A stretch of DNA of 64,000 nt from NCBI RefSeq assembly GCF_001693275.1, contig NZ_CP016477.1, positions 682,001-746,000 of the forward strand, written 5' to 3'. Under the pieces are notes generated by a model. The model worked only from the letters and a program-made list of their open reading frames with translations, did no database searches and was not told where the DNA came from. Origin of the DNA: Picosynechococcus sp. PCC 7117. GTDB taxonomy: Bacteria; Cyanobacteriota; Cyanobacteriia; Cyanobacteriales; MRBY01. The position numbers were made by a program, and so were the translations under genes. Shown here in pieces: positions 1 to 64,000 of this stretch. The first letter of the stretch is position 1. Each line of letters starts with the position of its first letter.

Positions 1-768
1 CTACGCAAACCACGGAATGCGTTGGACTTTTGTCTGGAAGCGACCATCATCCTGGAGTTCAAACAGACGAAAACCCGGTTGTTCCCACAGTTGGCGATCG
101 CCTTCCCGCAATTCTTGATCTGGGGGGGTCACTTGGGTACAGGTCGATGGCGTACCAAAGCAAGGAATTCCCCCTTGGGTGACGCTGTATTCCAGGTGCA
201 CATGGCCAAAGAAAACTGTTTTCACCTGGGGATGATGTTGCACAATCTGCCAAAATTCGGCGCGGTTGGTCACATCGATTTGATCGAGCCAATCAACCCC
301 CGCTGGCACCACATGGTGATGGATGGCGATCGCCACCGGAGAGTGTGAAGATTGTTCCAGGTTTTCCGCGAGCCAAGCCAGTTGCGCTGTATCTAAAAAA
401 CCCTCGCCATATTCTGGGTTCTCAAGAAACGAATCCAACAGCAACAGTTGCCAGTTCCCCAAAGAAACGTTCTTGTCTGGCGAAAGATAATCTCCCTGCA
501 AAATCTCGGCCATCAGTTCTGGATCGTCGTGGTTCCCTGGCAGCCAATAGCTAGGAATCTGCGTTGCTTCAACCAAATCCCGCAACCGTTCGTAGGCGAT
601 CGCCTCACCATGATGGGCCAAATCTCCTGTGAGAATCAATCGATCTGGTTTAAACTGTTGCACCGCCGCCAGGACTGCTTGAAAAGACGCATCGGTTTTC
701 ACGCCGCGCATTTCGGCCTCTGGGTGATCGAGGAGGTGGGTATCAGTAATTTGGGCAATGAGAACCAT
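1..768 (-). CDS. Calcineurin-like metallophosphoesterase (CpdA-type phosphodiesterase)
   Basis: A 255-residue cytoplasmic phosphoesterase of the class that hydrolyses cyclic nucleotides or other phosphodiesters with two metal ions. The full metal-binding set is visible: D9-T-H11, G48-D49, G78-N79-H80-D81, the H150-H151-H152 block, and G188-H189-V-H191. No signal peptide or membrane segment is seen. The stop codon lies at the very first bases of the window, so the gene is complete. The next minus-strand gene upstream (TonB receptor) ends 41 nt before this start, so read-through is possible. The family call is firm. The substrate (cAMP or another phosphodiester) cannot be read from sequence. 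Confidence 0.88.
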   Translation of the reverse strand: MVLIAQITDTHLLDHPEAEMRGVKTDASFQAVLAAVQQFKPDRLILTGDLAHHGEAIAYERLRDLVEATQIPSYWLPGNHDDPELMAEILQGDYLSPDKNVSLGNWQLLLLDSFLENPEYGEGFLDTAQLAWLAENLEQSSHSPVAIAIHHHVVPAGVDWLDQIDVTNRAEFWQIVQHHPQVKTVFFGHVHLEYSVTQGGIPCFGTPSTCTQVTPPDQELREGDRQLWEQPGFRLFELQDDGRFQTKVQRIPWFA

Positions 769-808
769 AGGAAATTGTGGGCAAAATTAGGAAACGAAAC
801 AAAGCAGC

Positions 809-2779
809 TTAACGGAATTGAGCATTGACACCAATCTGAAACCTGCGCCCCACTCCAGGGTAAGCGGGGAATGTTTCAAAATCCGCATCAAACAAATTTT
901 CGACACTCGCCGTTAAATTTACGGTATCACTGATGGGATAGCGCGCCCGCAGATCCAGGTTTGTGTAGCCTGCCAAGGATTCAGTATTGGCATTATTTGT
1001 CAGGCGATCGCCCACCCGTTTCAGGAAAATTCCGGCATAAATTCCCTGGGGATTTTCGTAGGCAAGACCCACATTGAAATAATCTGTCCCCGCAAAGGCG
1101 ACCTCATTACCAACCACCGTCGGATCAGCATCGGCAAGAATTTCTGAGTTGTTCCAAGTGTAATTAGCAAAAGCAGAAAGAGATCGGGACAATTGCAACG
1201 TCACCTCTGCTTCTAAACCTTGATTGCGGGCTTTCCGGACATTTTGGGGAGTGAATGTCCCAAGATCAAAAACGATGGCATCATCAAGGGTGTTATTAAA
1301 ATAGGTCAGCCGCACCAAAGCACGATCCGAAAAACGGTGGTCAACACCCAGATCAAAACTATTCCCCAGTTCCGGCACTAAATCAGGATTGCTAAACCCC
1401 GGAAAATAGAGATCCACGGCAGTTGGCACCCGGAAGTTGCGGGCGTAATTGCCCCGAATTCGGGTTGATTCTCCCACTTGCCAGGCAAACCCTGCGCTGG
1501 GTGATGTGACCGAACCATCGGCCAAACTATTAAAGTCCTGGCGCACGCCCAGATTTAAAGCCAGTTCCGGGGTAATATCCAGGCCATAGCGGGCAAAAAT
1601 GGCCCCTTGACTGAGGTTTTCGTCGTAACTAAAGCCAAATACGCCAGGATCCTCTGCTTTTGCAGTCAAATAGCGGTAATCAAAACCATAGGTGAGATTT
1701 TGGGTTTCATTTAGTTGCCAATTGTGCTGAATCTGGGCACCAAAGGAATTATTTTCATAGCGGGCATCGGTTGTCCCAAATTGATTCTCATCAAAGAAAC
1801 GAAAATCATTCAGATCCGCAAATAATCTTGTCGTCAGCAGAGAATCATCGCTATTCCCCAGGCGAGACTCTAAATCCAGGGACAACAACCAATTATTGTC
1901 GTATTGGGTTGCATTTGGACTTGGGGAAGAAACACTGCTCGGAATTTCTAAATCCTTACTGCTATAGATGCCGTTGAAGCGCAACCGGTGGCGATCGCCT
2001 AACTGATTAACCACCTGGAGATTCACGTTTTGGATATTCGTCGCCGCATTATCCCGGACACCCAACAAACCCCGTGCGGCAATGTCATAGTCAAAGTCAT
2101 TTTCTGCGGCGGTGCGGTCGTAGGCCAGTCGCACTGCCTGGGTTTCCGCACCAAAACTCACCCCAACATTTTGGCGATTGTAGCCAAAGCTCCCCAGATC
2201 GATCCCGGTCTCTACTGCAACTGGTTGGTTAAATCCGGGTTGGCGCGTCACAATATTGATCACGCCACCGATGGCATTGGAACCAAACAGCACCGAACTG
2301 CCCCCAGGGATTAATTCAATGCGTTCGACATTATCGGTAGTCAAATTAGACAGATCAAAGTTTCCTGAATCGAAACGATTAAGCGGCCTGCCATCAAGCA
2401 AAATTAATGTTTGGGAAGAACTATTAGCCCCCCGAAAAATCTGAGAACTTTGGGCACCAAGGCGAGATCCAGCCGTGCTATCAATAAAAATCCCAGGGAA
2501 ATATTTCAAGGCTTCGTTGACGGTGCGATACCCTTGGGCTTCAATTTGCTCCCGGTTAATCACATAGGCCGCACGGGTTGCATCTTGCACTGTTTCTTCC
2601 TGGCGCGACGGAGCATATACAGGTTGATTTAATAGCTGGTCAATGACCGTTAGTTCAAAATCAACGGTCTCTTGTTCATCATCTAGATCGTTCTCTTCTT
2701 GAGCAAAAACAGCGGTACTACTACAGAGAAAACAAACAATCGTAAAGCAAATCGTCTGGGGCGTAAAAAATGACGTCAT
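809..2779 (-). CDS. TonB-dependent outer-membrane receptor, probable vitamin B12 (BtuB-like) transporter
   Basis: A 656-residue outer-membrane receptor. Residues 1-26 form a signal peptide ending in VFA-Q. An N-terminal plug domain follows (about 55-175, with the 'ALKYFPGIFID' and 'GGVINIVTR' signatures), then a long beta-barrel with the typical alternating aromatic strands. It ends close to 'FQIGVNAQF-R', near the usual terminal aromatic residue. A cobalamin riboswitch lies about 0.4 kb upstream on the same strand, which makes B12 or a related corrinoid the likely cargo. This fits the known B12 requirement of Synechococcus sp. PCC 7002. Size is normal for BtuB-type receptors. No periplasmic B12-binding protein or permease is encoded next to it. 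Family is certain; substrate is inferred from the riboswitch. Confidence 0.9.
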   Translation of the reverse strand: MTSFFTPQTICFTIVCFLCSSTAVFAQEENDLDDEQETVDFELTVIDQLLNQPVYAPSRQEETVQDATRAAYVINREQIEAQGYRTVNEALKYFPGIFIDSTAGSRLGAQSSQIFRGANSSSQTLILLDGRPLNRFDSGNFDLSNLTTDNVERIELIPGGSSVLFGSNAIGGVINIVTRQPGFNQPVAVETGIDLGSFGYNRQNVGVSFGAETQAVRLAYDRTAAENDFDYDIAARGLLGVRDNAATNIQNVNLQVVNQLGDRHRLRFNGIYSSKDLEIPSSVSSPSPNATQYDNNWLLSLDLESRLGNSDDSLLTTRLFADLNDFRFFDENQFGTTDARYENNSFGAQIQHNWQLNETQNLTYGFDYRYLTAKAEDPGVFGFSYDENLSQGAIFARYGLDITPELALNLGVRQDFNSLADGSVTSPSAGFAWQVGESTRIRGNYARNFRVPTAVDLYFPGFSNPDLVPELGNSFDLGVDHRFSDRALVRLTYFNNTLDDAIVFDLGTFTPQNVRKARNQGLEAEVTLQLSRSLSAFANYTWNNSEILADADPTVVGNEVAFAGTDYFNVGLAYENPQGIYAGIFLKRVGDRLTNNANTESLAGYTNLDLRARYPISDTVNLTASVENLFDADFETFPAYPGVGRRFQIGVNAQFR

Positions 2780-3154
2780 CTAAGAATATTTTGGGCTAAT
2801 TTTTAATGTAATGAAGGGAGAATTCGTGAAGCAATGGCAAGACTTTTAAGTCATAAAAAGCCTTGGTCAATAACCTTAAGAAAAGCAAAGCAGTTGAGCG
2901 ATTAAAATATCGTCGATTTTTTCTGGTTTGCCAAAATCAATGCATTTCTCAACCTCATTGAATGAGGCTAATGCTGATGGAATAACGGGTTAAAGCAATG
3001 TTTAAAACAAACTCGCTAACGAGACTGGGTTTGCTGATTGCGGCGATATTGCAGTCTCAGAAGATAGAAATTATGGGCAGCAGAAAAAGACTGGGTGCTA
3101 AAAGAAAACATCATCCGTACCTCGCAGATGGGTAATTACTAAAACGTCTACGCT
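2780..3154. other. Leader region between cobalamin riboswitch and TonB receptor
   Basis: About 375 nt with no credible gene on either strand. It would be the long 5' leader of the receptor mRNA downstream of the riboswitch aptamer. On the minus strand a short hairpin (CTCG-TTAG-CGAG) followed by TTTGTTTT lies near 3003-3022, and a second small hairpin near 2952-2966. Either could be part of the expression platform, but both stems are short. The start codon of the receptor has no strong Shine-Dalgarno sequence. Confidence 0.4.
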
Positions 3155-3285
3155 TGGCTCGGCGGGCATTCTGACTTAGAAATTGCGGAAAATTTCCTTA
3201 CAGCTGCGGGACAGCGACGGATTTGCACCGTTCTTTCCCCATTGCTTTTATCGGCTGATCCCCGATAAAACCGAACAGAGTCTAA
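3155..3285 (-). promoter_or_regulatory. Cobalamin (AdoCbl-class) riboswitch aptamer
   Basis: Read on the minus strand, the segment holds the conserved core of the cobalamin riboswitch in order: a perfect 9-bp hairpin (TTTTATCGG / CCGATAAAA, 3246-3270), 'GGGGAAAGAACGGTGCAAAT', 'CCGTCGCTGTCCCGCAGCTG', 'TAAGG', and the closing 'GTCAGAATGCCCGCC'. The GCTGTCCCGCAnCTGTAA block is the diagnostic B12-box region. It is oriented towards the TonB receptor at 809-2779 and should repress it when cobalamin is plentiful. The boundaries are estimated by eye. Confidence 0.93.
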
Positions 3286-3358
3286 TTATATAGCAGGCGA
3301 TCGCCCCCGATGTAAATAGATTTATGAAGTCCCCTTGAACCTTGGGAGAAAAGCACCT

Positions 3359-4513
3359 TTAGGGATTAAGCAGGGCCGTAATGTGGGGAATAATCTGGGC
3401 GTGGTTGGTCAATAAATAATCCAGGCGATCGCTAATCAGCGACAAAATTAAATCCTCGTAGGTCATCCCCTCTTCTGATAGTCCCTGGGCAACCAAGCTG
3501 GTGACGTTGGCAGCGGGCCGCTTAAGATCGGGCTTGGGATTGGCCTCTAAAATTTGGATATTTCCCATCGCATCCATCCGGGCATCGATACGAATTAAGG
3601 CATTTAAACTAAATTCCCAGTAGACTTGTTGGGCGAGTTTTGCTAGCTTTTTTTTGGCTGAGTCACTATCATCTAAAAAGCGAATTCTTTGGCCTGTAAT
3701 TGCCTTTTTATCCATCGAGGTAAAAATCTTTTCATCGGCTTCTAAAAGACGCTCTAAAATCGAAAACGTAAAGGGAGATTCTAATTTTTCAAACTGCCCT
3801 TGACGATGGCGCACATAGCCACACACAGAGACACAAAATTCGCGCCCGGTTAAGAAGGGTTCAATCAAAGCGGTGTTGTGGGTTTGCTGATGTATGTTGG
3901 CGATCGCCTCACCGAGATCCTGGGGCTGATCCACAAAATGAATGTTCAAAGAGGCACGACCAGACACGGGTTTAACCAGAAAACTGCCCTGGTAATCGCC
4001 AAAAGTCTGCTGGAAACGAGCGTTGTCCTTGGCAGTAAATTTCCCCTGGGCTGGATGCCAAATCATGAACGGCGCAGTGGGAAAACCGAGCCCTTGCAGT
4101 TCCCGTTTAAAGCTGTGTTTATTATCTAAAATCGAGCTATTTAAAGGGTTATGGCCGATATAGGGTACTCCCAACATTTCTAAAATTGCCGGGGTGTGGC
4201 AGACGGGATTGTAACCCTGCACCCCACCAGTATTCAGCCAAGCCAGATGAATTTGATGTTTCCGGAGGCGATCGCCTAAGGTGGCATCATCGGGCAACAC
4301 AAACACGTGCTGGAACCCTAAATCTTCGAGGGCCGCGGCAATGTCATGGGCTACCACTTCGTAGGTTTTGGTGGAGCGGGGATTGTGGGTTTGGTAGATC
4401 ACGGCCCCCTGCGCTGCTTTGTCACCCCCATGAATTACGGCAATTTTTAACTTTTTCCGGAGAATTTCAAGGTAGTTTGGTAGTTGACTAAAATCGTAAA
4501 CAAATCCCATCAT
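3359..4513 (-). CDS. ATP-grasp ligase of the D-alanine-D-alanine ligase family
   Basis: A 384-residue soluble ATP-grasp enzyme resembling D-Ala-D-Ala ligase. The N-terminal domain starts near residue 21 with 'LKIAVIHGG', followed by 'GVPYIGHNPLNSSILDNKHS' (about 115-134). The ATP-grasp core has 'FLVKPVSGRASLNIHFV' and an acidic metal site near 'IQILEANPKPDLK' (about 318-330). It is longer and more divergent than a standard Ddl, so it may be a paralogue acting on another amino acid or peptide rather than the essential cell-wall enzyme. Two adjacent ATG codons (4513 or 4510) can serve as start. The gene stands alone; the riboswitch upstream of the TonB receptor begins just beyond its 3' end. 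Confidence 0.72.
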   Translation of the reverse strand: MMGFVYDFSQLPNYLEILRKKLKIAVIHGGDKAAQGAVIYQTHNPRSTKTYEVVAHDIAAALEDLGFQHVFVLPDDATLGDRLRKHQIHLAWLNTGGVQGYNPVCHTPAILEMLGVPYIGHNPLNSSILDNKHSFKRELQGLGFPTAPFMIWHPAQGKFTAKDNARFQQTFGDYQGSFLVKPVSGRASLNIHFVDQPQDLGEAIANIHQQTHNTALIEPFLTGREFCVSVCGYVRHRQGQFEKLESPFTFSILERLLEADEKIFTSMDKKAITGQRIRFLDDSDSAKKKLAKLAQQVYWEFSLNALIRIDARMDAMGNIQILEANPKPDLKRPAANVTSLVAQGLSEEGMTYEDLILSLISDRLDYLLTNHAQIIPHITALLNP

Positions 4514-5485
4514 TAACGTGACTTTCCCACAATTCTGAGCAGTTTTGTTATTTTAGAGGATCCCTGAGAAAGATATGGCAGGCAGAAAAAAAGAGATTGA
4601 GTCTTTAAAAGTCCTAAGATCTCTAAACAAAAAAATTATGTCTGCATCCTGTTCGACAGACCTCACCAATGACCAATGGTCTCTCATCAACCCCCTACTT
4701 CCCCCAGTTCAATCTAGCAAGCTCCTGTCCCACTGACCTGCGCCAGGTTGTTCATGCACGCTTTTATCTCCTCACGGGTAGTATTATCTAGCGCTTACTG
4801 CCCCGTAATTTTCTCCAATAGAAAATCGTCTCCTCCTACGCCCGCTAATGGTGTGACGACACGACCCTCGAACCCATTAAGCAAACTCCCCACCAGTGGA
4901 AGTGCCGCATGCACAGGTCACGAGCACCCTCCTCACTCAGTTATGGAGTGGTAAATGCTCAATCGGTAGATACAGCCACAATGATTCATCAGGAGATCGG
5001 CTACCAAGGCGATGGGCTGAGGTGCTTGGCATGATTTTCAAAAGATTTGCTGCGTCAATCTGGTTCCATTGCGATAACGATCTTAATAGCGCCTATGCTT
5101 ACCGCTTCATCCCTGGCAAAAAATCCAAAGAGACCAATATTTAAGTCAATAAAACTTCTGGGAATTAGGCTTATATTTTCTTAATCGAACAAGAATTTTT
5201 TCTTTATTTGTCAATAATATTTTTGAGATTTACTAAATTAAAAATTATTATATAATTTTTGTTGTTTTATTGTAATTGGCAACTAAAAATAGAGAAAAAT
5301 CATACTTTCTTAAATGGCGAATGCACTATTGTCCATAGACCCTTAGGGGGATTGTGGTGAAAACTTAAGAAAAATAAACCTTACTTTAAAAAAAGCAACT
5401 TTCCCGAAACTTTGCCTGGTCTAGTCTATAGTTTTTATAAACTTAATTCTTTTCATTTTCTAAAGTCAATACTTACTATAAAAAA
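4514..5485. other. Long intergenic region with IS relic and AT-rich linker promoter region
   Basis: Nearly 1 kb without an intact gene. The first part (4638 to about 5035) is a broken transposase, listed separately. From about 5150 to 5485 the DNA is very AT-rich and non-coding, and probably holds the promoter and leader of the phycobilisome linker gene. I could not define a promoter with confidence. Confidence 0.6.
4638..5035 (+). pseudogene. IS5-family transposase remnant (multiply frameshifted)
   Basis: Translating across frames gives successive pieces of an IS5/IS1031-type transposase: 'LTNDQWSLINPLLPPV' from the ATG at 4638, then after a frame change 'TDLRQVVHARFYLLTG', 'LPRNFLQ*KIVSSY', 'WCDDTTLEPI', and 'VNAQSVDTATMIHQEIGYQG'. 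These match the usual order 'LTDEQW..I.PLLPP', 'TDLREVVNAIFYVLRTG', 'LP.DFPPW', 'WRDDGTWERI', 'DSQSVKT'. At least three frameshifts and several stops separate them. The catalytic C-terminal region is lost or scrambled near 'LPRRWAEVLG'. No terminal inverted repeats were found. The element is dead. Confidence 0.75.
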
Positions 5486-6214
5486 ATGACTATACCTCTA
5501 TTGACCTACGAACCAAGCTCTCAGAATCAACGGGTACAAGATTTTTTTATCGGCAGTGAAGAAAGTCCCAAGCAATTTAGCGTGGAATCGGCTTTTGCAA
5601 AAACAGATTTTGAGACCTTAATCCAGGCGGCCTATCGCCAAATTTTCAATGAGCAGCAGATGCTTGAACAAAATCGCCTAAAAGTTCAAGAATCTAAGCT
5701 GAAATCCGGCTTTATCACCGTTCAAGACTTTATCCGAGCGTTGCTATTGTCTGAGTCTTTTCGGCAACGGAACTATGACGTGAACAATAACTATCGCTTT
5801 GTGCAGATGTGCGTGCAGCGGGTACTGGGCCGGGATGTTTATGGTCAGAAAGAGGTTCTGGCTTGGTCAATTTTGTTGGCGACCCAGGGTTTAAATGGCT
5901 TTGTGGATGCTCTCTTAAACTCTGAGGAATATCTCGACAATTTTGGCTTAGATACTGTCCCTTATCAGCGGCGACGCATCTTACCCCAGCGCACAGAAGG
6001 AAATTTACCCTTTGCCCGGATGCCCCGATACGACGCTGATTATCGTCAACAATTAGAAGATCTGGGCTATTTTCAAGAACGGGATGAAACACCATGGGTT
6101 GCTCCCACTTGGGTCAGTGTAATTGGGAAAACGGTTACCATTGCTGGGGCTGGGACATTGATTTTAGGGGCGATCGCCGTTGCTTTGGCGGCTTTTGAAA
6201 TCATTAAGCTGTAG
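5486..6214 (+). CDS. cpcL: Phycobilisome rod linker with C-terminal membrane helix (CpcL / CpcG2 type)
   Basis: A 242-residue linker. Residues about 15-180 form a phycobilisome linker domain ('AYRQIFNEQQML', 'ALLLSESFRQRNYDVNNNYR', 'RVLGRDVYGQKEVLAWSILLATQG', 'ALLNSEEYLDNFG'). The last 30 residues or so are strongly hydrophobic ('TVTIAGAGTLILGAIAVALA'). A core-attaching CpcG lacks such an anchor; CpcL/CpcG2 proteins have it and carry phycocyanin rods without a core, feeding photosystem I or NDH-1 complexes. The protein should therefore sit in the thylakoid membrane. It stands alone behind an AT-rich upstream region rather than in a cpc operon. Family is certain; the CpcL subtype rests on the hydrophobic tail. 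Confidence 0.85.
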   Translation: MTIPLLTYEPSSQNQRVQDFFIGSEESPKQFSVESAFAKTDFETLIQAAYRQIFNEQQMLEQNRLKVQESKLKSGFITVQDFIRALLLSESFRQRNYDVNNNYRFVQMCVQRVLGRDVYGQKEVLAWSILLATQGLNGFVDALLNSEEYLDNFGLDTVPYQRRRILPQRTEGNLPFARMPRYDADYRQQLEDLGYFQERDETPWVAPTWVSVIGKTVTIAGAGTLILGAIAVALAAFEIIKL

Positions 6215-6269
6215 GCCTATGGCTCGATTGAGGGCAAGACTTCAATGCCTTGGACAATACATAAAATTC

Positions 6270-6304
6270 AACCCCAAGATATCGCGCGAGTGGGTCTTGG
6301 GGTT
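6270..6304. terminator. Hairpin between converging cpcL and propeller-protein genes
   Basis: A 9-bp inverted repeat, ACCCCAAGA / TCTTGGGGT, with a 15-nt loop. It lies between the stop of the linker gene and the stop of the converging minus-strand gene. T tracts on either side are weak, so it may act as a modest two-way terminator. Confidence 0.55.
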
Positions 6305-6308
6305 TGGT

Positions 6309-6824
6309 TCATTCTGCTTCAACTAAATCCGGTTGAACACCGCGGTCAATCACTTCAATATCCCATTGCCCCGTGCGATCGCCTTCAAAGGCAACCCAAC
6401 GGCCATCGCCACTAACGGTAGGATTGCGCACTTGACCGATGTAGGTACGGGTCAGATTTTGGCTCTGGAAGGTTTGGCGGTCGTAGAGATAGATATTAGT
6501 TTTTCCTTCCTGCTCGGAAGTGTAGACAATGAAACGACCATTGCGGCTAATGTCTGGCTGGTCGTAGAACACATTGGGTTGATTTAAACCGGGTAGAGGC
6601 AACAGTTTGCGTTGGGCGAGATCATACAAAAAAATACGCCGTTGTTGGCGGCGATCGCTACTAAAGACCAGATAACGGCCTTCATCGGAAAGGCGGGGAT
6701 TTTTTTCGCTGTGGAGACTATTGAGATTATTGCCAAGGGGGTCGGCTGGGGGCGTCACAAAACTGGTACTCTGGCAGCCGATACACAAAACCCCTAGAAG
6801 GGCGATCGCCCAAGCATGGTTCAT
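6309..6824 (-). CDS. Small TolB-like beta-propeller protein, probably exported
   Basis: A protein of 171 residues from the ATG at 6824. Its start overlaps the stop of pedR as ATGA, so the two are translationally coupled. The N-terminus 'MNHAWAIALLGVLCIGC' is a signal-like hydrophobic stretch with a possible but non-ideal lipobox. The rest is made of TolB/WD40-like repeats: 'RYLVFSSDRRQQRRIFLYDL', 'GRFIVYTSEQEGKTNIYLYD', 'GRWVAFEGDRTGQWDIEVID'. A paralogue lies at 32985-33476. Function is unknown. An upstream in-frame ATG at 6860 would bury the signal sequence inside the pedR coding region and is rejected. Confidence 0.75.
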   Translation of the reverse strand: MNHAWAIALLGVLCIGCQSTSFVTPPADPLGNNLNSLHSEKNPRLSDEGRYLVFSSDRRQQRRIFLYDLAQRKLLPLPGLNQPNVFYDQPDISRNGRFIVYTSEQEGKTNIYLYDRQTFQSQNLTRTYIGQVRNPTVSGDGRWVAFEGDRTGQWDIEVIDRGVQPDLVEAE

Positions 6825-7096
6825 GAATCCGAGGTAGCAGACTGATTCGGGAGGGCACAACAGTTCACATTATCCAGGCACACTTTCCCCCACTGTAACG
6901 CCCAGCGCACCAGGGAAACGCGATTATCCGTCGCCGTTTTTGTCAAAATATTACTGATGTGGTTGTCCACCGTGCGCTTGCTAATGTCGAGGCGCGCCGC
7001 AATCTCATGGTTCGTCAGACCCGCTGCCACCAAATCGACAATTTCGATCTCCCGTTCCGATAAAGCCGCTTCACTTGCCGTCTTTTCCGTAGCCAT
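6821..7096 (-). CDS. pedR: Small LuxR-type redox regulator PedR
   Basis: A 91-residue protein made almost wholly of a LuxR-type helix-turn-helix ('LSEREIEIVDLVAAGLTNHE', 'ISKRTVDNHISNILTKTATD'). It has no receiver domain. The tail has Cys residues in 'WGKVCLDNVNCCALP'. This layout matches PedR (Ssl0564 of Synechocystis), which senses photosynthetic electron flow through a cysteine and represses or activates light-responsive genes. It forms an ATGA-overlap operon with the propeller protein downstream. The symbol is from recognition of the family; orthology was not tested. Confidence 0.8.
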   Translation of the reverse strand: MATEKTASEAALSEREIEIVDLVAAGLTNHEIAARLDISKRTVDNHISNILTKTATDNRVSLVRWALQWGKVCLDNVNCCALPNQSATSDS

Positions 7097-7188
7097 AGAC
7101 CCTTCTTTTGTCTGTGTATTGTTATTTTCCTATTGTAGGGGAGGTTTTCACGTTGGCTAGATTGTACACAATTCCCTCCCCCAGACAA

Positions 7189-8223
7189 CTAAAGATTTAA
7201 CCCCGGAAAATCGGCGATCGCCATCGTTGAACTGACGAGCTGCATCCCTGCTGCGGCAAATCGAGTAAAGGCTTGGTCGGCCTGGGCCGTAAAATCAACC
7301 ACCTCAGGGATCACGACCGGAGAAGTACAGTCTTCTAAAAGATAAACTTTTTTTGCCAAGGCTGGATCGTAACGCAAAATTTCTGCGAGCAAATCGTCCA
7401 CAGTCCAGGCTAGACAGTGACTTTTCGCCTGCCCCGCAATAATCAACGCATCAAAGGCCAACAATTTTTGCAGGAAACGGGTATTTTCTTGGGCAATGGG
7501 TTGTCCCTGGGCATCGTCTAAGACCTCTGGCCGCAACGCAGAATAATTTTCCGTGAGGGGATTGTCCCCTTTAATCTCAAAATGGGTTTGGCTATGGCGC
7601 ACTAAATTATGGAAAAACAGAGCCTCTTCCACCGCTGGCACAAGGGCATGACCAATCCCCCCCAACATGGCATGGTAGGGCCAAATCGTCAGGGGATATT
7701 TACCCGCTTGGCTGAGTTGGGCGGTGTAGTGGCGGGCATATTCTTGTAAGTCTTCGTAGTCGCGCTTGGTGCTAAAGGCGATCGCCGGATTCACTCGCCA
7801 AAGACCCTGTTCAACCTCCGCAAAGCTAATCTGAGTCGCCGGTTGGGGATGTTCGCCCGCCGCATTAACCCAAAAGACCGGGTGAAAAATTTGCACTGCC
7901 TTGTGGGTGTCCATGGTGGGGGTAATGGTGGTAATTGTCCCGAGATTTCGGTAGATAAATTCACACAGACGTCGGTTATCTTCCACGGCCCCAAGCCCCG
8001 ATTGGCCGCCGACAAACAACTCAAACTCCGGGAGACAAAAGGTATTTTGCACATCGATCACCAGCAGACAAACGCGACAGCGGTCAGTGGTGGCCGGCCT
8101 AATCCCGTGTTCCTTGGCCCAGATTTCAGCAGCGGCGGCTCGGTCTAGATAGGGGACACGCCAGATCTGTCCAACGGTCTGGGGATCAAAAAAAGCAGGA
8201 ATGGGTAGTTGGTTTGCCATCAT
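7189..8223 (-). CDS. Isochorismatase-like cysteine hydrolase
   Basis: A protein of 344 residues from the tandem ATG codons at 8223/8220, which lie about 8 nt after a GAGGT ribosome site. The longer reading from 8283 is not supported. The isochorismatase/nicotinamidase fold is seen in '[19 protein letters not shown]' (catalytic Asp of D-x-Q-N) and '[19 protein letters not shown]' (nucleophilic Cys). A further conserved block is '[15 protein letters not shown]'. It is longer than typical nicotinamidases (about 200 residues), so the substrate may differ. No partner genes flank it. Confidence 0.8.
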
Positions 8224-8600
8224 CGATACCTCATGGGCAACAGATAGTTTCACTATGCCCCTATTGTGGTGTTTTAAAAACACGTTGTCAAATTGTCAAA
8301 TGAGGGAGGCTGGCGATCGCCCGGCTTTGATCGCATGAGCCGGAACGATGATTTGCATGATGTATTTTCAGGGTTGATTCGATGTGCTTTTGCCGTGGAG
8401 AGTTGATTTTTGTCACAGTCTCCCAGGTTCAACATACTATTGTTGTCATTTAAAAGCGTATCCTTGATTACATTGTGTTGATTTTTTAACTCGTTTAATA
8501 GTAAACAACCATTCCCATCAAAAGTTTTTCTGCTAACACTTACTTGGGCGTTGCTCTAGGAAAACTATTTCAGTAAATCAAGTTAAAAACTAGAGTTTTA

Positions 8601-8755
8601 ATGACGTGGGATAGAAACGAAAAATTTGGCGATGGGATCGTCAGTCTAATTGATTTTTCTATTGAAGTAGATGAGCTTGGATCGCCTGATAGTAACTATG
8701 TGCGGTGAATTTTGGCCCTGCAAAAAATGGCAAGTTATTTAAAGTTTTTCTGCTT
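8601..8755 (+). pseudogene. Cyanase (cynS) C-terminal remnant
   Basis: A 35-codon reading frame (8601-8708) encodes 'EKFGDGIVSLIDFSIEVDEL', then 'GSPDSN'. This closely follows the C-terminal signature of cyanobacterial cyanase, which reads [25 protein letters not shown]. After a stop and a frame change, 'NGKLFK' follows, where intact cyanases have 'GKFLxYKKW'. No N-terminal half is visible upstream. Cyanase converts cyanate and bicarbonate to ammonia and CO2, so the host or an ancestor probably had this activity here and lost it. The match is from memory of the family. Confidence 0.6.
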
Positions 8756-8781
8756 CAAATTTCAAGCTTGATGTACATAGC

Positions 8782-8820
8782 AAAGTCCCTAGATTTTTTT
8801 ACAGAATCCAGGGACTTTTT
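8782..8820 (+). terminator. Rho-independent terminator, plus strand
   Basis: A strong stem AAAGTCCCT...GATT / AATC...AGGGACTTT is followed by TTTTT and a T-rich tail on the plus strand only. The neighbouring real genes are both on the minus strand. The only plus-strand candidate upstream is the cyanase remnant, so this looks like that gene's surviving terminator. Confidence 0.8.
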
Positions 8821-8852
8821 CTTATTTAAATTCACAAAATCAAGAGCTAATT

Positions 8853-9467
8853 TTAAGGATTAGACGTGGCCACTTGGCTCTGGGCTTCCCGGAGTTTTTC
8901 TTGATCTTTGCGGCGTTTTTTCGCATAAAGTTGGATTGCGACCGCCATAAAAACAATTAAGGCCAAAATCAAACCCCCTGTCCAATTGAGGGGCAAACTA
9001 TTTTTAAACACGGCCAACATCACAATGGTTACCAACAGGAGGGTCGGCGCTTCATTGAGGGCGCGAAACTGTTGCCCTGTCCAGGTACAGGTGCCTTCTG
9101 CCAGCTTGCGCATAATTCGTCCGCAGAAAAAGTGATAGACCAGTAACAAGACAACCAAGGCCAGTTTCGCATGGAGCCACCAGGCTTTTAGAACCCCCGG
9201 TTCGGTGCTAATTACGGCGATCGCCATGGCCACAGTCACAAACATTCCCGGTTGGGTAATGATGTTGTAGAGGCGCTTTTCCATCAACTCATATTGTTTT
9301 TTGAGGATGCTCCGGGCGGGTTCGGGTTCCTTTTCGGCTTCGGCATGGTAGACAAAAAGGCGCACGAGGTAAAATAACCCCGCAAACCAGACCACCACGC
9401 CGATAATATGGAACGCCTTGAACCAAAAATAGGCCTGGGGAGCAATCTCTGACCAAAACTGTGTCAT
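8853..9467 (-). CDS. hemJ: Protoporphyrinogen IX oxidase HemJ
   Basis: A 204-residue membrane protein matching HemJ, the cyanobacterial enzyme that oxidises protoporphyrinogen IX to protoporphyrin IX for haem and chlorophyll (Slr1790 in Synechocystis). Hydrophobic helices lie at about 15-38, 75-95, 100-118, 145-160 and 165-182. Conserved polar positions are visible in 'FKAFHIIGVVVWFAGLFYLV' (His20, Trp27) and 'KAWWLHAKLALV'. The C-terminus is charged. Length is normal. It is transcribed alone. Confidence 0.92.
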   Translation of the reverse strand: MTQFWSEIAPQAYFWFKAFHIIGVVVWFAGLFYLVRLFVYHAEAEKEPEPARSILKKQYELMEKRLYNIITQPGMFVTVAMAIAVISTEPGVLKAWWLHAKLALVVLLLVYHFFCGRIMRKLAEGTCTWTGQQFRALNEAPTLLLVTIVMLAVFKNSLPLNWTGGLILALIVFMAVAIQLYAKKRRKDQEKLREAQSQVATSNP

Positions 9468-9555
9468 AGCAAGTTTCGATAAAAATCTTTATATCGTTTT
9501 TAGTCAGTGTAAAAGGGGCTGGGGGCGATCGCCGCAGTTTTCCCCGAAGTTGACA

Positions 9556-10266
9556 TTAAATGTTAAATTCCCCGTCACTGCCAAACCAAGCTGGAGAAAG
9601 GAAATCACCATAGACCACGCCGTGATTTTCCCTGGCAAGATTCGTATCCCCACTGGGACTCACCCGCCAAATGGGCCAGACTTCTTCTCCCATAACCCCG
9701 GTTTGGAACAGGACATCCTCAGCATATTGCTCGCTCCAGCCCAACAAAATGGCATGGCTGTATTCGTCTTCGATATTGGGTTGGAGGGTAATACTCCGTT
9801 GGGTTTTGGCATCCCAGACCACCGCAAAATCTGACATCACGCCACTGTTAAAAAAGCCTTCAAACTGCCGCGCTAGGAGCCTTTGGCCATCGGCAGACCA
9901 AGACACGGGAATCAATAGCGAAATTAAACCTGCAGCATCGTTCCCTTCGACTTCTTGAAATGCTTGGGGGGCAAGGGGCGATCGCGCCATTACTGTGCTT
10001 AAAATGCCTGTTTGTAAATTTTCCACAAATAAAACACTGGTGACCTGACTCTCCTGGAGTTGCGGTCGCAGTGCTAACTGGATGCGACTGTAGGCGGCGT
10101 ATTGATGGCGACCATTATTTAAAGCAGGACTGCGACATACATCGGCGCTACTCTGGTTCCCGGCGGCCACCGTGGCTTGGGTCTCTAAAATCCACTGCCA
10201 AGGGATAGGGAAAGGGCTGTGGAGTGGATCCGTAATGAGCTGGGGGTCGGCGGTGGAGATGGACAT
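9556..10266 (-). CDS. Conserved hypothetical protein, possible beta-propeller
   Basis: A soluble 236-residue protein I do not recognise as a named family. It begins with a start near 'MSISTADPQLITDPLHSPFP' and contains repeated aromatic blocks such as 'VSWSADGQRLLARQFEGFF', 'DFAVVWDAK' and 'PIWRVSPSGDT', which resemble TolB/WD40-like beta-strand repeats. No signal peptide or transmembrane helix is seen. Codon use matches the neighbours. It is divergent from the OmpA-like gene at 10381, about 115 nt away, so they may share a control region. Confidence 0.6.
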   Translation of the reverse strand: MSISTADPQLITDPLHSPFPIPWQWILETQATVAAGNQSSADVCRSPALNNGRHQYAAYSRIQLALRPQLQESQVTSVLFVENLQTGILSTVMARSPLAPQAFQEVEGNDAAGLISLLIPVSWSADGQRLLARQFEGFFNSGVMSDFAVVWDAKTQRSITLQPNIEDEYSHAILLGWSEQYAEDVLFQTGVMGEEVWPIWRVSPSGDTNLARENHGVVYGDFLSPAWFGSDGEFNI

Positions 10267-10380
10267 GATCTCAGGGGGGGAAGAGCAGCAAAAAAAGAAT
10301 AGAGCGGTCAGGCAATGGTTTACATAAACCTGAGCGGTGGGGTCTCTAGGGCATTAGAATAACGATAAATTATTGTGCCG

Positions 10381-11205
10381 ATGGCGACGACAACTGTGAG
10401 TTCATCTTCACCCCACCCCCCAATACCGTCAACGAAATCCCGCTTTTCTGTAACAAAATGGATCATCGCAACCTTGGGCCGGACGGCGCTTTTGCTGGGT
10501 TCTGGTCTCGGGGCGATCGCCTTGGGAATCTTAGTGGGTCATTTTATGCCACGGGTCGAGCCAAAACCGCCATTATTTTTACGGTTATGGGCGACAAATT
10601 CTGCTGGAACCACCAAACCGACCCTCAATGAAACCATTGCTGATTTATCGGCCGAAGACCGAGCCGCCATCGAACAAGAAATTGCCGGTATTCAGGCCCA
10701 ACTAGATATCCTCGAAGCCCGTACGCAACAGTTGGAGGCAGAACTTGACCTCAGTCAGCAACAGACGGATCTCGGCGATCGCCTCGACAATTTGACCGAA
10801 CTCCTCGCCGCTGATCCCAGCACCTTTGACTCCCAGGCGACCCCCGCAGTGACTTCGCAAACTCCGGAACCGTTAAAAATTACCCTGCCCAACAATGCCC
10901 TATTTAGCGCCGATGGGCAACTCGCCGCCGATGCTGCGGAAATTCTAGGGGCGATCGCCATCGATCTCCAGCAGCAGGAGCGCCAAACGATCACCATTCG
11001 CAGTTATCAAGTTGGGGACGATGCCACCAAAGCGACAAGCCTCGCCCAACAACAGGCCCAGGCCGTCCAAACTTACCTGGCGGAGGCTCTCCCCGGTGAT
11101 TATCGCTGGCTCGTGGTGGGCTACGGTGAACAAGCCGCCGCTGAACCCACAGAAGACACAACGGAAACCAGCAGCCAAGCCCGCCTTGAAATTAGTACCC
11201 AGTAG
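10381..11205 (+). CDS. Membrane-anchored OmpA-like protein with coiled coil
   Basis: About 274 residues from the ATG at 10381 (a GTG two codons upstream is possible). A single transmembrane helix lies near 'TALLLGSGLGAIALGILVGH'. A coiled coil follows ('EIAGIQAQLDILEARTQQLE'), then a C-terminal OmpA/MotB-like region ('ALFSADGQLAADAAEILGAI', 'QQQAQAVQTYLAEAL', 'RWLVVGYGE'). Proteins of this build bind or sit near peptidoglycan. The DUF2358 gene follows within 15 nt, so the two are likely cotranscribed. The specific function is unknown. Confidence 0.72.
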   Translation: MATTTVSSSSPHPPIPSTKSRFSVTKWIIATLGRTALLLGSGLGAIALGILVGHFMPRVEPKPPLFLRLWATNSAGTTKPTLNETIADLSAEDRAAIEQEIAGIQAQLDILEARTQQLEAELDLSQQQTDLGDRLDNLTELLAADPSTFDSQATPAVTSQTPEPLKITLPNNALFSADGQLAADAAEILGAIAIDLQQQERQTITIRSYQVGDDATKATSLAQQQAQAVQTYLAEALPGDYRWLVVGYGEQAAAEPTEDTTETSSQARLEISTQ

Positions 11206-11220
11206 TTACCGGTTTTGCCG

Positions 11221-11610
11221 ATGGATCTCCTCGATATCTTGCGCCAAGATTACCAAAACTTTCCCCAGGATCAAACCTTTGCCATTTACAGCGACGATGT
11301 CTTTTTCCAAGACCCCCTTAATCGGTTCCGGGGGCGCGATCGCTATCAAAAAATGATTGGTTTTTTAGGGCGCTGGTTTCGGGATATTCACTTGGAACTC
11401 CACGATCTCCAGCAAACTCAACAGACCATCCGCAGCGAGTGGACTTTATCCATGACTTGCCCTCTGCCCTGGCAACCCCGATTACGCATTTCTGGCTATA
11501 GCCTGTTGGAGGTCAACGCCGATAACTTGATCGTCTCCCACATCGATTACTGGCAAAAACCGCCCCTAAAGGTTTTGTTGCAAGTTTTCCAGTCCCCCAC
11601 ATCTCCCTAG
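11221..11610 (+). CDS. DUF2358 protein, SnoaL/NTF2-like fold
   Basis: About 129 residues. It belongs to a cyanobacterial and plastid family (DUF2358) that resembles the SnoaL/NTF2 cone fold: 'MDLLDILRQDYQNFPQD', 'YSDDVFFQDPLNRFRGRDRY', 'WTLSMTCPLPWQPRLRISGY', 'IVSHIDYWQKPP'. The ATG at 11221 is preferred over the TTG at 11215. It follows the OmpA-like gene by 15 nt. No enzymatic role is established for the family. Confidence 0.75.
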   Translation: MDLLDILRQDYQNFPQDQTFAIYSDDVFFQDPLNRFRGRDRYQKMIGFLGRWFRDIHLELHDLQQTQQTIRSEWTLSMTCPLPWQPRLRISGYSLLEVNADNLIVSHIDYWQKPPLKVLLQVFQSPTSP

Positions 11611-11631
11611 TTCATTTCCCAGAGTTTACGT

Positions 11632-13167
11632 TCAGGTAGATTTTGCCGACCATTGCTGTAAAACGTCGACGAGAAATTCCGCCAAAGTGACACCATCAAC
11701 CCCGGCAACAGTTCTGGTCTGGGCCGCGAGGATTCCGGCTTGGGCATGCCACCAAGCGGCTGCCGCGGCGACCTCTAAGGGTGCGTCTGGATCTTGGGCC
11801 AAGAGGCCACCGATTAAACCAAGGAGGACATCACCACTACCGCCCCGGGCTAGGGCGGGGGTACTTTCTGTAACGCAATGGGTCACGCCATCGGGACGGG
11901 CAATCACAGTTTTTGCTCCCTTCAAAAGGGCGATCGCCCCGGTGAGTTGGGCCGCCATTTGGGTCATCTGAAACCGGTCGGCAGTAATGGGAATTTGGTC
12001 AGCAAAAAGACGCTTAAATTCACCGAGATGGGGCGTCAAAATTGTGGGGAAATGGCGGTTTTGAAGCACTTCTAAATCTTCCTCGGCTAGCCAATTGAGG
12101 GCATCGGCATCTAGCACTAGAGGCACTTCCCTCGGCATGAGGTCGGGCATTAAATTAGTCGCCCCCGTAAGGGTCAAACCGCAACCGCAAGCTACTGCTT
12201 GGTATCGGGAAAAATCCAGGCTCGGCAGTTGGGCAATCGCCCCCGTTTCATCTTCTGGGCAACCAATGACCAAGGCTTCCGGCAGTTGCGCCACTACCAA
12301 CAATTTCAAGGATTCTGGCACTGCAACGGTAAGCATCCCAATCCCCGTTGCCCGCGCCCCCAAAGCCGCTAACAGTAGACTCCCTAGGTAAGTTTGGGAG
12401 CCACCAATGAGCAATAAATGGCCTTGTCTATATTTGTGGGTCAAAGGCGATCGCCCCAGGGGCAAAAAGCGTTGTAATAAATTCTGGGGAATGCCTTGAA
12501 TCGTATTTTTGGCAGACAGTGTTTCTGCAATTAAATGGGAGGGAATCCCAAAATCAAGACGGTTCACCCTGCCCAGATAAGGGGCGGCGGCATCCTGGCC
12601 ATAGGCGCGCTTCCAAAGACCTAAGCAGAGACTTTCCGTCGCTTGAATCGCTGTACCCAACACTTCTCCAGTATCGGTATGGAGCCCCGAAGGCAAATCA
12701 ATACTGACAATCGAAAGACCCGATTCATTCAGTTCATCAATTAATAAACCTAAATCTCCTGTGATCGGTCGCGTTAAACCAAAGCCAAATAAACCATCAA
12801 TGATCAAATGACTTTCCAGAAAGAGATCCAGATCTTTTATCTGGGGAATTCCTAAAAATTGTGCATAATTCCAATGACTTTGGGGCAGGGATTTTAGCTT
12901 TTCTAGGGGACGCAATAAGCGCAGTTCATAGCCCGCAAAATACAACTCCCGCGCAACAACTAAGGCATCACCACCATTGTGACCAGGCCCCACTAAAACG
13001 CTGATTTTTCGATAATCCTTTAAAGGATAATGACTTTGAATATATTGGGCAATTAATCCTGCCGCCTTTTCCATGAGGGCTGGTACTGGCATCCCTTGGT
13101 TGAAAATTTCTATTTCGAGGTGCTGCATTTGGGTGGCAGTGACAAAAATCTGGTCAAACTCAAGCAT
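11632..13167 (-). CDS. nnr: Bifunctional NAD(P)H-hydrate repair enzyme (epimerase and dehydratase)
   Basis: A 511-residue fusion. The N-terminal YjeF_N domain (about 1-215, 'VLVGPGHNGGDALVVARELY', 'IIDGLFGFGLTRPITGD') epimerises damaged NAD(P)H hydrate. The C-terminal carbohydrate-kinase-like domain (about 240-505, 'LLIGGSQTYLGSLLLAALGA', 'TILTPHLGEFKRLF', 'ALARGGSGDVLLGLIGGL') dehydrates it using ADP or ATP. Together they restore normal NAD(P)H. Length and domain order are typical for bacterial Nnr. mutL lies 44 nt upstream on the same strand, so mutL and nnr may be cotranscribed. Confidence 0.93.
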   Translation of the reverse strand: MLEFDQIFVTATQMQHLEIEIFNQGMPVPALMEKAAGLIAQYIQSHYPLKDYRKISVLVGPGHNGGDALVVARELYFAGYELRLLRPLEKLKSLPQSHWNYAQFLGIPQIKDLDLFLESHLIIDGLFGFGLTRPITGDLGLLIDELNESGLSIVSIDLPSGLHTDTGEVLGTAIQATESLCLGLWKRAYGQDAAAPYLGRVNRLDFGIPSHLIAETLSAKNTIQGIPQNLLQRFLPLGRSPLTHKYRQGHLLLIGGSQTYLGSLLLAALGARATGIGMLTVAVPESLKLLVVAQLPEALVIGCPEDETGAIAQLPSLDFSRYQAVACGCGLTLTGATNLMPDLMPREVPLVLDADALNWLAEEDLEVLQNRHFPTILTPHLGEFKRLFADQIPITADRFQMTQMAAQLTGAIALLKGAKTVIARPDGVTHCVTESTPALARGGSGDVLLGLIGGLLAQDPDAPLEVAAAAAWWHAQAGILAAQTRTVAGVDGVTLAEFLVDVLQQWSAKST

Positions 13168-13211
13168 TTTTCTCTAGATAACGGTAAAAGGTCTATTAAC
13201 TTTTAAAATAC

Positions 13212-14909
13212 TCATTTTTCGGTAATGCCATGGCTTTTCCCCAAAACCCAATGGCGACGGAAAAAACGATAAAGGGATTTTTCTTCTAGGGCCAGATAAA
13301 TGGGTCGACCGTGGGGACAGGTGCTTGGGTTTTGACACCCTTGCCAACGATCAATAATTGTTTGCATGGTCGGGAAATCTAGCGGTGTGCCATTACGGAC
13401 AGCAGTCCGGCAGGCGATCGCCACCTGGGCGGCATCGAGATCTCCCCCTAGACTGAGTTCTAGTAAAGCTGCTTCTAAGTCAAGATTATCTTGCAAAGCG
13501 CTCGGAATGGTATTCACTCGCCAAATATTTTCCCCAAAAACTTCCAGTTCAAGGCCAATATTCTCTGTTAATTGCTCGATTTGCTTAGGAGATAAATGGT
13601 TTAAAAGTATCGGTTGGGAGAGAGAAACTAACTGCCAATTTTTGTGTAAATCTTCATAGATTGCTCGCTCATCGGCAATGTGCTGTTCTACCAGCCAAAT
13701 CCCTTCGGTATGCTCCACTAAAATATAGGTATTGCGAGCTTGACCAATCACTTTTAAGGCTTTTTTTAATGGATTTTCTGAGGAAATATCGGTTTGTTTT
13801 TCTAATGATTTAAGTGAATAATTTTCTGATTTTTCTGCGGCTTGAATGAGATTTAAAACCCGTTGATTTTCGACACGCGGCAAACTCACTTCACTAAAAC
13901 TTAAACTTTTGGCGATCGCCTGAGGGATAATCTCCTGCCAGAGGGCTTGATTTTGCAGATAAATTTCACTTTTTGCAGGGTGACGATTCCAGTCGATTTG
14001 TTCTGGCGGCACGTGGAGATGGACAAAACAAACGGGATGGCGATCGCGCGGCAGTGTGCGAGAAAAAGCTTTCATTATTGCCTGTTCTAAGGCCGAAAAT
14101 CTCACGATTCGTCCATTAATGCCAAGCTTTAACCAGTCAGCTTGGTGGCGGTGACAACGGTCTGGTAAACCGAGGACTAATTCCAAACGGCTTTGAGAAA
14201 AACTAGGCAGATGTTCTGATAGAAAATCTGCGGCTTGATAGCACCGATAAATCAAGTCTTGAAGATTAATTGATTTCAGCAGTTGCGGCAAAATATCCTG
14301 GGCATTTTTTCCGGTACTAATGGCAAACCAGGGTTGATTATTTTGGGTCACTTGCCAAGTAATTTGTGGCTGACACAAAGCTAAATGGTAAATAATTTGC
14401 TGGGCGGTTTTTAATTGCTGGGCGATCGCCGGTAAGGCATGGCGTCGCACCGGAAAATTCTGAAAAATATCTGTCACCGTCACCATCGTTCCCACAGCCA
14501 TCGGCTTGAGCAGTGGTTCCGAAACATGATTTTGCTGCACTGTGAGTTGATAACCGGGTTGCCCATCTTGGCAACTGGCGATGGTTAGCTTCGCCACCTG
14601 GGCAATGCTGTGGAGGGCTTCCCCTCGAAATCCGAGGCTTTTGATGTGGGCTAAATCTTGGCGATCGCCAATCTTACTTGTCCGGTGGGGGAGGGCGCAC
14701 TGTTGCAAATCCTCCAGATCCATTCCCTGACCATTATCTACAACGCGAATTTGCCAACGTTGGGGCTGAATATCGATGTTAATGCGTGTCGCCCCGGCAT
14801 CAATGGCATTTTCTGCCAACTCCCGCACCACCGCTGCCAGGGAATCAATCACTTCACCAGCCGCAATTAACTGGATGACATCATTAGGGAGTTGTTTGAT
14901 ATTGGCCAT
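13212..14909 (-). CDS. mutL: DNA mismatch repair protein MutL
   Basis: A 565-residue MutL. The GHKL ATPase motifs are present: 'VVRELAENAIDAGATRINID', 'VVDNGQGMD', 'GFRGEALHSIAQVAK'. The C-terminal dimerisation and endonuclease region carries 'LVEQHIADERAIYEDL' (a variant of the metal-binding DQHAxxER motif), 'AIACRTAVRNGTPL' and 'CPHGRPIYLAL', so strand-nicking activity is likely, as expected where MutH is absent. The start is fixed by homology of 'MANIKQLPNDVIQLIAAGEV'. nnr follows downstream. Confidence 0.95.
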   Translation of the reverse strand: MANIKQLPNDVIQLIAAGEVIDSLAAVVRELAENAIDAGATRINIDIQPQRWQIRVVDNGQGMDLEDLQQCALPHRTSKIGDRQDLAHIKSLGFRGEALHSIAQVAKLTIASCQDGQPGYQLTVQQNHVSEPLLKPMAVGTMVTVTDIFQNFPVRRHALPAIAQQLKTAQQIIYHLALCQPQITWQVTQNNQPWFAISTGKNAQDILPQLLKSINLQDLIYRCYQAADFLSEHLPSFSQSRLELVLGLPDRCHRHQADWLKLGINGRIVRFSALEQAIMKAFSRTLPRDRHPVCFVHLHVPPEQIDWNRHPAKSEIYLQNQALWQEIIPQAIAKSLSFSEVSLPRVENQRVLNLIQAAEKSENYSLKSLEKQTDISSENPLKKALKVIGQARNTYILVEHTEGIWLVEQHIADERAIYEDLHKNWQLVSLSQPILLNHLSPKQIEQLTENIGLELEVFGENIWRVNTIPSALQDNLDLEAALLELSLGGDLDAAQVAIACRTAVRNGTPLDFPTMQTIIDRWQGCQNPSTCPHGRPIYLALEEKSLYRFFRRHWVLGKSHGITEK

Positions 14910-15071
14910 TTAGTGCTGAGTAATTATTTATTTTTATTTTTGGCGATCACGTTATGACTAAGATCTCAGTAATTTAAGACCAGGCTTTAATAACTTAGCA
15001 CTCACTTTTGATGAAGGTTAAAAATTTTTATGGAAAACTATTTTATCTTCAAATCAAACATCAGAAAATAA

Positions 15072-15635
15072 TCATGACCCCATTTTTAGCCAACTAAACA
15101 CCTCAGCGGCGGTCAAGGTTAAAGGAATATTCGGTAGAATCTTGAGTGCATCTTCTTGCGTGAGCAGTTGTGGTTGTTGATTAGGCTGAAAAATTAGAAT
15201 TGATCGATCGCCTGGATCAATAAGCCACCCCAACTGACAGCCATGCTCTAAGCAGTACAAAATATTGCCAGTGACTCGGTTAGGGCTTTGTTCAGGGGAA
15301 AGAATTTCAATTGTCCAATCTGGACACAGCAGAAAATTATCTGGGACTTCACCATCTGCTTCCAACGGGATACGTGACCATTGAAACACCGCAATATCAG
15401 GAACAATAGAGCGATTGCCAAAGCTACAGCGCAACTCTGGAAAGGCATAGGCAAGTTGAGTTGTTTCAGTAACAGCATTGATATGATTGCTGAGTTTTAA
15501 CTGAAGACGGCTATGTTTACCCTTTGGCATTGGCTTTTGGTAGATGGCACCATTGATATATTCGCTTGCAGGTTTTGTTTCAGGACGTGCTAAAAAATCT
15601 TGCAATGATATTTCTGGAGAAGTTAAAGCCGTCAT
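15072..15635 (-). CDS. Uma2-family (DUF820) putative endonuclease
   Basis: A 187-residue protein of the Uma2 restriction-endonuclease-like family, which is greatly expanded in cyanobacteria. The PD-(D/E)xK type core is visible as 'SIVPDIAVFQW' and 'CPDWTIEILSPEQSPNRVTG', preceded by the family's 'EYINGAIYQKPMPKGKHSRL'. Members are scattered and often mobile; their biological role is not settled. It lies in an AT-rich patch with an unknown small gene. Confidence 0.88.
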   Translation of the reverse strand: MTALTSPEISLQDFLARPETKPASEYINGAIYQKPMPKGKHSRLQLKLSNHINAVTETTQLAYAFPELRCSFGNRSIVPDIAVFQWSRIPLEADGEVPDNFLLCPDWTIEILSPEQSPNRVTGNILYCLEHGCQLGWLIDPGDRSILIFQPNQQPQLLTQEDALKILPNIPLTLTAAEVFSWLKMGS

Positions 15636-15776
15636 CTCTTTACCTTATCTCAAATATATTCACAGTTTAACATCGTTTATTCTCTGTCTTGAAACAGTAA
15701 TTCCCTAGCTAAGTTAAGATAGTGTGTTATAACAACGCATAATCAACAAATGTAAAAAGCCAAAATTTTTATCTTG

Positions 15777-16076
15777 TCAGTTAATAGTAATTTCTCTACT
15801 TAAATCAACTCCTGAGTTGAGAAATATTCTACATTCTTCAATTTTATCAAAAGGGACTATATTTCGAACGGAGCGCTCGTTGAATCTTAACTTTACTCTA
15901 GTTGTACTATGGTCTAGAGAATTCTTTTTTGAAATCTCAATAATTAAGTGCCGTCCACAATCTTCTGTAGTATGTCGATATTCAAATTTATTACCTAATT
16001 TTTGTTGTAATTCTTCTAAGCGCTCCTGAAGACTACGTTGTTTTACTTCCTCTAAATATTTTTGAAGGTTATACAT
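15777..16076 (-). CDS. Small hypothetical protein, accessory
   Basis: A 99-residue product I do not recognise. The N-terminal third is a charged amphipathic helix ('YLEEVKQRSLQERLEELQQK'); the rest looks like alternating strands ('HLIIEISKK', 'TRVKLRFNERSVRNIVPF'). The gene is clearly more AT-rich than its neighbours and sits beside the Uma2 gene, which suggests horizontal origin. It could also be a toxin-antitoxin or phage orphan; nothing in the sequence decides. Confidence 0.5.
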   Translation of the reverse strand: MYNLQKYLEEVKQRSLQERLEELQQKLGNKFEYRHTTEDCGRHLIIEISKKNSLDHSTTRVKLRFNERSVRNIVPFDKIEECRIFLNSGVDLSREITIN

Positions 16077-16292
16077 TTAATTGTTGACCTAATTTATTTG
16101 TACTACCTATTGTATTCTATGCTGTAAAAGCTTTCTTGACTATAAATGTACTGAAAACCGATCTTTTAGAGTTCTGCTTACCACACCAATAAAAATAAAA
16201 CCACTTTATGTTGTAAGTACGATGTATTACTCTTCGTCCATACGCCTTAAAGAATCTTGGAGATTTCGTAATTTTTTATCCATAATGTTCAA

Positions 16293-16327
16293 TAAAAAAT
16301 CTCCGGTTGAAAAAGCAACACGGAGAT
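16293..16327 (-). terminator. Rho-independent terminator of ilvD
   Basis: On the minus strand the stem ATCTCCG-T-GTTG / CAAC-C-GGAGAT closes a short T-rich loop and is followed at once by TTTTTTATT. It begins about 20 nt after the ilvD stop codon. Confidence 0.9.
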
Positions 16328-16349
16328 CAAATTCATTTATTTTTTGAGC

Positions 16350-18035
16350 TTAGAAAAGGTCAATATCTGTTACTGCGCCTTTACTGCTGCTAGAAACAAT
16401 CTTTGCATATTTCCCAAGGACACCACGCTTATAACGAGGTTCACGGGGTTTCCAAGCAGCGCGGCGTTTCACTAGTTCCTCATCAGAAACATTGATTTGC
16501 AACAGTTTTTCGTGGGCATCGATAGTGATGCTGTCCCCTTCTTCCACGAGGGCAATATTACCACCTACAAACGCTTCCGGAGCCACGTGACCAACCACGA
16601 GACCATAGGTTCCGCCAGAGAAACGACCATCGGTAATTAGACCGACAGAATCCCCTAGACCAGCGCCAATAATTGCGGAGGTGGGCGCTAACATTTCCCG
16701 CATTCCGGGGCCACCCTTCGGCCCTTCATAACGAACAATCACCACATCACCAGCAACAATCTTGCCAGCCAGGATTGCATCGAGACATTCTTCTTCGGAC
16801 TCAAAAACACGGGCAGGGCCAGTGATCCGGGGATTTTTTACGCCACTAATTTTCGCCACGGAACCTTCTTCGGCCAAGTTGCCCTTGAGGATCGCCAGGT
16901 GTCCTTTTTCGTACATCGGCTTATCCCAAGGACGAATCACATCCTGATCGGGAGAGGGTTCGCTGGGAATGTCGGCGAGGGTTTCAGCGACGGTTTTGCC
17001 AGTAACTGTTAGACAGTCGCCATGGAGGAGGCCATGCTCCAAGAGCATTTTCATCACCTGGGGAATGCCGCCCGCCTTGTGGAGATCGGTAGCCACGTAG
17101 CGACCAGAGGGCTTGAGGTCACAGATGACGGGGACGCGCTGGCGGATGGTTTCAAAGTCATCGATGGTCAGATCCACACCGATAGTATTGGCGATCGCCA
17201 ACAAATGTAAAACGGAATTCGTCGAGCCGCCCACGGCCATAATCACAGAAATCGCGTTTTCAAATGCCTTGCGCGTGAGGATGTCCTTCGGCAGGATCTG
17301 CTTCTTGATCGCATTGACCAAAACGCGTGCCGACTCTTCCGCACTGACAGCTTTTTCTTCGTCTTCGGCAGCCATCGTCGAGGAGTAGGGCAAACTAATC
17401 CCCATCGCCTCAAACGCCGAGGACATTGTATTGGCAGTGTACATGCCGCCGCAGGAACCCGCTCCCGGACAAGCATTTTTCTCAACGGCTAATAATCTTT
17501 CTTCGTCGATTTTTCCGGCGCTAAATTCACCGACTGCCTCAAACGCGCTCACAACTGTGAGATCTTCCCCGTCTAAATGACCGGGTTTGATCGTGCCACC
17601 GTAGACAAAAATTGCGGGAATATTCATCCGGGCGATCGCCAACACTGCCCCCGGCATATTCTTATCACAGCCACCGATCGCCAGCACCGCATCCATGCTC
17701 TGGCCATTACAGGCCGTTTCAATGGAGTCAGCGATCACATCACGGGAAACCAAAGAATACTTCATCCCCTCCGTACCCATGGAGATCCCATCACTAATGG
17801 TGATCGTCCCAAACATCTGCGGCATCGCTCCCGCTTCCCGGATCGCCTTATCCGCTCGCTGGGCGAGGTCATTGATTCCCATATTGCATGGCGTAATCGT
17901 ACTGTACCCATTCGCCAAGCCCACAATTGGTTTACTAAAATCATCATCCCCAAAGCCCACAGCCCGGAGCATGGCGCGGTTTGGGCTGCGCTGATGACCT
18001 TCGGTGACTACCCGGCTACGTCGATTGTCGCTCAT
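16350..18035 (-). CDS. ilvD: Dihydroxy-acid dehydratase IlvD
   Basis: A 561-residue enzyme of valine, isoleucine and leucine (and pantothenate) synthesis, converting 2,3-dihydroxy acids to 2-keto acids. The iron-sulfur ligands are in '[15 protein letters not shown]' and '[20 protein letters not shown]'. Further family blocks are '[20 protein letters not shown]' and '[20 protein letters not shown]'. Length is standard. The gene ends in a strong terminator and appears monocistronic. Confidence 0.97.
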
Positions 18036-18128
18036 AACAAATAGAAATCAAGATTTACATCAAAATAACCTTTCTATTGTCCTTTTTTTTCGAGCTTTTG
18101 GATAGGGACTGCCTCAAGTTAACCACGA

Positions 18129-19499
18129 CTACTCAGGCACAACCGGGCAATACTGGGGAGCCGTCAGCACCAACGCCAAAATAACCTGAACCGTCTCAAA
18201 AAAGCCCATGAGCCACTGGCACTCTGCCTTGGGCTGGTCTTGATATTGTCCGAGCAGAAGATTGAGGGCTTGCATCAGTTCACCATAGGTTTCTGGCGCG
18301 ACCAATACCAATTTCAACAACAAAATACTGTGGGTTAAATATTCCCGCTGAATCATTAAAACGGGCAGAGGATGGGATAAATCTTGCAAATGTTCAGGAT
18401 TGAGTAGGTAATGGATCAAATTGCGGCAAACATCAGTAATCAGCGCCCGGTCTAGGGTAATACTGTCTCCTGCGGGATAACACTGTTTCAGATGTTGCAA
18501 AATCTTATCGGGCAGCCACTTCAAACGGCGTGGTGAAGTCATGGCACAGAACAAATAGTCAACAAAATAGGGCTGCCAAGTGACAAAGGTATGCTCGTCT
18601 GTCTGGGCTAAAAATTGCGTGGCAATATCAGGGTAACTGGGCTGCTTTTTAACCACTAAACGGTGAATCAGATTCAGGGTTACATCTTCAATGAGGGTAG
18701 GATTTTTAATGGCCTCTCCTGTCGCTGTCATTTTTCCCTTCGTTGACAGGTACATCACCAAGCGGTAGCGATAGCGGTTATTAAATAGTTGGTAAAGCAG
18801 CTTAGAGGCCCGTTGTTGTTCGGGGGAAGATTGTGGATCCGTCGCTTGGGCAAATAACATAAAACCAACATAGCGATCGCCCCAAGTCCGTTGATTTGTC
18901 TCACTAGGAGGAGCCAAGACCCGCAAGACCCGACATTCCTCACTCTGAATAAATCCCCGTAGCCAATCCTGAAATCGCTCTGTGGTCAACGACGCATCAC
19001 CCGTCTGCGATGTGGGCGTCAACAGCAAATGGGCCAGTTGAGTAATGTACTGGATACTTTCTTGATTGAGGCAAGTTTCGATAAATAGATAACAACACCG
19101 TTTAAGAACCGCAATAAATCCCGTGCGCCGATTGCCAATAATCAGCTGATAACTTGCTTGTTGTAGGGGTTCTGGACATTGGGCCGCGTCATAACCAACG
19201 AAAAACCCTTGAAATAACCCCAAGAACTCATCAAGGGAAGGGGTTTGTAGCGTTTGGGCAAAGAAATCAAAAACAACCTGTTCCGGGGGGATTTCTGGCT
19301 TCGGTAACGATGATTCTACGGGAGCTAAGGAGGTTTCAAAATCACGGCCTGGAGTCATGTCCGGGATCATCTCTGTTGATTGCAGTACTGTCTCTTCCGA
19401 TGATACATTGGCTCGCCCTGATGGGTCAGTCTTTGGGCTGCGGCGAACCGATTTCGACGTGATCGGCCGTAGGTGGTTCAGTGGCAACAGTTGCTTCAT
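18129..19499 (-). CDS. Large conserved hypothetical protein, helical
   Basis: A soluble 456-residue protein of no family I can name. Residues 1-75 are low-complexity and polar. From about residue 75 the protein is rich in amphipathic helices ('PSLDEFLGLFQGFFVGYDAA', 'LLYQLFNNRYRYRLVMYLST', 'FVDYLFCAMTSPRRLKWLPD') with no catalytic motif, signal peptide or transmembrane segment. Codon use is typical of the genome, so it is a resident gene. It is followed by ilvD about 90 nt downstream, separated by no obvious terminator. Confidence 0.7.
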   Translation of the reverse strand: MKQLLPLNHLRPITSKSVRRSPKTDPSGRANVSSEETVLQSTEMIPDMTPGRDFETSLAPVESSLPKPEIPPEQVVFDFFAQTLQTPSLDEFLGLFQGFFVGYDAAQCPEPLQQASYQLIIGNRRTGFIAVLKRCCYLFIETCLNQESIQYITQLAHLLLTPTSQTGDASLTTERFQDWLRGFIQSEECRVLRVLAPPSETNQRTWGDRYVGFMLFAQATDPQSSPEQQRASKLLYQLFNNRYRYRLVMYLSTKGKMTATGEAIKNPTLIEDVTLNLIHRLVVKKQPSYPDIATQFLAQTDEHTFVTWQPYFVDYLFCAMTSPRRLKWLPDKILQHLKQCYPAGDSITLDRALITDVCRNLIHYLLNPEHLQDLSHPLPVLMIQREYLTHSILLLKLVLVAPETYGELMQALNLLLGQYQDQPKAECQWLMGFFETVQVILALVLTAPQYCPVVPE

Positions 19500-19679
19500 G
19501 ATGTTTCTCCCCCCGGCAATCCCCAGTTTTCTTGACTACCTCCATGATAAAGTTCCAGGTCTGTTGAGCATTGCTTTCTTGGACAATTCAAAGAAAAGCT
19601 TTATACTTCATTGCTTCTTTAGATATATAGCCAAACTTTATTGTAAATTCACATTGGCGCAGGCTCTGTCAGTTACTCA

Positions 19680-19716
19680 AAAAAACAATGGCCTCCCCGA
19701 ATTTTCGGGGAAGGCC
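19680..19716 (-). terminator. Rho-independent terminator of hspA
   Basis: Inverted repeat GGCCTTCCCCGAA / TTCGGGGAGGCC read on the minus strand, followed by ATTGTTTTTTT. It lies about 50 nt after the hspA stop. Confidence 0.9.
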
Positions 19717-19766
19717 AGCACAGTGTTTATGATTTGACGGCGTCATGGAAAATGACAGTCCGTGAA

Positions 19767-20243
19767 CTATTCAGTCGGTTCTTCGAGAGCTTTTTGAGTT
19801 TCGGGGCTTTTACCCAGTTGTAGTTTGACAACTTTTTTCGCTGCGGGAACAACTTTGGGCAGCTTCAGGGTAAGAATGCCATCTTTAAATTCTGCTGTGG
19901 CATTTTCGTGGTCAACGGCGACCGGAAGCGCAATGGTGCGGTCAAATTTTCCATAGCGGAATTCAGAATGATAGCAGCCTTCATCTTCTTTTTCTTCTTC
20001 GTATTTATATTCCCCGGAGAGGCGGACTGATTCACGGGTCAACTGAATATCGATATCGTCAGCGGCAATGCCAGGAAGGGCGGCTTTTAAGGTTAATTCT
20101 GCGTCCCCATTGAGTAGCTCGACAGAGGGACGCCAGGGGGAGCGACCTTCCCCTTGCCAGCCGGCAAGTTCATCGAGAATGCGATTCATTTGGGTCTGAA
20201 CTGTTTCTAGTTCAGAAAACGGCGAGAAATGTACTAAAGACAT
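19767..20243 (-). CDS. hspA: Small heat-shock protein HspA (Hsp20 family)
   Basis: A 158-residue alpha-crystallin-type chaperone that holds unfolding proteins and stabilises thylakoid membranes under heat and light stress. The crystallin domain runs from about 40 to 135 ('WRPSVELLNGDAELTLKAAL', 'SVRLSGEYKYEEE', 'YGKFDRTIALPVAVD', 'FKDGILTLKLPK'). A perfect AGGAGG ribosome site precedes the ATG, in keeping with high induced expression. No CIRCE element was found upstream. A strong terminator follows. Confidence 0.95.
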   Translation of the reverse strand: MSLVHFSPFSELETVQTQMNRILDELAGWQGEGRSPWRPSVELLNGDAELTLKAALPGIAADDIDIQLTRESVRLSGEYKYEEEKEDEGCYHSEFRYGKFDRTIALPVAVDHENATAEFKDGILTLKLPKVVPAAKKVVKLQLGKSPETQKALEEPTE

Positions 20244-20614
20244 ATATGACCTCCTAAGAGAATCGGCTTCTTGCTACATTTTTATTTTCTACTATCTTCA
20301 AGGGGTTTGTAGATGACAAAAACCGTATTTTTTTTGGTGGAATTACCGCAGAATTGCTACTTTTTCTTGGGATTACAAATTGCATTTTTTTTAGGGAAAA
20401 TTTAAGCATTTTTCGATCACCATTGGGGCTGGTTGGCCATTCCCCCCGCAAAAGGCGATCGCCACCGGACAGAGCCTCCCTGCCGATGGGGTTTCTCAAT
20501 CCGGCCCTAGAGCCCTAAAAATGTCGGCTTCAATCCCACCTAGATTGATGGCGCAAGAAAGGCTCAGGAATGATACGATGTCACTTGCTGCGATAGGTTT
20601 TAGAACGATTTCAT
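20244..20614. other. Divergent hspA / pdhB control region, no gene
   Basis: A 370-nt gap. An open frame on the minus strand (20254-20499) is low in coding character and is rejected. The region should hold promoters for hspA (leftward) and pdhB (rightward). A TGATACGAT extended -10-like sequence lies near 20570 facing pdhB; no matching -35 is clear. No CIRCE-type repeat is visible. Confidence 0.4.
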
Positions 20615-21598
20615 ATGGCGGAAACTTTACTTTTTAATGCGCTGCGTCAAGCTATCGATGAAGAGATGGCACGTGACGAAACTGTCTTCGTTATGGGCGA
20701 AGATGTGGGTCATTACGGCGGTTCCTACAAGGTAACGAAGGATCTTGCAAAAAAATATGGCGACCTGCGCGTTCTGGATACACCCATCGCAGAAAACAGC
20801 TTCACCGGGATGGCTGTTGGCGCTGCCATGACTGGACTGCGGCCGATCATCGAAGGGATGAATATGGGCTTTTTGCTGTTGGCCTTTAACCAAATTTCCA
20901 ATAACGCTGGGATGTTGCGCTACACATCCGGCGGTAATTTCACAATTCCGATGGTGATCCGTGGGCCTGGGGGGGTCGGTCGGCAGTTGGGGGCTGAACA
21001 CTCCCAGCGTCTAGAAGCCTATTTCCAAGCTGTCCCTGGTTTGAAGATCGTCGCTTGTTCCACCCCTTACAATGCTAAAGGTTTATTAAAAGCGGCGATT
21101 CGTGACGAAAACCCCGTGCTTTTCTTTGAACACGTGCTGCTCTACAACTTGAAAGAGAATTTGCCCGATGGGGAATATGTGCTGCCCCTCGATAAGGCGG
21201 AATTGGTACGGGAAGGGAAAGATGTGACGATTCTGACCTATTCGCGGATGCGTCACCATTGCACCCAGGCGATTAAAACCCTCGAAAAACAAGGCATCGA
21301 TCCAGAATTGATTGATCTCATCTCCCTGAAGCCCATCGATATGGAGGTGATCGCCAAATCTGTGAAGAAAACCCACCGGGTGATCATCGTCGAAGAATGT
21401 ATGAAAACGGCGGGGATTGCGGCGGAAGTGATGTCCTTGATCAACGAGCAACTGTTTGACGAATTAGATGCCCCCGTAATGCGTCTCTCGTCCCAGGATA
21501 TTCCCACCCCCTACAACGGTACCCTGGAGCGACTCACCATCGTCCAACCGGACAACATCGTCGAAGCAGTGCAAAATATGTTGGCCCTGAACGTCTAA
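20615..21598 (+). CDS. pdhB: Pyruvate dehydrogenase E1 component, beta subunit
   Basis: A 327-residue beta subunit of the pyruvate dehydrogenase E1, which with the alpha subunit binds thiamine diphosphate and decarboxylates pyruvate. Typical blocks are '[20 protein letters not shown]', '[20 protein letters not shown]', '[20 protein letters not shown]' and '[20 protein letters not shown]'. The alpha subunit is not adjacent, as usual in cyanobacteria. secD follows after 40 nt; pdhB-secD-secF is a recurring cyanobacterial order and probably one transcript. Confidence 0.96.
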
Positions 21599-21638
21599 AC
21601 ACCAGCGACCAACTGCGGTTCATCCTCCTAGATCCATC

Positions 21639-23042
21639 ATGCAAAAACAACGGTTAATCATAGTTGCAATTCTTTTTTTGGTGGCGATCGCCATCACGAT
21701 TTTGACAACCTTACCCCTCCAGCTCGGTCTGGATCTCAAAGGCGGCGCCCAATTGACGATCCAGGTACAACCCAATGCCGAAGGAGTCGTCGTTGAGGCC
21801 GATGATACAGCTGCCGTGAAGCGAGTCATCGAAAATCGCATCAATGGTCTAGGAGTGGCCGAACCCATCACTCAACTCGTGGGGAACGACCGGATCCTCG
21901 TGCAATTGCCTGGGGTGACAGATCCTGAGCAGGCAGAACGGGTTCTAGGCGGCACGGCCCAGCTCGAATTTCGGCCCCAAAACCCTGGCACCGAAGCCGA
22001 GTTCCAAGAAAAGTACGCCCTCCGTCGCCAACTCGACGCCCAGTTAACCAGTCTCCGTGGCAGTGCAAGCCCTGCCGCTAGCGATGCCGAAATCGAAGAA
22101 TTAGAAACCAATATTGACAGTCTCGATCAAGAGATTCTCGCTCTGTTTGAACCCGTTGGTCTAGTCGGCGAATACGTCACCAATGCCCAACCTGCCCCCA
22201 CCCAAACGGGCAACAGTTGGCAAGTCTTTCTCAATTTCAATAGCGAGGGGGCTGAACTCTTTGCCGAAATCACAAAAGGTCTAGCTGGTACAGGCCGGAG
22301 TGTCGGCATTTTCTTAGATGATGCCCTCCTCAGCGCCCCCACCGTTGGCCCAGAATATACCGCCCAAGGGATCGCCGGGGGCAATGTGACCATTACCGGC
22401 AACTTTGACATTGATACCGCCAGTGATCTCGCCATTCAGATTCGGGGTGGGTCGTTACCCTTCCCGGTGGCCGTGGTCGAGAACCGTACCGTAGGGGCAA
22501 CCCTAGGCCAAGATTCCATTCGCCAAAGTATCTATGCAGGGATTGCGGGCCTAATTCTGGTGTTGGTCTTTGTGGCAGTCTATTACCGTTTGCCGGGGCT
22601 GATCGCAGATGTGGCGTTAGTGGTTTATACCCTCCTCACTTTGGCCTGCTATTCCCTTGTGGGGGTTACGCTGACGTTACCGGGGATTGCTGGTTTTATT
22701 CTCAGTATCGGTATGGCCGTGGATGCAAATGTGCTGATCTTTGAGCGCACCCGGGAGGAAATCTATAAGGGAAATACCTTGTACCGGGCCGTGGAATCGG
22801 GATTTTTTAACGCTTTCTCCAGCATTCTCGACAGTAATGTCACCACTTTGATCGCCTGTGCGGCCCTCTTTTTCTTGGGTTCGGGTCTGGTAAAAGGTTT
22901 TGCGTTGACCTTGGCGATCGGGGTGGGGGTGAGTATGTTTACGGCAGTGACTTGCAGCCGCACTTTACTGCTGTTAACGGTATTGGGCTTACCGGCGGTG
23001 CGTCAAAATCCCAAGTTGTTTGCGCCCAAAGCCCCCAACTAA
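21639..23042 (+). CDS. secD: Protein translocase subunit SecD
   Basis: A 467-residue membrane protein that, with SecF, uses the proton gradient to complete export through SecYEG. One N-terminal helix (about 8-25) precedes a large periplasmic or lumenal domain ('LGLDLKGGAQLTIQV', 'VIENRINGLGVAEPITQLVG'), then five helices from about residue 288 ('RQSIYAGIAGLILVLVFVAV', 'GIAGFILSIGMAVDANVLIF'). The 'GMAVDANVLIFERTREE' signature is diagnostic. secF starts 32 nt later. Confidence 0.97.
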   Translation: MQKQRLIIVAILFLVAIAITILTTLPLQLGLDLKGGAQLTIQVQPNAEGVVVEADDTAAVKRVIENRINGLGVAEPITQLVGNDRILVQLPGVTDPEQAERVLGGTAQLEFRPQNPGTEAEFQEKYALRRQLDAQLTSLRGSASPAASDAEIEELETNIDSLDQEILALFEPVGLVGEYVTNAQPAPTQTGNSWQVFLNFNSEGAELFAEITKGLAGTGRSVGIFLDDALLSAPTVGPEYTAQGIAGGNVTITGNFDIDTASDLAIQIRGGSLPFPVAVVENRTVGATLGQDSIRQSIYAGIAGLILVLVFVAVYYRLPGLIADVALVVYTLLTLACYSLVGVTLTLPGIAGFILSIGMAVDANVLIFERTREEIYKGNTLYRAVESGFFNAFSSILDSNVTTLIACAALFFLGSGLVKGFALTLAIGVGVSMFTAVTCSRTLLLLTVLGLPAVRQNPKLFAPKAPN

Positions 23043-23074
23043 TTTCCTTTGCCCTCTAGTCTGTTGTTAACCCG

Positions 23075-24046
23075 ATGACTTTTAAATTTAGCGTCATTAA
23101 ACAGCGTCTCCTTTGGTGGTCCATCTCGGCGATCGCCATCCTTGCGAGTGTGTTGTTTATGGGCATTTCCTTCAACCAACTCCAAGCGCCCCTCCGACCC
23201 AGTCTCGATTTTGTTGGGGGCACAAAAATCCAAGTGGCCCTCGACTGTACGGTGGCTGGCAACTGTACTGATCCTTTAGAAACAGCGACAATTCAAACCG
23301 TGGTGAATAACCAGGGAGTCGGCAGTAGTACGGTGCAAATTTTGGGCCAAGAGCGGACAACGTTTTCGGTGCGGACGCCGCAGCTTGATGTGGATCAACG
23401 CAGCCGTTTGCTCGACGCCCTAGAATCCGAAGTGGGCGCCCTAGATCCTGGCGCGATCCAAATTGACTCGGTGGGGCCAACCATTGGTCGGGAATTGTTT
23501 GTCCAAGGGATGCTCGCCCTCCTGGTTTCTTTTTTCGGGATTATTGTCTACTTGAGTATCCGCTTTCAGTTCGATTATGCGCTGTTTGCGATCGCCGCAT
23601 TATTCCATGATGTGCTGATCACGGCTGGCGTCTTTGCGCTACTCGGTCTGGTGTTGGGCGTTGAAGTAGATAGCCTTTTCCTCGTGGCCCTACTGACGAT
23701 TATTGGTTTTTCTGTGAATGATACGGTGGTCATTTATGACCGCGTTCGTGAGAATCTCAAGGCCGACGAGGGAGACAACATCGATCAAGTTGTTGATCAT
23801 TCCGTCCAGCAAACCCTGGGCCGTTCGATCAATACCACCCTCACCACCCTATTGCCGCTGGTGGCGATCTTTTTGTTCGGTGGTTCGACCCTCAAGTTTT
23901 TTGCCCTCGCCTTGATTATTGGGTTTATTTGCGGCTCTTACTCTAGTATTTTTGTCGCCAGTACCCTCTTGGCCTGGTGGCGTAACCGTAATGGCCAACC
24001 CCCCACGGTCACCAAAGAAGCGGTGAATGTCACAGAATTGTCCTAG
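23075..24046 (+). CDS. secF: Protein translocase subunit SecF
   Basis: A 323-residue partner of SecD. N-terminal helix about 12-32, then a lumenal domain with '[16 protein letters not shown]', then five helices including '[20 protein letters not shown]' and the signature '[18 protein letters not shown]'. The periplasmic loop contains two Cys (about residues 68 and 73, 'LDCTVAGNC') not common to all SecF. It is translated downstream of secD and ends the pdhB-secD-secF group. Confidence 0.97.
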
Positions 24047-24131
24047 CCATTGCAGGGGAACTTCCCGGTAACGGCGGCAATCCCAGGATTTGGCCTGACC
24101 CACTCGGTAAAGATGTTTAGGGTGAAAAAAT

Positions 24132-24527
24132 ATGGGCGATCGCCAACTTCAGGAAGCACCAACAGACCATCATTTCAGTCCCTTGGCCCGCAAGCTGGTG
24201 CGGTTTACTTTCCTCTGGCGTTGGCTATTGGTCGCCTTGCTGTGGCTGATCTTGGGGAGCTACGGCATTTGGGCGTTGCGGGGAGAATTTGCCCTCTGGC
24301 GCGACCATCTCACCTGGGCCGTGGTGCGTTTGAGTCTCGGTTACCATTACTGGGCGAGCGTTGCCTTGACGATCTGTGTCGCCTATACCTGTGCTGTTTT
24401 GGTTTGGCATAGCCAGAAATTAACCCAAGGCTGGTCTCAACGGGAAAAGTATCGTTTCAATCAATGGGCAGAAAAATTAACCCAGAATCAGCAGCATTGG
24501 CTTTGGTTTTTCCTAAGGCGTTTATAG
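24132..24527 (+). CDS. Small two-helix membrane protein, hypothetical
   Basis: A 131-residue protein with two likely transmembrane helices ('WLLVALLWLILGSYGIWAL', about 30-48, and 'WASVALTICVAYTCAVLVW', about 75-95) and a basic, Trp-rich C-terminus ('FNQWAEKLTQNQQHWLWFFL'). I do not recognise the family. It lies 85 nt after secF on the same strand and may be cotranscribed, but no functional link is shown. Confidence 0.6.
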   Translation: MGDRQLQEAPTDHHFSPLARKLVRFTFLWRWLLVALLWLILGSYGIWALRGEFALWRDHLTWAVVRLSLGYHYWASVALTICVAYTCAVLVWHSQKLTQGWSQREKYRFNQWAEKLTQNQQHWLWFFLRRL

Positions 24528-24761
24528 TGTGATTTCAGCCATCTATAGGGTGTCAAAAGAAAAACAGCCAGTATTCGCAAATACGCCAAATTACTGAAAG
24601 CCGCTCTTTTGGGAGAGCGAGTCGCTGAAACTTTTCTGGATTAATCCCCTCCAAAGTTCCAGATAATTGCGGGTTTCTGTACTAATGTTCACTACTGACT
24701 GACGTAGGTGAGCTGGCTCGCGTTAACTAGAAAGAGAATTTGTGCTTAATTTACCGATGCC

Positions 24762-25853
24762 GTGCTTGATTCTGCTTGCTTGATTGTTGATTTGCAAAAG
24801 GTTCAGCGCATTACCCAGGGCATTTCCGGTTGTCTGGAACCAACGCTGATCGCCAAACGTTTAACCGAAGCATTGATTAAAGACTTTAATTGCGCCTTTG
24901 CGCGAATTTGGTTAACTGAGCCAGATCAACGATCGCTCCGGTTAGTGGCTTCATCGGGTCTGTCTGAAAACATTAATGGCAGTTTTGCACGGGTTCCCAT
25001 GGGCGCCTATAAGGTCGGAAAAATTGCCAAAAATGGGATTCCATTCCTGAGTAATCAACTGGCGGAAGAAGCTTGGGTAAAAGACCGTGACTGGGCGATC
25101 GCCAACGGAATTCAAGGTTTTGCGGGTTATCCCCTTGCCAGTCAACAACGAATTATTGGTGTGTTAGCAGCTTTTAGCCATGAAACTTTTTTACCAGAAT
25201 TTTTAGAGGTTTTGCAGGTGCTGTGTATGGCTGGGGCGATCGCCTTAGATGCCGCCCAAAAAAGCCCCCAAGATCCCAGCAAAAGCCAGACAAGAGAATC
25301 TCACCCCCTCTCGGATCACCTGGGCAGCCTTTTAAGTACCAGCCAGCTTAGTTTGATTGGTACGGAACGACCTCTGACACCAAGTTCGACCTATCTCTTG
25401 ATTAAAACCGTAGAAATTCTCAATCAATTCAACTGTCACTATTGCCGACTCATCTACAGTGATACGGAAATTTGTCTCGAAGGCATTATCGCCGCCCCTA
25501 ACCCGACGAAAAACAAAGGGCGATCGCCCTTTGCCGACATTGAATTTTTCGTACAAACCCTTGGGGGGAACTGCGATGTCGGGATCAACGCCCAGGAAGC
25601 AGTCCACCAAATTCGCCTTACTTTGCCCTATGGAGCGACCACCCAAGTCTACAAATCAAAAGAATCACTATCCCAACGGGAACGTCAGATTTTAGCGCTT
25701 CTCACCAAAGGGTTGCGTGATCGCGACATTGCCCAGCAGCTCCACATCAGTGAAAGTACCGTAAAATTCCACCTAAACCGCACCTTGAGTAAACTACAAG
25801 CTAAAAACCGCTACCAAGCCATTTACCAAGCCACAAAACAAGGTTTGATTTAA
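24762..25853 (+). CDS. GAF-domain LuxR-type transcriptional regulator
   Basis: 363 residues from a GTG start at 24762. An N-terminal GAF domain (about 20-160: 'ALIKDFNCAFARIWLTEPDQ', 'GKIAKNGIPFLSNQLAEEAW', 'GYPLASQQRIIGVLAAFSHE') is a likely ligand or redox sensor. A linker follows, and a LuxR-type helix-turn-helix ends the protein (about 300-360: 'LSQRERQILALLTKGLRDRD', 'HISESTVKFHLNRTLSKLQA'). No receiver domain is present, so it is not a classical response regulator. The 3' end overlaps the converging HNH gene by 4 nt. Signal and targets are unknown. Confidence 0.82.
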   Translation: MLDSACLIVDLQKVQRITQGISGCLEPTLIAKRLTEALIKDFNCAFARIWLTEPDQRSLRLVASSGLSENINGSFARVPMGAYKVGKIAKNGIPFLSNQLAEEAWVKDRDWAIANGIQGFAGYPLASQQRIIGVLAAFSHETFLPEFLEVLQVLCMAGAIALDAAQKSPQDPSKSQTRESHPLSDHLGSLLSTSQLSLIGTERPLTPSSTYLLIKTVEILNQFNCHYCRLIYSDTEICLEGIIAAPNPTKNKGRSPFADIEFFVQTLGGNCDVGINAQEAVHQIRLTLPYGATTQVYKSKESLSQRERQILALLTKGLRDRDIAQQLHISESTVKFHLNRTLSKLQAKNRYQAIYQATKQGLI

Positions 25854-26317
25854 ACGCGATCGCTAGTTCCACTATCCCCCAACAGCCGATCCAATTTCGG
25901 AGGATGTCGCCCAACATCTCGATCCGCTTGCCGAATCAACAGAACGCGCTCCCGATTCATATCTAATCTGGCGATCGTTGCCCGCCCAATTTCCGTTAAG
26001 CCTACCAACATAACTCCATCTTCTGCCCAAACAAAATGATCAGCCCATCGATCACAACGCGGGTTAAACAAGCGAACTTCCGCCCCTGACAGCAGATCAA
26101 CTCCTGTCACGAAACTTGACTTTTTACGATTGCAATGAAAACAAGCCAACGCCAAATTTTCCACATCATCCGAACCGCCCCGAACCTGTGGAATGACATG
26201 ATCAATCGTGAAGCGAACATACTGCCATAACTCCACCCCATGACAATACTCACATAGACCCTTAGCTCTTTCTCTGACTTTGTTTTGAATTTTCTCTGGA
26301 AGTGGTGATCTACCCAT
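25850..26317 (-). CDS. HNH endonuclease domain protein
   Basis: A 155-residue protein with a clear HNH nuclease core: 'CEYCHGVELWQYVRFTIDHV', then 'IPQVRGGSDDVENLALACFH' and 'CNRKK'. The two CxxC pairs bind a structural zinc, and the Asp-His plus Asn-x-x-x-x-C-x-x-C-N form the metal site. The C-terminal half ('LFNPRCDRWADHF', 'RATIARLDMNRERVLLIRQ') is the usual extension in free-standing cyanobacterial HNH genes. It starts 3 nt after the stop of a small gene, so the two form an operon. Role is unknown; defence, repair or selfish homing are possible. Confidence 0.85.
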   Translation of the reverse strand: MGRSPLPEKIQNKVRERAKGLCEYCHGVELWQYVRFTIDHVIPQVRGGSDDVENLALACFHCNRKKSSFVTGVDLLSGAEVRLFNPRCDRWADHFVWAEDGVMLVGLTEIGRATIARLDMNRERVLLIRQADRDVGRHPPKLDRLLGDSGTSDRV

Positions 26318-26320
26318 TTC

Positions 26321-26593
26321 CTATGCCACCATGCTCCCAGCAGCAGCATTACGAACTGTCCGATTCACAAAACTCAAATAATCATCAATTTCTTCATAAC
26401 AGTCCAATTCTTCCTCCTCAGCCTCGGTCAATCCTTCAGACTGCTGCTTCTCCAACAAAACTTCAACCCGTGCCTGTACCTGTACTGAAGCTCGAAAAAT
26501 CAGAACCCCTTCCACCAAATCAAGCTGAACAGCACCATCAAGCGGTATGGAATTCGACAAACGTTGCAGCACAGGAAAAGTAGAAGCAGCCAT
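26321..26593 (-). CDS. Small partner protein of HNH nuclease
   Basis: A 90-residue acidic protein: N-terminal strands ('AVQLDLVEGVLIFRASVQVQ') followed by a glutamate-rich helix ('TEAEEEELDCYEEIDDYLSF'). The stop is 3 nt before the HNH start, so translation is likely coupled. The length, acidity and order (small gene first) resemble an antitoxin or specificity partner, but this is inference. I recall similar pairs in other cyanobacteria without an assigned role. Confidence 0.65.
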   Translation of the reverse strand: MAASTFPVLQRLSNSIPLDGAVQLDLVEGVLIFRASVQVQARVEVLLEKQQSEGLTEAEEEELDCYEEIDDYLSFVNRTVRNAAAGSMVA

Positions 26594-26743
26594 AATGTTT
26601 AAATCGAAAAACTATGATCATCATAACTTAGTAAACTGCTCGCCACTAAGTCAGGAACTCGGTTTTTATTTGATTGAGGAAGTTTAGAATTCCTAATGAA
26701 CGTCTTTTAACTGAAACCGGATTAATAATCCTTCGTTCGGTTG

Positions 26744-27982
26744 TTAAGCAGAAGCCGGTACCAAAAGCCTTGCTGTAATTTGTGTCGCCAAATATTCTGC
26801 ATCGCGAGTGACACCGGAAAAACGACCAGAGCCCCAGGTATAGAGCCAGGGCAAACCAAGGAAATATAATCCGTCTACGGCGGTTACCCCTCGGTCATGT
26901 AAGGGTTCTCCCAACTCATTAAAGATGGGGAGATCAATCCAACTAAAGTTCAAGCGAAAGCCCGTCGCCCAAATAACTGCACCAATGTTGGTTGCCTTGA
27001 GGTTGAGGGATGATGGTTCTAATTCTGGCTCCCAGACGGGTTGATAATGGGCCTCTGGGGGAGCGGTGATGTTGTTATCAGCGATAAATTTGTCAATATT
27101 CCGTTGGATGCGCACCACGGTGGTATCAGCCCGATCTAAATTTTGTTTTAAATCTTTCCCAAAGTGGAGAGTCTGCCCGGTAATACTTTGCAAGCGACCA
27201 TAGAGGTGCATTCCCTGTTGGGCAAAGCGGCGCAGATCAATATCACGACCCCCATCCCGGCCTGTGACATAGTGATTGGTTTTATGACGCACCATTTCTT
27301 TTTGGGGATGCTGGTCGATGGGTAGGTCGTAATAACCCATGCGTTCGAGCCACTCCACCACATCCTTACCCCGATAGCGGCGCGGCGCCCGGGGCGCACT
27401 ACCGGTAACAAGGTGAACTGTTTTCCCTGCCAAATGAAGATCTTCGGCAATTTGACAACCCGACTGGCCAGTGCCCACAATCAAGACTTCATCGGGAAGA
27501 TCCTGGGGATTTTTGTACTGTACAGAATGAATTTGCTGTACATCACGGGGCAGTTGGGCGGCGATGGGCGGAATTTTTGGAACGTGGTATCCACCCGTGG
27601 CGATCGCCACTTGATCAGCTGTGTAATCGCCGATGGATGTTGCCACTGCAAACTTGGTTCCAGACGAACTTACTTTTAAGACAGTTACTCCCTCTCGAAT
27701 TGGGGGATTAAAAGAGCGGGCATAGGCTTCTAAGTAAGAAACAATCTCCTCCTTAGCCATAAAGCCATTAGGATCAGGCCCCGCATAGGAAAAACCAGGG
27801 AGCCGACATTGCCAATTGGGGGTCACCAAACAAAAAGAATTCCAGCGTTCATTACGCCACGCATGGCCAACTTTATGTTTCTCAAAAATAAGGTGGTCAA
27901 TGTTGTTTTGCTTGAGGAGATAGCTGAGGGCAAGTCCTGCCTGGCCACCCCCAACAATTATTACCGGGTAATGGGTCTGCAT
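26744..27982 (-). CDS. Nit1C flavin-dependent monooxygenase (MSMEG_0569 family)
   Basis: A 412-residue flavoprotein. FAD-binding 'VIIVGGGQAGLALSYLLKQN' (about 8-27) and NADPH-binding 'EVLIVGTGQSGCQIAEDLHL' (about 163-182) Rossmann motifs are present, with 'AIATGGYHVPKIPPIAAQLP' between them and 'VIWATGFRLNFSWIDLP' late. This matches the flavin-dependent oxidoreductase of the Nit1C cluster. It is divergent from the other six cluster genes. A perfect NtcA-type promoter lies directly upstream, so expression should rise when nitrogen is short. The substrate is unknown; oxidation of a cyano- or amino-compound is inferred from cluster context. Confidence 0.88.
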   Translation of the reverse strand: MQTHYPVIIVGGGQAGLALSYLLKQNNIDHLIFEKHKVGHAWRNERWNSFCLVTPNWQCRLPGFSYAGPDPNGFMAKEEIVSYLEAYARSFNPPIREGVTVLKVSSSGTKFAVATSIGDYTADQVAIATGGYHVPKIPPIAAQLPRDVQQIHSVQYKNPQDLPDEVLIVGTGQSGCQIAEDLHLAGKTVHLVTGSAPRAPRRYRGKDVVEWLERMGYYDLPIDQHPQKEMVRHKTNHYVTGRDGGRDIDLRRFAQQGMHLYGRLQSITGQTLHFGKDLKQNLDRADTTVVRIQRNIDKFIADNNITAPPEAHYQPVWEPELEPSSLNLKATNIGAVIWATGFRLNFSWIDLPIFNELGEPLHDRGVTAVDGLYFLGLPWLYTWGSGRFSGVTRDAEYLATQITARLLVPASA

Positions 27983-28011
27983 TGCCGTTGCTCTTAAGTG
28001 GATTGGATTTA

Positions 28012-28053
28012 ACTGTAAACCCGCTCAATTCTTTTTCTTGTAAGGGTTGTTAC
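28012..28053 (-). promoter_or_regulatory. NtcA-activated promoter facing the Nit1C flavoprotein
   Basis: GTA-N8-TAC lies at 28040-28053 and is symmetric. Read on the minus strand it is followed after exactly 22 nt by TACAGT (28012-28017), which fits the TAN3T -10 box. This spacing is the consensus for class II NtcA promoters, and the predicted transcript would start about 25 nt before the flavoprotein ATG. In the plus direction no TAN3T lies at the right spacing, so the site is aimed at the flavoprotein, although it could also assist the operon 330 nt away. Rest of the 27983-28380 gap: no gene seen. Confidence 0.8.
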
Positions 28054-28380
28054 CGATCCCAGCGGTTTGTGATTACCCATAGGCGATCGATGAATTGCGA
28101 CCCAGTAGCTGCTATTTTGGTGGCCTAACCTAGCAAAATCAATAGTTCTTTTAGGACACAATCACTATCCTCTAATCAGGACAAAATCAGATAGCTATTA
28201 TCAAACAAGCTTGAATCTAGCCAAAAAGACAATCCAGAAATTGGCTTTTCAATCAAAAAACTATTCCTTTAAACAGAAGGTCTCCTTTTGTCAGCAATGA
28301 TACAGGTCGCCTTGAGTTCTCCCCTTACAGTAATGCACAACTCAACCCATTAAAACCAAGAAATCAAAGGAAAATTTACC

Positions 28381-28863
28381 ATGCCTGAAGTGACAATTCC
28401 TGCCCACCAGACCGGTGACTTTCTTGTCGATTACGAAGAAAAAGTTTTTCCTGATGTCCAAGCAGAGCCCGGCGAAAAAGCACTAATCACCTTTCACACA
28501 GTGGCTTTTGAAGGTTCTATTGGTTTAGTTAATTTATTACAAGCGAGTCGCCTCATTAAAAAAGGATTTGAAACGTCTGTGCTACTTTATGGCCCTGGGG
28601 TAACTTTAGGGGTGCAGCGGGGCTTCCCGAAGCTGGGCGATGAAGGATTTCCGGGGCACTTAGCCATGAATGATCGCCTGGTTAAGATTATGGAATCTGG
28701 CGGAAAAGTCTATGCTTGTCGCTTTGCACTGCAGGCTCTCTACGGTCATGGGGAAGCTTCCTTGATTCCTGGTATTCGCCCGATTAGTCCCTTGGATGTG
28801 ATGGATTTAATTTTAATGCACCGTAAAGAAGGGGCGTTTATTCTTGATACTTGGACAATGTAA
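28381..28863 (+). CDS. Nit1C nitrogen-starvation protein (MSMEG_0572 / Sll0783 family)
   Basis: A 160-residue protein of the Sll0783 family. The fold looks DsrE-like: '[20 protein letters not shown]', '[20 protein letters not shown]', '[17 protein letters not shown]'. In Synechocystis, sll0783 is strongly induced by nitrogen starvation and its mutant has impaired polyhydroxybutyrate accumulation. A ribosome site AAAGGA precedes the ATG. It is the first gene of the plus-strand Nit1C operon; the nitrilase follows after 160 nt. The biochemical role is unknown. Confidence 0.9.
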
Positions 28864-29023
28864 AAATCAAGGGTTTTATTCCTGAAAATCCTAGAGAGTC
28901 TATCAGGCAACCTACAAATTTTTATGTTTAATAAAAATTTCTGGATATTTCAATCACTTTTTTGAAATATCTTTGGTTGCCAAATTCGTTTTTTGTGAGT
29001 TTGTTGTTTCCCTGGTAGCGACT

Positions 29024-30031
29024 ATGCTTGATTATTCAAAAACGATTCGGGCAGCAGCAGCACAAATCAGTCCGGTTTTGTTTAGTTGTGCAGATACAAC
29101 AGAAAAAATTCTAGAGACAATTACCCAAGCAGCCAAGGAGGGAGTGCAACTCATTGTTTTTCCAGAGACCTTTGTTCCTTACTACCCTTACTTTTCTTTT
29201 ATCGAGCCCCCAGTGCTGATGGGCAAAAGCCATCTCCAGCTCTATGAGCAAGCAGTCACAGTCCCTGGCCCAGTTACGGCAGCGGTGGCTGAAGCGGCCC
29301 AAGCCCATGACATGGTGGTGGTTTTAGGGGTGAATGAACGGGAGGAGGGTTCCCTTTACAATACCCAATTGATTTTTGATCACGATGGGACATTGCGCCT
29401 TAAGCGCCGCAAAATCACTCCCACCTACCATGAGCGAATGGTTTGGGGCCAGGGAGATGGGGCTGGTTTAACGACGGTCGATACGGCGGTGGGCCGTGTG
29501 GGTGCTTTAGCTTGTTGGGAGCACTATAATCCCCTTGCTCGCTATAGTCTGATGGCCCAACATGAGCAGATTCACTGTGGTCAATTTCCGGGATCTATGG
29601 TGGGGCAAATTTTTACGGAGCAAATGGAAGTGACCATGCGTCACCATGCCCTCGAATCCGGCTGTTTCGTAGTCAATGCAACGGGATGGCTCTCGGCAGA
29701 ACAGAAGGCCCAATTGACCAGCAATGAAAAGATGCACAAGGCCCTTAGTGGTGGTTGTTATACGGCCATTATTAGTCCTGAAGGCAAACACCTCTGTGAA
29801 CCTATTTATGAAGGGGAAGGTTTGGCGATCGCCGATTTAGATTTCTCCCTGATTACCAAACGCAAGCGAATGATGGATTCAGTGGGACATTACTCCCGCC
29901 CTGATCTATTCCAGGTACAACTCAATGACGCACCTTGGGCCACCCTCAACACGAGTTCCTTGCCCTTTCCCTCAGAAGTAACGCCACTGCCGAATACCCC
30001 GGCCCCAGATATTCCCGCCTCCTGTCCCTAA
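29024..30031 (+). CDS. Nitrilase of the Nit6803 type (Nit1C cluster)
   Basis: 335 residues from the ATG at 29024; the in-frame upstream extension from 28973 is hydrophobic and not conserved. The catalytic triad is E48 ('[16 protein letters not shown]'), K130 ('[13 protein letters not shown]') and C164 ('[14 protein letters not shown]'). Sequence is very close to Synechocystis Nit6803 (Sll0784), a nitrilase that hydrolyses aliphatic and aromatic nitriles to acid and ammonia. In the Nit1C cluster it is the gene tied to cyanide use. It follows the Sll0783-type gene and precedes the radical SAM gene by 24 nt. Confidence 0.95.
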
Positions 30032-30055
30032 TCTAGCGCGCCATCACCCATCCCT

Positions 30056-31150
30056 ATGACTATGCCCATGGATAAACAACGTCTGATTACAGAACTCCAG
30101 TCCCACGGCCTCCGCCTCACAGAGACCACGATGACGGGACGCCAAGGGGGGGCAGGGCCTTCGGATCACCGGGCAGTGACCATTGGCGGGACCACCGTGA
30201 TGGTTCCTATCTATACGAATACCGCTGGGCGATCGCCTTACCATGCCACCCTAGATTCCCAACGGAGTGAAGCCAAGCTCCAAAAACATCACCAAGAAAT
30301 TGCCCCCATTACCCTGCAAGGACGTCCCAAATTCTACGACCTAGAGACAGCGGAAGGGATTCCCTACTGGAAAATTGCCCTTCTCCATAGCAACAATGTC
30401 CTCGCCACAACGGTGCAACAAACCTGTATGCGCTATCGGGACGAAAGCACGGCCTGTCAATTTTGTGCGATTGAAAAATCCCTAGAAGCAGAACAAACCA
30501 TTGCCCGCAAACTCCCGGAACAGTTAGCAGAGGTTGTGGAAGCGGCGGTGCGGCTCGATGGCATTGAGCAGGTCATCATGACCACAGGGACTCCCAACAC
30601 AGGCGATCGCGGTGCGGCTTACCTGACCAAATGTGCCGCTGCCATCACAGCAAAAGTCGATATTCCCATCCAAGCCCAATGTGAACCCCCCGCCGATTTT
30701 GTCTGGTTTGAGCGCTTAAAAGCCGCTGGTGTAGATAGTTTAGGAATGCACCTAGAGGCCGTTGATCCCGCAGTCCGTGCCAAAATCATGCCTGGCAAAG
30801 CAGAAGTCCCTGTTTCCTACTACTACCAAGCCTATGAAGCAGCAGTGCAAGTATTCGGTTGGGGCCAAGTCAGCACCTACCTGCTAGCCGGTTTAGGCGA
30901 TAGTTTTGCAACGCTTGTGACGGCGGCAGAAAAATTAGTCAGTCTTGGCGTTTATCCTTTTGTGGTACCTTTTGTCCCCATTTCTGGCACGCCCTTAGCA
31001 ACCCATCCAGCCCCTGATCCAGAGTTTATGTTCGCTCTCTACCAAAAGGTGGGTCAGATTCTCAAGGAAGCGGGAATGTCTTCCCAGGCAATCAAAGCCG
31101 GTTGTGCAAAATGCGGCGCCTGTTCCGCATTGTCTACCTTTGAAAATTAG
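30056..31150 (+). CDS. Nit1C radical SAM protein (MSMEG_0568 family)
   Basis: A 364-residue radical SAM enzyme. The cluster-binding cysteines are C124, C134 and C137 ('QQTCMRYRDESTACQFCAIE'), i.e. C-x9-C-x2-C instead of the canonical C-x3-C-x2-C. The barrel continues with 'IEQVIMTTGTPNTGDRG', 'IPIQAQCEPPADF' and 'VDSLGMHLEAVDPAVRAKIM', resembling the biotin synthase and lipoyl synthase fold. A C-terminal 'AGCAKCGACSAL' could bind a second cluster. Three Met codons (30056, 30062, 30068) could start it; no strong ribosome site decides. The reaction is unknown. Confidence 0.9.
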   Translation: MTMPMDKQRLITELQSHGLRLTETTMTGRQGGAGPSDHRAVTIGGTTVMVPIYTNTAGRSPYHATLDSQRSEAKLQKHHQEIAPITLQGRPKFYDLETAEGIPYWKIALLHSNNVLATTVQQTCMRYRDESTACQFCAIEKSLEAEQTIARKLPEQLAEVVEAAVRLDGIEQVIMTTGTPNTGDRGAAYLTKCAAAITAKVDIPIQAQCEPPADFVWFERLKAAGVDSLGMHLEAVDPAVRAKIMPGKAEVPVSYYYQAYEAAVQVFGWGQVSTYLLAGLGDSFATLVTAAEKLVSLGVYPFVVPFVPISGTPLATHPAPDPEFMFALYQKVGQILKEAGMSSQAIKAGCAKCGACSALSTFEN

Positions 31151-31164
31151 GGAGGTTACGGGAA

Positions 31165-31683
31165 ATGAGCCGTCAACGATTTCAGTTTGAACTCGCCCAG
31201 TCTGCGGCGGAAATTCGCGCCTATTTTGCCCTGAGACGGGATATTTTTTGTGAAGAACAGGGAATTTTTACGGGCAATGATTTTGATGACCTCGATCCCA
31301 TTGCCTATCCGATTGTCGCTTTAGATAAGAGCTCATCCCCCCAGAGTAAGGTGGTTGGGGTTGTGCGCATCTACGAAAGTGAGCCCCAGGTTTGGTATGG
31401 TGGCCGCCTGGGAGTCCAGCCAGAGTTTCGGCGCGTGGGACGCATTGGTAAGGGGTTAATCTACAAAGCGGTCACAACGGCCCATGGTTGGGGCTGTACT
31501 AAGTTTCTGGCGACGGTACAGCTACAGAATGTGCGTTTTTTCCAGCGGCAACATTGGCATTCTCTCGCGGAAATGGACATTTGCGATCGCCCCCATCATC
31601 TTATGGAGGCAGATTTAAACTTTTACCCACCGGCAGTGAATCCCCGACCCCAACTTGACCTAGGGACTTGGCTCGTTTCCTAA
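31165..31683 (+). CDS. Nit1C GNAT-family N-acetyltransferase (MSMEG_0567 / Sll0786 family)
   Basis: A 172-residue GNAT-fold protein: 'IRAYFALRRDIFCEEQGIFT', 'KVVGVVRIYESEPQVWYGGR', 'GVQPEFRRVGRIGKGLIYKA' (acetyl-CoA pyrophosphate loop R/Q-x-x-G-x-G/A variant) and 'QNVRFFQRQHWHSL'. An AGGGAGG ribosome site precedes the ATG. It is the fourth gene of the operon and follows the radical SAM gene by 14 nt. In some other Nit1C clusters it is fused to the AIR-synthase-like domain; here the two are separate. Acceptor substrate unknown. Confidence 0.88.
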   Translation: MSRQRFQFELAQSAAEIRAYFALRRDIFCEEQGIFTGNDFDDLDPIAYPIVALDKSSSPQSKVVGVVRIYESEPQVWYGGRLGVQPEFRRVGRIGKGLIYKAVTTAHGWGCTKFLATVQLQNVRFFQRQHWHSLAEMDICDRPHHLMEADLNFYPPAVNPRPQLDLGTWLVS

Positions 31684-31709
31684 AGGAAAAAATAATCGAA
31701 ATACTTGGC

Positions 31710-32687
31710 GTGAACATCACTTTACCCCAGTTGGCAGAGACCCTACGCCACAATTTGGGCCTTTTACATAAACGGGATATTCAACTCGCTTCCCGGCAAT
31801 TTCAACGGCAATTTACAGCCCAGGGGCAAGCCATTCGCCTTGGGGATGATTGTGCAGCCATTCCCGACCAAGCTGGTTTTCTCCTTCTCGCCGCAGAGGG
31901 CATGAGCCCCGCATTGGTGCAACAGGATCCATGGTTTGCGGGCTGGTGTGGGGTGCTCGTAAATGTCAGTGATATTTATGCCATGGGGGGACGGCCCTTG
32001 GCGGTTGTGGATGCTCTGTGGGCCTGTGGAGATCAGCAGGCGCGGCAGATTTGGGACGGGATGCAGGCAGCGGCAGAAAAGTTTCAGGTACCGATTGTTG
32101 GGGGGCATACCAATACCCACAGTGAATACGATGCCTTGGGGGTCGCGATTCTCGGTCGGGCAAAACGACTGATTACCAGTTTTGATGCCCAGGTGGGCGA
32201 TCGCCTCGTGTTAGTCGCTAATTTTGAAGGGCAACCCCGGCCCCACCTCCCCTACTGTTGGGATGCCGCCACCCAGGCCGCTCCAGCGCAACTCCAGGCC
32301 CAATGGGATTTATTACCGCTCTTGGCCGAACGGGGTTTATGTAGCGCTGGCAAAGATGTCAGTATGGGGGGAATTATCGGCACAACTTTGATGCTCTTGG
32401 AAACGTCTAATTGCGGTGCGATCTTGGATATTGGCGCAGTTCCCTGTCCACCACAGCTCGATTTGCAACAATGGCTCCTCAGTTTTCCGAGCTACGGTTT
32501 TTTGCTGACCGTGCCCCCAGAGCAGGTCTCTGAAGTAGAAATGTTGTGCGAAGATCAGGGGTTAGTCGCTCAGGCGATCGCCACCATTACCCCAGGCCAC
32601 ACCTTGACCCTTAAACTGGGGGAAACTAGCCTCGATTTTTGGCACCTCGACTATGTTCCGCTCACTGGCTTTACCGGAGGCTCCTAA
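31710..32687 (+). CDS. Nit1C AIR-synthase-related protein (Sll0787 family)
   Basis: A PurM/ThiL/SelD-like ATP-binding protein of about 325 residues. Seen: 'IRLGDDCAAIPDQAGFLLLA' (metal and ATP-binding Asp pair), 'WCGVLVNVSDIYAMGGRPLA', 'IVGGHTNTHSEYDALGVAIL' and 'SAGKDVSMGGIIGTTLMLLE'. The start is uncertain. GTG at 31710 gives a family-like N-terminus but has no close ribosome site; a TTG at 31668 would overlap the GNAT gene. Family members phosphorylate or activate amide-type substrates with ATP. It is 26 nt after the GNAT gene and 5 nt before the next gene. Confidence 0.85.
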   Translation: MNITLPQLAETLRHNLGLLHKRDIQLASRQFQRQFTAQGQAIRLGDDCAAIPDQAGFLLLAAEGMSPALVQQDPWFAGWCGVLVNVSDIYAMGGRPLAVVDALWACGDQQARQIWDGMQAAAEKFQVPIVGGHTNTHSEYDALGVAILGRAKRLITSFDAQVGDRLVLVANFEGQPRPHLPYCWDAATQAAPAQLQAQWDLLPLLAERGLCSAGKDVSMGGIIGTTLMLLETSNCGAILDIGAVPCPPQLDLQQWLLSFPSYGFLLTVPPEQVSEVEMLCEDQGLVAQAIATITPGHTLTLKLGETSLDFWHLDYVPLTGFTGGS

Positions 32688-32692
32688 ATTCT

Positions 32693-32980
32693 ATGCCAGC
32701 CGTTACTTTTGATATTGTTTGGCCCGACGGCTCCCAGGATCAATTTTATTCTCCCTCCACCGTCGTCCATGACTACTTTCAGGTGGGACAAGGCTACGCC
32801 CTGGCGGATTTTGTGCATCGCTCCCAAACGGCCCTCACCCTTGCCAGTAAGCGGGTCGAACAGCGCTATGGTAGCCCCTGTTCCCTGGCCCTGAGGCAAC
32901 TCCAACGTGTTGAACAAAAGGCTAGTACATTCATGGATCAACCCAATGCCCAGGTCACAATCTTGGCGAATGATCACTAA
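32693..32980 (+). CDS. Nit1C small protein (MSMEG_0570 family)
   Basis: A 95-residue protein from the ATG at 32693; the longer open frame from 32639 is a shadow of the gene before it. It carries the family blocks 'VTFDIVWPDGSQDQFYSPST', 'VVHDYFQVGQGYALADFVHR' and 'SQTALTLASKRVEQRYGSPC'. It is a marker gene of the Nit1C cluster, with no known activity. It starts 5 nt after the AIR-synthase-like gene and ends 4 nt before the lipoprotein gene, so all belong to one transcript. Confidence 0.88.
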   Translation: MPAVTFDIVWPDGSQDQFYSPSTVVHDYFQVGQGYALADFVHRSQTALTLASKRVEQRYGSPCSLALRQLQRVEQKASTFMDQPNAQVTILANDH

Positions 32981-32984
32981 TCCC

Positions 32985-33476
32985 ATGGAAAAGTTTTGGC
33001 CGTTGGCGATCGCCGCTATGGGATTGATCTTGGGGGGCTGTGGTCGAGCCTTGTTCTATCAGCCCCAGATTGCCACGGGGGGAATTAATAGTAATTTTGC
33101 CGAAGAATTTCCGAGCTACAGCGGTGATGGCCGTTATCTCGCCTTTGCCTCAGAACGGGATGGCCGCCGCAATATTTTTCTCTACGATCTCCAGACTAAT
33201 CAATTAGTTAACCTGCCTAATCTCAACCGCCGCGACTCTAGCCAAGACCAACCGGATCTCAGTGAAGATGGCCGTTTTATCGCCTATGTTTCCACCGAAC
33301 GGGGCCGCCAGGATGTGTTTGTCTATGACCGCAACCAGGGGCGATCGCAGTTGTTAACGGTGAATTTGCGGGGTTCGGTACAAAATCCCACCATTAGCGG
33401 CGATGGACGTCGGGTCGCTTTTCAGAGCAACGAACGGGGGCAATGGAATTTGATGCTGGTGGACGTGACTCCCTAA
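32985..33476 (+). CDS. TolB-like beta-propeller lipoprotein
   Basis: About 163 residues from the ATG at 32985 (ATG at 32970 is possible but overlaps the gene before). The N-terminus 'MEKFWPLAIAAMGLILGGC' is a textbook lipoprotein signal with lipobox L-G-G-C. Three TolB/WD40-like repeats follow ('RYLAFASERDGRRNIFLYDL', 'GRFIAYVSTERGRQDVFVYD', 'RRVAFQSNERGQWNLMLVD'). It begins 4 nt after the last Nit1C gene, so it is cotranscribed with it. It is a paralogue of the gene at 6309-6824, which is coupled to pedR. Function unknown. Confidence 0.82.
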   Translation: MEKFWPLAIAAMGLILGGCGRALFYQPQIATGGINSNFAEEFPSYSGDGRYLAFASERDGRRNIFLYDLQTNQLVNLPNLNRRDSSQDQPDLSEDGRFIAYVSTERGRQDVFVYDRNQGRSQLLTVNLRGSVQNPTISGDGRRVAFQSNERGQWNLMLVDVTP

Positions 33477-33499
33477 CGGAAACCGGACTGCGCTATGGT

Positions 33500-33922
33500 C
33501 TATAGATCAGAATGGTGTTGCCTTGACCGGAGGCGTTTATGGATCGCAGACAGTTGGTCGCGGGCATAGTGAGGACAGTGGGGCACGGGAATATTCACAT
33601 TCGGCCAATCTGCGAGATCCGCACAGGGGCAGCCATTTTTCAAACCCACTGCATCGAAGGGCATCGGCATCGCACAGCGGGGACAATCGGCAATATCCCA
33701 CCGCTCTGAGAGCAAATCCGCGATGGTTTGGGTTGTACCCTGGAGATAACAGTCACGGTTTGCGTTGAGGTCTTGCCAACAGGCCTCAAAATCTGGGGAA
33801 TATTGATTTCCTTCAAGCACGGTCATCGGTAAAATTTGGCGATCGCCCTTGGGGCAAATCACCGGTTTGCCCACCTGAAACCAGTAGGCTAAATATTGTT
33901 TAACTTGATTCACGGTCGCCAT
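33500..33922 (-). CDS. Cyanobacterial hypothetical protein with Cys-rich zinc-ribbon-like patch
   Basis: About 140 residues from the ATG at 33922. The N-terminus ('VNQVKQYLAYWFQVGKPVIC') is helical. A central part has 'CWQDLNANRDCYLQGTTQTI', and a late Cys-rich stretch 'DCPRCAMPMPFDAVGLKNGC' then 'PC' could bind zinc. It ends near 'VPHCPHYARDQLSAIHKRLR'. I recall similar cyanobacterial proteins without a function. It converges on the lipoprotein gene (23 nt between stops), and no terminator was resolved there. Confidence 0.68.
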   Translation of the reverse strand: MATVNQVKQYLAYWFQVGKPVICPKGDRQILPMTVLEGNQYSPDFEACWQDLNANRDCYLQGTTQTIADLLSERWDIADCPRCAMPMPFDAVGLKNGCPCADLADWPNVNIPVPHCPHYARDQLSAIHKRLRSRQHHSDL

Positions 33923-34090
33923 ATATCTATCTTCTTCCTGCTGCATATCAATTCCTAAAGCTACGCCGTCCCCATCGTCCCTATCCTATCGAGAAAAAAG
34001 AAGACCCGTGGCGATCGCCTCCGTCTGAGCCTCGAAAAGCAATTTTTTTTAAGATCGTTTTTAGATTTAAGCCCATCACCGCCTTTTTAT

Positions 34091-35143
34091 ATGAATTTTT
34101 GTGAACCACCCCACAGTGGCTACCACTGGGATCACCACACCCCCCGTTTCTTTGAAGGTTGGTACTTTCGTGTCACCTTGCCGGAGTTGGGTGATAATTT
34201 TGCCTTCATGTATTCCATCGAAGATCCCCTCGGCGATCGCCCCCATAGTGGTGGTGCCGTGCAAGTTCTGGGCCTCCAGGATGAATATCTCTGGCGCACC
34301 TTACCGAACGTCAAAAATTTTTGGGCAGATCATCAACGCCTCGCCCTGGGCCATTGGCGACATTGCCCCCCCAATTTAAAACCCCAACGCCTCGCCCCCA
34401 GGGTTTTTCAGGAGAAAATTCACGAAGGCTACCAGGCAACGGCAACCCTCAACCAAGGCCATATTATCGACCCAGGCACCGGAGAAATTTGCCAGTGGCA
34501 CTACGAAACAAAGCCGATCTACGGTTGGGGAAAGCCCGCTAAGCCCACCGCCAATTGGTATTCTTTTTTGCCTATTTACGATCCCGGTTGGCAGGTGTTG
34601 CTGGCCCATGGGTTGAGTACGGGTTGGATCGAATGGCAGGGCAAGCGCTACGACTTTAGAGATGCCCCGGCCTATAGCGAAAAAAATTGGGGCAAATCCT
34701 TTCCAAAGGCTTGGTTTTGGCTCAATTGCAATGCTTTCAAGGAAGAAAAAGATCTCGCCCTCACTGCCGCTGGTGGCATTCGTCAAATTTTAGCGAGGGA
34801 AGAGGAAGTGGGCTTAATTGGCATTCACCACCACGGAAAATTTTATGAATTTGCCCCCTGGACAAGCAATCTTACTTGGCAGTTTTCGCCCTGGGGAAGT
34901 TGGGAAATGACCGCAGGCGATCGCCAAGGGTTTACGGTTCACCTCAGCGGGAAAACCGACCTACCGGGACAACCCCTGCGAGCACCGACCCACACGGGCC
35001 TACGGTTTTGTTGTCAGGATACCCTGCGGGGCCAAATTTCTCTCGAACTATTCGCCCCGGACAAAACGCCCCTCATCCAAGCAACGAGCGATCTGGGGGG
35101 GTTAGAAGTGGGGGGACAGTGGTGGCGGCGCGATTTTGACTAA
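34091..35143 (+). CDS. Tocopherol cyclase (VTE1 / Slr1737 type)
   Basis: A 350-residue enzyme that closes the chromanol ring in vitamin E synthesis. Diagnostic blocks are '[20 protein letters not shown]', '[20 protein letters not shown]', '[20 protein letters not shown]', '[20 protein letters not shown]' and the C-terminal '[14 protein letters not shown]'. It should act at the thylakoid or plastoglobule-like surface. Its 3' end overlaps the converging pdxA gene by 71 nt. Both C-termini look family-like, so the overlap seems real. Confidence 0.93.
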
Positions 35144-36149
35144 TGCTGACGGCCAGTTTAATCGCTTCTTTCATGCTGGTGGGATTGGCGCTGCCTTGCC
35201 CCGTAATGTCGAAGGCGGTGCCGTGGTCGGGGGAAGTCCGAATAAAGGGTAAACCGATGGTGGTATTGATCGCGTAGTCAAAGGCCATCAGTTTGACGGG
35301 AATCAACCCCTGGTCATGGTAAAGGGCCAGATACGCATCGGCGGCGGGTTTGAATTCTGGTTTGCCATACCAAGCCTTACCTGCATTGACCCACATCGTA
35401 TCGGGGGGATAAAGCCCCAATAAATTAGCCTTCGGATATTGTTGTCGTACTCTCTGGAGCCAATCGTCTAACCAGTCCATTTCTTCGGTGCCCAATTGGC
35501 CATTTTCGCCACTGTGGGGATTTAAGCCGGCGATCGCCACCTGGGGATTTTCTAACCCAAAATCCTGCTGGAGCGACTCTAAAAGAAGACTAAGTTTCAA
35601 ATCCATCAGCCCTGGATTCAAGGTTTCCGGCACCGCTTTTAGGGGAATGTGGGTCGTCGCTAGCAGGCTCCGCAATGTCCAGCCCGTATAGGGCGATTTG
35701 CCAATAAAAGCCATGCCATAGTGGATGGTTTGGCTCTTTTGGGCGAGGACTTCCGTTTGGCCGAGGTAGTCGTGGCCCGCTGCTTTCCAGAGGGATTTAG
35801 CAATGGGGGCGGTGACAATCCCCGAAAATTCTCCCTCCAGGGTTTTTTCAATCGCCGTGTCGAGGTACCGGAAAGCGCGATCGCCTGTTTCTGCCGAACC
35901 TTCTCCCCAGGTGAAATTTCTCAGAAATTCATTGCCACTGGGTTCGACAATCTCTAACTCACTGGGATCAAGGAGATCAGATTCCGTCCGAGTTTTGAGA
36001 TGCTGATAGGTTTTTTCGAGCAAGGGGCGATCGCCAATGACCGTCATCGAACAAAGTGCTCTAATTTCTGGATCCGCCAGAGCTTTTAAAAGTACCTCTG
36101 GGCCAATCCCGACCGGATCACCAATAGTCAAAGCGAGGCGAGTTTTCAT
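35073..36149 (-). CDS. pdxA: 4-hydroxythreonine-4-phosphate dehydrogenase PdxA
   Basis: A 358-residue enzyme of pyridoxal phosphate synthesis. It oxidises 4-phosphohydroxy-L-threonine with NAD. Seen: '[20 protein letters not shown]', '[20 protein letters not shown]', '[20 protein letters not shown]', '[20 protein letters not shown]' and '[19 protein letters not shown]'. The metal-binding His residues are in the HxxH-like and YHDQG blocks. The last 20 residues or so run antisense into the tocopherol cyclase gene. It may use the upstream 36-bp repeat region as leader. Confidence 0.95.
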
Positions 36150-36180
36150 AGGGGAGAATAGTCAATGAATAAAAAAATCC

Positions 36181-36250
36181 TCCCTAGAGGGAAGTGCCGA
36201 AGGCGGAGGGTGCATGTCCCTAGAGGGAGGTGCCGAAGGCGGAGGGTATG
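36181..36250. repeat. Two-copy tandem repeat, 36 bp and 34 bp
   Basis: Two adjacent near-identical units share TCCCTAGAGGGA (a perfect palindrome) followed by GTGCCGAAGGCGGAGGGT. Unit 1 spans 36181-36216 and unit 2 spans 36217-36250, differing by one substitution and a 2-nt deletion. They lie between pdxA (starting at 36149, leftward) and the msrB stop (36258). Similar 'GTGCCGAAGGCGGAGGG' units look like a dispersed intergenic repeat; no other copy was noticed in this window. Confidence 0.85.
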
Positions 36251-36257
36251 AGGGCGT

Positions 36258-36659
36258 CTACTCGGCCTTCGGTTCAAACTTCAGGGCCACGGAATTGATA
36301 CAGTAGCGCAAGCCCGTAGGAGGGGGGCCATCGTTAAATACGTGACCCAGGTGGGCATCACATTTCGCGCAGAGCACTTCTGTCCGCTTCATAAAGAAAC
36401 TAAAGTCATTTTTTTCGGCGATCGCCTGATCATTGACCGGTTGCCAATAGCTCGGCCAGCCAGTACCCGAATTAAACTTCGTCTCCGAGGTAAACAGGGG
36501 CGCACCACAGCACACACAATTGTAGGTGCCTTCCCCCTTAAAATCGTGATATTCACCCGTAAAGGCCCGTTCGGTGCCATGTTTGCGGGTAACTTTGTAG
36601 GCCTCTGGGGAAAGTTGCGCTTGCCATTCGGCGTCAGTTTTGACAACTTTGTCGGTCAT
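36258..36659 (-). CDS. msrB: Peptide-methionine (R)-S-oxide reductase MsrB
   Basis: 133 residues from the ATG at 36659, with a GGAG ribosome site about 11 nt upstream; a longer reading from 36710 is not supported. It reduces the R isomer of methionine sulfoxide in proteins. The zinc pairs are '[10 protein letters not shown]' and '[20 protein letters not shown]'; the catalytic Cys is in '[11 protein letters not shown]'. Preceding blocks '[12 protein letters not shown]' and '[15 protein letters not shown]' are typical. Length is normal. The tandem repeat lies just downstream. Confidence 0.95.
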
Positions 36660-36822
36660 GGTGGTGTTTTGTCTCCAAAAGTGAGGTTGCACTGCTTTGT
36701 ATCGTAACAAGATCGACTAGGGGAAAACAGGTGAGAAATCCCCCAATGGATGTTGTGGGGTCGGGGCTTTCGGCTATACTCAACAAGGTTTTTTTATTCA
36801 AGTTCAAGGAGAGCGCCAAAAG

Positions 36823-37059
36823 ATGCGATGTGCCATTATTAGTCGTGCCGGTCAAACTCTGGCGCGCGGGAAGTTAGTCTTAACTTCGATCGAAAACGAT
36901 CAACAACGGCTTGATCTGGTTACGGACGGGGGTCGCTACCTAGAGGGAGGGCTGGTTGCTCCCGATGGTGATATGACCGAAGCCAGCCTAGAGCTATCGC
37001 GGAAATTTTTTGCGATGTGGGGTATGAGTAATCTCCAGCTACAAATCACCCTCCGCTAG
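36823..37059 (+). CDS. Small conserved hypothetical protein
   Basis: A 78-residue protein with a good ribosome site (AAGGAG, 9 nt before the ATG). It looks like a compact mixed alpha/beta domain: 'MRCAIISRAGQTLARGKLVL', 'QQRLDLVTDGGRYLEGGLVA', 'LQLQITLR'. No named family recognised. It sits between divergent msrB and converging argF. Coding character is good. Confidence 0.62.
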   Translation: MRCAIISRAGQTLARGKLVLTSIENDQQRLDLVTDGGRYLEGGLVAPDGDMTEASLELSRKFFAMWGMSNLQLQITLR

Positions 37060-37073
37060 ATCCATAATCAAAG

Positions 37074-37994
37074 TTAGACAATGCCAAGGAGACTGGCCAT
37101 CAGCGCTTTTTGGGCATGCATCCGGTTTTCGGCTTGATCCCAAATTTTGGCTTGGGGGCCTTCCATCACGTCGGCGGTAATTTCTTCGCCCCGATGGGCG
37201 GGCAAACAGTGGAGGGCGATCGCCTCTTTATCGGCAAGGGCCATGAGTTCGGCGTTAACTTGATAGGGTTGGAAAATGGGTACGCGACTGTTGGCGAGGT
37301 CTTCTTGGCCCATACTGGCCCACACATCGGTGTAGATGGCGTGGCAGCCTTCGGCGGCTTCCTTGGGATCATGGGTAATTAAAATTTGACTGCGATCGCC
37401 CGCAATGGCCTGGGCCTGGGCGACAATTTTCGGGCTAGGTTCATAATCTTTGGGGGTAGCGATGCGAATATTCATGCCGACTAACGCGCCACCGAGGAGG
37501 ATCGAGTGGGCCACATTGTTGCCATCGCCCACATAGGTCATGGTGAGACCTTCCAGTTGGCCAAAGGTTTCCTGCATCGTTTGCAGATCCGCCAACATCT
37601 GACAGGGGTGTTCTAGATCTGTAAGGGCGTTGATAATCGGCATTTCACAGTAATCAGCGAAGGTTTCGAGATCCTGTTGATCGAAGGTACGAATCGCCAA
37701 AATATCGAGGTAGCGGTCTAAAACCCTGGCGGTGTCCTCGATGGGCTCGCCGCGACCCACCTGGGTACGGTTTGGGTTCAGGTCAATGACATTGCCACCC
37801 AGTTGGTACATGGCCACGCTAAAGGAGACTCTGGTGCGGGTAGAGGCTTTGTAAAATAACAGGCCGAGGGTTTTGGGGCAGGTGGGGGCGATTTTTCCCT
37901 GTTTGAGATCTGCCGCCAGGTTTAGCAGGTCAATAATTTCTGTGCTGCTGAGATCTGCAATGCTCAGAAGATCCCGACCCTTGAGTGCATTCAT
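37074..37994 (-). CDS. argF: Ornithine carbamoyltransferase ArgF
   Basis: A 306-residue enzyme of arginine synthesis that joins carbamoyl phosphate and ornithine to citrulline. Signatures: carbamoyl phosphate site 'KASTRTRVSFSVAMYQLGG', 'TDLEHPCQMLADLQTMQE', 'MTYVGDGNNVAHSILLGGAL', 'TDVWASMGQED' and ornithine site 'ALHCLPAHRGEEI'. Length is normal. It is a single gene here; other arginine genes are elsewhere, as usual in cyanobacteria. Confidence 0.97.
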   Translation of the reverse strand: MNALKGRDLLSIADLSSTEIIDLLNLAADLKQGKIAPTCPKTLGLLFYKASTRTRVSFSVAMYQLGGNVIDLNPNRTQVGRGEPIEDTARVLDRYLDILAIRTFDQQDLETFADYCEMPIINALTDLEHPCQMLADLQTMQETFGQLEGLTMTYVGDGNNVAHSILLGGALVGMNIRIATPKDYEPSPKIVAQAQAIAGDRSQILITHDPKEAAEGCHAIYTDVWASMGQEDLANSRVPIFQPYQVNAELMALADKEAIALHCLPAHRGEEITADVMEGPQAKIWDQAENRMHAQKALMASLLGIV

Positions 37995-38228
37995 CCTGTT
38001 TTCGGCTCCTTACCGTGGCAAAAAAATCATTATAAGCTCCCCTCCAGATTCCACAAAAGCTTGCAAGGGCGATCGCCACTGGTCTTCGTCAGGAAATGTT
38101 GATGGCGATCCCAAGGGGGTGACACTTGAAAAACTGTCTACTTTTGGGGAGATGGGTGAAATCTGGTTTTAAAGTAGGATTGTAGCCATGATTTCGGCTT
38201 GTTTTTTGCGCTTTTAAATGGAATTGCC

Positions 38229-40142
38229 ATGAGCACTGCTCCCTACGACCAGATCCAATCTTTATCAGAAATTTGGGCGATCGCCGCCGAGCGTTATGCC
38301 GACATTGTTGCCCTCTATGATCCCCACCAAAAACCAGAATTCAAACTGACCTATCATCAGCTCTGGCAAGGGATTCAGCAGTTTGGGGCTGGCCTCCAGG
38401 CCCTCGGCCTCCAACCCCAGGAAAAAGTCGCCCTGATTGCGGATAATAGCCCCCGTTGGTTCATCGCCGATCAAGGTAGTATTGCGGCGGGGGCCGTGAA
38501 TGCGGTGCGCTCATCCCAGGCAGAAAAACAAGAACTGCTCTACATCTACACTGACAGCGAAAGTCGATTTCTCATCGTCGAAGACCGCAAAACCTTTGAA
38601 CGCCTCAATCCAGAAATTACAAATCTCCAACCCAGGGCCGTCATTTTCCTCACCGACGAAGAAGTACCAGAAACGGAACTCCCGATTTTTAACTTTTCCC
38701 AACTGATGACCCTCGGCAGCCAAGAACCCCTGACGATGCCTGGGCGATCGCCCCAAGATTTGATGACCTTGATCTACACTTCTGGGACGACGGGCAAACC
38801 TAAAGGGGTGATGCTTTCCCACGGCAATGTCCTCTACCAAGTGCGCAACCTCGACCAGGTGATCCAACCGAATCCTGGCGATGTCACCCTCAGCATTCTC
38901 CCCACCTGGCATTCCTACGAACGGGCTGCTGAATATTTCCTCCTATCCCAGGGCTGCACCCAAATTTATACGAATATCCGCAACATCAAAAAAGATCTCC
39001 AAACCTACAAGCCCGGTTACATGGTTGCGGTGCCGCGCATTTGGGAATCGATTTACGAAGGAGTGCAGAAAAATCTCCGGGAACAACCCGCCAAGAAACA
39101 AAAGCTGGTGAACTTTTTCCTCACCTGCTCCCAAAATTATGTCCTGGCCCAGCGCATCGCCAACAACCTCAGCCTGGAGCATTTCCATGTTTCTCCCCTG
39201 ACGCGGTTAATGGCCAGAGCAAAGGCGATCGCCCTTTACCCCTTTCACCTCCTCGGCAACAAACTCGTTTACGAAAAAATTCGGGGGGCCACTGGCGGCA
39301 AAATTCGCTACGTAATCAGCGGCGGCGGCTCCCTCGCCCAACACATCGACACCTTCTTTGAAATCGTGGGGATCAATATCCTCGTGGGTTATGGCCTCAC
39401 CGAAACTTCTCCTGTGACCAATGCCCGTCGGCCAGAACGCAATGTGCGTGGTTCTGCTGGCCCCGCCCTCAAGGGCACCGAAATTCGCATTGTTGATCCC
39501 GAAACGCGACAAACCCTCTCCCAAGGCCAAAAGGGACTGGTTTTAATCCGTGGCCCCCAGGTGATGCAGGGCTACTACCGCAAACCCGAAGCCACCGCCA
39601 AGGCCATTGACCCCGAAGGTTGGTTTGACAGTGGCGACCTCGGCTGGGTGACGCCGCAGGGGGATCTCGTTTTAACTGGGCGGGCAAAAGATACTATTGT
39701 CCTCACCAACGGCGAAAACATCGAACCCCAACCCATCGAAGATGCCTGCGCCCGCAGCCCCTACATCGATCAAATTATGCTGGTGGGCCAGGATCAAAAA
39801 TCCCTCGGTGCTTTAATTGTGCCGAACCTCGAAGCCCTCGGCCAGTGGGTGTCCCAGGGTGGCCTCGGTTTACAATTGCCAAATCCTGACATCCCTTCAG
39901 AACAACTGCCCCAAACGGATTTGTACAGTAAGCCAGTCTTGAATTTATTTAAACAGGAGCTGAATCGAGAAATTAAAAATCGGCCTGGCTATCGGGTGGA
40001 TGACCGCATTAGTGATTTTGCGTTGATTTTGGAGCCTTTTTCCATTGAGAATGGCCTGATGACCCAGACGCTAAAGGTAAAGCGGCCAGTGGTGGCAGAG
40101 AAATATGCGGCCTTAATTGCTTCCCTTTACGACAAAGATTAA
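38229..40142 (+). CDS. aas: Acyl-ACP synthetase / long-chain fatty acid ligase
   Basis: 637 residues from the ATG at 38229; the upstream in-frame start at 38199 adds non-conserved residues. An AMP-forming enzyme that activates free fatty acids; in cyanobacteria the product is acyl-ACP (Slr1609 / A0675 type), which allows fatty acid uptake and recycling. Signature 'MTLIYTSGTTGKPKGVMLSH' (P-loop), 'GYGLTETSPVTNARRPERNV', 'GWFDSGDLGWVTPQGDLVLT' and 'GRAKDTIVLTNGENIEPQPI'. Its length, with an insertion near 270-345, suits the long-chain class. Confidence 0.92.
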   Translation: MSTAPYDQIQSLSEIWAIAAERYADIVALYDPHQKPEFKLTYHQLWQGIQQFGAGLQALGLQPQEKVALIADNSPRWFIADQGSIAAGAVNAVRSSQAEKQELLYIYTDSESRFLIVEDRKTFERLNPEITNLQPRAVIFLTDEEVPETELPIFNFSQLMTLGSQEPLTMPGRSPQDLMTLIYTSGTTGKPKGVMLSHGNVLYQVRNLDQVIQPNPGDVTLSILPTWHSYERAAEYFLLSQGCTQIYTNIRNIKKDLQTYKPGYMVAVPRIWESIYEGVQKNLREQPAKKQKLVNFFLTCSQNYVLAQRIANNLSLEHFHVSPLTRLMARAKAIALYPFHLLGNKLVYEKIRGATGGKIRYVISGGGSLAQHIDTFFEIVGINILVGYGLTETSPVTNARRPERNVRGSAGPALKGTEIRIVDPETRQTLSQGQKGLVLIRGPQVMQGYYRKPEATAKAIDPEGWFDSGDLGWVTPQGDLVLTGRAKDTIVLTNGENIEPQPIEDACARSPYIDQIMLVGQDQKSLGALIVPNLEALGQWVSQGGLGLQLPNPDIPSEQLPQTDLYSKPVLNLFKQELNREIKNRPGYRVDDRISDFALILEPFSIENGLMTQTLKVKRPVVAEKYAALIASLYDKD

Positions 40143-40262
40143 GCGATCCGAATGGCGGAATCTTCGGGTATTGATGCTACCCTGAAAATATTTTGCAGAT
40201 AGGGCACCTTTAGCCCACTGATTTAACAAAACCGAGTTACATTTCTCTAGGAAAACATTCAC

Positions 40263-40706
40263 ATGGACGGAAACCAAGTGCCTACTGTTACCCTCAAACG
40301 CCCAATTAATCTGAAGGTCATCGTGACCCCCCGCTGGAAAGAGGAAGTACAGCAGCAACTCCAGGGACAAATAGCGACTTTTGATGGTCAATTACAACAA
40401 CTGGATGTCCAAGGAAATCGCACCATTAGTGAACTCCAACAACAGGGCAATACCCCCCAGGTCGCTCAACAAATGGAAAATATTCAACTCCAGGTTAACC
40501 AAAAAAAGCGGGAACTCCTTGAGAAGAAAAACCAAGTGCTCCAGCAGCTCCAACAGGTACAAAACTTAGAATTAGATCAAGAGTTTCTCCAGGGTCAGAT
40601 GGAGAGTTTCTTTGAAGTGAAAGTGGGCGATAATCTGGTGCGCAAGCTGAATGTTGAACTTGTGGTCCGGGATGGTGTTGTTGAAGAAATTCGCGGCGAC
40701 CTCTAA
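40263..40706 (+). CDS. YlqD-family coiled-coil protein
   Basis: A 147-residue protein with an N-terminal strand ('VTLKRPINLKVIVTPRWKEE'), a long glutamine-rich coiled coil (about 30-105, e.g. 'VQQQLQGQIATFDGQLQQLD', 'NIQLQVNQKKRELLEKKNQV') and a C-terminal strand pair ('FFEVKVGDNLVRKLNVELVV'). This matches the YlqD family, of unknown function. A terminator follows, so it forms its own transcription unit between aas and tyrA. Confidence 0.8.
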   Translation: MDGNQVPTVTLKRPINLKVIVTPRWKEEVQQQLQGQIATFDGQLQQLDVQGNRTISELQQQGNTPQVAQQMENIQLQVNQKKRELLEKKNQVLQQLQQVQNLELDQEFLQGQMESFFEVKVGDNLVRKLNVELVVRDGVVEEIRGDL

Positions 40707-40740
40707 TTTTTTTGTGATTGCTGTCGCGTGACAGTGTTCG

Positions 40741-40776
40741 GCTCCCCCGATGACACTTGCGGTGCGGGGGATTTTT
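40741..40776 (+). terminator. Rho-independent terminator after the ylqD-like gene
   Basis: TCCCCCG / CGGGGGA stem with a 16-nt loop followed by TTTTT. It ends just before tyrA, and it argues against the upstream ATG of tyrA at 40757, which would fall inside the loop. Confidence 0.82.
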
Positions 40777-40792
40777 AATGGGGAAAAAATTC

Positions 40793-41629
40793 ATGAAAAT
40801 TGGCATTGTCGGGCTGGGTTTAATCGGTGGATCTTTGGCGATCGCCTTCCGGGAAAAAGGCTTAGAAGTGTTGGGTATTTCCCGGAAAAATACAACCTGC
40901 GAAACGGCCTTGAGGAAGGGAATTGTCGACCAAGCCAGCACAGATTTTTCTCTTCTCAAGGATACGGATGTGGTGTTTCTCTGCACGCCGATCAAAGCGA
41001 TTTTGCCCACGGCTCAAACCCTTATTCCCCACCTCAAATCCACGGCGATTTTGACCGATGTGGCCTCGGTGAAGGGGGAAATTGTCCAGGCGATCGCCCC
41101 GCTGTGGCCCAATTTTGTCGGGGGACATCCCATGGCGGGCACAGCCGAACAAGGTATTGACGCCGCACTCCCCGGATTGTTTATCAACGCACCCTACGTT
41201 TTAACGCCGACCAATGAAACTTCCCCTGATGCGGTAAAAATCCTTAAAGACTTAATCACGCTGCTCCAGAGCCGTTTCTACTGCTGCGCCCCAGAGATTC
41301 ACGATCAAGCGGTGGCCTGGATTTCCCATTTGCCCGTTTACGTTAGTGCGAGTCTGATCGCGGCCTGTGGGTCAGAAATTAATTCAGAAGTGCTACAAAT
41401 GGCCCAAGCTCTGGCAAGTTCTGGCTTTCGGGATACCAGTCGTGTCGGCGGTGGCAATCCAGAATTGGGGTTGATGATGGCCCAGGGGAATCAACAGGCG
41501 TTGTTAAAATCCCTCACCCATTATCGGCAGCAGTTAGATCAAGTCATTGCAGATCTTGAAACAGAAAACTGGGAGGCGATCGCCCAATTCCTCGCAGCGA
41601 CCCAACAACAGCGGCCCGACTTTCTCTAG
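40793..41629 (+). CDS. tyrA: Prephenate / arogenate dehydrogenase TyrA
   Basis: 278 residues from the ATG at 40793, preceded by GGGGAA. An ATG at 40778 is possible. NADP-binding 'MKIGIVGLGLIGGSLAIAFR' and conserved 'VVFLCTPIKAILPTAQTLIP', 'DVASVKGEIVQAIAPLWPNF', 'GGHPMAGTAEQGIDAALPGL' (catalytic His) and 'QAVAWISHLPVYVSASLIAA'. In cyanobacteria the enzyme usually prefers arogenate, giving tyrosine. It follows a terminator, so has its own promoter. Confidence 0.93.
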   Translation: MKIGIVGLGLIGGSLAIAFREKGLEVLGISRKNTTCETALRKGIVDQASTDFSLLKDTDVVFLCTPIKAILPTAQTLIPHLKSTAILTDVASVKGEIVQAIAPLWPNFVGGHPMAGTAEQGIDAALPGLFINAPYVLTPTNETSPDAVKILKDLITLLQSRFYCCAPEIHDQAVAWISHLPVYVSASLIAACGSEINSEVLQMAQALASSGFRDTSRVGGGNPELGLMMAQGNQQALLKSLTHYRQQLDQVIADLETENWEAIAQFLAATQQQRPDFL

Positions 41630-41697
41630 ATTCCAGGAGTACAATGGAGGTAGGAGGAAGTCGAAGGATTCAACTGAAATGATCCTCGCCAGCGACC

Positions 41698-42366
41698 ATG
41701 GATCTTCCACCCACCAATGATTTCTGTGCCGATCCCACCGTTGCGTTACGCCAGCGGATGGTTAAGCAGCAAATTATCGCCAGGGGCGTGAACGATCCAG
41801 CCGTCTTAGCCGCGCTCCAGCAAGTGCCCCGGCATCGCTTTGTGCCCGCTTCTCTCCAGAATCTTGCCTACGCCGATCAACCCCTCACCATCGGCTATGG
41901 CCAAACCATTTCCCAGCCCTATATCGTCGCCTACATGACCGAAGCGGCCCACCTGACGCCCAGCAGCAAAGTTTTAGAAATTGGTACGGGGTGCGGTTAT
42001 CAAGCGGCAATCCTCGCCGAAATTGCCCAGGAAGTTTTTACCGTTGAAGTTGTGCCCGAATTAGCCCGGCAAGCCCGCGATCGCCTGGAAAAATTGGGCT
42101 ATCAAAATATTCACTATAAAATCGGTGACGGTTACCAGGGCTGGTCAGAATTTGCTCCCTACGACGCGATCCTTGTTACGGCGGCCCCAGACCATCGGCC
42201 CCAACCGTTACTGCAACAATTGGCCGTGGGCGGTCACCTGGTAATTCCTGTGGGCACCGTCGGCCAACGCCTTGAAGTCCTCCACAAAACCAGCACTGAC
42301 TTGGAAATGGAAAAGGCGATCGCTGTGCGGTTTGTGCCACTCCAGGGCCACAGCTACGGATTTTGA
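41698..42366 (+). CDS. pcm: Protein-L-isoaspartate O-methyltransferase Pcm
   Basis: A 222-residue repair enzyme that methylates isoaspartyl residues in aged proteins using S-adenosylmethionine. Motif I is 'KVLEIGTGCGYQAAILAEIA'; upstream substrate region 'VPRHRFVPASLQNLAYADQP' and 'LTIGYGQTISQPYIVAYMTE' are typical. The C-terminus ends 'VRFVPLQGHSYGF'. The last 27 codons are duplicated just downstream (42385-42489). Length is standard, so this copy is intact. Confidence 0.95.
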   Translation: MDLPPTNDFCADPTVALRQRMVKQQIIARGVNDPAVLAALQQVPRHRFVPASLQNLAYADQPLTIGYGQTISQPYIVAYMTEAAHLTPSSKVLEIGTGCGYQAAILAEIAQEVFTVEVVPELARQARDRLEKLGYQNIHYKIGDGYQGWSEFAPYDAILVTAAPDHRPQPLLQQLAVGGHLVIPVGTVGQRLEVLHKTSTDLEMEKAIAVRFVPLQGHSYGF

Positions 42367-42384
42367 AACAATTTTTTGACGCGA

Positions 42385-42489
42385 AAAACCAGCACTGACT
42401 TGGAAATGGAAAAGGCGATCTCGGAGAGATCCGCTGTGCGGCACGCTGTGCGGTTTGTGCCACTCCAGGGTCACAGCTACGGATTTTGA
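42385..42489 (+). repeat. Duplicated 3' end of pcm, with 24-nt insertion
   Basis: A second copy of the final part of pcm, beginning AAAACCAGCACTGACTTGG and ending at a TGA at 42487-42489. It is almost identical to 42286-42366 except for a 24-nt insertion inside the HIP1 site, which keeps the reading frame and includes a GATCTC-GGA-GAGATC inverted repeat and a doubled GCTGTGCGG. There is no start codon in frame, so it is not a gene; it is a partial tandem duplication. Confidence 0.9.
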
Positions 42490-42490
42490 A

Positions 42491-42626
42491 CAAATTTGGA
42501 TAGGTCACCAGATTAATTGTCCCATCTCTATTGCTCGCATCGAGGGCATTGCCTTCCTGGAGAGTGACCCAGACGGTTTGGGAATCCGGCGCAACGGCCA
42601 CATATTTTGTGGAGGCGATCGCCTAA
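42491..42626 (-). pseudogene. Fragment of choice-of-anchor I / esterase-like propeller protein
   Basis: On the minus strand a short frame reads 'TKYVAVAPDSQTVWVTLQEG' then 'NALDASNRDGTINLVTYPNL'. Large secreted choice-of-anchor I proteins contain both blocks, 'EYVAVSPD..AWVTLQENNA' and 'NGLDASDRDG.INI', but well apart. Here they are fused, as if the stretch between was deleted. No start or remaining domains are present. The identification is from memory of the family. Confidence 0.5.
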
Positions 42627-42666
42627 AATTGAACCAGCTTTCTCTACACCTTTTCTTTTTGTTATC

Positions 42667-43041
42667 GTGACTTTGCCTCCCCTAACAACGGACACTATTC
42701 AGCAAATCATCGACGATCGCCTTGAGGATGAAACGCTCCATCAGTTGGTCTGGCATTACCTCGGCTACCGTTACGATGAAACTCAAAAATGCTGGAATCT
42801 TGACCAAGTTGATTTAGCCTGGGCCGAAAAATATCCAGAACCGCCTAAGTTTATCGAGGAGCGTCCCCCCACGGTGCAACTGACCCGCTCGATCCCCAAA
42901 CCCTATAAGGCTCTGCTCAAGGAAAAAATGGGCTTTAAGGGCTACACAGTTGATCAACTGATTCCGCGCCTGACGCGGCGGGCGACCATGGCCAGTTGGC
43001 TCCTTAGCTATATGGCCCAACACGATTTGTTAGAGGTTTAG
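42667..43041 (+). CDS. Small conserved hypothetical protein
   Basis: About 124 residues from a GTG at 42667; the upstream in-frame ATG at 42607 would run into the gene-fragment region and HIP1 site. Conserved-looking parts are 'DRLEDETLHQLVWHYLGYRY', 'CWNLDQVDLAWAEKYPEPPK' and 'ALLKEKMGFKGYTVDQLIPR'. No family recognised. The MOSC gene starts 3 nt after its stop, so the two are one operon. Confidence 0.68.
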   Translation: MTLPPLTTDTIQQIIDDRLEDETLHQLVWHYLGYRYDETQKCWNLDQVDLAWAEKYPEPPKFIEERPPTVQLTRSIPKPYKALLKEKMGFKGYTVDQLIPRLTRRATMASWLLSYMAQHDLLEV

Positions 43042-43044
43042 CGG

Positions 43045-43854
43045 GTGGTACGGGTTTCGGCTTTATGGATTTATCCGGTGAAGTCCTGCGGCGGGATCGC
43101 TTTGGAGACAGTGGAAGTTTTGACCCAAGGTTTTCAAGGCGATCGCCAATGGATGATTGTTGATACCGACGGGAAATTTCTCAGTCAACGGCAATATCCT
43201 CAACTGGCCAGGGTTAAGCCCCACATGACAGAGGATAATCTAACCTTAACTTTTGATGATTTTTCGCCCCTGAAACTGTCTCCCAAAACCGTAGGCTCCC
43301 TCAAACCTGTGACAATCTGGCGCAACCAGACCCAAGCCCTTGACCAAGGCCCTGAAGCTGCCGCTTGGTTTTCGGAGGTGCTACAAACCCCCTGCCGTCT
43401 CGTGCGTCAATCCCCCGATCATCCCCGGCCCGTTAACCCAAAATATGCCCTGTGGGAAACCCAAAATGTCAGTTTTGCCGATGGTTATCCGGTGCTCCTC
43501 ACTAATACTGCTTCTTTAAAGCTGCTGGAAGAAAAATTAGGGGCAGCCGTTTCGATGAATCAGTTTCGTCCTAACCTAGTGGTTGAGACAGCACAACCTT
43601 TTGCGGAAGATCATTGGCAGACTGTGGACATTGGTGGCACGACCTTTGTCACCGCCAAACCCTGCGAACGTTGCATTGTGATTACGACGAATCAAACCAC
43701 AGGCGATCGCCACCCAAACCAAGAACCCCTCCGCACCTTGGGTACTTTTCGACGCACTGCCAAAGGCATTCTTTTTGGCATTAACCTCATGCCTACCAGT
43801 TCAGGCAAGATTTCAGTGGGGGATGCTGTGATCCTGAATCCAATGTCTTCTTAA
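43045..43854 (+). CDS. MOSC-domain protein (YcbX/mARC-like)
   Basis: 269 residues from a GTG start. The N-terminal MOSC beta-barrel ('VSALWIYPVKSCGGIALETV', 'QGDRQWMIVDTDGKFLSQRQ') is followed by the MOSC domain ('VSMNQFRPNLVVETAQPFAE', 'FVTAKPCERCIVITTNQTTG', with the conserved Cys that can hold a molybdenum cofactor). Relatives reduce N-hydroxylated compounds. It is cotranscribed with the small gene before it. Substrate not known. Confidence 0.9.
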   Translation: MVRVSALWIYPVKSCGGIALETVEVLTQGFQGDRQWMIVDTDGKFLSQRQYPQLARVKPHMTEDNLTLTFDDFSPLKLSPKTVGSLKPVTIWRNQTQALDQGPEAAAWFSEVLQTPCRLVRQSPDHPRPVNPKYALWETQNVSFADGYPVLLTNTASLKLLEEKLGAAVSMNQFRPNLVVETAQPFAEDHWQTVDIGGTTFVTAKPCERCIVITTNQTTGDRHPNQEPLRTLGTFRRTAKGILFGINLMPTSSGKISVGDAVILNPMSS

Positions 43855-43876
43855 CACTCCCTGTCCTCAACAGTTA

Positions 43877-45397
43877 TTAAACCTGAAGGCAGCGAATCGC
43901 TTCCAACATTCCCCTGGCCTTATCAAGGGTTTCCTGGTATTCCCGTTCCGGTTCCGAATCTGCGACAATGCCTGCGCCTGCCTGGACAAAGACCTGGTGC
44001 TGATTCCCCTGCGATCGCACAATCATGCTCCGGATCGTAATCGCCGTATTCAGTTGGCCTTCAAAATCGTAGTAACCGTAGACGCCAGAGTAGGGGCCGC
44101 GCCGTTCGGGTTCCAGTTCATTGATAATTTCTAAAGCCCGAATTTTCGGCGCACCGCTGACTGTTCCGGCGGGAAAACAAGCCTGTAATAAATTCCAAGC
44201 CGATTGGTCGGGGGCTAAATCTCCCATCACATTACTCACGATGTGCATTACGTGGGAATAGCGTTCGATGATCATCAAATCCCCAACCGTCACCGTACCT
44301 TTTTCGCAGACGCGACCGAGATCATTGCGGCCCAAATCTACAAGCATCACGTGTTCAGCGATTTCCTTAGGGTCGGCCAAGAGGTCTTTTTCTAACGCTA
44401 AATCCTCAGCTTGGGTTTTCCCCCGGCGTCGCGTGCCCGCAATCGGTCGGAGCATCGCCTGGAGTTTTCCGTCTGGCGTTTGCTCGGCTTTGACCATAAT
44501 CTCTGGGCTAGAGCCGATGAGTTGCCAGTCCCCAAAATTGTAAAAAGACATGTAGGGGGAAGGGTTAATCAGGCGCAGGGAACGGTAGAGATCAAAGGGA
44601 TGGCCTTCGTAGCTCGTCTGGAGCCGCTGGGACAGCACCACCTGAAAAATATCTCCGGCCTTAATGTATTCCTTTGCCTTGGCGATGTTCTGGCAGAATT
44701 GTGCTTGGGAAGTGTTGCTTTCGTACTTGAGGGCTTCCCCGTCTGGGTTGGCGAGCCATTCTAAGGGTTTGGCGGCAACGGGCAAAGGCAACTTGAGCTT
44801 GAGGACTAATTTCGTCACGCGATCGCAGGCATTTAGGTAGGCTTCTTCTAGGGGCACCGCCGGATCCCGCAGGTCAGCATAGGTGATGACCCAAATCTTG
44901 CGTTTAACTTGGTCAAAAATAATCAAGCTATCAATTTGCATCCAGAGGCCATCGGGCAGATCCTCTTCTTGGCGTTCGTACACTGGCACCCGTGGCTCGA
45001 TCCAGCGCATCAACTCATAGCCCCACATCCCAAATAGGCCACCAATCCCCGGTGGTAATTCCGGCAGTTGGACAGGCTTAATGCTGGCGAGACATTGGGC
45101 CAACACATCAAAGGGATTGCCGCTAAATTCTTGGACAGCCCCATCACGGAATTTTTGCGTGGTGCGATCGCCTTTATTTTCTAAGACCCAAACCGGATCG
45201 CAACCGAGGAAACTATAGCGACCAATATTTTCGCCCCCCTCAACGGACTCCAGCAGAAAATTGTAGGGTTGATCTGCACAAACCTTGTACCAAGCCGACA
45301 CTGGCGTTTCGAGATCCGCCACCCACTCCTGATAGACCGGAATAAAATTACCCTGTTGACTGAGATGCCGAAACTGCTCGAAATCAGGAAAAATCAT
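43877..45397 (-). CDS. trpE: Anthranilate synthase component I
   Basis: 506 residues from the ATG at 45397; the longer reading from 45475 adds a hydrophobic stretch not seen in the family. It makes anthranilate from chorismate with a glutaminase partner. Motifs: tryptophan feedback site 'NFLLESVEGGENIGRYSFLG', 'EYIKAGDIFQVVLSQRLQTS', 'GSSPEIMVKAEQ', 'HVMLVDLGRNDLGRVCEKGT' and 'VSGAPKIRALEIINELEPER'. It lies downstream of psaD on the same strand, an order I also recall from Synechocystis. No leader peptide with Trp codons is seen. Confidence 0.92.
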   Translation of the reverse strand: MIFPDFEQFRHLSQQGNFIPVYQEWVADLETPVSAWYKVCADQPYNFLLESVEGGENIGRYSFLGCDPVWVLENKGDRTTQKFRDGAVQEFSGNPFDVLAQCLASIKPVQLPELPPGIGGLFGMWGYELMRWIEPRVPVYERQEEDLPDGLWMQIDSLIIFDQVKRKIWVITYADLRDPAVPLEEAYLNACDRVTKLVLKLKLPLPVAAKPLEWLANPDGEALKYESNTSQAQFCQNIAKAKEYIKAGDIFQVVLSQRLQTSYEGHPFDLYRSLRLINPSPYMSFYNFGDWQLIGSSPEIMVKAEQTPDGKLQAMLRPIAGTRRRGKTQAEDLALEKDLLADPKEIAEHVMLVDLGRNDLGRVCEKGTVTVGDLMIIERYSHVMHIVSNVMGDLAPDQSAWNLLQACFPAGTVSGAPKIRALEIINELEPERRGPYSGVYGYYDFEGQLNTAITIRSMIVRSQGNQHQVFVQAGAGIVADSEPEREYQETLDKARGMLEAIRCLQV

Positions 45398-45612
45398 AGG
45401 AAATGCGTCGGTCGCCTGGGGCACATGGAGGGCCGCTGGGACGATAGATAAAAGTAAAAATAGAGCTAGACACAAAGAAGCGGAAGCCTTTTGTTCAGCT
45501 TTTCATCATAACAGACTTTCCTCATCGGTCTGGGCTAATCGCCGCCACCAAGAAAGCCTTCATAACTCAAACTAAAACTGTCAACTTCCGCCCGGACTGT
45601 TGTGGTAAAAAT

Positions 45613-46041
45613 CTAGGCTTCGTAGGGGGCCACACCAGAAAACTTCAGGGTTGCCGGTTCGGGGTTGCTCCCGATATTGCGGTCAACTTTTCCTTTGTAT
45701 TCGCGACCTTCGTTTACCTTCTCAGAAGGTACACCATCGAGAGGATAGAGGAACTGAGTTTCGCCGGAGGGGAAGACACGGTAAATCTTATAGTCGGTAA
45801 TCTTGGGCTTAAATTGTGTTTTCAGCTGAGTCCCGAGGGCAAGGCACTGTTCCTTGCGGGCAAAGTACATGAGGTTATCGCCTTCGTTCATGACCGCTGC
45901 ACCACCGGTGGGCAGTTCAAAAACCTGCTCTTTTGCGCTAGACCAGGTGATGGCGTATTTTTCCTCCCGTTCAGCAGCGGCGAGTAGACCACCCGTGCTG
46001 CCACCGAATTTCGGTGTTTTTCCAGTAAGCTCGTTAGACAT
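45613..46041 (-). CDS. psaD: Photosystem I subunit II PsaD
   Basis: 142 residues from the ATG at 46041 (an in-frame TTG two codons upstream is not used). A stromal photosystem I subunit that docks ferredoxin. Typical blocks: '[20 protein letters not shown]', '[20 protein letters not shown]', '[20 protein letters not shown]', '[20 protein letters not shown]' and '[20 protein letters not shown]'. Followed by trpE. Length is standard. Confidence 0.98.
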
Positions 46042-46357
46042 GCTCAAAAATCTTTATTAAATAAAGGGTGTTTCGCAAATGCTATCACCAGACCCCTACG
46101 CCATAGATCAAGTGTCAAGAACTGTAACAGTTATTTTCTATTTGTAAGGGAAGCAGACAGGCAAATTTATCATCCTTTAGGGACTGTTTTGGTGGGAATG
46201 GCCCTAGGGGCAAAAGTTTCTGGCAAAAGCCACTAGAATGCGAGAAAATCCCCTTTTTTCCACTGCAAAACCTAGGCTTAGTAGAAGGTGAGCATCCGTT
46301 GTTTTTGGAATTTTTGGGTTAGGGGATGGGTTGAACCCAGCAGGTTAAAGAACATCT
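46042..46357. other. Divergent psaD / esterase-like control region
   Basis: A 316-nt gap without a gene. Facing psaD, on the minus strand, two TTACA half-sites (46123-46127 and 46143-46147) lie 20 bp apart. These resemble RpaB-binding HLR1 halves, but HLR1 normally has 10-bp spacing, so this is a weak suggestion. No clear -10/-35 pair was fixed. Confidence 0.35.
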
Positions 46358-47242
46358 ATGGCAGAAGAATTTTACAAAGGTGGACAACGGGCTTGGTTCC
46401 ATGATCAGGGCCATTGGGGCGGTTTTTTCCATACCTATGATCAGTTGCAACTCAAGGGTTTTGGGGCGCATTTTGATCAACCCCGCAAAATCCATGTCTT
46501 TTTACCACGAGATTATGAAGTAACTGGCGATCGCCTGCCCGCACTGTACTGCAACGATGGCGACCATATTTTTTTCCCCGATGGGGATTTTGGTCAATGT
46601 TGGCAGGTGGCAGAGCGCTTGAGTCGGCTGTATCTACGGGAGCAATTGCAAAAACTGATTGTCGTAGCCATTTGCCCCAATGATCATGCCTACGAATATT
46701 CCCACGTCCCGGATCAAGGCGGCGGCTTAGCCGATTACAGCCGTTATCTTGCCAAAGGACTGAAACCCTTTATCGATGAGCAATACCGCACCCAAACCGA
46801 TCAAACGCTCATCGTCGGTGCTGCCCAAGGCGGGTTGGCTGCTTTTTACACGGCTACCCAGCACCCCCGCCAGTTTCCTCAAGTGGCCGCTTTATCCCCC
46901 TCTTTTTGGCTGGGACTGGAGGCAAACCCAATGTCCATAAATAGTTTAGATGGGGCTTTTAAAATATCCCTTGAAAATTCGGCGTTGGTTTTTGCCGCGA
47001 CTCCCGTTTTGAGCAACCTTGAACTGCGCCCCAAAATTTACCTAGACTGGGGTTTAATGGCTGATGCCCAGCACCAGGAGGCACGGGCGAGATTACGGGG
47101 CCAAGAAATGCGATCGCTTTTAATCGAAGAGTTCCAATACCAAGAAAATGTGAATCTTTTTAGCCTTGAAGATCCCCTTGGTCGCCACGATGAACTTACC
47201 TGGGGCGATCGCCTTGAGACAATTTTGCAGCTTTTCTTCTAG
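46358..47242 (+). CDS. Esterase-family (PF00756-like) protein lacking the nucleophile serine
   Basis: A 294-residue alpha/beta hydrolase of the putative esterase (esterase D / enterochelin esterase) family: 'KIHVFLPRDYEVTGDRLPAL', 'YCNDGDHIFFP', 'LIVVAICPNDHAYEYSHVPD', 'GGGLADYSRYLAKGLKPFID'. The nucleophile elbow reads G-A-A-Q-G-G in 'TLIVGAAQGGLAAFY', where active members have G-x-S-x-G-G. So Ser is replaced by Ala. The later Asp ('KIYLDWGLMA') and His ('GRHDELTWGDRL') remain. It may bind rather than hydrolyse, or use another residue. Confidence 0.82.
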   Translation: MAEEFYKGGQRAWFHDQGHWGGFFHTYDQLQLKGFGAHFDQPRKIHVFLPRDYEVTGDRLPALYCNDGDHIFFPDGDFGQCWQVAERLSRLYLREQLQKLIVVAICPNDHAYEYSHVPDQGGGLADYSRYLAKGLKPFIDEQYRTQTDQTLIVGAAQGGLAAFYTATQHPRQFPQVAALSPSFWLGLEANPMSINSLDGAFKISLENSALVFAATPVLSNLELRPKIYLDWGLMADAQHQEARARLRGQEMRSLLIEEFQYQENVNLFSLEDPLGRHDELTWGDRLETILQLFF

Positions 47243-47264
47243 CCCGTGGGCAAAAATCTGACCT

Positions 47265-48170
47265 CTAATACTGAATGCGATCGGTGGTTTTCCCAGGAGC
47301 GGCATTCTTTTCGAGATATTCAATAATTTTTCCGGCCACATCAACCCCGGTGGTTTTTTCGATGCCTTCTAATCCCGGTGAAGAGTTAATTTCCATCACC
47401 AGAGGCCCGTGGTTTGAACGCAACAAATCTACCCCAGCGACCCGCAATCCCATCGCTTTAGCGGCCCGGACAGCGGTACTGCGCTCTTCGGGGGTGAGTC
47501 GAACTTTGTCCGCTTTGCCACCCCGGTGCAAATTAGACCGAAATTCTCCCTCTGCTCCCTGGCGCTTCATTGCCGCCACGACTTTCTCGCCCACCACGAA
47601 ACAGCGGATATCTGTACCCTTGGCTTCGGCGATGTATTCTTGCACCAAAATGTTGGCATCCAACCCCCGAAAGGCTTCGATCACGGATTTGGCGGCCTGG
47701 TGGGTTTCCGCAAGCACCACACCAATACCCTGGGTGCCTTCTAAAAGTTTAATGACCACGGGGGCACCACCCACGGTTTCGATGAGGCCATCAATGTCCT
47801 GGGTCGCGTGGGCAAAACCTGTCACCGGAAGTCCAATGCCTTTGCGGGCTAAAATTTGCAGCGATCGCAGTTTATCGCGGGACCGAGAAATCGCCTGGGA
47901 TGTATTGGCACTAAACCCTCCCATCACTTCAAACTGACGTACCACCGCCGTACCGTAAAAAGTGGCCGATGCTCCAATACGGGGAATAATCGCGTCAAAA
48001 TTTTCTAACCGCTGCCCTTGGTAAATGACAAAGGGTTGATGGGAGGTGATATTCATGTAGCAGCGCATGAAATTAATCACCTGGACGTCGTGGTGGCGAT
48101 TTTCGGCGGCTTCCCGGAGACGACGGGTGGAGTAGAGTTTTGGATCTTGGGAGAGAATAGCAATTTTCAT
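47265..48170 (-). CDS. rimK: RimK-family alpha-L-glutamate ligase
   Basis: A 301-residue ATP-grasp ligase that adds glutamate residues to the C-terminus of ribosomal protein S6 or other acceptors. Seen: '[20 protein letters not shown]', '[20 protein letters not shown]', '[20 protein letters not shown]' (ATP loop), '[19 protein letters not shown]' and '[20 protein letters not shown]' (metal site). It overlaps the protease gene upstream by 4 nt (ATGA), so the two are translated together. The name follows the family; the actual target here is unknown. Confidence 0.93.
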
Positions 48171-48625
48171 GGTTGGTGGGGATGATCCGGTTGGCTTTGG
48201 AGAAAAGATTTGCTCACATCAACGAGGAATCGTTTGCGCAGGGCCTGGCGTCCAAGGAGCATCCGGTAACCCATTAAGGAGCGATTGGTGAGATTGAGTT
48301 CAATGAGCCAACGGTGTTCGCCTAGTTGAACATGGGTTTCGATGACGGGCCGCAGTTGCTTTTGGCCATTGGAACTTTTGATGCTGCGGTGTTCGACCAA
48401 AGGGGCTTCTATGGTAACGGTGTCATGGATATTGTGCTGGTGGGGGTGAATTTGGAAACGAACCATCTCGCGATCGCCTTGGTGAAAATAGTGAATGCGG
48501 GTGGCATGGATCGAGGAGGAGCCAGCACCAGTGTCAATTTTGGCGCGAATCACGGGGATCTGAAAATCCGGGAGCGCCACACATTCTCGCCAACCAATGG
48601 TCGATAGGATGGGTTTTCTTTTCAT
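48167..48625 (-). CDS. RimK-associated retropepsin-like aspartic protease (RimB type)
   Basis: A 152-residue protein of the DUF785/ATP-dependent zinc protease family. The active-site motif is D-T-G-A in '[19 protein letters not shown]', as in retropepsins; the C-terminal '[20 protein letters not shown]' is conserved. In other bacteria such proteins remove glutamate tails added by RimK. The start of rimK lies within its stop, giving a writer-eraser pair on one mRNA. Confidence 0.88.
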
Positions 48626-48669
48626 ACAACGGCAGTCTAGGAGACAAAGTTTAAATTCTTGCTAAGGCT

Positions 48670-49452
48670 TCAGCTAGAAGCACTGGTATAGAACCGTAGG
48701 GCAAACCGCCACACCACATTAGACAATAACAGCAGCAGCAGGCCCAAACAACCGGCACCAGCAATCCACCCCAAAGGCGATCGCCCCAACATGGTTTCCG
48801 CAGGAATGGTCGTTAAAAAAACAATGGGGACAATGAAGGTAAAGAAAAAACGAAAGACCCCCGGATAGGCCACAATCGGGTAACGTCCGGCCTCAAGAAA
48901 GCCCCGCAGCACCTCGGTGACATTATAAATTTTCACAAACCAGATACTCGTTGCCCCCAACATAAACCAGAGGCTGTAGAGGATCAACATCCCAAACCCG
49001 ATGGGAATCAGGCTCAACACATAATTGAGCGGTGACAGACCCAACTGCAGCCCGATGTAGATCAAAATTCCCAGTCCTAAAACTAAGTCAGGCAAGCCCC
49101 AGGGGGAAATCATCCGCGCCGAGAGCCAAAATTGACTACTGATGGGCTTGAGTAGCACAAAATCGAGGGTGCCTTCCTGTACCTGTTGGACGATCCGGTT
49201 GAGATTCGGCGAAAAAAAAGTATTGGCCACCCCCTGCAAGAGGGTAAACATTCCCACCACCAACATCGCCTCTTGCCAAGTCCAACCGGAAAATTGATAT
49301 CCCGTGCGGTAAAACAAAAAGAGGCTGAACAGGCTGCCCGCTAAATTTCCCACACTACTCAGGGCCGCAATAAAAAAATTTAAACGATACTCCAATTCGG
49401 CGGCGATCGCCGTACTCCAAAACAGTCCTAAAATGCGCCAATACTTGCCCAT
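48670..49452 (-). CDS. ABC-2 type transporter permease (DUF990-like)
   Basis: 260 residues from the ATG at 49452. Six hydrophobic helices ('LNFFIAALSSVGNLAGSLFS', 'AMLVVGMFTLLQGVANTFFS', 'GLPDLVLGLGILIYIGLQLG', 'SLIPIGFGMLILYSLWFMLG', 'FFFTFIVPIVFLTTIPAETM', 'LGWIAGAGCLGLLLLLLSNV'). The 'RIVQQVQEGTLDFVLLKPIS' motif is typical of this exporter family. No ATPase is adjacent, so it must be supplied from elsewhere. It starts 10 nt after the DUF4330 gene. Confidence 0.83.
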   Translation of the reverse strand: MGKYWRILGLFWSTAIAAELEYRLNFFIAALSSVGNLAGSLFSLFLFYRTGYQFSGWTWQEAMLVVGMFTLLQGVANTFFSPNLNRIVQQVQEGTLDFVLLKPISSQFWLSARMISPWGLPDLVLGLGILIYIGLQLGLSPLNYVLSLIPIGFGMLILYSLWFMLGATSIWFVKIYNVTEVLRGFLEAGRYPIVAYPGVFRFFFTFIVPIVFLTTIPAETMLGRSPLGWIAGAGCLGLLLLLLSNVVWRFALRFYTSASS

Positions 49453-49462
49453 GGAGTCGAGC

Positions 49463-49996
49463 CTATTTCTCCACTGCCCGGATATCAATCACGCTGCCAT
49501 TGAAATCGTAATTAAACCCCTCAAGGCGCAGGGTATGACCAATTTTGACCTTGTTGTTGCCAAAAACATAGCCATTATCTGTTTTCTGGGCTTCGCTGGT
49601 TAACACAATCCGAAAATCCCCAATATTCTGCACCTCAGGACGGGGATCATTTAACGGTAAAACAGAGCCGTCCGGCTGGGGCACAGGGGTTGTCCGGGGT
49701 AAAAGCTCAATGGACTTAATGCCAACATTGGCAAAGGGTTGATTGCGGATCACGATGGAGGTCGTTTCAGACCCTTGAAATTCTGCCACAAAGGTCTCTG
49801 GGGACTTCACACTCAGACCCCGCACCAGGACTTCCACCTCGATCGCTTCCATGGCTGACCCAATTTGGGCCACGGAACCCGAACGACCGGGGAGGAAAAA
49901 AATACCAAAAATTACGCCGAGAATGATCAGAAGCGCCCCCAGATCGAGGATGCTCACTTTGCCGAAAAGACGCCCTTTTGAATCCAACAGAGCCAT
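49463..49996 (-). CDS. DUF4330 single-pass membrane protein
   Basis: 177 residues from the ATG at 49996. A cytoplasmic N-terminus ('MALLDSKGRLFGKVSILDLG'), one helix ('ALLIILGVIFGIFFLPGRS') and a periplasmic or lumenal beta-rich domain ('EVLVRGLSVKSPETF', 'NIGDFRIVLTSEAQKTDNGY'). It matches DUF4330, a cyanobacterial family of unknown role. The ABC permease follows after 10 nt, so a shared role in export is plausible. Confidence 0.8.
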   Translation of the reverse strand: MALLDSKGRLFGKVSILDLGALLIILGVIFGIFFLPGRSGSVAQIGSAMEAIEVEVLVRGLSVKSPETFVAEFQGSETTSIVIRNQPFANVGIKSIELLPRTTPVPQPDGSVLPLNDPRPEVQNIGDFRIVLTSEAQKTDNGYVFGNNKVKIGHTLRLEGFNYDFNGSVIDIRAVEK

Positions 49997-50078
49997 ATGT
50001 TTGTGGAAATACACTAAAAGTTTTTTTAACCCTCCACATTATAGGGGAGGTGGCCGCCGTCCCCCGATAAATTCGCCC

Positions 50079-50600
50079 TTAACCGTCTTGGGGAGGGGAC
50101 ATCGGCAGCAGCGATCGCCCAACTTCCGGGGAGGCTTGTCTCTGTATTTGAGGCCGTCGTCGGGACTGTTGATAGAGTCGGTAAAGGGCATAGGTAAATA
50201 GAGAAGGCCCCACCAGAGCACAAAGCACAATGACGCCATAAATCCAAAGGGGTAACACGGACGGTTCTCCCCCAGGGGAATTCGTCTGAGCATTAGTCTC
50301 GGCGGGTGGCGGTGTTTTTGTTGCCGGAGGGGCGTCCGCACCACTGACCGTTTGGGATGATGGAGATTCCGTTTCCTCCAAAACCCGCGCCGCTGTCTGG
50401 GCTGGCAATTGTCCCAAAAGACTATCCACCACCGGAATCGGTACCCGAGGATTGACCAGGGTTGCGAAGCCCACACTTGTGAAAGTTAACATCGCCAAGC
50501 AACTACCACCCAGGAAATAAGCGCGACCATGGTGGGTTTTAATGAGCTGTTTAAAGGTGATCAGGCGAGGCGGTTGTTTTTTCGGGGAAGTAGAAGCCAT
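50079..50600 (-). CDS. Proline-rich membrane protein, hypothetical
   Basis: 173 residues from the ATG at 50600 (two helices: 'AYFLGGSCLAMLTFTSVGFA' and 'LPLWIYGVIVLCALVGPSLF'), separated by a disordered Pro/Thr/Ser-rich linker ('ETESPSSQTVSGADAPPATK'). No family recognised. It precedes DUF4330 by about 80 nt on the same strand, so it may belong to that group. Confidence 0.6.
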   Translation of the reverse strand: MASTSPKKQPPRLITFKQLIKTHHGRAYFLGGSCLAMLTFTSVGFATLVNPRVPIPVVDSLLGQLPAQTAARVLEETESPSSQTVSGADAPPATKTPPPAETNAQTNSPGGEPSVLPLWIYGVIVLCALVGPSLFTYALYRLYQQSRRRPQIQRQASPEVGRSLLPMSPPQDG

Positions 50601-50691
50601 CGGCGGTGACAAAATTTAAAGATTAGTAGCCTTTAGGCCAAGGGGATTCAAACAAGGTAATCGCTGGTAACTTCAGCATAACGAACTGGAT

Positions 50692-52902
50692 TTAGGACGG
50701 GGAGGTTTGTGATTTTGGGTGGGCATCAACGGGATTCAAGATTCCCCTATGTTGCTCTAAATGATGGGCAACCTTACCTAGAAGTTCCTCCAAAGAGACC
50801 GGGTGATAAATAATGTCATCACAAGCTAACCGCGAATGCTCATCTTGCTGATTTTGAAAGATATCGGCGGTAATCACGATGAGTTTTGGGTCTTCGGTTA
50901 GGGGGACTGTTTGGAGTTGTTGTTGGATATTGCTCAAGATCTCCGCACCATCGACGGAGGCCAGTTTCAGATCAACCAAAATTAGGTCTGGTGTCCATTG
51001 TTGCCATGGGTGATTGGAGATTGCTTCCATGGCGATCGCCTGGGTTTCGATACCAGCCCTGGCCAGTCGCTGACAGAGTAGTTCCCGCTGCTCGACTTGA
51101 TCCTTGAGGAGCAAAATTTTGGGCGATCGCCCCGTGTGTTCTCCAAAAGCCTGAATTGAAACGTCTGCTTGATCTTTTTCTGGCGAAGCGAGGGACAGCT
51201 CAAACCAAAAGCAACTACCCTGGTTTTCTGCCGTTGTTACCTGGATTTCTCCCCCCATGAGCTGTACCAACTGCTGACTGATGGCGAGGCCCAGGCCCGT
51301 ACCTTGGCGCGAACGAATTCCTGTGCTGGTTTGCTGAAAAACCTGAAATAATTTGTTCTTCTCATGTTCTGGGATGCCAGGCCCCGTATCAATTACCGCA
51401 AAGTGTAAGTTCTGTTGGTGGGCATCATAGGTAATTTTGAGGGTAACGCGACCCACCTCAGTAAATTTAATGGCATTACTCAAGAGATTAATTAAGACTT
51501 GCTTGAGCTTTTTTTCATCGAGGTAAATCACCTCCGGTACATTGGCATCACGCTCAAAGATCAATTCTAGTTGCTTTTGTTTCGCCGCAAGGACAACAAA
51601 ATCGTAGATAACATTGAGAGCTTCAACGAGATTAAAGGCTTCTCGAAGGACGCTGGTCTCCCCGGCCTCAATTTTTGAGAGGGAGAGAATATCGTTGATC
51701 AGGTTCAGCAGGTGCTGGGCACTCTGGGTAATGATGTCGAGGGATTCGAGTTGATCGGCAGTGAGGTTAGTATCCCCAGTGAGTAGCTCCGTAAACCCCA
51801 AAATGGCGCTGAGGGGTGTGCGGAGTTCATGGCTCATATTGGCCAAAAATTGACTTTTTGCTTGGTTTGCCTTTTCTGCCTCTTCCTTGGCTGCCTGTAG
51901 GGTTTCTAGGAGTTGGGCCTGTTGGAGGGCCACACCCAGTTGGGTAGCGATCTGCCGCAGCATTTCGATTTCCTCGGTAAGCCAGGTGCGGGGGGCGTTG
52001 TTTTGGTAGATGCCGAGGAGTCCCCACAGGCGATCGCCTAGGAAAATCGGTAGGGTGATATAGGCTTTGGCTTGGAAGTTTTCGAGGAGCTCGATATAAC
52101 AGGGAGGAAACCCGGCTTTGTAAATATCATGGACTGCCCGGTAGGTATTGCCTTGACGATAAATCCCCCCCTGGGTTTCCTGGAGATAGGTATCTTCTAC
52201 CCAGCCCGGTAGCTCACTTTCAAAAACTTTGACAATACAACGGTCATCACGCACTGCGGAATATTTTAGGAGTTCACGCTGTCGCGCACTGGCGTCATTC
52301 ATCAGCGATCGCCATTGGGGAGACATGGCCTCAGCCACAAAGTGACCACTCCAGTCGGGGTTAAACTTGTAGATCACCACCCGGTCACAGTGCAGGGCAT
52401 CATGGATTTCCTTGGTTGTACTCTGAAAAATTTCGTTGAGGTTGAGGGTACGACGAATCCGATTGATCACGACCCGGAGAATTCTTTGGCGGGTGATTGT
52501 CCGTTGCAGTTGCTCGGTTTGGTTTGACCACAGGGCTTGGAGATGTTTGTGGTTAAGTTGTTGTTGGACACGTTTTTGTAATTCGGTGCTGGTGCAGGGC
52601 AATAGCAACACATCATCGGCCCCAAACGAGAAAGCCTCGGCCCGGGTTTGGGCATGGATATCCGTGGTGGTAATAATCAGGGGGATATCGCGGCTGTGCA
52701 GATCACTTTTGAGCTGGGCAAACAGTTTGCGCTCCGGACGGGACACAAAATCGAGGTTCACAATGATCAGTTCTGGATGATTGGCGATCGCCAAAGCCGA
52801 CAGATGGGCGGCGCTGGGGGCAACCTGCACTGCGGCAATACCCCGGAGGGTCTCCAGGAAAAATTCAAGGAAATGGGCTTGGTGCTCACCGACTAAAATC
52901 AT
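50692..52902 (-). CDS. Hybrid histidine kinase: REC - cyanobacteriochrome-like GAF - HisKA - HATPase - REC
   Basis: 736 residues from the ATG at 52902; the longer frame from 53016 is rejected. Receiver-like domain about 1-115; GAF about 155-330; HisKA with phospho-acceptor H358 ('FLANMSHELRTPLSAILGF'); HATPase with N box 'INLLSNAIKFTEVGRV', 'DTGPGIPEHEKNKLFQVFQQ' and 'GTGLGLAIS'; C-terminal REC about 605-725. The GAF has the cyanobacteriochrome pattern 'EDTYLQETQGGIYRQGNTYR' and 'VHDIYKAGFPPCYIELLENF', with C268 where the bilin is normally attached but Tyr after it instead of His. In the C-terminal REC the conserved Lys is a His. A light-sensing role is likely but unproven. Confidence 0.85.
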   Translation of the reverse strand: MILVGEHQAHFLEFFLETLRGIAAVQVAPSAAHLSALAIANHPELIIVNLDFVSRPERKLFAQLKSDLHSRDIPLIITTTDIHAQTRAEAFSFGADDVLLLPCTSTELQKRVQQQLNHKHLQALWSNQTEQLQRTITRQRILRVVINRIRRTLNLNEIFQSTTKEIHDALHCDRVVIYKFNPDWSGHFVAEAMSPQWRSLMNDASARQRELLKYSAVRDDRCIVKVFESELPGWVEDTYLQETQGGIYRQGNTYRAVHDIYKAGFPPCYIELLENFQAKAYITLPIFLGDRLWGLLGIYQNNAPRTWLTEEIEMLRQIATQLGVALQQAQLLETLQAAKEEAEKANQAKSQFLANMSHELRTPLSAILGFTELLTGDTNLTADQLESLDIITQSAQHLLNLINDILSLSKIEAGETSVLREAFNLVEALNVIYDFVVLAAKQKQLELIFERDANVPEVIYLDEKKLKQVLINLLSNAIKFTEVGRVTLKITYDAHQQNLHFAVIDTGPGIPEHEKNKLFQVFQQTSTGIRSRQGTGLGLAISQQLVQLMGGEIQVTTAENQGSCFWFELSLASPEKDQADVSIQAFGEHTGRSPKILLLKDQVEQRELLCQRLARAGIETQAIAMEAISNHPWQQWTPDLILVDLKLASVDGAEILSNIQQQLQTVPLTEDPKLIVITADIFQNQQDEHSRLACDDIIYHPVSLEELLGKVAHHLEQHRGILNPVDAHPKSQTSPS

Positions 52903-53055
52903 GACAAAATTGCAAACCTCAGGGCAGGAGATAATGGGAAGAAAAATCAGACCGCTCCTCTCCAAAGAGCAGATGCAGATCAAAATTTCAGGCCGCACGC
53001 TGAAACCACGGGACAAAAAGTTCCCCGGTAGCTCAGCCAGAAAAAATAATCGAGA

Positions 53056-54444
53056 TTAAGGGCTGGGGTTGTCTCTTCCAGTGGGTTGGCACGGGGGGAT
53101 CTGGGCGGCAATAATGCCCACCATCAACCACCAGAGGGTATTGACCTGGGGACGATACCAAACGGTATCAAAGAGGCCCTGGATCAATAGTCCTGTCATC
53201 GCGGCGATCGCCCCAACTAACCATAGTCCTTCTATTTTATGCTGGGACTGAAAGTCTTTAAGGCTTTGTAAAGCTTGGCTAAAGATATTGATCAGCAGCC
53301 ACACAAATGTGGTCAAACCCAGTAAACCAGTTTCCACAGCGGTCTCCAGAAAAATTGAATAGGCACTCAGGGCCGAAAAACGACTTTCCATATACTGGGG
53401 GTACACCGCATTAAAGGCATCATGGCCTGGCCCAATCCCCAACAGGGGGCGATCGCCAATCATCCGCAGCACCGCCAACCACACATTAATCCGGAAATTA
53501 TTACTACTATCGCCCCGCCAGGAAAAAATACTCAGCAACCGTAGGCGAATGGCATCAACGCCCAATACCGCAATGAGCAGTAACCCCGCCCCAAAGCCGA
53601 AACACAAGGGCAGCAACCATTTACGCCAAAAAGGACTGAGGCGATCGCCATACCAACTGTAGAGTAATAATCCCCCCACAACGGCCGCTCCCACCATCGC
53701 CAGCCAGCCCCCCCGACTATCGGTAAAAAATAGGCAAGCTGCATTGGTTACAAACATGACCGCTGCTAAAGTTTTCTGGATCTTGGTGCGCCAAATCAGC
53801 ATCGCTACGCTACTAAAGGCGATCGCCCCCAGGAGATAACCCGCCAAAAGATTCGGGTTGCCTAGGTAACTGTAAACCCTAGTATCATTGGCAAACTCCG
53901 ACAAAGGATCGTTCCAGGTGGCCAACTGTTCTACCCCAAAAAATTCCTGACGAATACCATAGCCACTCACCACCAGGGACACCATTAAATACACCCAAAT
54001 GACCGCCGCGAGAATTTTGGGCGATCGCAAGACCCGGGCACAAAACGCAAAGAAAATCAGATATAGCAACAACTGCACCAACCCAGACAGGGCCGCCCCC
54101 TTAACTGGCGACAAGACCGTGGCGATCGCCGCGATGCCCCCATATAGTGCAACCAAAAGATGAATTCCTGTCACTTGTCCCAGGGGCAGATCAGACAGAC
54201 TTAGCAAAATCCAATAGCCCGCACAGGCCAACAGCAAAAATCCGATTAAGGTTGTCGAGACAAAGGGCGCTGCCACCAACAATACACAGAGAATCATTGC
54301 CCCCAGGGGTTCTGCCCATTGCAATAGCCAACTGCCGCCCCGCCAGCCCTGCAAAAGTCCAAACACCCGGTAACTGACACTGGCCCGTAACCAAGGCTCA
54401 AAGGGAAAGCGCAAAAAGAGAATCTGCTGCCACACTGCCGCCAT
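53056..54444 (-). CDS. ictB: IctB-type membrane protein (O-antigen ligase-like)
   Basis: A 462-residue protein with about ten transmembrane helices, matching IctB (once proposed as an inorganic carbon transporter, related to O-antigen ligases). Signature: 'GYGIRQEFFGVEQLATWNDP', 'YSYLGNPNLLAGYLLGAIAF', 'LGIGPGHDAFNAVYPQYMES', 'LSAYSIFLETAVETGLLGLT'. Most charged residues lie in the loop before the last helices. Real function is debated. It lies downstream of rsgA with a gap of about 46 nt. Confidence 0.9.
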   Translation of the reverse strand: MAAVWQQILFLRFPFEPWLRASVSYRVFGLLQGWRGGSWLLQWAEPLGAMILCVLLVAAPFVSTTLIGFLLLACAGYWILLSLSDLPLGQVTGIHLLVALYGGIAAIATVLSPVKGAALSGLVQLLLYLIFFAFCARVLRSPKILAAVIWVYLMVSLVVSGYGIRQEFFGVEQLATWNDPLSEFANDTRVYSYLGNPNLLAGYLLGAIAFSSVAMLIWRTKIQKTLAAVMFVTNAACLFFTDSRGGWLAMVGAAVVGGLLLYSWYGDRLSPFWRKWLLPLCFGFGAGLLLIAVLGVDAIRLRLLSIFSWRGDSSNNFRINVWLAVLRMIGDRPLLGIGPGHDAFNAVYPQYMESRFSALSAYSIFLETAVETGLLGLTTFVWLLINIFSQALQSLKDFQSQHKIEGLWLVGAIAAMTGLLIQGLFDTVWYRPQVNTLWWLMVGIIAAQIPPCQPTGRDNPSP

Positions 54445-54490
54445 GAACCATCAACCTCAGTATTGTGTAACTGTTCATTGTAAAAGAGAT

Positions 54491-55567
54491 TTAGCCGTCG
54501 TCGTTCCCATACAACTCATCGAGGGATTGCTTCTCGTATAAATCTTTTAAATTTTGGTGCCGTTCCCGCCGGGAAGTTCGTCGATATTTTTTGGTCGCTA
54601 GTTTCGGTTCGTGAATTTGTTTGCCCGCCGCTGTAATTTTGACCTTGAGGTGATCTTCTTCATCCCGTTGCTGCTGCTGGACTTCACGGTAGGCGATCGC
54701 CTCTTCGAGAAATTTTTCATAGATCTCATAGCGTTCCCAATCCCGTCCCACCGCACAGTTGGGTTCCTGCAGGTGTAAACAATCCTTGAACTGGCAATTT
54801 TCTTGTTTGAGTTGGGCACGAATTTCTGGGAAATATCCCCCCAAATCCTGGGGCAGCACCGACCAATCCGGCTGATTAAATCCAGGACTATCGGCCAAAA
54901 GTCCCCCCTGGGGCAGTGGAAATAGTTCCACATGGCGGGTTGTGTGTCGTCCCCGCTGCAATTTGCCTGAAACTTCGCCCACCCGTAGCTCTACCTGGGG
55001 AATTAAGCGGTTGATCAGACTTGATTTTCCCACCCCCGAAGGCCCAGCCACCACGGTGATTTTATCCTTAAGACTGGCTTCTAGGGCGGCAATGCCAGCA
55101 TCCTGGAGCACACTAAAAAAGACAGCCCGATAGCCCCATTCCTGTAAGCGTTCAGCCCAGGTCTGTTGTTCTTTTTTAGAGAGTAAATCTTGTTTATTAA
55201 GACCCAATAATAACGGCAACCCCGTTGATTCTGCTTTGATCAAGAAGCGACTCAGTTGCCAGGGATCAAGGGATGGTTCCGCTAGGGCAAACACCAACAA
55301 GAGTTGGTCAGCATTAGCCACAGGGGGTCGATCTAAAACGGTGCGGCGGGATAAAACCTGGGCGATCGCCCCCCGTCTATCTTGAAAATCAACTTCTTCA
55401 ACGATGACCTGGTCTCCCACCATGACCCGTTGACCGATTTTTTTTAAGCGGGCTCGCCTTGTACAGAGCAAATGTCCTGCCCCAGCTTGGAGTTGCACAT
55501 GGTAAAAGTTTGCCTGAACCGCCGTTACGGTTCCCTGGCAGTTCTCTGGGACTAAGCCACCACTCAT
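54491..55567 (-). CDS. rsgA: Small ribosomal subunit biogenesis GTPase RsgA
   Basis: 358 residues from the ATG at 55567, which overlaps the tusA stop as ATGA; an ATG at 55588 is less likely. A circularly permuted GTPase that matures the 30S subunit: G4 'LLLGLNKQDLL', G1 'TVVAGPSGVGKSSLINRLIP', G3 'LLADSPGFNQPDWS'. An N-terminal OB fold and a C-terminal zinc domain ('CQFKDCLHLQEPNCAVGRDW') are present. It is translationally coupled to tusA. Confidence 0.95.
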   Translation of the reverse strand: MSGGLVPENCQGTVTAVQANFYHVQLQAGAGHLLCTRRARLKKIGQRVMVGDQVIVEEVDFQDRRGAIAQVLSRRTVLDRPPVANADQLLLVFALAEPSLDPWQLSRFLIKAESTGLPLLLGLNKQDLLSKKEQQTWAERLQEWGYRAVFFSVLQDAGIAALEASLKDKITVVAGPSGVGKSSLINRLIPQVELRVGEVSGKLQRGRHTTRHVELFPLPQGGLLADSPGFNQPDWSVLPQDLGGYFPEIRAQLKQENCQFKDCLHLQEPNCAVGRDWERYEIYEKFLEEAIAYREVQQQQRDEEDHLKVKITAAGKQIHEPKLATKKYRRTSRRERHQNLKDLYEKQSLDELYGNDDG

Positions 55568-55818
55568 GTCGCCGGACAACGTACCCATAATACGTAGTGG
55601 CCCTCCGGTTGGGCGATCGCCTTTTCTACCAAATACCCTTCCATCGTCAAACTATCAGGCACTTGCTCCATGGGTTCCCCCGCATCGAGCCACACTTCGA
55701 GCAGGGCATTGGCGGCCATTTTCTTGAGTTGTAACTTTGTGCGCACAAAATTAATCGGGCAGGGAGTCCCCCGCAAATCTAACCGTGCGTCTGCCTCTAA
55801 TGCTTGCGGATTGCTCAT
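55564..55818 (-). CDS. TusA-family sulfurtransferase-like protein
   Basis: 84 residues. The TusA/SirA fold: '[20 protein letters not shown]' with the conserved Cys-Pro, then '[20 protein letters not shown]' and '[11 protein letters not shown]'. The usual C-P-x-P motif is C-P-I-N here, so the second Pro is missing; this may be a cyanobacterial subgroup. Its start lies within the dnaJ stop (ATGA) and its stop within the rsgA start (ATGA). Role in sulfur relay is inferred from family only. Confidence 0.88.
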
Positions 55819-56951
55819 TTGTTATGGAATAGGTTCCCCAATAACCCTTCAAAACCACCTTTGCTGTGTTCGGTTCCCTTTAATTTCGCCAGTTGGTGCA
55901 ACAGTTCTTTTTCTTCTCGACTTACTTTCGTCGGAATCACGACTTTTACCGTGATTAGATGATCACCACGGCTCACTGGATTACCCAGTTTAGGCACCCC
56001 TTTTCCTTCCAACGTAAGCACTTTATTGGGCTGTAAGCCAGCGGGAATCGTCAAATCTTCTGTACCATCAACGGTTTTAACCTTTACCGTATCCCCAAGA
56101 ATTGCCTGGAGATAGCTAATTTCAATTTCCGAGAGGATATTAGTACCGTCGCGACGAAACTCTTTATCCGCATTGACAGCTAAGTAAACGTAAAGATCCC
56201 CAGGGGGGCCACCTTTAACGCCAGCATCACCTTCCCGCGATACCCGCAGCCGTGTGCCACTATCAACCCCGGCAGGAATCGTGATTTTGAGCTTTTTCGT
56301 TTCTTGTTTGCGGCCAGCACCACCACAGGATTCACACTTCTCGGCGATCACTTGCCCTTCCCCATTACAGGTCGGACAGACGGAAACTTGAGCAAAACTA
56401 CCAAAGGGGGTCCGGGTCGCCCGCCGCACTTGGCCAGTGCCATTACAAGTGCCGCAGGTATTTGCCGAAGTACCAGCCTTTGCTCCAGAGCCACTGCACG
56501 TTTTACAGGTCTCTAGGTGGGGAATACGAATTTCCTTTTCGCCCCCAAAAATCGCTTCTTTAAAGTCGAGCTTTAGGTCTAGGCGGAGGTCATCGCCCCG
56601 CATCGGCCCACTGCGTCGGCGGCCGCCCCCGGTGGCACCAGTGCCCATACCACCAAACCCACTGAAAATGGTCTCAAAAATATCAGCAAAGCCGCCCATG
56701 TCGCCGTAGTCGGCTCCAGCAGCACCAGCCCCAGAGACACCAGCTTCACCAAAGCGATCATAGCGGGCCCGGGTTTCCGGTTCCGAGAGGACTTCGTAGG
56801 CGCGGTTAATTTCTTTAAATTTTTCTTCGGCCCCAGGGTCTTTATTTACATCTGGGTGATATTGACGAGCTAGACGACGATAAGCCCGCTTGAGTTCATC
56901 TTTCCCACAATCACGGGAGACACCAAGAATTTCGTAAAAGTCGCCTGCCAT
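55815..56951 (-). CDS. dnaJ: Chaperone DnaJ
   Basis: A 378-residue type I Hsp40 that stimulates DnaK. J domain with HPD ('[20 protein letters not shown]'); a Gly-rich stretch; a zinc domain with four CxxCxGxG-type repeats ('CKTCSGSG', 'CGTCNGTG', 'CPTCNGEG', 'CESCGGAG'); and a C-terminal substrate domain. It follows dnaK after 121 nt and is coupled by ATGA to tusA. Confidence 0.97.
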
Positions 56952-57072
56952 AAACCTTTTCTAATAACGAGCACAATCTAGCCTTTACCAATCTTAACTT
57001 GAACTGGGAAAACCTGAAAAGTGTTATGGGGAATAGATGTGTTATCTGGGTCAAGGTTTAGCCATAACCCAA

Positions 57073-59028
57073 TCAATCAATGGTTTCATAATCCCCAGTA
57101 ATATTGCCTTCGCCATTTTCAATGACAACACCAGCTTCGGTGGGAAATTCAATTAAATCATCGTCGGCAGTGGTTGGCACAGGGGTCACTGAGATGGGGC
57201 GATAGATCGGTGTATCGCCTTCGCGGTCATAGAGTTTTGAGCCAATGGCCAGGAGTGCGGTCTTAAAGTCTTCGAGTAGACGGCGAATTTCTGCGGTCGA
57301 GAAGGAACGGTCGGTAAAGGATTGTTCTAAAACAGCGCGTTTTTGGATTAGTTGGGTTTTAACTTCATTGGTTAACAATTCGCTATTTTCTCGCAGGGTG
57401 GCATCAAGGCTGTAGAAGAGGCTGTCGGCTTGGTTTTGGAGGTCAACTACTTGGAGACGTTGGCGGTCTTGTTCGGCGTATTTTGCGGCTTCGGCGCGCA
57501 TTGCTTCGATTTCAGCGGGGTCAAGGCCACCGGTATTGGTGATTTTAATGCCCTGTTCTTTGCCGGTACCGCGATCCTGGGCGGACACCTGCAAAATACC
57601 GTTGACATCGATTTCGAAACTAACTTCAATTTGAGGCAAGCCCCGGGGAGCAGGGGGAATCCCTGTGAGCAGAAATTTTCCTAGACTTTTATTGTCTTTT
57701 GCGAGGGCGCGCTCACCTTGCAGAACATGGATTTCTACAGAGGTTTGGCCGTCGGTGGCGGTGGAAAAAACTTGGGAATTGTTGGTTGGCAGGGTGGTGT
57801 TACGGTCAATGATTTTGGTAAAGACTTCGCCGAGGGTTTCGATGCCGAGGGAAATGGGGGTGACATCAAGGAGGAGAACGTCTTTCACTTCACCATTGAG
57901 GACCCCGGCTTGGATCGCGGCCCCAATGGCGATCGCCTCGTCAGGATTTACAGAACGATCAATTTGTTTGCCATGGAAAAAGCCTTGAATCGCCTGCTGG
58001 ACTGCGGGGATGCGCGTGGAACCTCCCACCAAAATAATCCGATCAATATTATCGACCGTTAATTCTGCATCTTTTAGGGCCTGTTCTACGGGGCGGAGGG
58101 TTGCCTCAATGTAATCTTTGGCTAATTCCTCAAACTTCGAGCGACTCAAATCAATTTCAAAATGCTTAGGGCCAGTGTCATCAGCCGTGATAAACGGCAA
58201 ATTAATGGATGTCGTAATGGTACTAGACAACTCAATCTTGGCCTTCTCTGCCGCTTCCCGGAGCCGTTGGAGGGCCATCTTATCGCTACTTAGATCAATG
58301 CCTTCGAGTTGCTGAAACCGTTCAACCATCCATTCCACAATGGCGTTGTCGAAATCATCACCACCCAGTTGATTGTTTCCAGAGGTCGCCTTGACCTCAA
58401 ACACCCCGTCTCCCAACTGCAGGATGGAAACATCGAAGGTGCCGCCCCCAAGGTCAAATACGAGGATAAATTGTTCTTGGTCTTGTTTGTCCAGGCCATA
58501 GGCAAGGGCCGCAGCGGTCGGTTCATTGATAATTCGCAGCACTTCAAGACCGGCGATCGTTCCGGCATCTTTGGTGGCTTGACGTTGGGCATCGGTAAAG
58601 TAGGCTGGCACGGTGATGACAGCTTGAAAAACTTCCTCCCCTAAAAACGCCTCTGCATCGGCCTTGAGCTTTTGGAGCACCATTGCTGAAATTTCTTGGG
58701 GCGTAAAAACCTGTTTCCGTACCGCGACATCAACGGTATCATCCTTTCCCTTAACACATTTGTAAGGAACCCGACGGCGTTCTTGTTCCGTATCATCCCA
58801 GCGACGGCCAATGAACCGCTTGATACTATAAACTGTGTTCTCGGCATTGGTTACGCTCTGGCGTTTTGCCAATTGACCCACGAGGCGAATATCGCTTTTG
58901 CCAAAACCGACAATACTTGGCGTAGTCCGTGCCCCTTCTGCGTTGGTAATGACAAGGGGATTACCGCCCTCAAGGACAGAAACACAGCTGTTGGTAGTGC
59001 CAAGATCGATGCCAATTACTTTGCCCAT
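57073..59028 (-). CDS. dnaK: Chaperone DnaK (Hsp70)
   Basis: A 651-residue Hsp70. Nucleotide domain: '[19 protein letters not shown]', '[20 protein letters not shown]', '[20 protein letters not shown]'. Substrate domain from about 390 ('[20 protein letters not shown]'). It ends '[14 protein letters not shown]', a variant of the EEVD-type tail. Between grpE and dnaJ in a single-strand block. Cyanobacteria have several dnaK copies; this one, next to grpE, is the likely main form (DnaK2 type). Confidence 0.97.
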
Positions 59029-59143
59029 GGTTCGCGGCCGAAAGACGATAAGGATTTTTTCAATACTACTGAAGATTTTGTCTGGGGCCAGGAACTACAA
59101 CAGTTTAGTCTATAGGCCCCATCGCAAAAATTGGGTTTAACCC

Positions 59144-59893
59144 TTAACTTTCACTGGTGCTGGTTTCACCGCTGGGGGGTTCTTCGGGCGCGGCGGCAAC
59201 CTTAACCATGGCATGGCGTAACACCATATCTCCTAAAAGATAGCCACGCACGACCTGCTCAATCACAGTGCCTTCTGGGTGCTCACTGGTGGGTTCTTGG
59301 AAGATCGCCTCGTGGAAATTGGGATCAAATTCTTCTCCTTCTGGACGCATGGCAGAGACACCAATTTTCTTCAATCCATCGACAAGTTGTTTATAGACCC
59401 CTTGATAGCTTTTGTGGATTGTCATTTCGCCATCGGTGGAGGGCTTGATCTGCAATCTGGCCCGCTCAAAGTTGTCAACGGCGCCCAAGATTTCATTGAC
59501 GGTATTGCACTTAATCCGCAGTTCCATTTCTTCTTTTTCTTTGCTGGTGCGCTTGCGGAAATTTTCAAAATCGGCGGCGATCCGCATATATTGGCTTTTG
59601 AAATTTTCGGTTTGTTGACTTTGGGTACTGAGCTGTTGGCGCAGGGTACTGACCTCCTGCTGGAGAGCGGCAATGACAGCTTCTAGTTCGGCACCATCGA
59701 GGGGCGTGTCATCGACCTCCTGGTCAGGGGCTTGATCTGCGGTATCGGTGTTTGTTTCTCCTTGAGCTTCGATCGTTGTGGCATCCTCCCCAAGGTTAGA
59801 CTCGATGGTTGTCTCGGGGGCCTCGTCGGAAACAGACTCGGGCGTGCTTCCTGGATCAATTGGGCTATCAAGATTTTTCGCGTCTTCTACCAT
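59144..59893 (-). CDS. grpE: Nucleotide exchange factor GrpE
   Basis: A 249-residue cofactor that releases ADP from DnaK. The first 75 residues are acidic and low-complexity ('[20 protein letters not shown]'). A long helix ('[20 protein letters not shown]', '[20 protein letters not shown]') and a C-terminal beta domain ('[20 protein letters not shown]', '[18 protein letters not shown]') follow. grpE-dnaK-dnaJ are in order. It diverges from pilB. Confidence 0.96.
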
Positions 59894-60302
59894 GGTTGCT
59901 TGAACTAGTTGTTTTAGGATTGGCTATTGGGTTATATCGATGTTTTTAGTCGTTTCTATCCTAGTAGTGATGGTGGGCGATCGCCTAACCTAGAGTAAAA
60001 ACATCAAATATAGGTCTTTTAACATTACCAAATGTAACATTGTCCCCTATGGATCCCGTCTTTCCCAGGTAAAAAGAATAAAACTTCAAGCAACCGCTAT
60101 ATTAGGAAGAAACAACCCTGGCATCGTAACCGACACAGACAGTTGCCATTATTAAGCCCCGACCGATCCCCTTGATCCCAAAAAGCAGATTCTTTCTGCT
60201 ACATTCAGCATTGAACTACGAATCATCATATTGCCAACAACTATCCCGCTTTTCTTTTTTGCCTAGTCTGCCGTCATTTGCCAATGCTGTCTGGTTTTTC
60301 CT
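59894..60302. other. Divergent grpE / pilB control region
   Basis: A 409-nt gap without a gene. It contains a HIP1 site and a small hairpin AGCAGA-TTCTT-TCTGCT at 60183-60199 in the pilB leader, without a T tract. No CIRCE element for grpE and no clear sigma-factor promoter were identified. Confidence 0.4.
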
Positions 60303-62324
60303 ATGACCCACTCTTCCCTTCCCAAACGGACAAGAGCCCTTGCCCTCCGCAATGATTTCTCTCCTTTCGGCAACAAGCTCATTCAACAGGGAGTTGTAGA
60401 CCATCAACAGATGGAAAAAGCCCTCGTTGAAACCCGGCGTAGTGGACGCCCCCTCACGGCCATTGTCGAAGAACTAACCGGGAAAGCCCTGTCCCCTGAG
60501 CTAGTCCGACAGTACAAAAAGCATCATCTCTTTGAACTGAAGATCCTCTACGGTCTCAATTCCATTGACCCAGAAGTTCAAAAAATTGACATCGATCAGA
60601 TGGGCGAGTTGATCAATTCCCTCGTGCCCGTAGAATTATGTCGCCGCCACCGTCTCCTTCCGATCCGGCGGGTTCAAGATGAAGTGATTGTGGCGATGGT
60701 AGAGCCCGATAACCTAGCCGCCCAAGATGATTTAAACCGTCTTTTTCGCCTGCAAAATCTGACGTTACGGCGCATCGTGATCACAGAAGACGACTATCGT
60801 CAGGTGCTAGATGGCTATTTAGAACAGCAAGTCCAGATTCAAATCCAACAGCAGGAACAAGCAGCCAAGGCCGCCGAAGCAGCAGAACTGAAAAAAGCAG
60901 TTGATATCGAAGATCTTGATCTCGGTGTAGCCGGGGAATTAGACGAGCAGGAAGAAGAAAGCGCCGACCTGATGAATGAAAATCAGGCTAGCTCTGCTCC
61001 GGTGATCAAACTCGTCAATAAAGTGCTGCTCAAAGCCCTCCAGGAAGGGGCCTCAGATATTCACATCGAACCCCAAGAAAATGATCTGCGGATTCGTTTC
61101 CGTAAAGATGGGGTTCTGCAATATGCTTTTGATCCGCTGCCCAAACGGATTGTGCCGGCGGTGACGGCCCGGTTTAAAATTATGGCGGACCTAGACATTG
61201 CGGAACGTCGTTCGCCTCAGGATGGTCGGATTCGGCGGATGTTTAAGGGGCGCAAGGTGGACTTTCGGGTCAATAGCCTACCCAGTCGCTACGGCGAAAA
61301 AATTGTTTTACGGATTCTCGATAATTCTTCAACCCAGTTGGGCTTGGATTTGTTAATTACCAACCAAGATATTCTGGGGCAGGTGCGGGAAATGGCCCAG
61401 CGGCCATTTGGTCTAATTTTGGTGACGGGGCCAACAGGCTCAGGAAAATCAACAACTTTGTATTCAATTCTGGCGGAGCGCAACGAGCCGGGCATCAACA
61501 TCAGTACCGCAGAAGACCCCATTGAATATACTTTGCCGGGCATTACCCAGGTGCAGGTCATCCGGGAGAAGGGGATGGATTTTGCGTCAATTTTGCGGGC
61601 ATTTTTGCGGCAGGATCCAGATGTCATTCTTGTGGGGGAAACCCGGGATAAGGAAACGGCAAAAACAGCCATTGAGGCGGCTTTAACGGGGCACTTGGTA
61701 CTAACGACTCTCCACACCAATGATGCTCCAGGGGCGATCGCCCGTCTAGATGAGATGGGAGTTGAACCCTTTATGATTTCCGGGTCACTCCTGGGAGTTC
61801 TGGCCCAGCGCTTGATGCGACGGGTTTGTGGGGAATGCCGCATCCCCTATCAGCCCACAGTGGAAGAGCTGGCACGCTACGGCCTTTCCAGTAATGACCG
61901 CCATCCTTTAACGGTGTACCGGGCCAATACCCTGACGCCAGAGCAAATCCAAATGGCCAAAGAAGCCGGCAGTCTCTGTCCTAAATGTGGCGGCGGCGGC
62001 TACAAAGGCCGGGTGGGGGTCTATGAGTTTATGCAAAATAGTGAAGAAATTGAACGGTTGATTAATACCGGGGCCACCACGGACATGATTAAAGAAGTGG
62101 CAGTGCAAGAGGGCATGTTGAGTATCTTGGCCTACAGTTTGGAGTTGGTCAAAGAAGGCCATACGACCTTTGAGGAGGTAGACCGTGTTACCTTTACGGA
62201 TTCTGGCCTTGAGGCAGAACTAAAGGCGAAACGAAAAACGGGCCTGGTTTGTGCCACCTGTAATGCTGAGTTGCAGCCGGATTGGCTAGATTGTCCCTAC
62301 TGTATGACGCCCCGCTTTAGTTAA
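60303..62324 (+). CDS. pilB: Type IV pilus assembly ATPase PilB
   Basis: A 673-residue extension ATPase that powers pilus assembly. N-terminal T2SSE_N domain ('RRHRLLPIRRVQDEVIVAMV'), then the ATPase core: Walker A 'LVTGPTGSGKSTTLYSI' (about 373-389), Asp box 'NISTAEDPIEYTLPGITQVQ', Walker B 'LRQDPDVILVGETRDKETAK', His box 'TGHLVLTTLHTNDAPGAIAR'. The zinc cluster is 'RRVCGECRIPY' with 'LCPKCGGGGYKGRVGVYEFM'. A second Cys4 motif closes the protein ('CATCNAELQPDWLDCPYC'). It starts the pilB-pilT-pilC operon. Confidence 0.96.
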   Translation: MTHSSLPKRTRALALRNDFSPFGNKLIQQGVVDHQQMEKALVETRRSGRPLTAIVEELTGKALSPELVRQYKKHHLFELKILYGLNSIDPEVQKIDIDQMGELINSLVPVELCRRHRLLPIRRVQDEVIVAMVEPDNLAAQDDLNRLFRLQNLTLRRIVITEDDYRQVLDGYLEQQVQIQIQQQEQAAKAAEAAELKKAVDIEDLDLGVAGELDEQEEESADLMNENQASSAPVIKLVNKVLLKALQEGASDIHIEPQENDLRIRFRKDGVLQYAFDPLPKRIVPAVTARFKIMADLDIAERRSPQDGRIRRMFKGRKVDFRVNSLPSRYGEKIVLRILDNSSTQLGLDLLITNQDILGQVREMAQRPFGLILVTGPTGSGKSTTLYSILAERNEPGINISTAEDPIEYTLPGITQVQVIREKGMDFASILRAFLRQDPDVILVGETRDKETAKTAIEAALTGHLVLTTLHTNDAPGAIARLDEMGVEPFMISGSLLGVLAQRLMRRVCGECRIPYQPTVEELARYGLSSNDRHPLTVYRANTLTPEQIQMAKEAGSLCPKCGGGGYKGRVGVYEFMQNSEEIERLINTGATTDMIKEVAVQEGMLSILAYSLELVKEGHTTFEEVDRVTFTDSGLEAELKAKRKTGLVCATCNAELQPDWLDCPYCMTPRFS

Positions 62325-62443
62325 GACTCTTCACTCTCTGTTCCCTGGCGATCGCCTTTTGGGCAGAATAATGGCAGCGACAATCTTTCACCCCAACTTT
62401 TTTCTTTCCTATCCCAGGCGATCGCCCAAGGAGTAACAAGCCA

Positions 62444-63550
62444 ATGGATTACATGATCGAAGACCTCATGGAGCAACTCGTAGAAATGGGCGGCTCCGAT
62501 ATGCACATCCAGGCCGGTGCCCCCGTTTATTTCCGAGTCAGTGGGAAACTTGGCCCCATTAATGACGAGCCCCTCTCCGCCCAAGATGCCCAAAAGCTCA
62601 TCTTCAGTATGCTCAACAACACCCAACGCAAAGACCTAGAGCAAAATTGGGAACTAGACTGTTCCTATGGCGTGAAAGGACTCGCGCGCTTCCGGGTCAA
62701 TGTCTACAAAGAACGGGGCTGTTATGCCGCTTGCCTGCGGGCCTTGTCCTCGAAAATTCCCAACTTTGATCAACTCGGTTTACCCGATATTGTGCGGGAA
62801 ATGGCCGAGCGTCCCCGGGGCTTGGTGCTGGTTACGGGCCAAACGGGTTCTGGGAAAACCACCACCATGGCTGCGATGTTGGATTTGATCAACCGCACCC
62901 GTGCCGAACATATCCTCACCGTCGAAGACCCCATTGAATACGTTTTCCCAAACCACAAAAGCCTTTTCCACCAACGGCAAAAGGGAGAAGACACCAAAAG
63001 CTTTGCCAATGCGCTCCGGGCCGCGCTCCGGGAAGATCCAGACATCATCCTCGTCGGGGAAATGCGAGACCTCGAAACTATCTCCTTGGCTATCTCCGCC
63101 GCTGAAACCGGGCACCTCGTCTTCGGGACGCTCCACACCAACTCCGCCGCCAGCACCATCGACCGGATGTTAGACGTGTTCCCGCCGATCCAACAGCCCC
63201 AAATTCGGGCGATGCTCTCCAACTCTCTCTTGGCTGTTTTTAGTCAATGCCTGGTGAAAAAAGCGAATCCGAAACCCGGTGAATTCGGGCGCTCTATGGC
63301 CCAAGAAATTATGGTTGTCACCCCGGCGATCGCCAATCTGATTCGTGAAGGAAAAAGCGCCCAGGTCTACTCAGCAATCCAAACGGGGATGAAACTCGGC
63401 ATGCAAACCATGGAGCAAGCCCTGGCGGGTTTAGTGGCCACAGGCACCGTTACCTTTGAAGAAGCCCTGTCGAAGAGTGGTAAACCCGATGAACTACAAC
63501 GACTCGTTGGGGGAGCCTTGGGGGCTAGTCCAACCGCAAAACGTCGCTAA
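62444..63550 (+). CDS. pilT: Type IV pilus retraction ATPase PilT
   Basis: A 368-residue ATPase that depolymerises pili and drives twitching and phototaxis, and affects DNA uptake. Core: 'GSDMHIQAGAPVYFRVSGKL', Walker A 'VLVTGQTGSGKTTTMAAMLD' (about 128-147), 'HILTVEDPIEYVFPNHKSLF', 'LREDPDIILVGEMRDLETIS' and 'ETGHLVFGTLHTNSAASTID'. It follows pilB by 119 nt and precedes pilC, the usual cyanobacterial order. Confidence 0.97.
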   Translation: MDYMIEDLMEQLVEMGGSDMHIQAGAPVYFRVSGKLGPINDEPLSAQDAQKLIFSMLNNTQRKDLEQNWELDCSYGVKGLARFRVNVYKERGCYAACLRALSSKIPNFDQLGLPDIVREMAERPRGLVLVTGQTGSGKTTTMAAMLDLINRTRAEHILTVEDPIEYVFPNHKSLFHQRQKGEDTKSFANALRAALREDPDIILVGEMRDLETISLAISAAETGHLVFGTLHTNSAASTIDRMLDVFPPIQQPQIRAMLSNSLLAVFSQCLVKKANPKPGEFGRSMAQEIMVVTPAIANLIREGKSAQVYSAIQTGMKLGMQTMEQALAGLVATGTVTFEEALSKSGKPDELQRLVGGALGASPTAKRR

Positions 63551-63615
63551 ATAAATATTGTCAGTTAAGCTGGCAAGAGCACCCTTTATTCCATTTTTCC
63601 CAGTGAACGAAAGCC

Positions 63616-64000
63616 ATGGCACAGTATGTCGCACAAGTCGTTGATCGCAACGGTCAAAAGCTAAAAGAAAAAATCGAAGCCAACTCCCCCGAACAAGCCC
63701 GCACCATGCTAGCGACGCGCTATCCAGAAGTGGGCAAGATCATGAAGCCGGGGGAAATCGATCTCTCGTTTTTAGAAGAGGCCCTCGCGAAAGTTTCCAT
63801 CAAAGATAAAGCCGTATTTTCGCGACAATTTGCGGTGATGATCAATGCTGGGGTGGCGATCGTTCGTTGTCTAAGCATCTTGGGAGAAAACCACTCCAAC
63901 ATCAAGATGCGTAAAGCCCTCACTGCCATCAAGGCCGAAGTTCAGCAGGGGGTGAATCTTTCCGACGCGATGCGGCCCCACGAAGAATGCTTCGATACCC
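63616..64000 (+). CDS. pilC: Type IV pilus inner-membrane platform protein PilC (5' part)
   Basis: About 128 codons are present, then the window ends; the gene continues beyond it. The start ATG at 63616 is followed by 'MAQYVAQVVDRNGQKLKEKI', 'EQARTMLATRYPEVGKIMKP', then the T2SSF domain ('VSIKDKAVFSRQFAVMINAG', 'VAIVRCLSILGENHSNIKMR', 'AIKAEVQQGVNLSDAMRPH'). PilC forms the membrane platform for PilB and PilT. It is the third gene of the pil operon. Confidence 0.95.
   Translation, partial: MAQYVAQVVDRNGQKLKEKIEANSPEQARTMLATRYPEVGKIMKPGEIDLSFLEEALAKVSIKDKAVFSRQFAVMINAGVAIVRCLSILGENHSNIKMRKALTAIKAEVQQGVNLSDAMRPHEECFDT

Follow-up and report, generated by a model that had tools for sequence, protein, structure and literature searches.

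The intergenic region between the two divergent arms of a cyanobacterial Nit1C cluster (cyanide/nitrile nitrogen) very probably holds a pair of divergent promoters: judged from its sequence, each arm would be served by a class II NtcA promoter of its own, and the two arms would be induced together in nitrogen starvation. The cluster is located within a stretch of DNA of 64,000 nucleotides, the whole of which is referred to below as the window.

All seven Nit1C genes of the window exceed the cut-offs of their NCBIfam models. The minus-strand arm is nitH (26744-27982), a flavin-dependent oxidoreductase of the MSMEG_0569 family (TIGR04046, 686 bits, cut-off 498). The plus-strand arm opens with nitB (28381-28863, TIGR04044), coding for a nitrogen starvation response protein of the MSMEG_0572/Sll0783 family, and continues with nitC (28973-30031, TIGR04048, Nit6803-family nitrilase), nitD (30056-31150, TIGR04043, MSMEG_0568-family radical SAM protein), nitE (31165-31683, TIGR04045, MSMEG_0567/Sll0786-family acetyltransferase), nitF (31668-32687, TIGR04049, sll0787-family AIR synthase-like protein) and nitG (32639-32980, TIGR04042, MSMEG_0570-family protein); nitB to nitG would be read as a single transcript. 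The names nitH and nitB-nitG are those found in the available portion of PMC9716671. The starts of nitC and nitF are mechanical TTG assignments: for nitC, an ATG near 29024 is the likelier candidate, because the alignment of many homologues begins only around residue 18; the true start of nitG is probably the ATG near 32693. The genome contains one NtcA-family gene above the curated cut-off (380.7 vs 244.95 bits), and four further, weaker matches to the NtcA model, all below it.

A class II NtcA promoter has no -35 box, the activator being found in its place. The canonical form consists of GTAN8TAC near -41.5 and a -10 box of the TAN3T type, according to the accessible text of PMC3898017, and a definition is also given in that of PMC9430850; among 508 putative NtcA sites of Anabaena, GT-N10-AC is the highly conserved part (PMC3898017, same portion).

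On the minus strand of the window, the palindrome GTA ACAACCCT TAC (28053-28040; GTAACAACCCTTAC, read directly from the sequence) is followed, after 22 nt, by the -10 box TACAGT (28017-28012, TAN3T type) and then by the nitH ATG at 27982, so placed that 57 nt separate the TAC from the ATG. GTAN8TAC is perfect here, and the GT-N10-AC core is intact. With the site centred at -41.5, nitH transcription is predicted to start near 28005 on the minus strand, leaving a leader of about 23 nt.

The plus strand carries a second NtcA-type site, GTC AGCAATGA TAC (28290-28303; GTCAGCAATGATAC), not present in the preliminary description. It is followed by 22 nt and by TACAGT (28326-28331), facing nitB (28381), with 77 nt between the TAC and the nitB ATG. 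Its single departure from the consensus is at position 3, where A is replaced by C; GT-N10-AC is kept, and both spacing and -10 box are as in the nitH promoter. Transcription of nitB is predicted to start near 28338 (plus strand), with a leader of about 43 nt. Having one mismatch, the nitB site may be a weaker NtcA binder than the perfect nitH site. The preliminary description, which dealt with the minus-strand element, was exact in its coordinates, 22-nt spacing and TACAGT hexamer, and the start that it had proposed near 28005 agrees with an NtcA site centred at -41.5. Its further statement, that the plus-strand operon had no such site nearby, so that regulation might differ between the arms or depend on a single site acting on both at a distance, did not hold: because of the site found on the plus strand, differential or shared regulation of the two arms is unlikely.

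In order to evaluate how often such elements occur by chance, perfect class II matches (GTAN8TAC, N21-24, TAN3T) were searched on both strands of the window and of 100 dinucleotide shuffles. The window contains 2, and the shuffles average 0.21; when up to one mismatch is allowed, the figures are 8 and 3.82. The bare GTAN8TAC palindrome, found 6 times with a shuffle mean of 4, is uninformative alone. When the 398-bp gap between nitH and nitB was shuffled 5000 times, a perfect minus-strand match was produced in 18/5000 cases and a plus-strand match with at most one mismatch in 85/5000, while both arms were never matched together (0/5000).

A consensus scan of 27900-28450 found no -35/-10 pair at either TACAGT box. 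An ordinary sigma-70 promoter was considered and rejected, the sole weak match lying elsewhere in the nitH-nitB gap (28224-28197, minus strand) and being as frequent as expected (1 vs a shuffle mean of 0.8). A known structured RNA was likewise rejected, Rfam giving no matches at gathering scores within 26500-29000.

The conservation of the two elements was analyzed in 100 loci, taken from the 182 cyanobacterial genomes in which nitH was matched at E<=1e-100 (sets of 34 and 153 genomes, 5 of them shared). These loci include all 14 members of one family, designated f34 and described separately below, and 86 of the 168 others; the 86 comprise the whole 34-genome set and, from the 153-genome set, the best matches and then mostly one locus per genus, the selection being blind to the promoter. 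Genus and family labels were entered by hand. The analysis excluded L024-L043, which matched weakly or in part, L065-L068, which duplicate other loci, and L069-L070, from the ntcA search; 14 short loci were swapped for longer stretches from the same genomes. L046 and L076 were left out of the nitH counts, each having less than 90 nt of upstream DNA, and nitB falls off the available stretch in 25 non-f34 loci. A match was defined as GT-N10-AC with at most one mismatch at A3/T12, followed by N21-24 and TAN3T, within 300 nt upstream of the gene.

Outside f34, a match is found upstream of nitH in 80/84 loci, corresponding to 59/63 genera, against 2.7% of shuffles; 61/84 loci still match when the palindrome must be perfect and the spacing N22 or N23 (strict form), against 0.3%. 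A nitB-upstream match is present in 43 of the 61 non-f34 loci that have nitB on the stretch (shuffles 2.5%). The two gene arrangements can be considered separately. Among the 21 divergent loci, nitH is matched in 20, nitB in 19 and both in 18, those without a nitB match being L108 and L114; among the 40 codirectional loci, where nitH precedes nitB, the corresponding numbers are 39, 24 and 23. One NtcA-type promoter per arm, as recognised by motif, is a feature of both arrangements and of many genera, though not all. Loci without the nitB site may plausibly lack it because nitB is cotranscribed from the nitH promoter.

Two coding stretches, used as controls, gave 0/86 matches each. A further control, the region upstream of nitH read on its other strand, gave matches in 7/84 loci: 5/21 divergent loci, in which this strand carries the promoter of the neighbouring gene, 1/39 of those with nitH before nitB and 1/24 of those without nitB on the stretch. 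Non-cyanobacterial Nit1C loci gave 0/10 matches, and represent a weaker control, since their upstream G+C content is 0.55 vs 0.41. Of one set of 13 loci, L010-L012 (33-36% identity) were removed by a 40% identity filter before the scan.

The position of the -10 box is sharply defined. Following the nearest perfect palindrome, TAN3T is located at 22 nt in 31/67 nitH loci and at 23 nt in 28/67, and, for nitB, at 22 nt in 16/41 loci and at 23 nt in 19/41; over the range from 8 to 40 nt, every other spacing is found in at most 4 loci. If spacings of 16-30 nt are allowed, the first-listed spacing is 16 in 8 nitH loci and in 1 nitB locus; the nitH total is unchanged at 80, so the 8 loci also match at 21-24. 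The class II NtcA promoter that the preliminary description had placed before the Nit1C flavoprotein gene is borne out by its exact architecture and by this recurrence at 22/23 nt, and the NtcA reading is very likely right for nitH. Outside f34, only L092, L099, L112 and L148 have no class II match within 300 nt upstream of nitH. L099, a match at 44% identity, may not be Nit1C; in the other three, nitH is at 63-64% identity.

Within the genus, the cluster is found in 4/6 genomes. Neither nitH nor nitB was detected in G002 and G005 at the thresholds used, which points to a probable gain or loss of the cluster inside the genus. When the whole gap was aligned for the four genomes, 8/9 nitH-promoter positions were invariant, vs 69/273 of the other ungapped positions. 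Only 2/8 nitB-promoter positions were invariant, because L108, from the genus relative G003, has no nitB site: no match is found upstream of its nitB, the alignment of which begins only at residue 36. The nitB site type is present in L113, L109 and L110. Replacing L108 with L110, from another family, made 16/17 positions of both promoters invariant, vs 85/344 others, a figure biased towards this result, as the rows were picked among loci having both sites; the run with all four genomes is the fairer one. When seven loci representing four families were aligned, 0/17 promoter columns were invariant, the gap being too diverged for aligning.

According to the mechanism proposed, the NtcA palindrome of each arm would replace the -35 box, being followed by 22 nt and TACAGT. 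Nitrogen shortage would raise 2-oxoglutarate, and an NtcA dimer would then bind at about -41.5 of each start; bound NtcA would recruit RNA polymerase, and nitH (minus strand) and nitBCDEFG (plus strand) would be induced together. The flavoprotein NitH, which is poorly understood, would then belong to the nitrogen-starvation response of the nitrilase operon, which argues for a shared pathway.

Other explanations of the same elements were weighed. A single NtcA palindrome, that at 28040-28053, could serve both arms, nitB being activated at a distance: it is symmetric at its defining bases, the nitB site has a mismatch, and L108 has a nitH match yet no nitB match. However, nitB carries a site of its own, spaced as in class II promoters, both arms are matched in most divergent loci outside f34 (18/21, as above), and about 290 nt lie between the nitH palindrome and the predicted nitB start downstream of it, which makes a shared site improbable. 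About as improbable, or marginally more so, is the action at these sites of another CRP-family regulator of the genome in place of NtcA. The four weaker matches to the NtcA model could represent candidates for this role, but half-sites, spacing and -10 box are as described for NtcA in the available portion of PMC3898017, and the gene families, together with their reported behaviour, indicate nitrogen control. That the elements are no promoters at all, and the match due to chance, is very improbable indeed: it is true that the bare palindrome is about equally common in the window and in its shuffles, but the full architecture precedes nitH in nearly all loci outside f34, vs about 3% of shuffles, with TAN3T at 22/23 nt.

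Separate class II NtcA promoters for the two arms, which we prefer to the above explanations, resemble those of urtA, nirA, ntcB and glnA, genes for the scavenging of combined nitrogen, as here, whose promoters have GTAN8TAC and TAN3T at class II distance, according to the excerpt available of PMC3898017. They differ from these in that two promoters are arranged back-to-back across a 398-bp gap, and in the GTC of the nitB copy. The Nit1C cluster of Synechocystis PCC 6803 (sll0783-sll0787-ssl1464) consists of the same gene families, and its operon sll0783-ssl1464 is ammonium-repressed, as reported in the portion available of PMC10094980; in that of PMC1199592, the cluster is described as starting with the flavoprotein gene, oriented oppositely, both in this strain and in Synechococcus WH8102. 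According to citations in the accessible part of PMC9716671, Nit1C genes are induced by cyanide and repressed by ammonium. Non-cyanobacterial Nit1C clusters (the 10 loci above; for the arrangement, also PMC1199592, in part) share the enzyme families, NitH included, but have nitH after nitB on one strand and no NtcA-type match, whereas here the arms are divergent and matched. In the available portions of PMC10094980 and PMC1199592, no NtcA promoter is described for either Nit1C arm, the likeliest reports being outside the reach of the search. The promoter type is an established one, as is the nitrogen-starvation cluster that carries it, and NtcA control is not claimed to be absent from print. 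For slr0801, which may be the Synechocystis nitH gene, the literature search found no paper.

Family f34 behaves differently from the other loci. It is composed of 14 loci (L115-L128) from 6 genera, with genomes of 1.6 to 3.7 Mb; all are divergent, with nitH-nitB gaps of 190 to 430 nt. Its small genomes and the divergent arrangement seen in Synechococcus WH8102 (PMC1199592, available text) indicate that it probably corresponds to marine picocyanobacteria. Canonical class II promoters are found upstream of nitH in 1/14 loci, and upstream of nitB in 0/14. Upon alignment, two conserved blocks are evident, each with GT-N10-AC in 14/14 loci. The block facing nitB is followed by NAN3T at a spacing of 23 in 12/14 loci (other spacings from 12 to 35 in at most 3), and that facing nitH by NAN3T at 22 in 9/14 (other spacings in at most 3); these counts come from a non-blind test on related rows, motifs and the relaxation to NAN3T having been chosen from the aligned sequences before the scripted count, and are to be taken as a lead. 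They suggest that f34 keeps the NtcA promoter architecture, its -10 box and half-sites being weakened.

On this basis, we lean slightly towards NtcA control of Nit1C being an old cyanobacterial trait, with a class II promoter per transcription unit surviving rearrangement, whether the genes are divergent, as in some lineages, or nitH precedes nitB, as in others; the f34 promoters would have drifted to a degenerate GT-N10-AC plus NAN3T (22/23 nt), missed by standard GTAN8TAC/TAN3T searches. Confidence in this reading is reduced by the failure of the nitB footprint in L108 and by the non-blind nature of the f34 test. If the degenerate promoters are real, the Nit1C clusters of f34 may be overlooked NtcA targets, and the suggestion follows that motif searches undercount NtcA targets in this family.

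Two further elements of the window can be mentioned. The only other perfect GTAN8TAC plus TAN3T combination, at 8431-8471 (minus strand), has a spacing of 21, outside the usual 22-23, and precedes a 364-aa ORF (7189-8283, minus strand) without Pfam matches at E<=0.001, at a distance of 174 nt from the start mechanically assigned to this ORF. Downstream of nitH, past another small ORF, a small HNH endonuclease-like ORF (PF01844) is located at 25850-26317 (minus strand), and resembles IscB and Cas9d models weakly, with scores far below cut-off.
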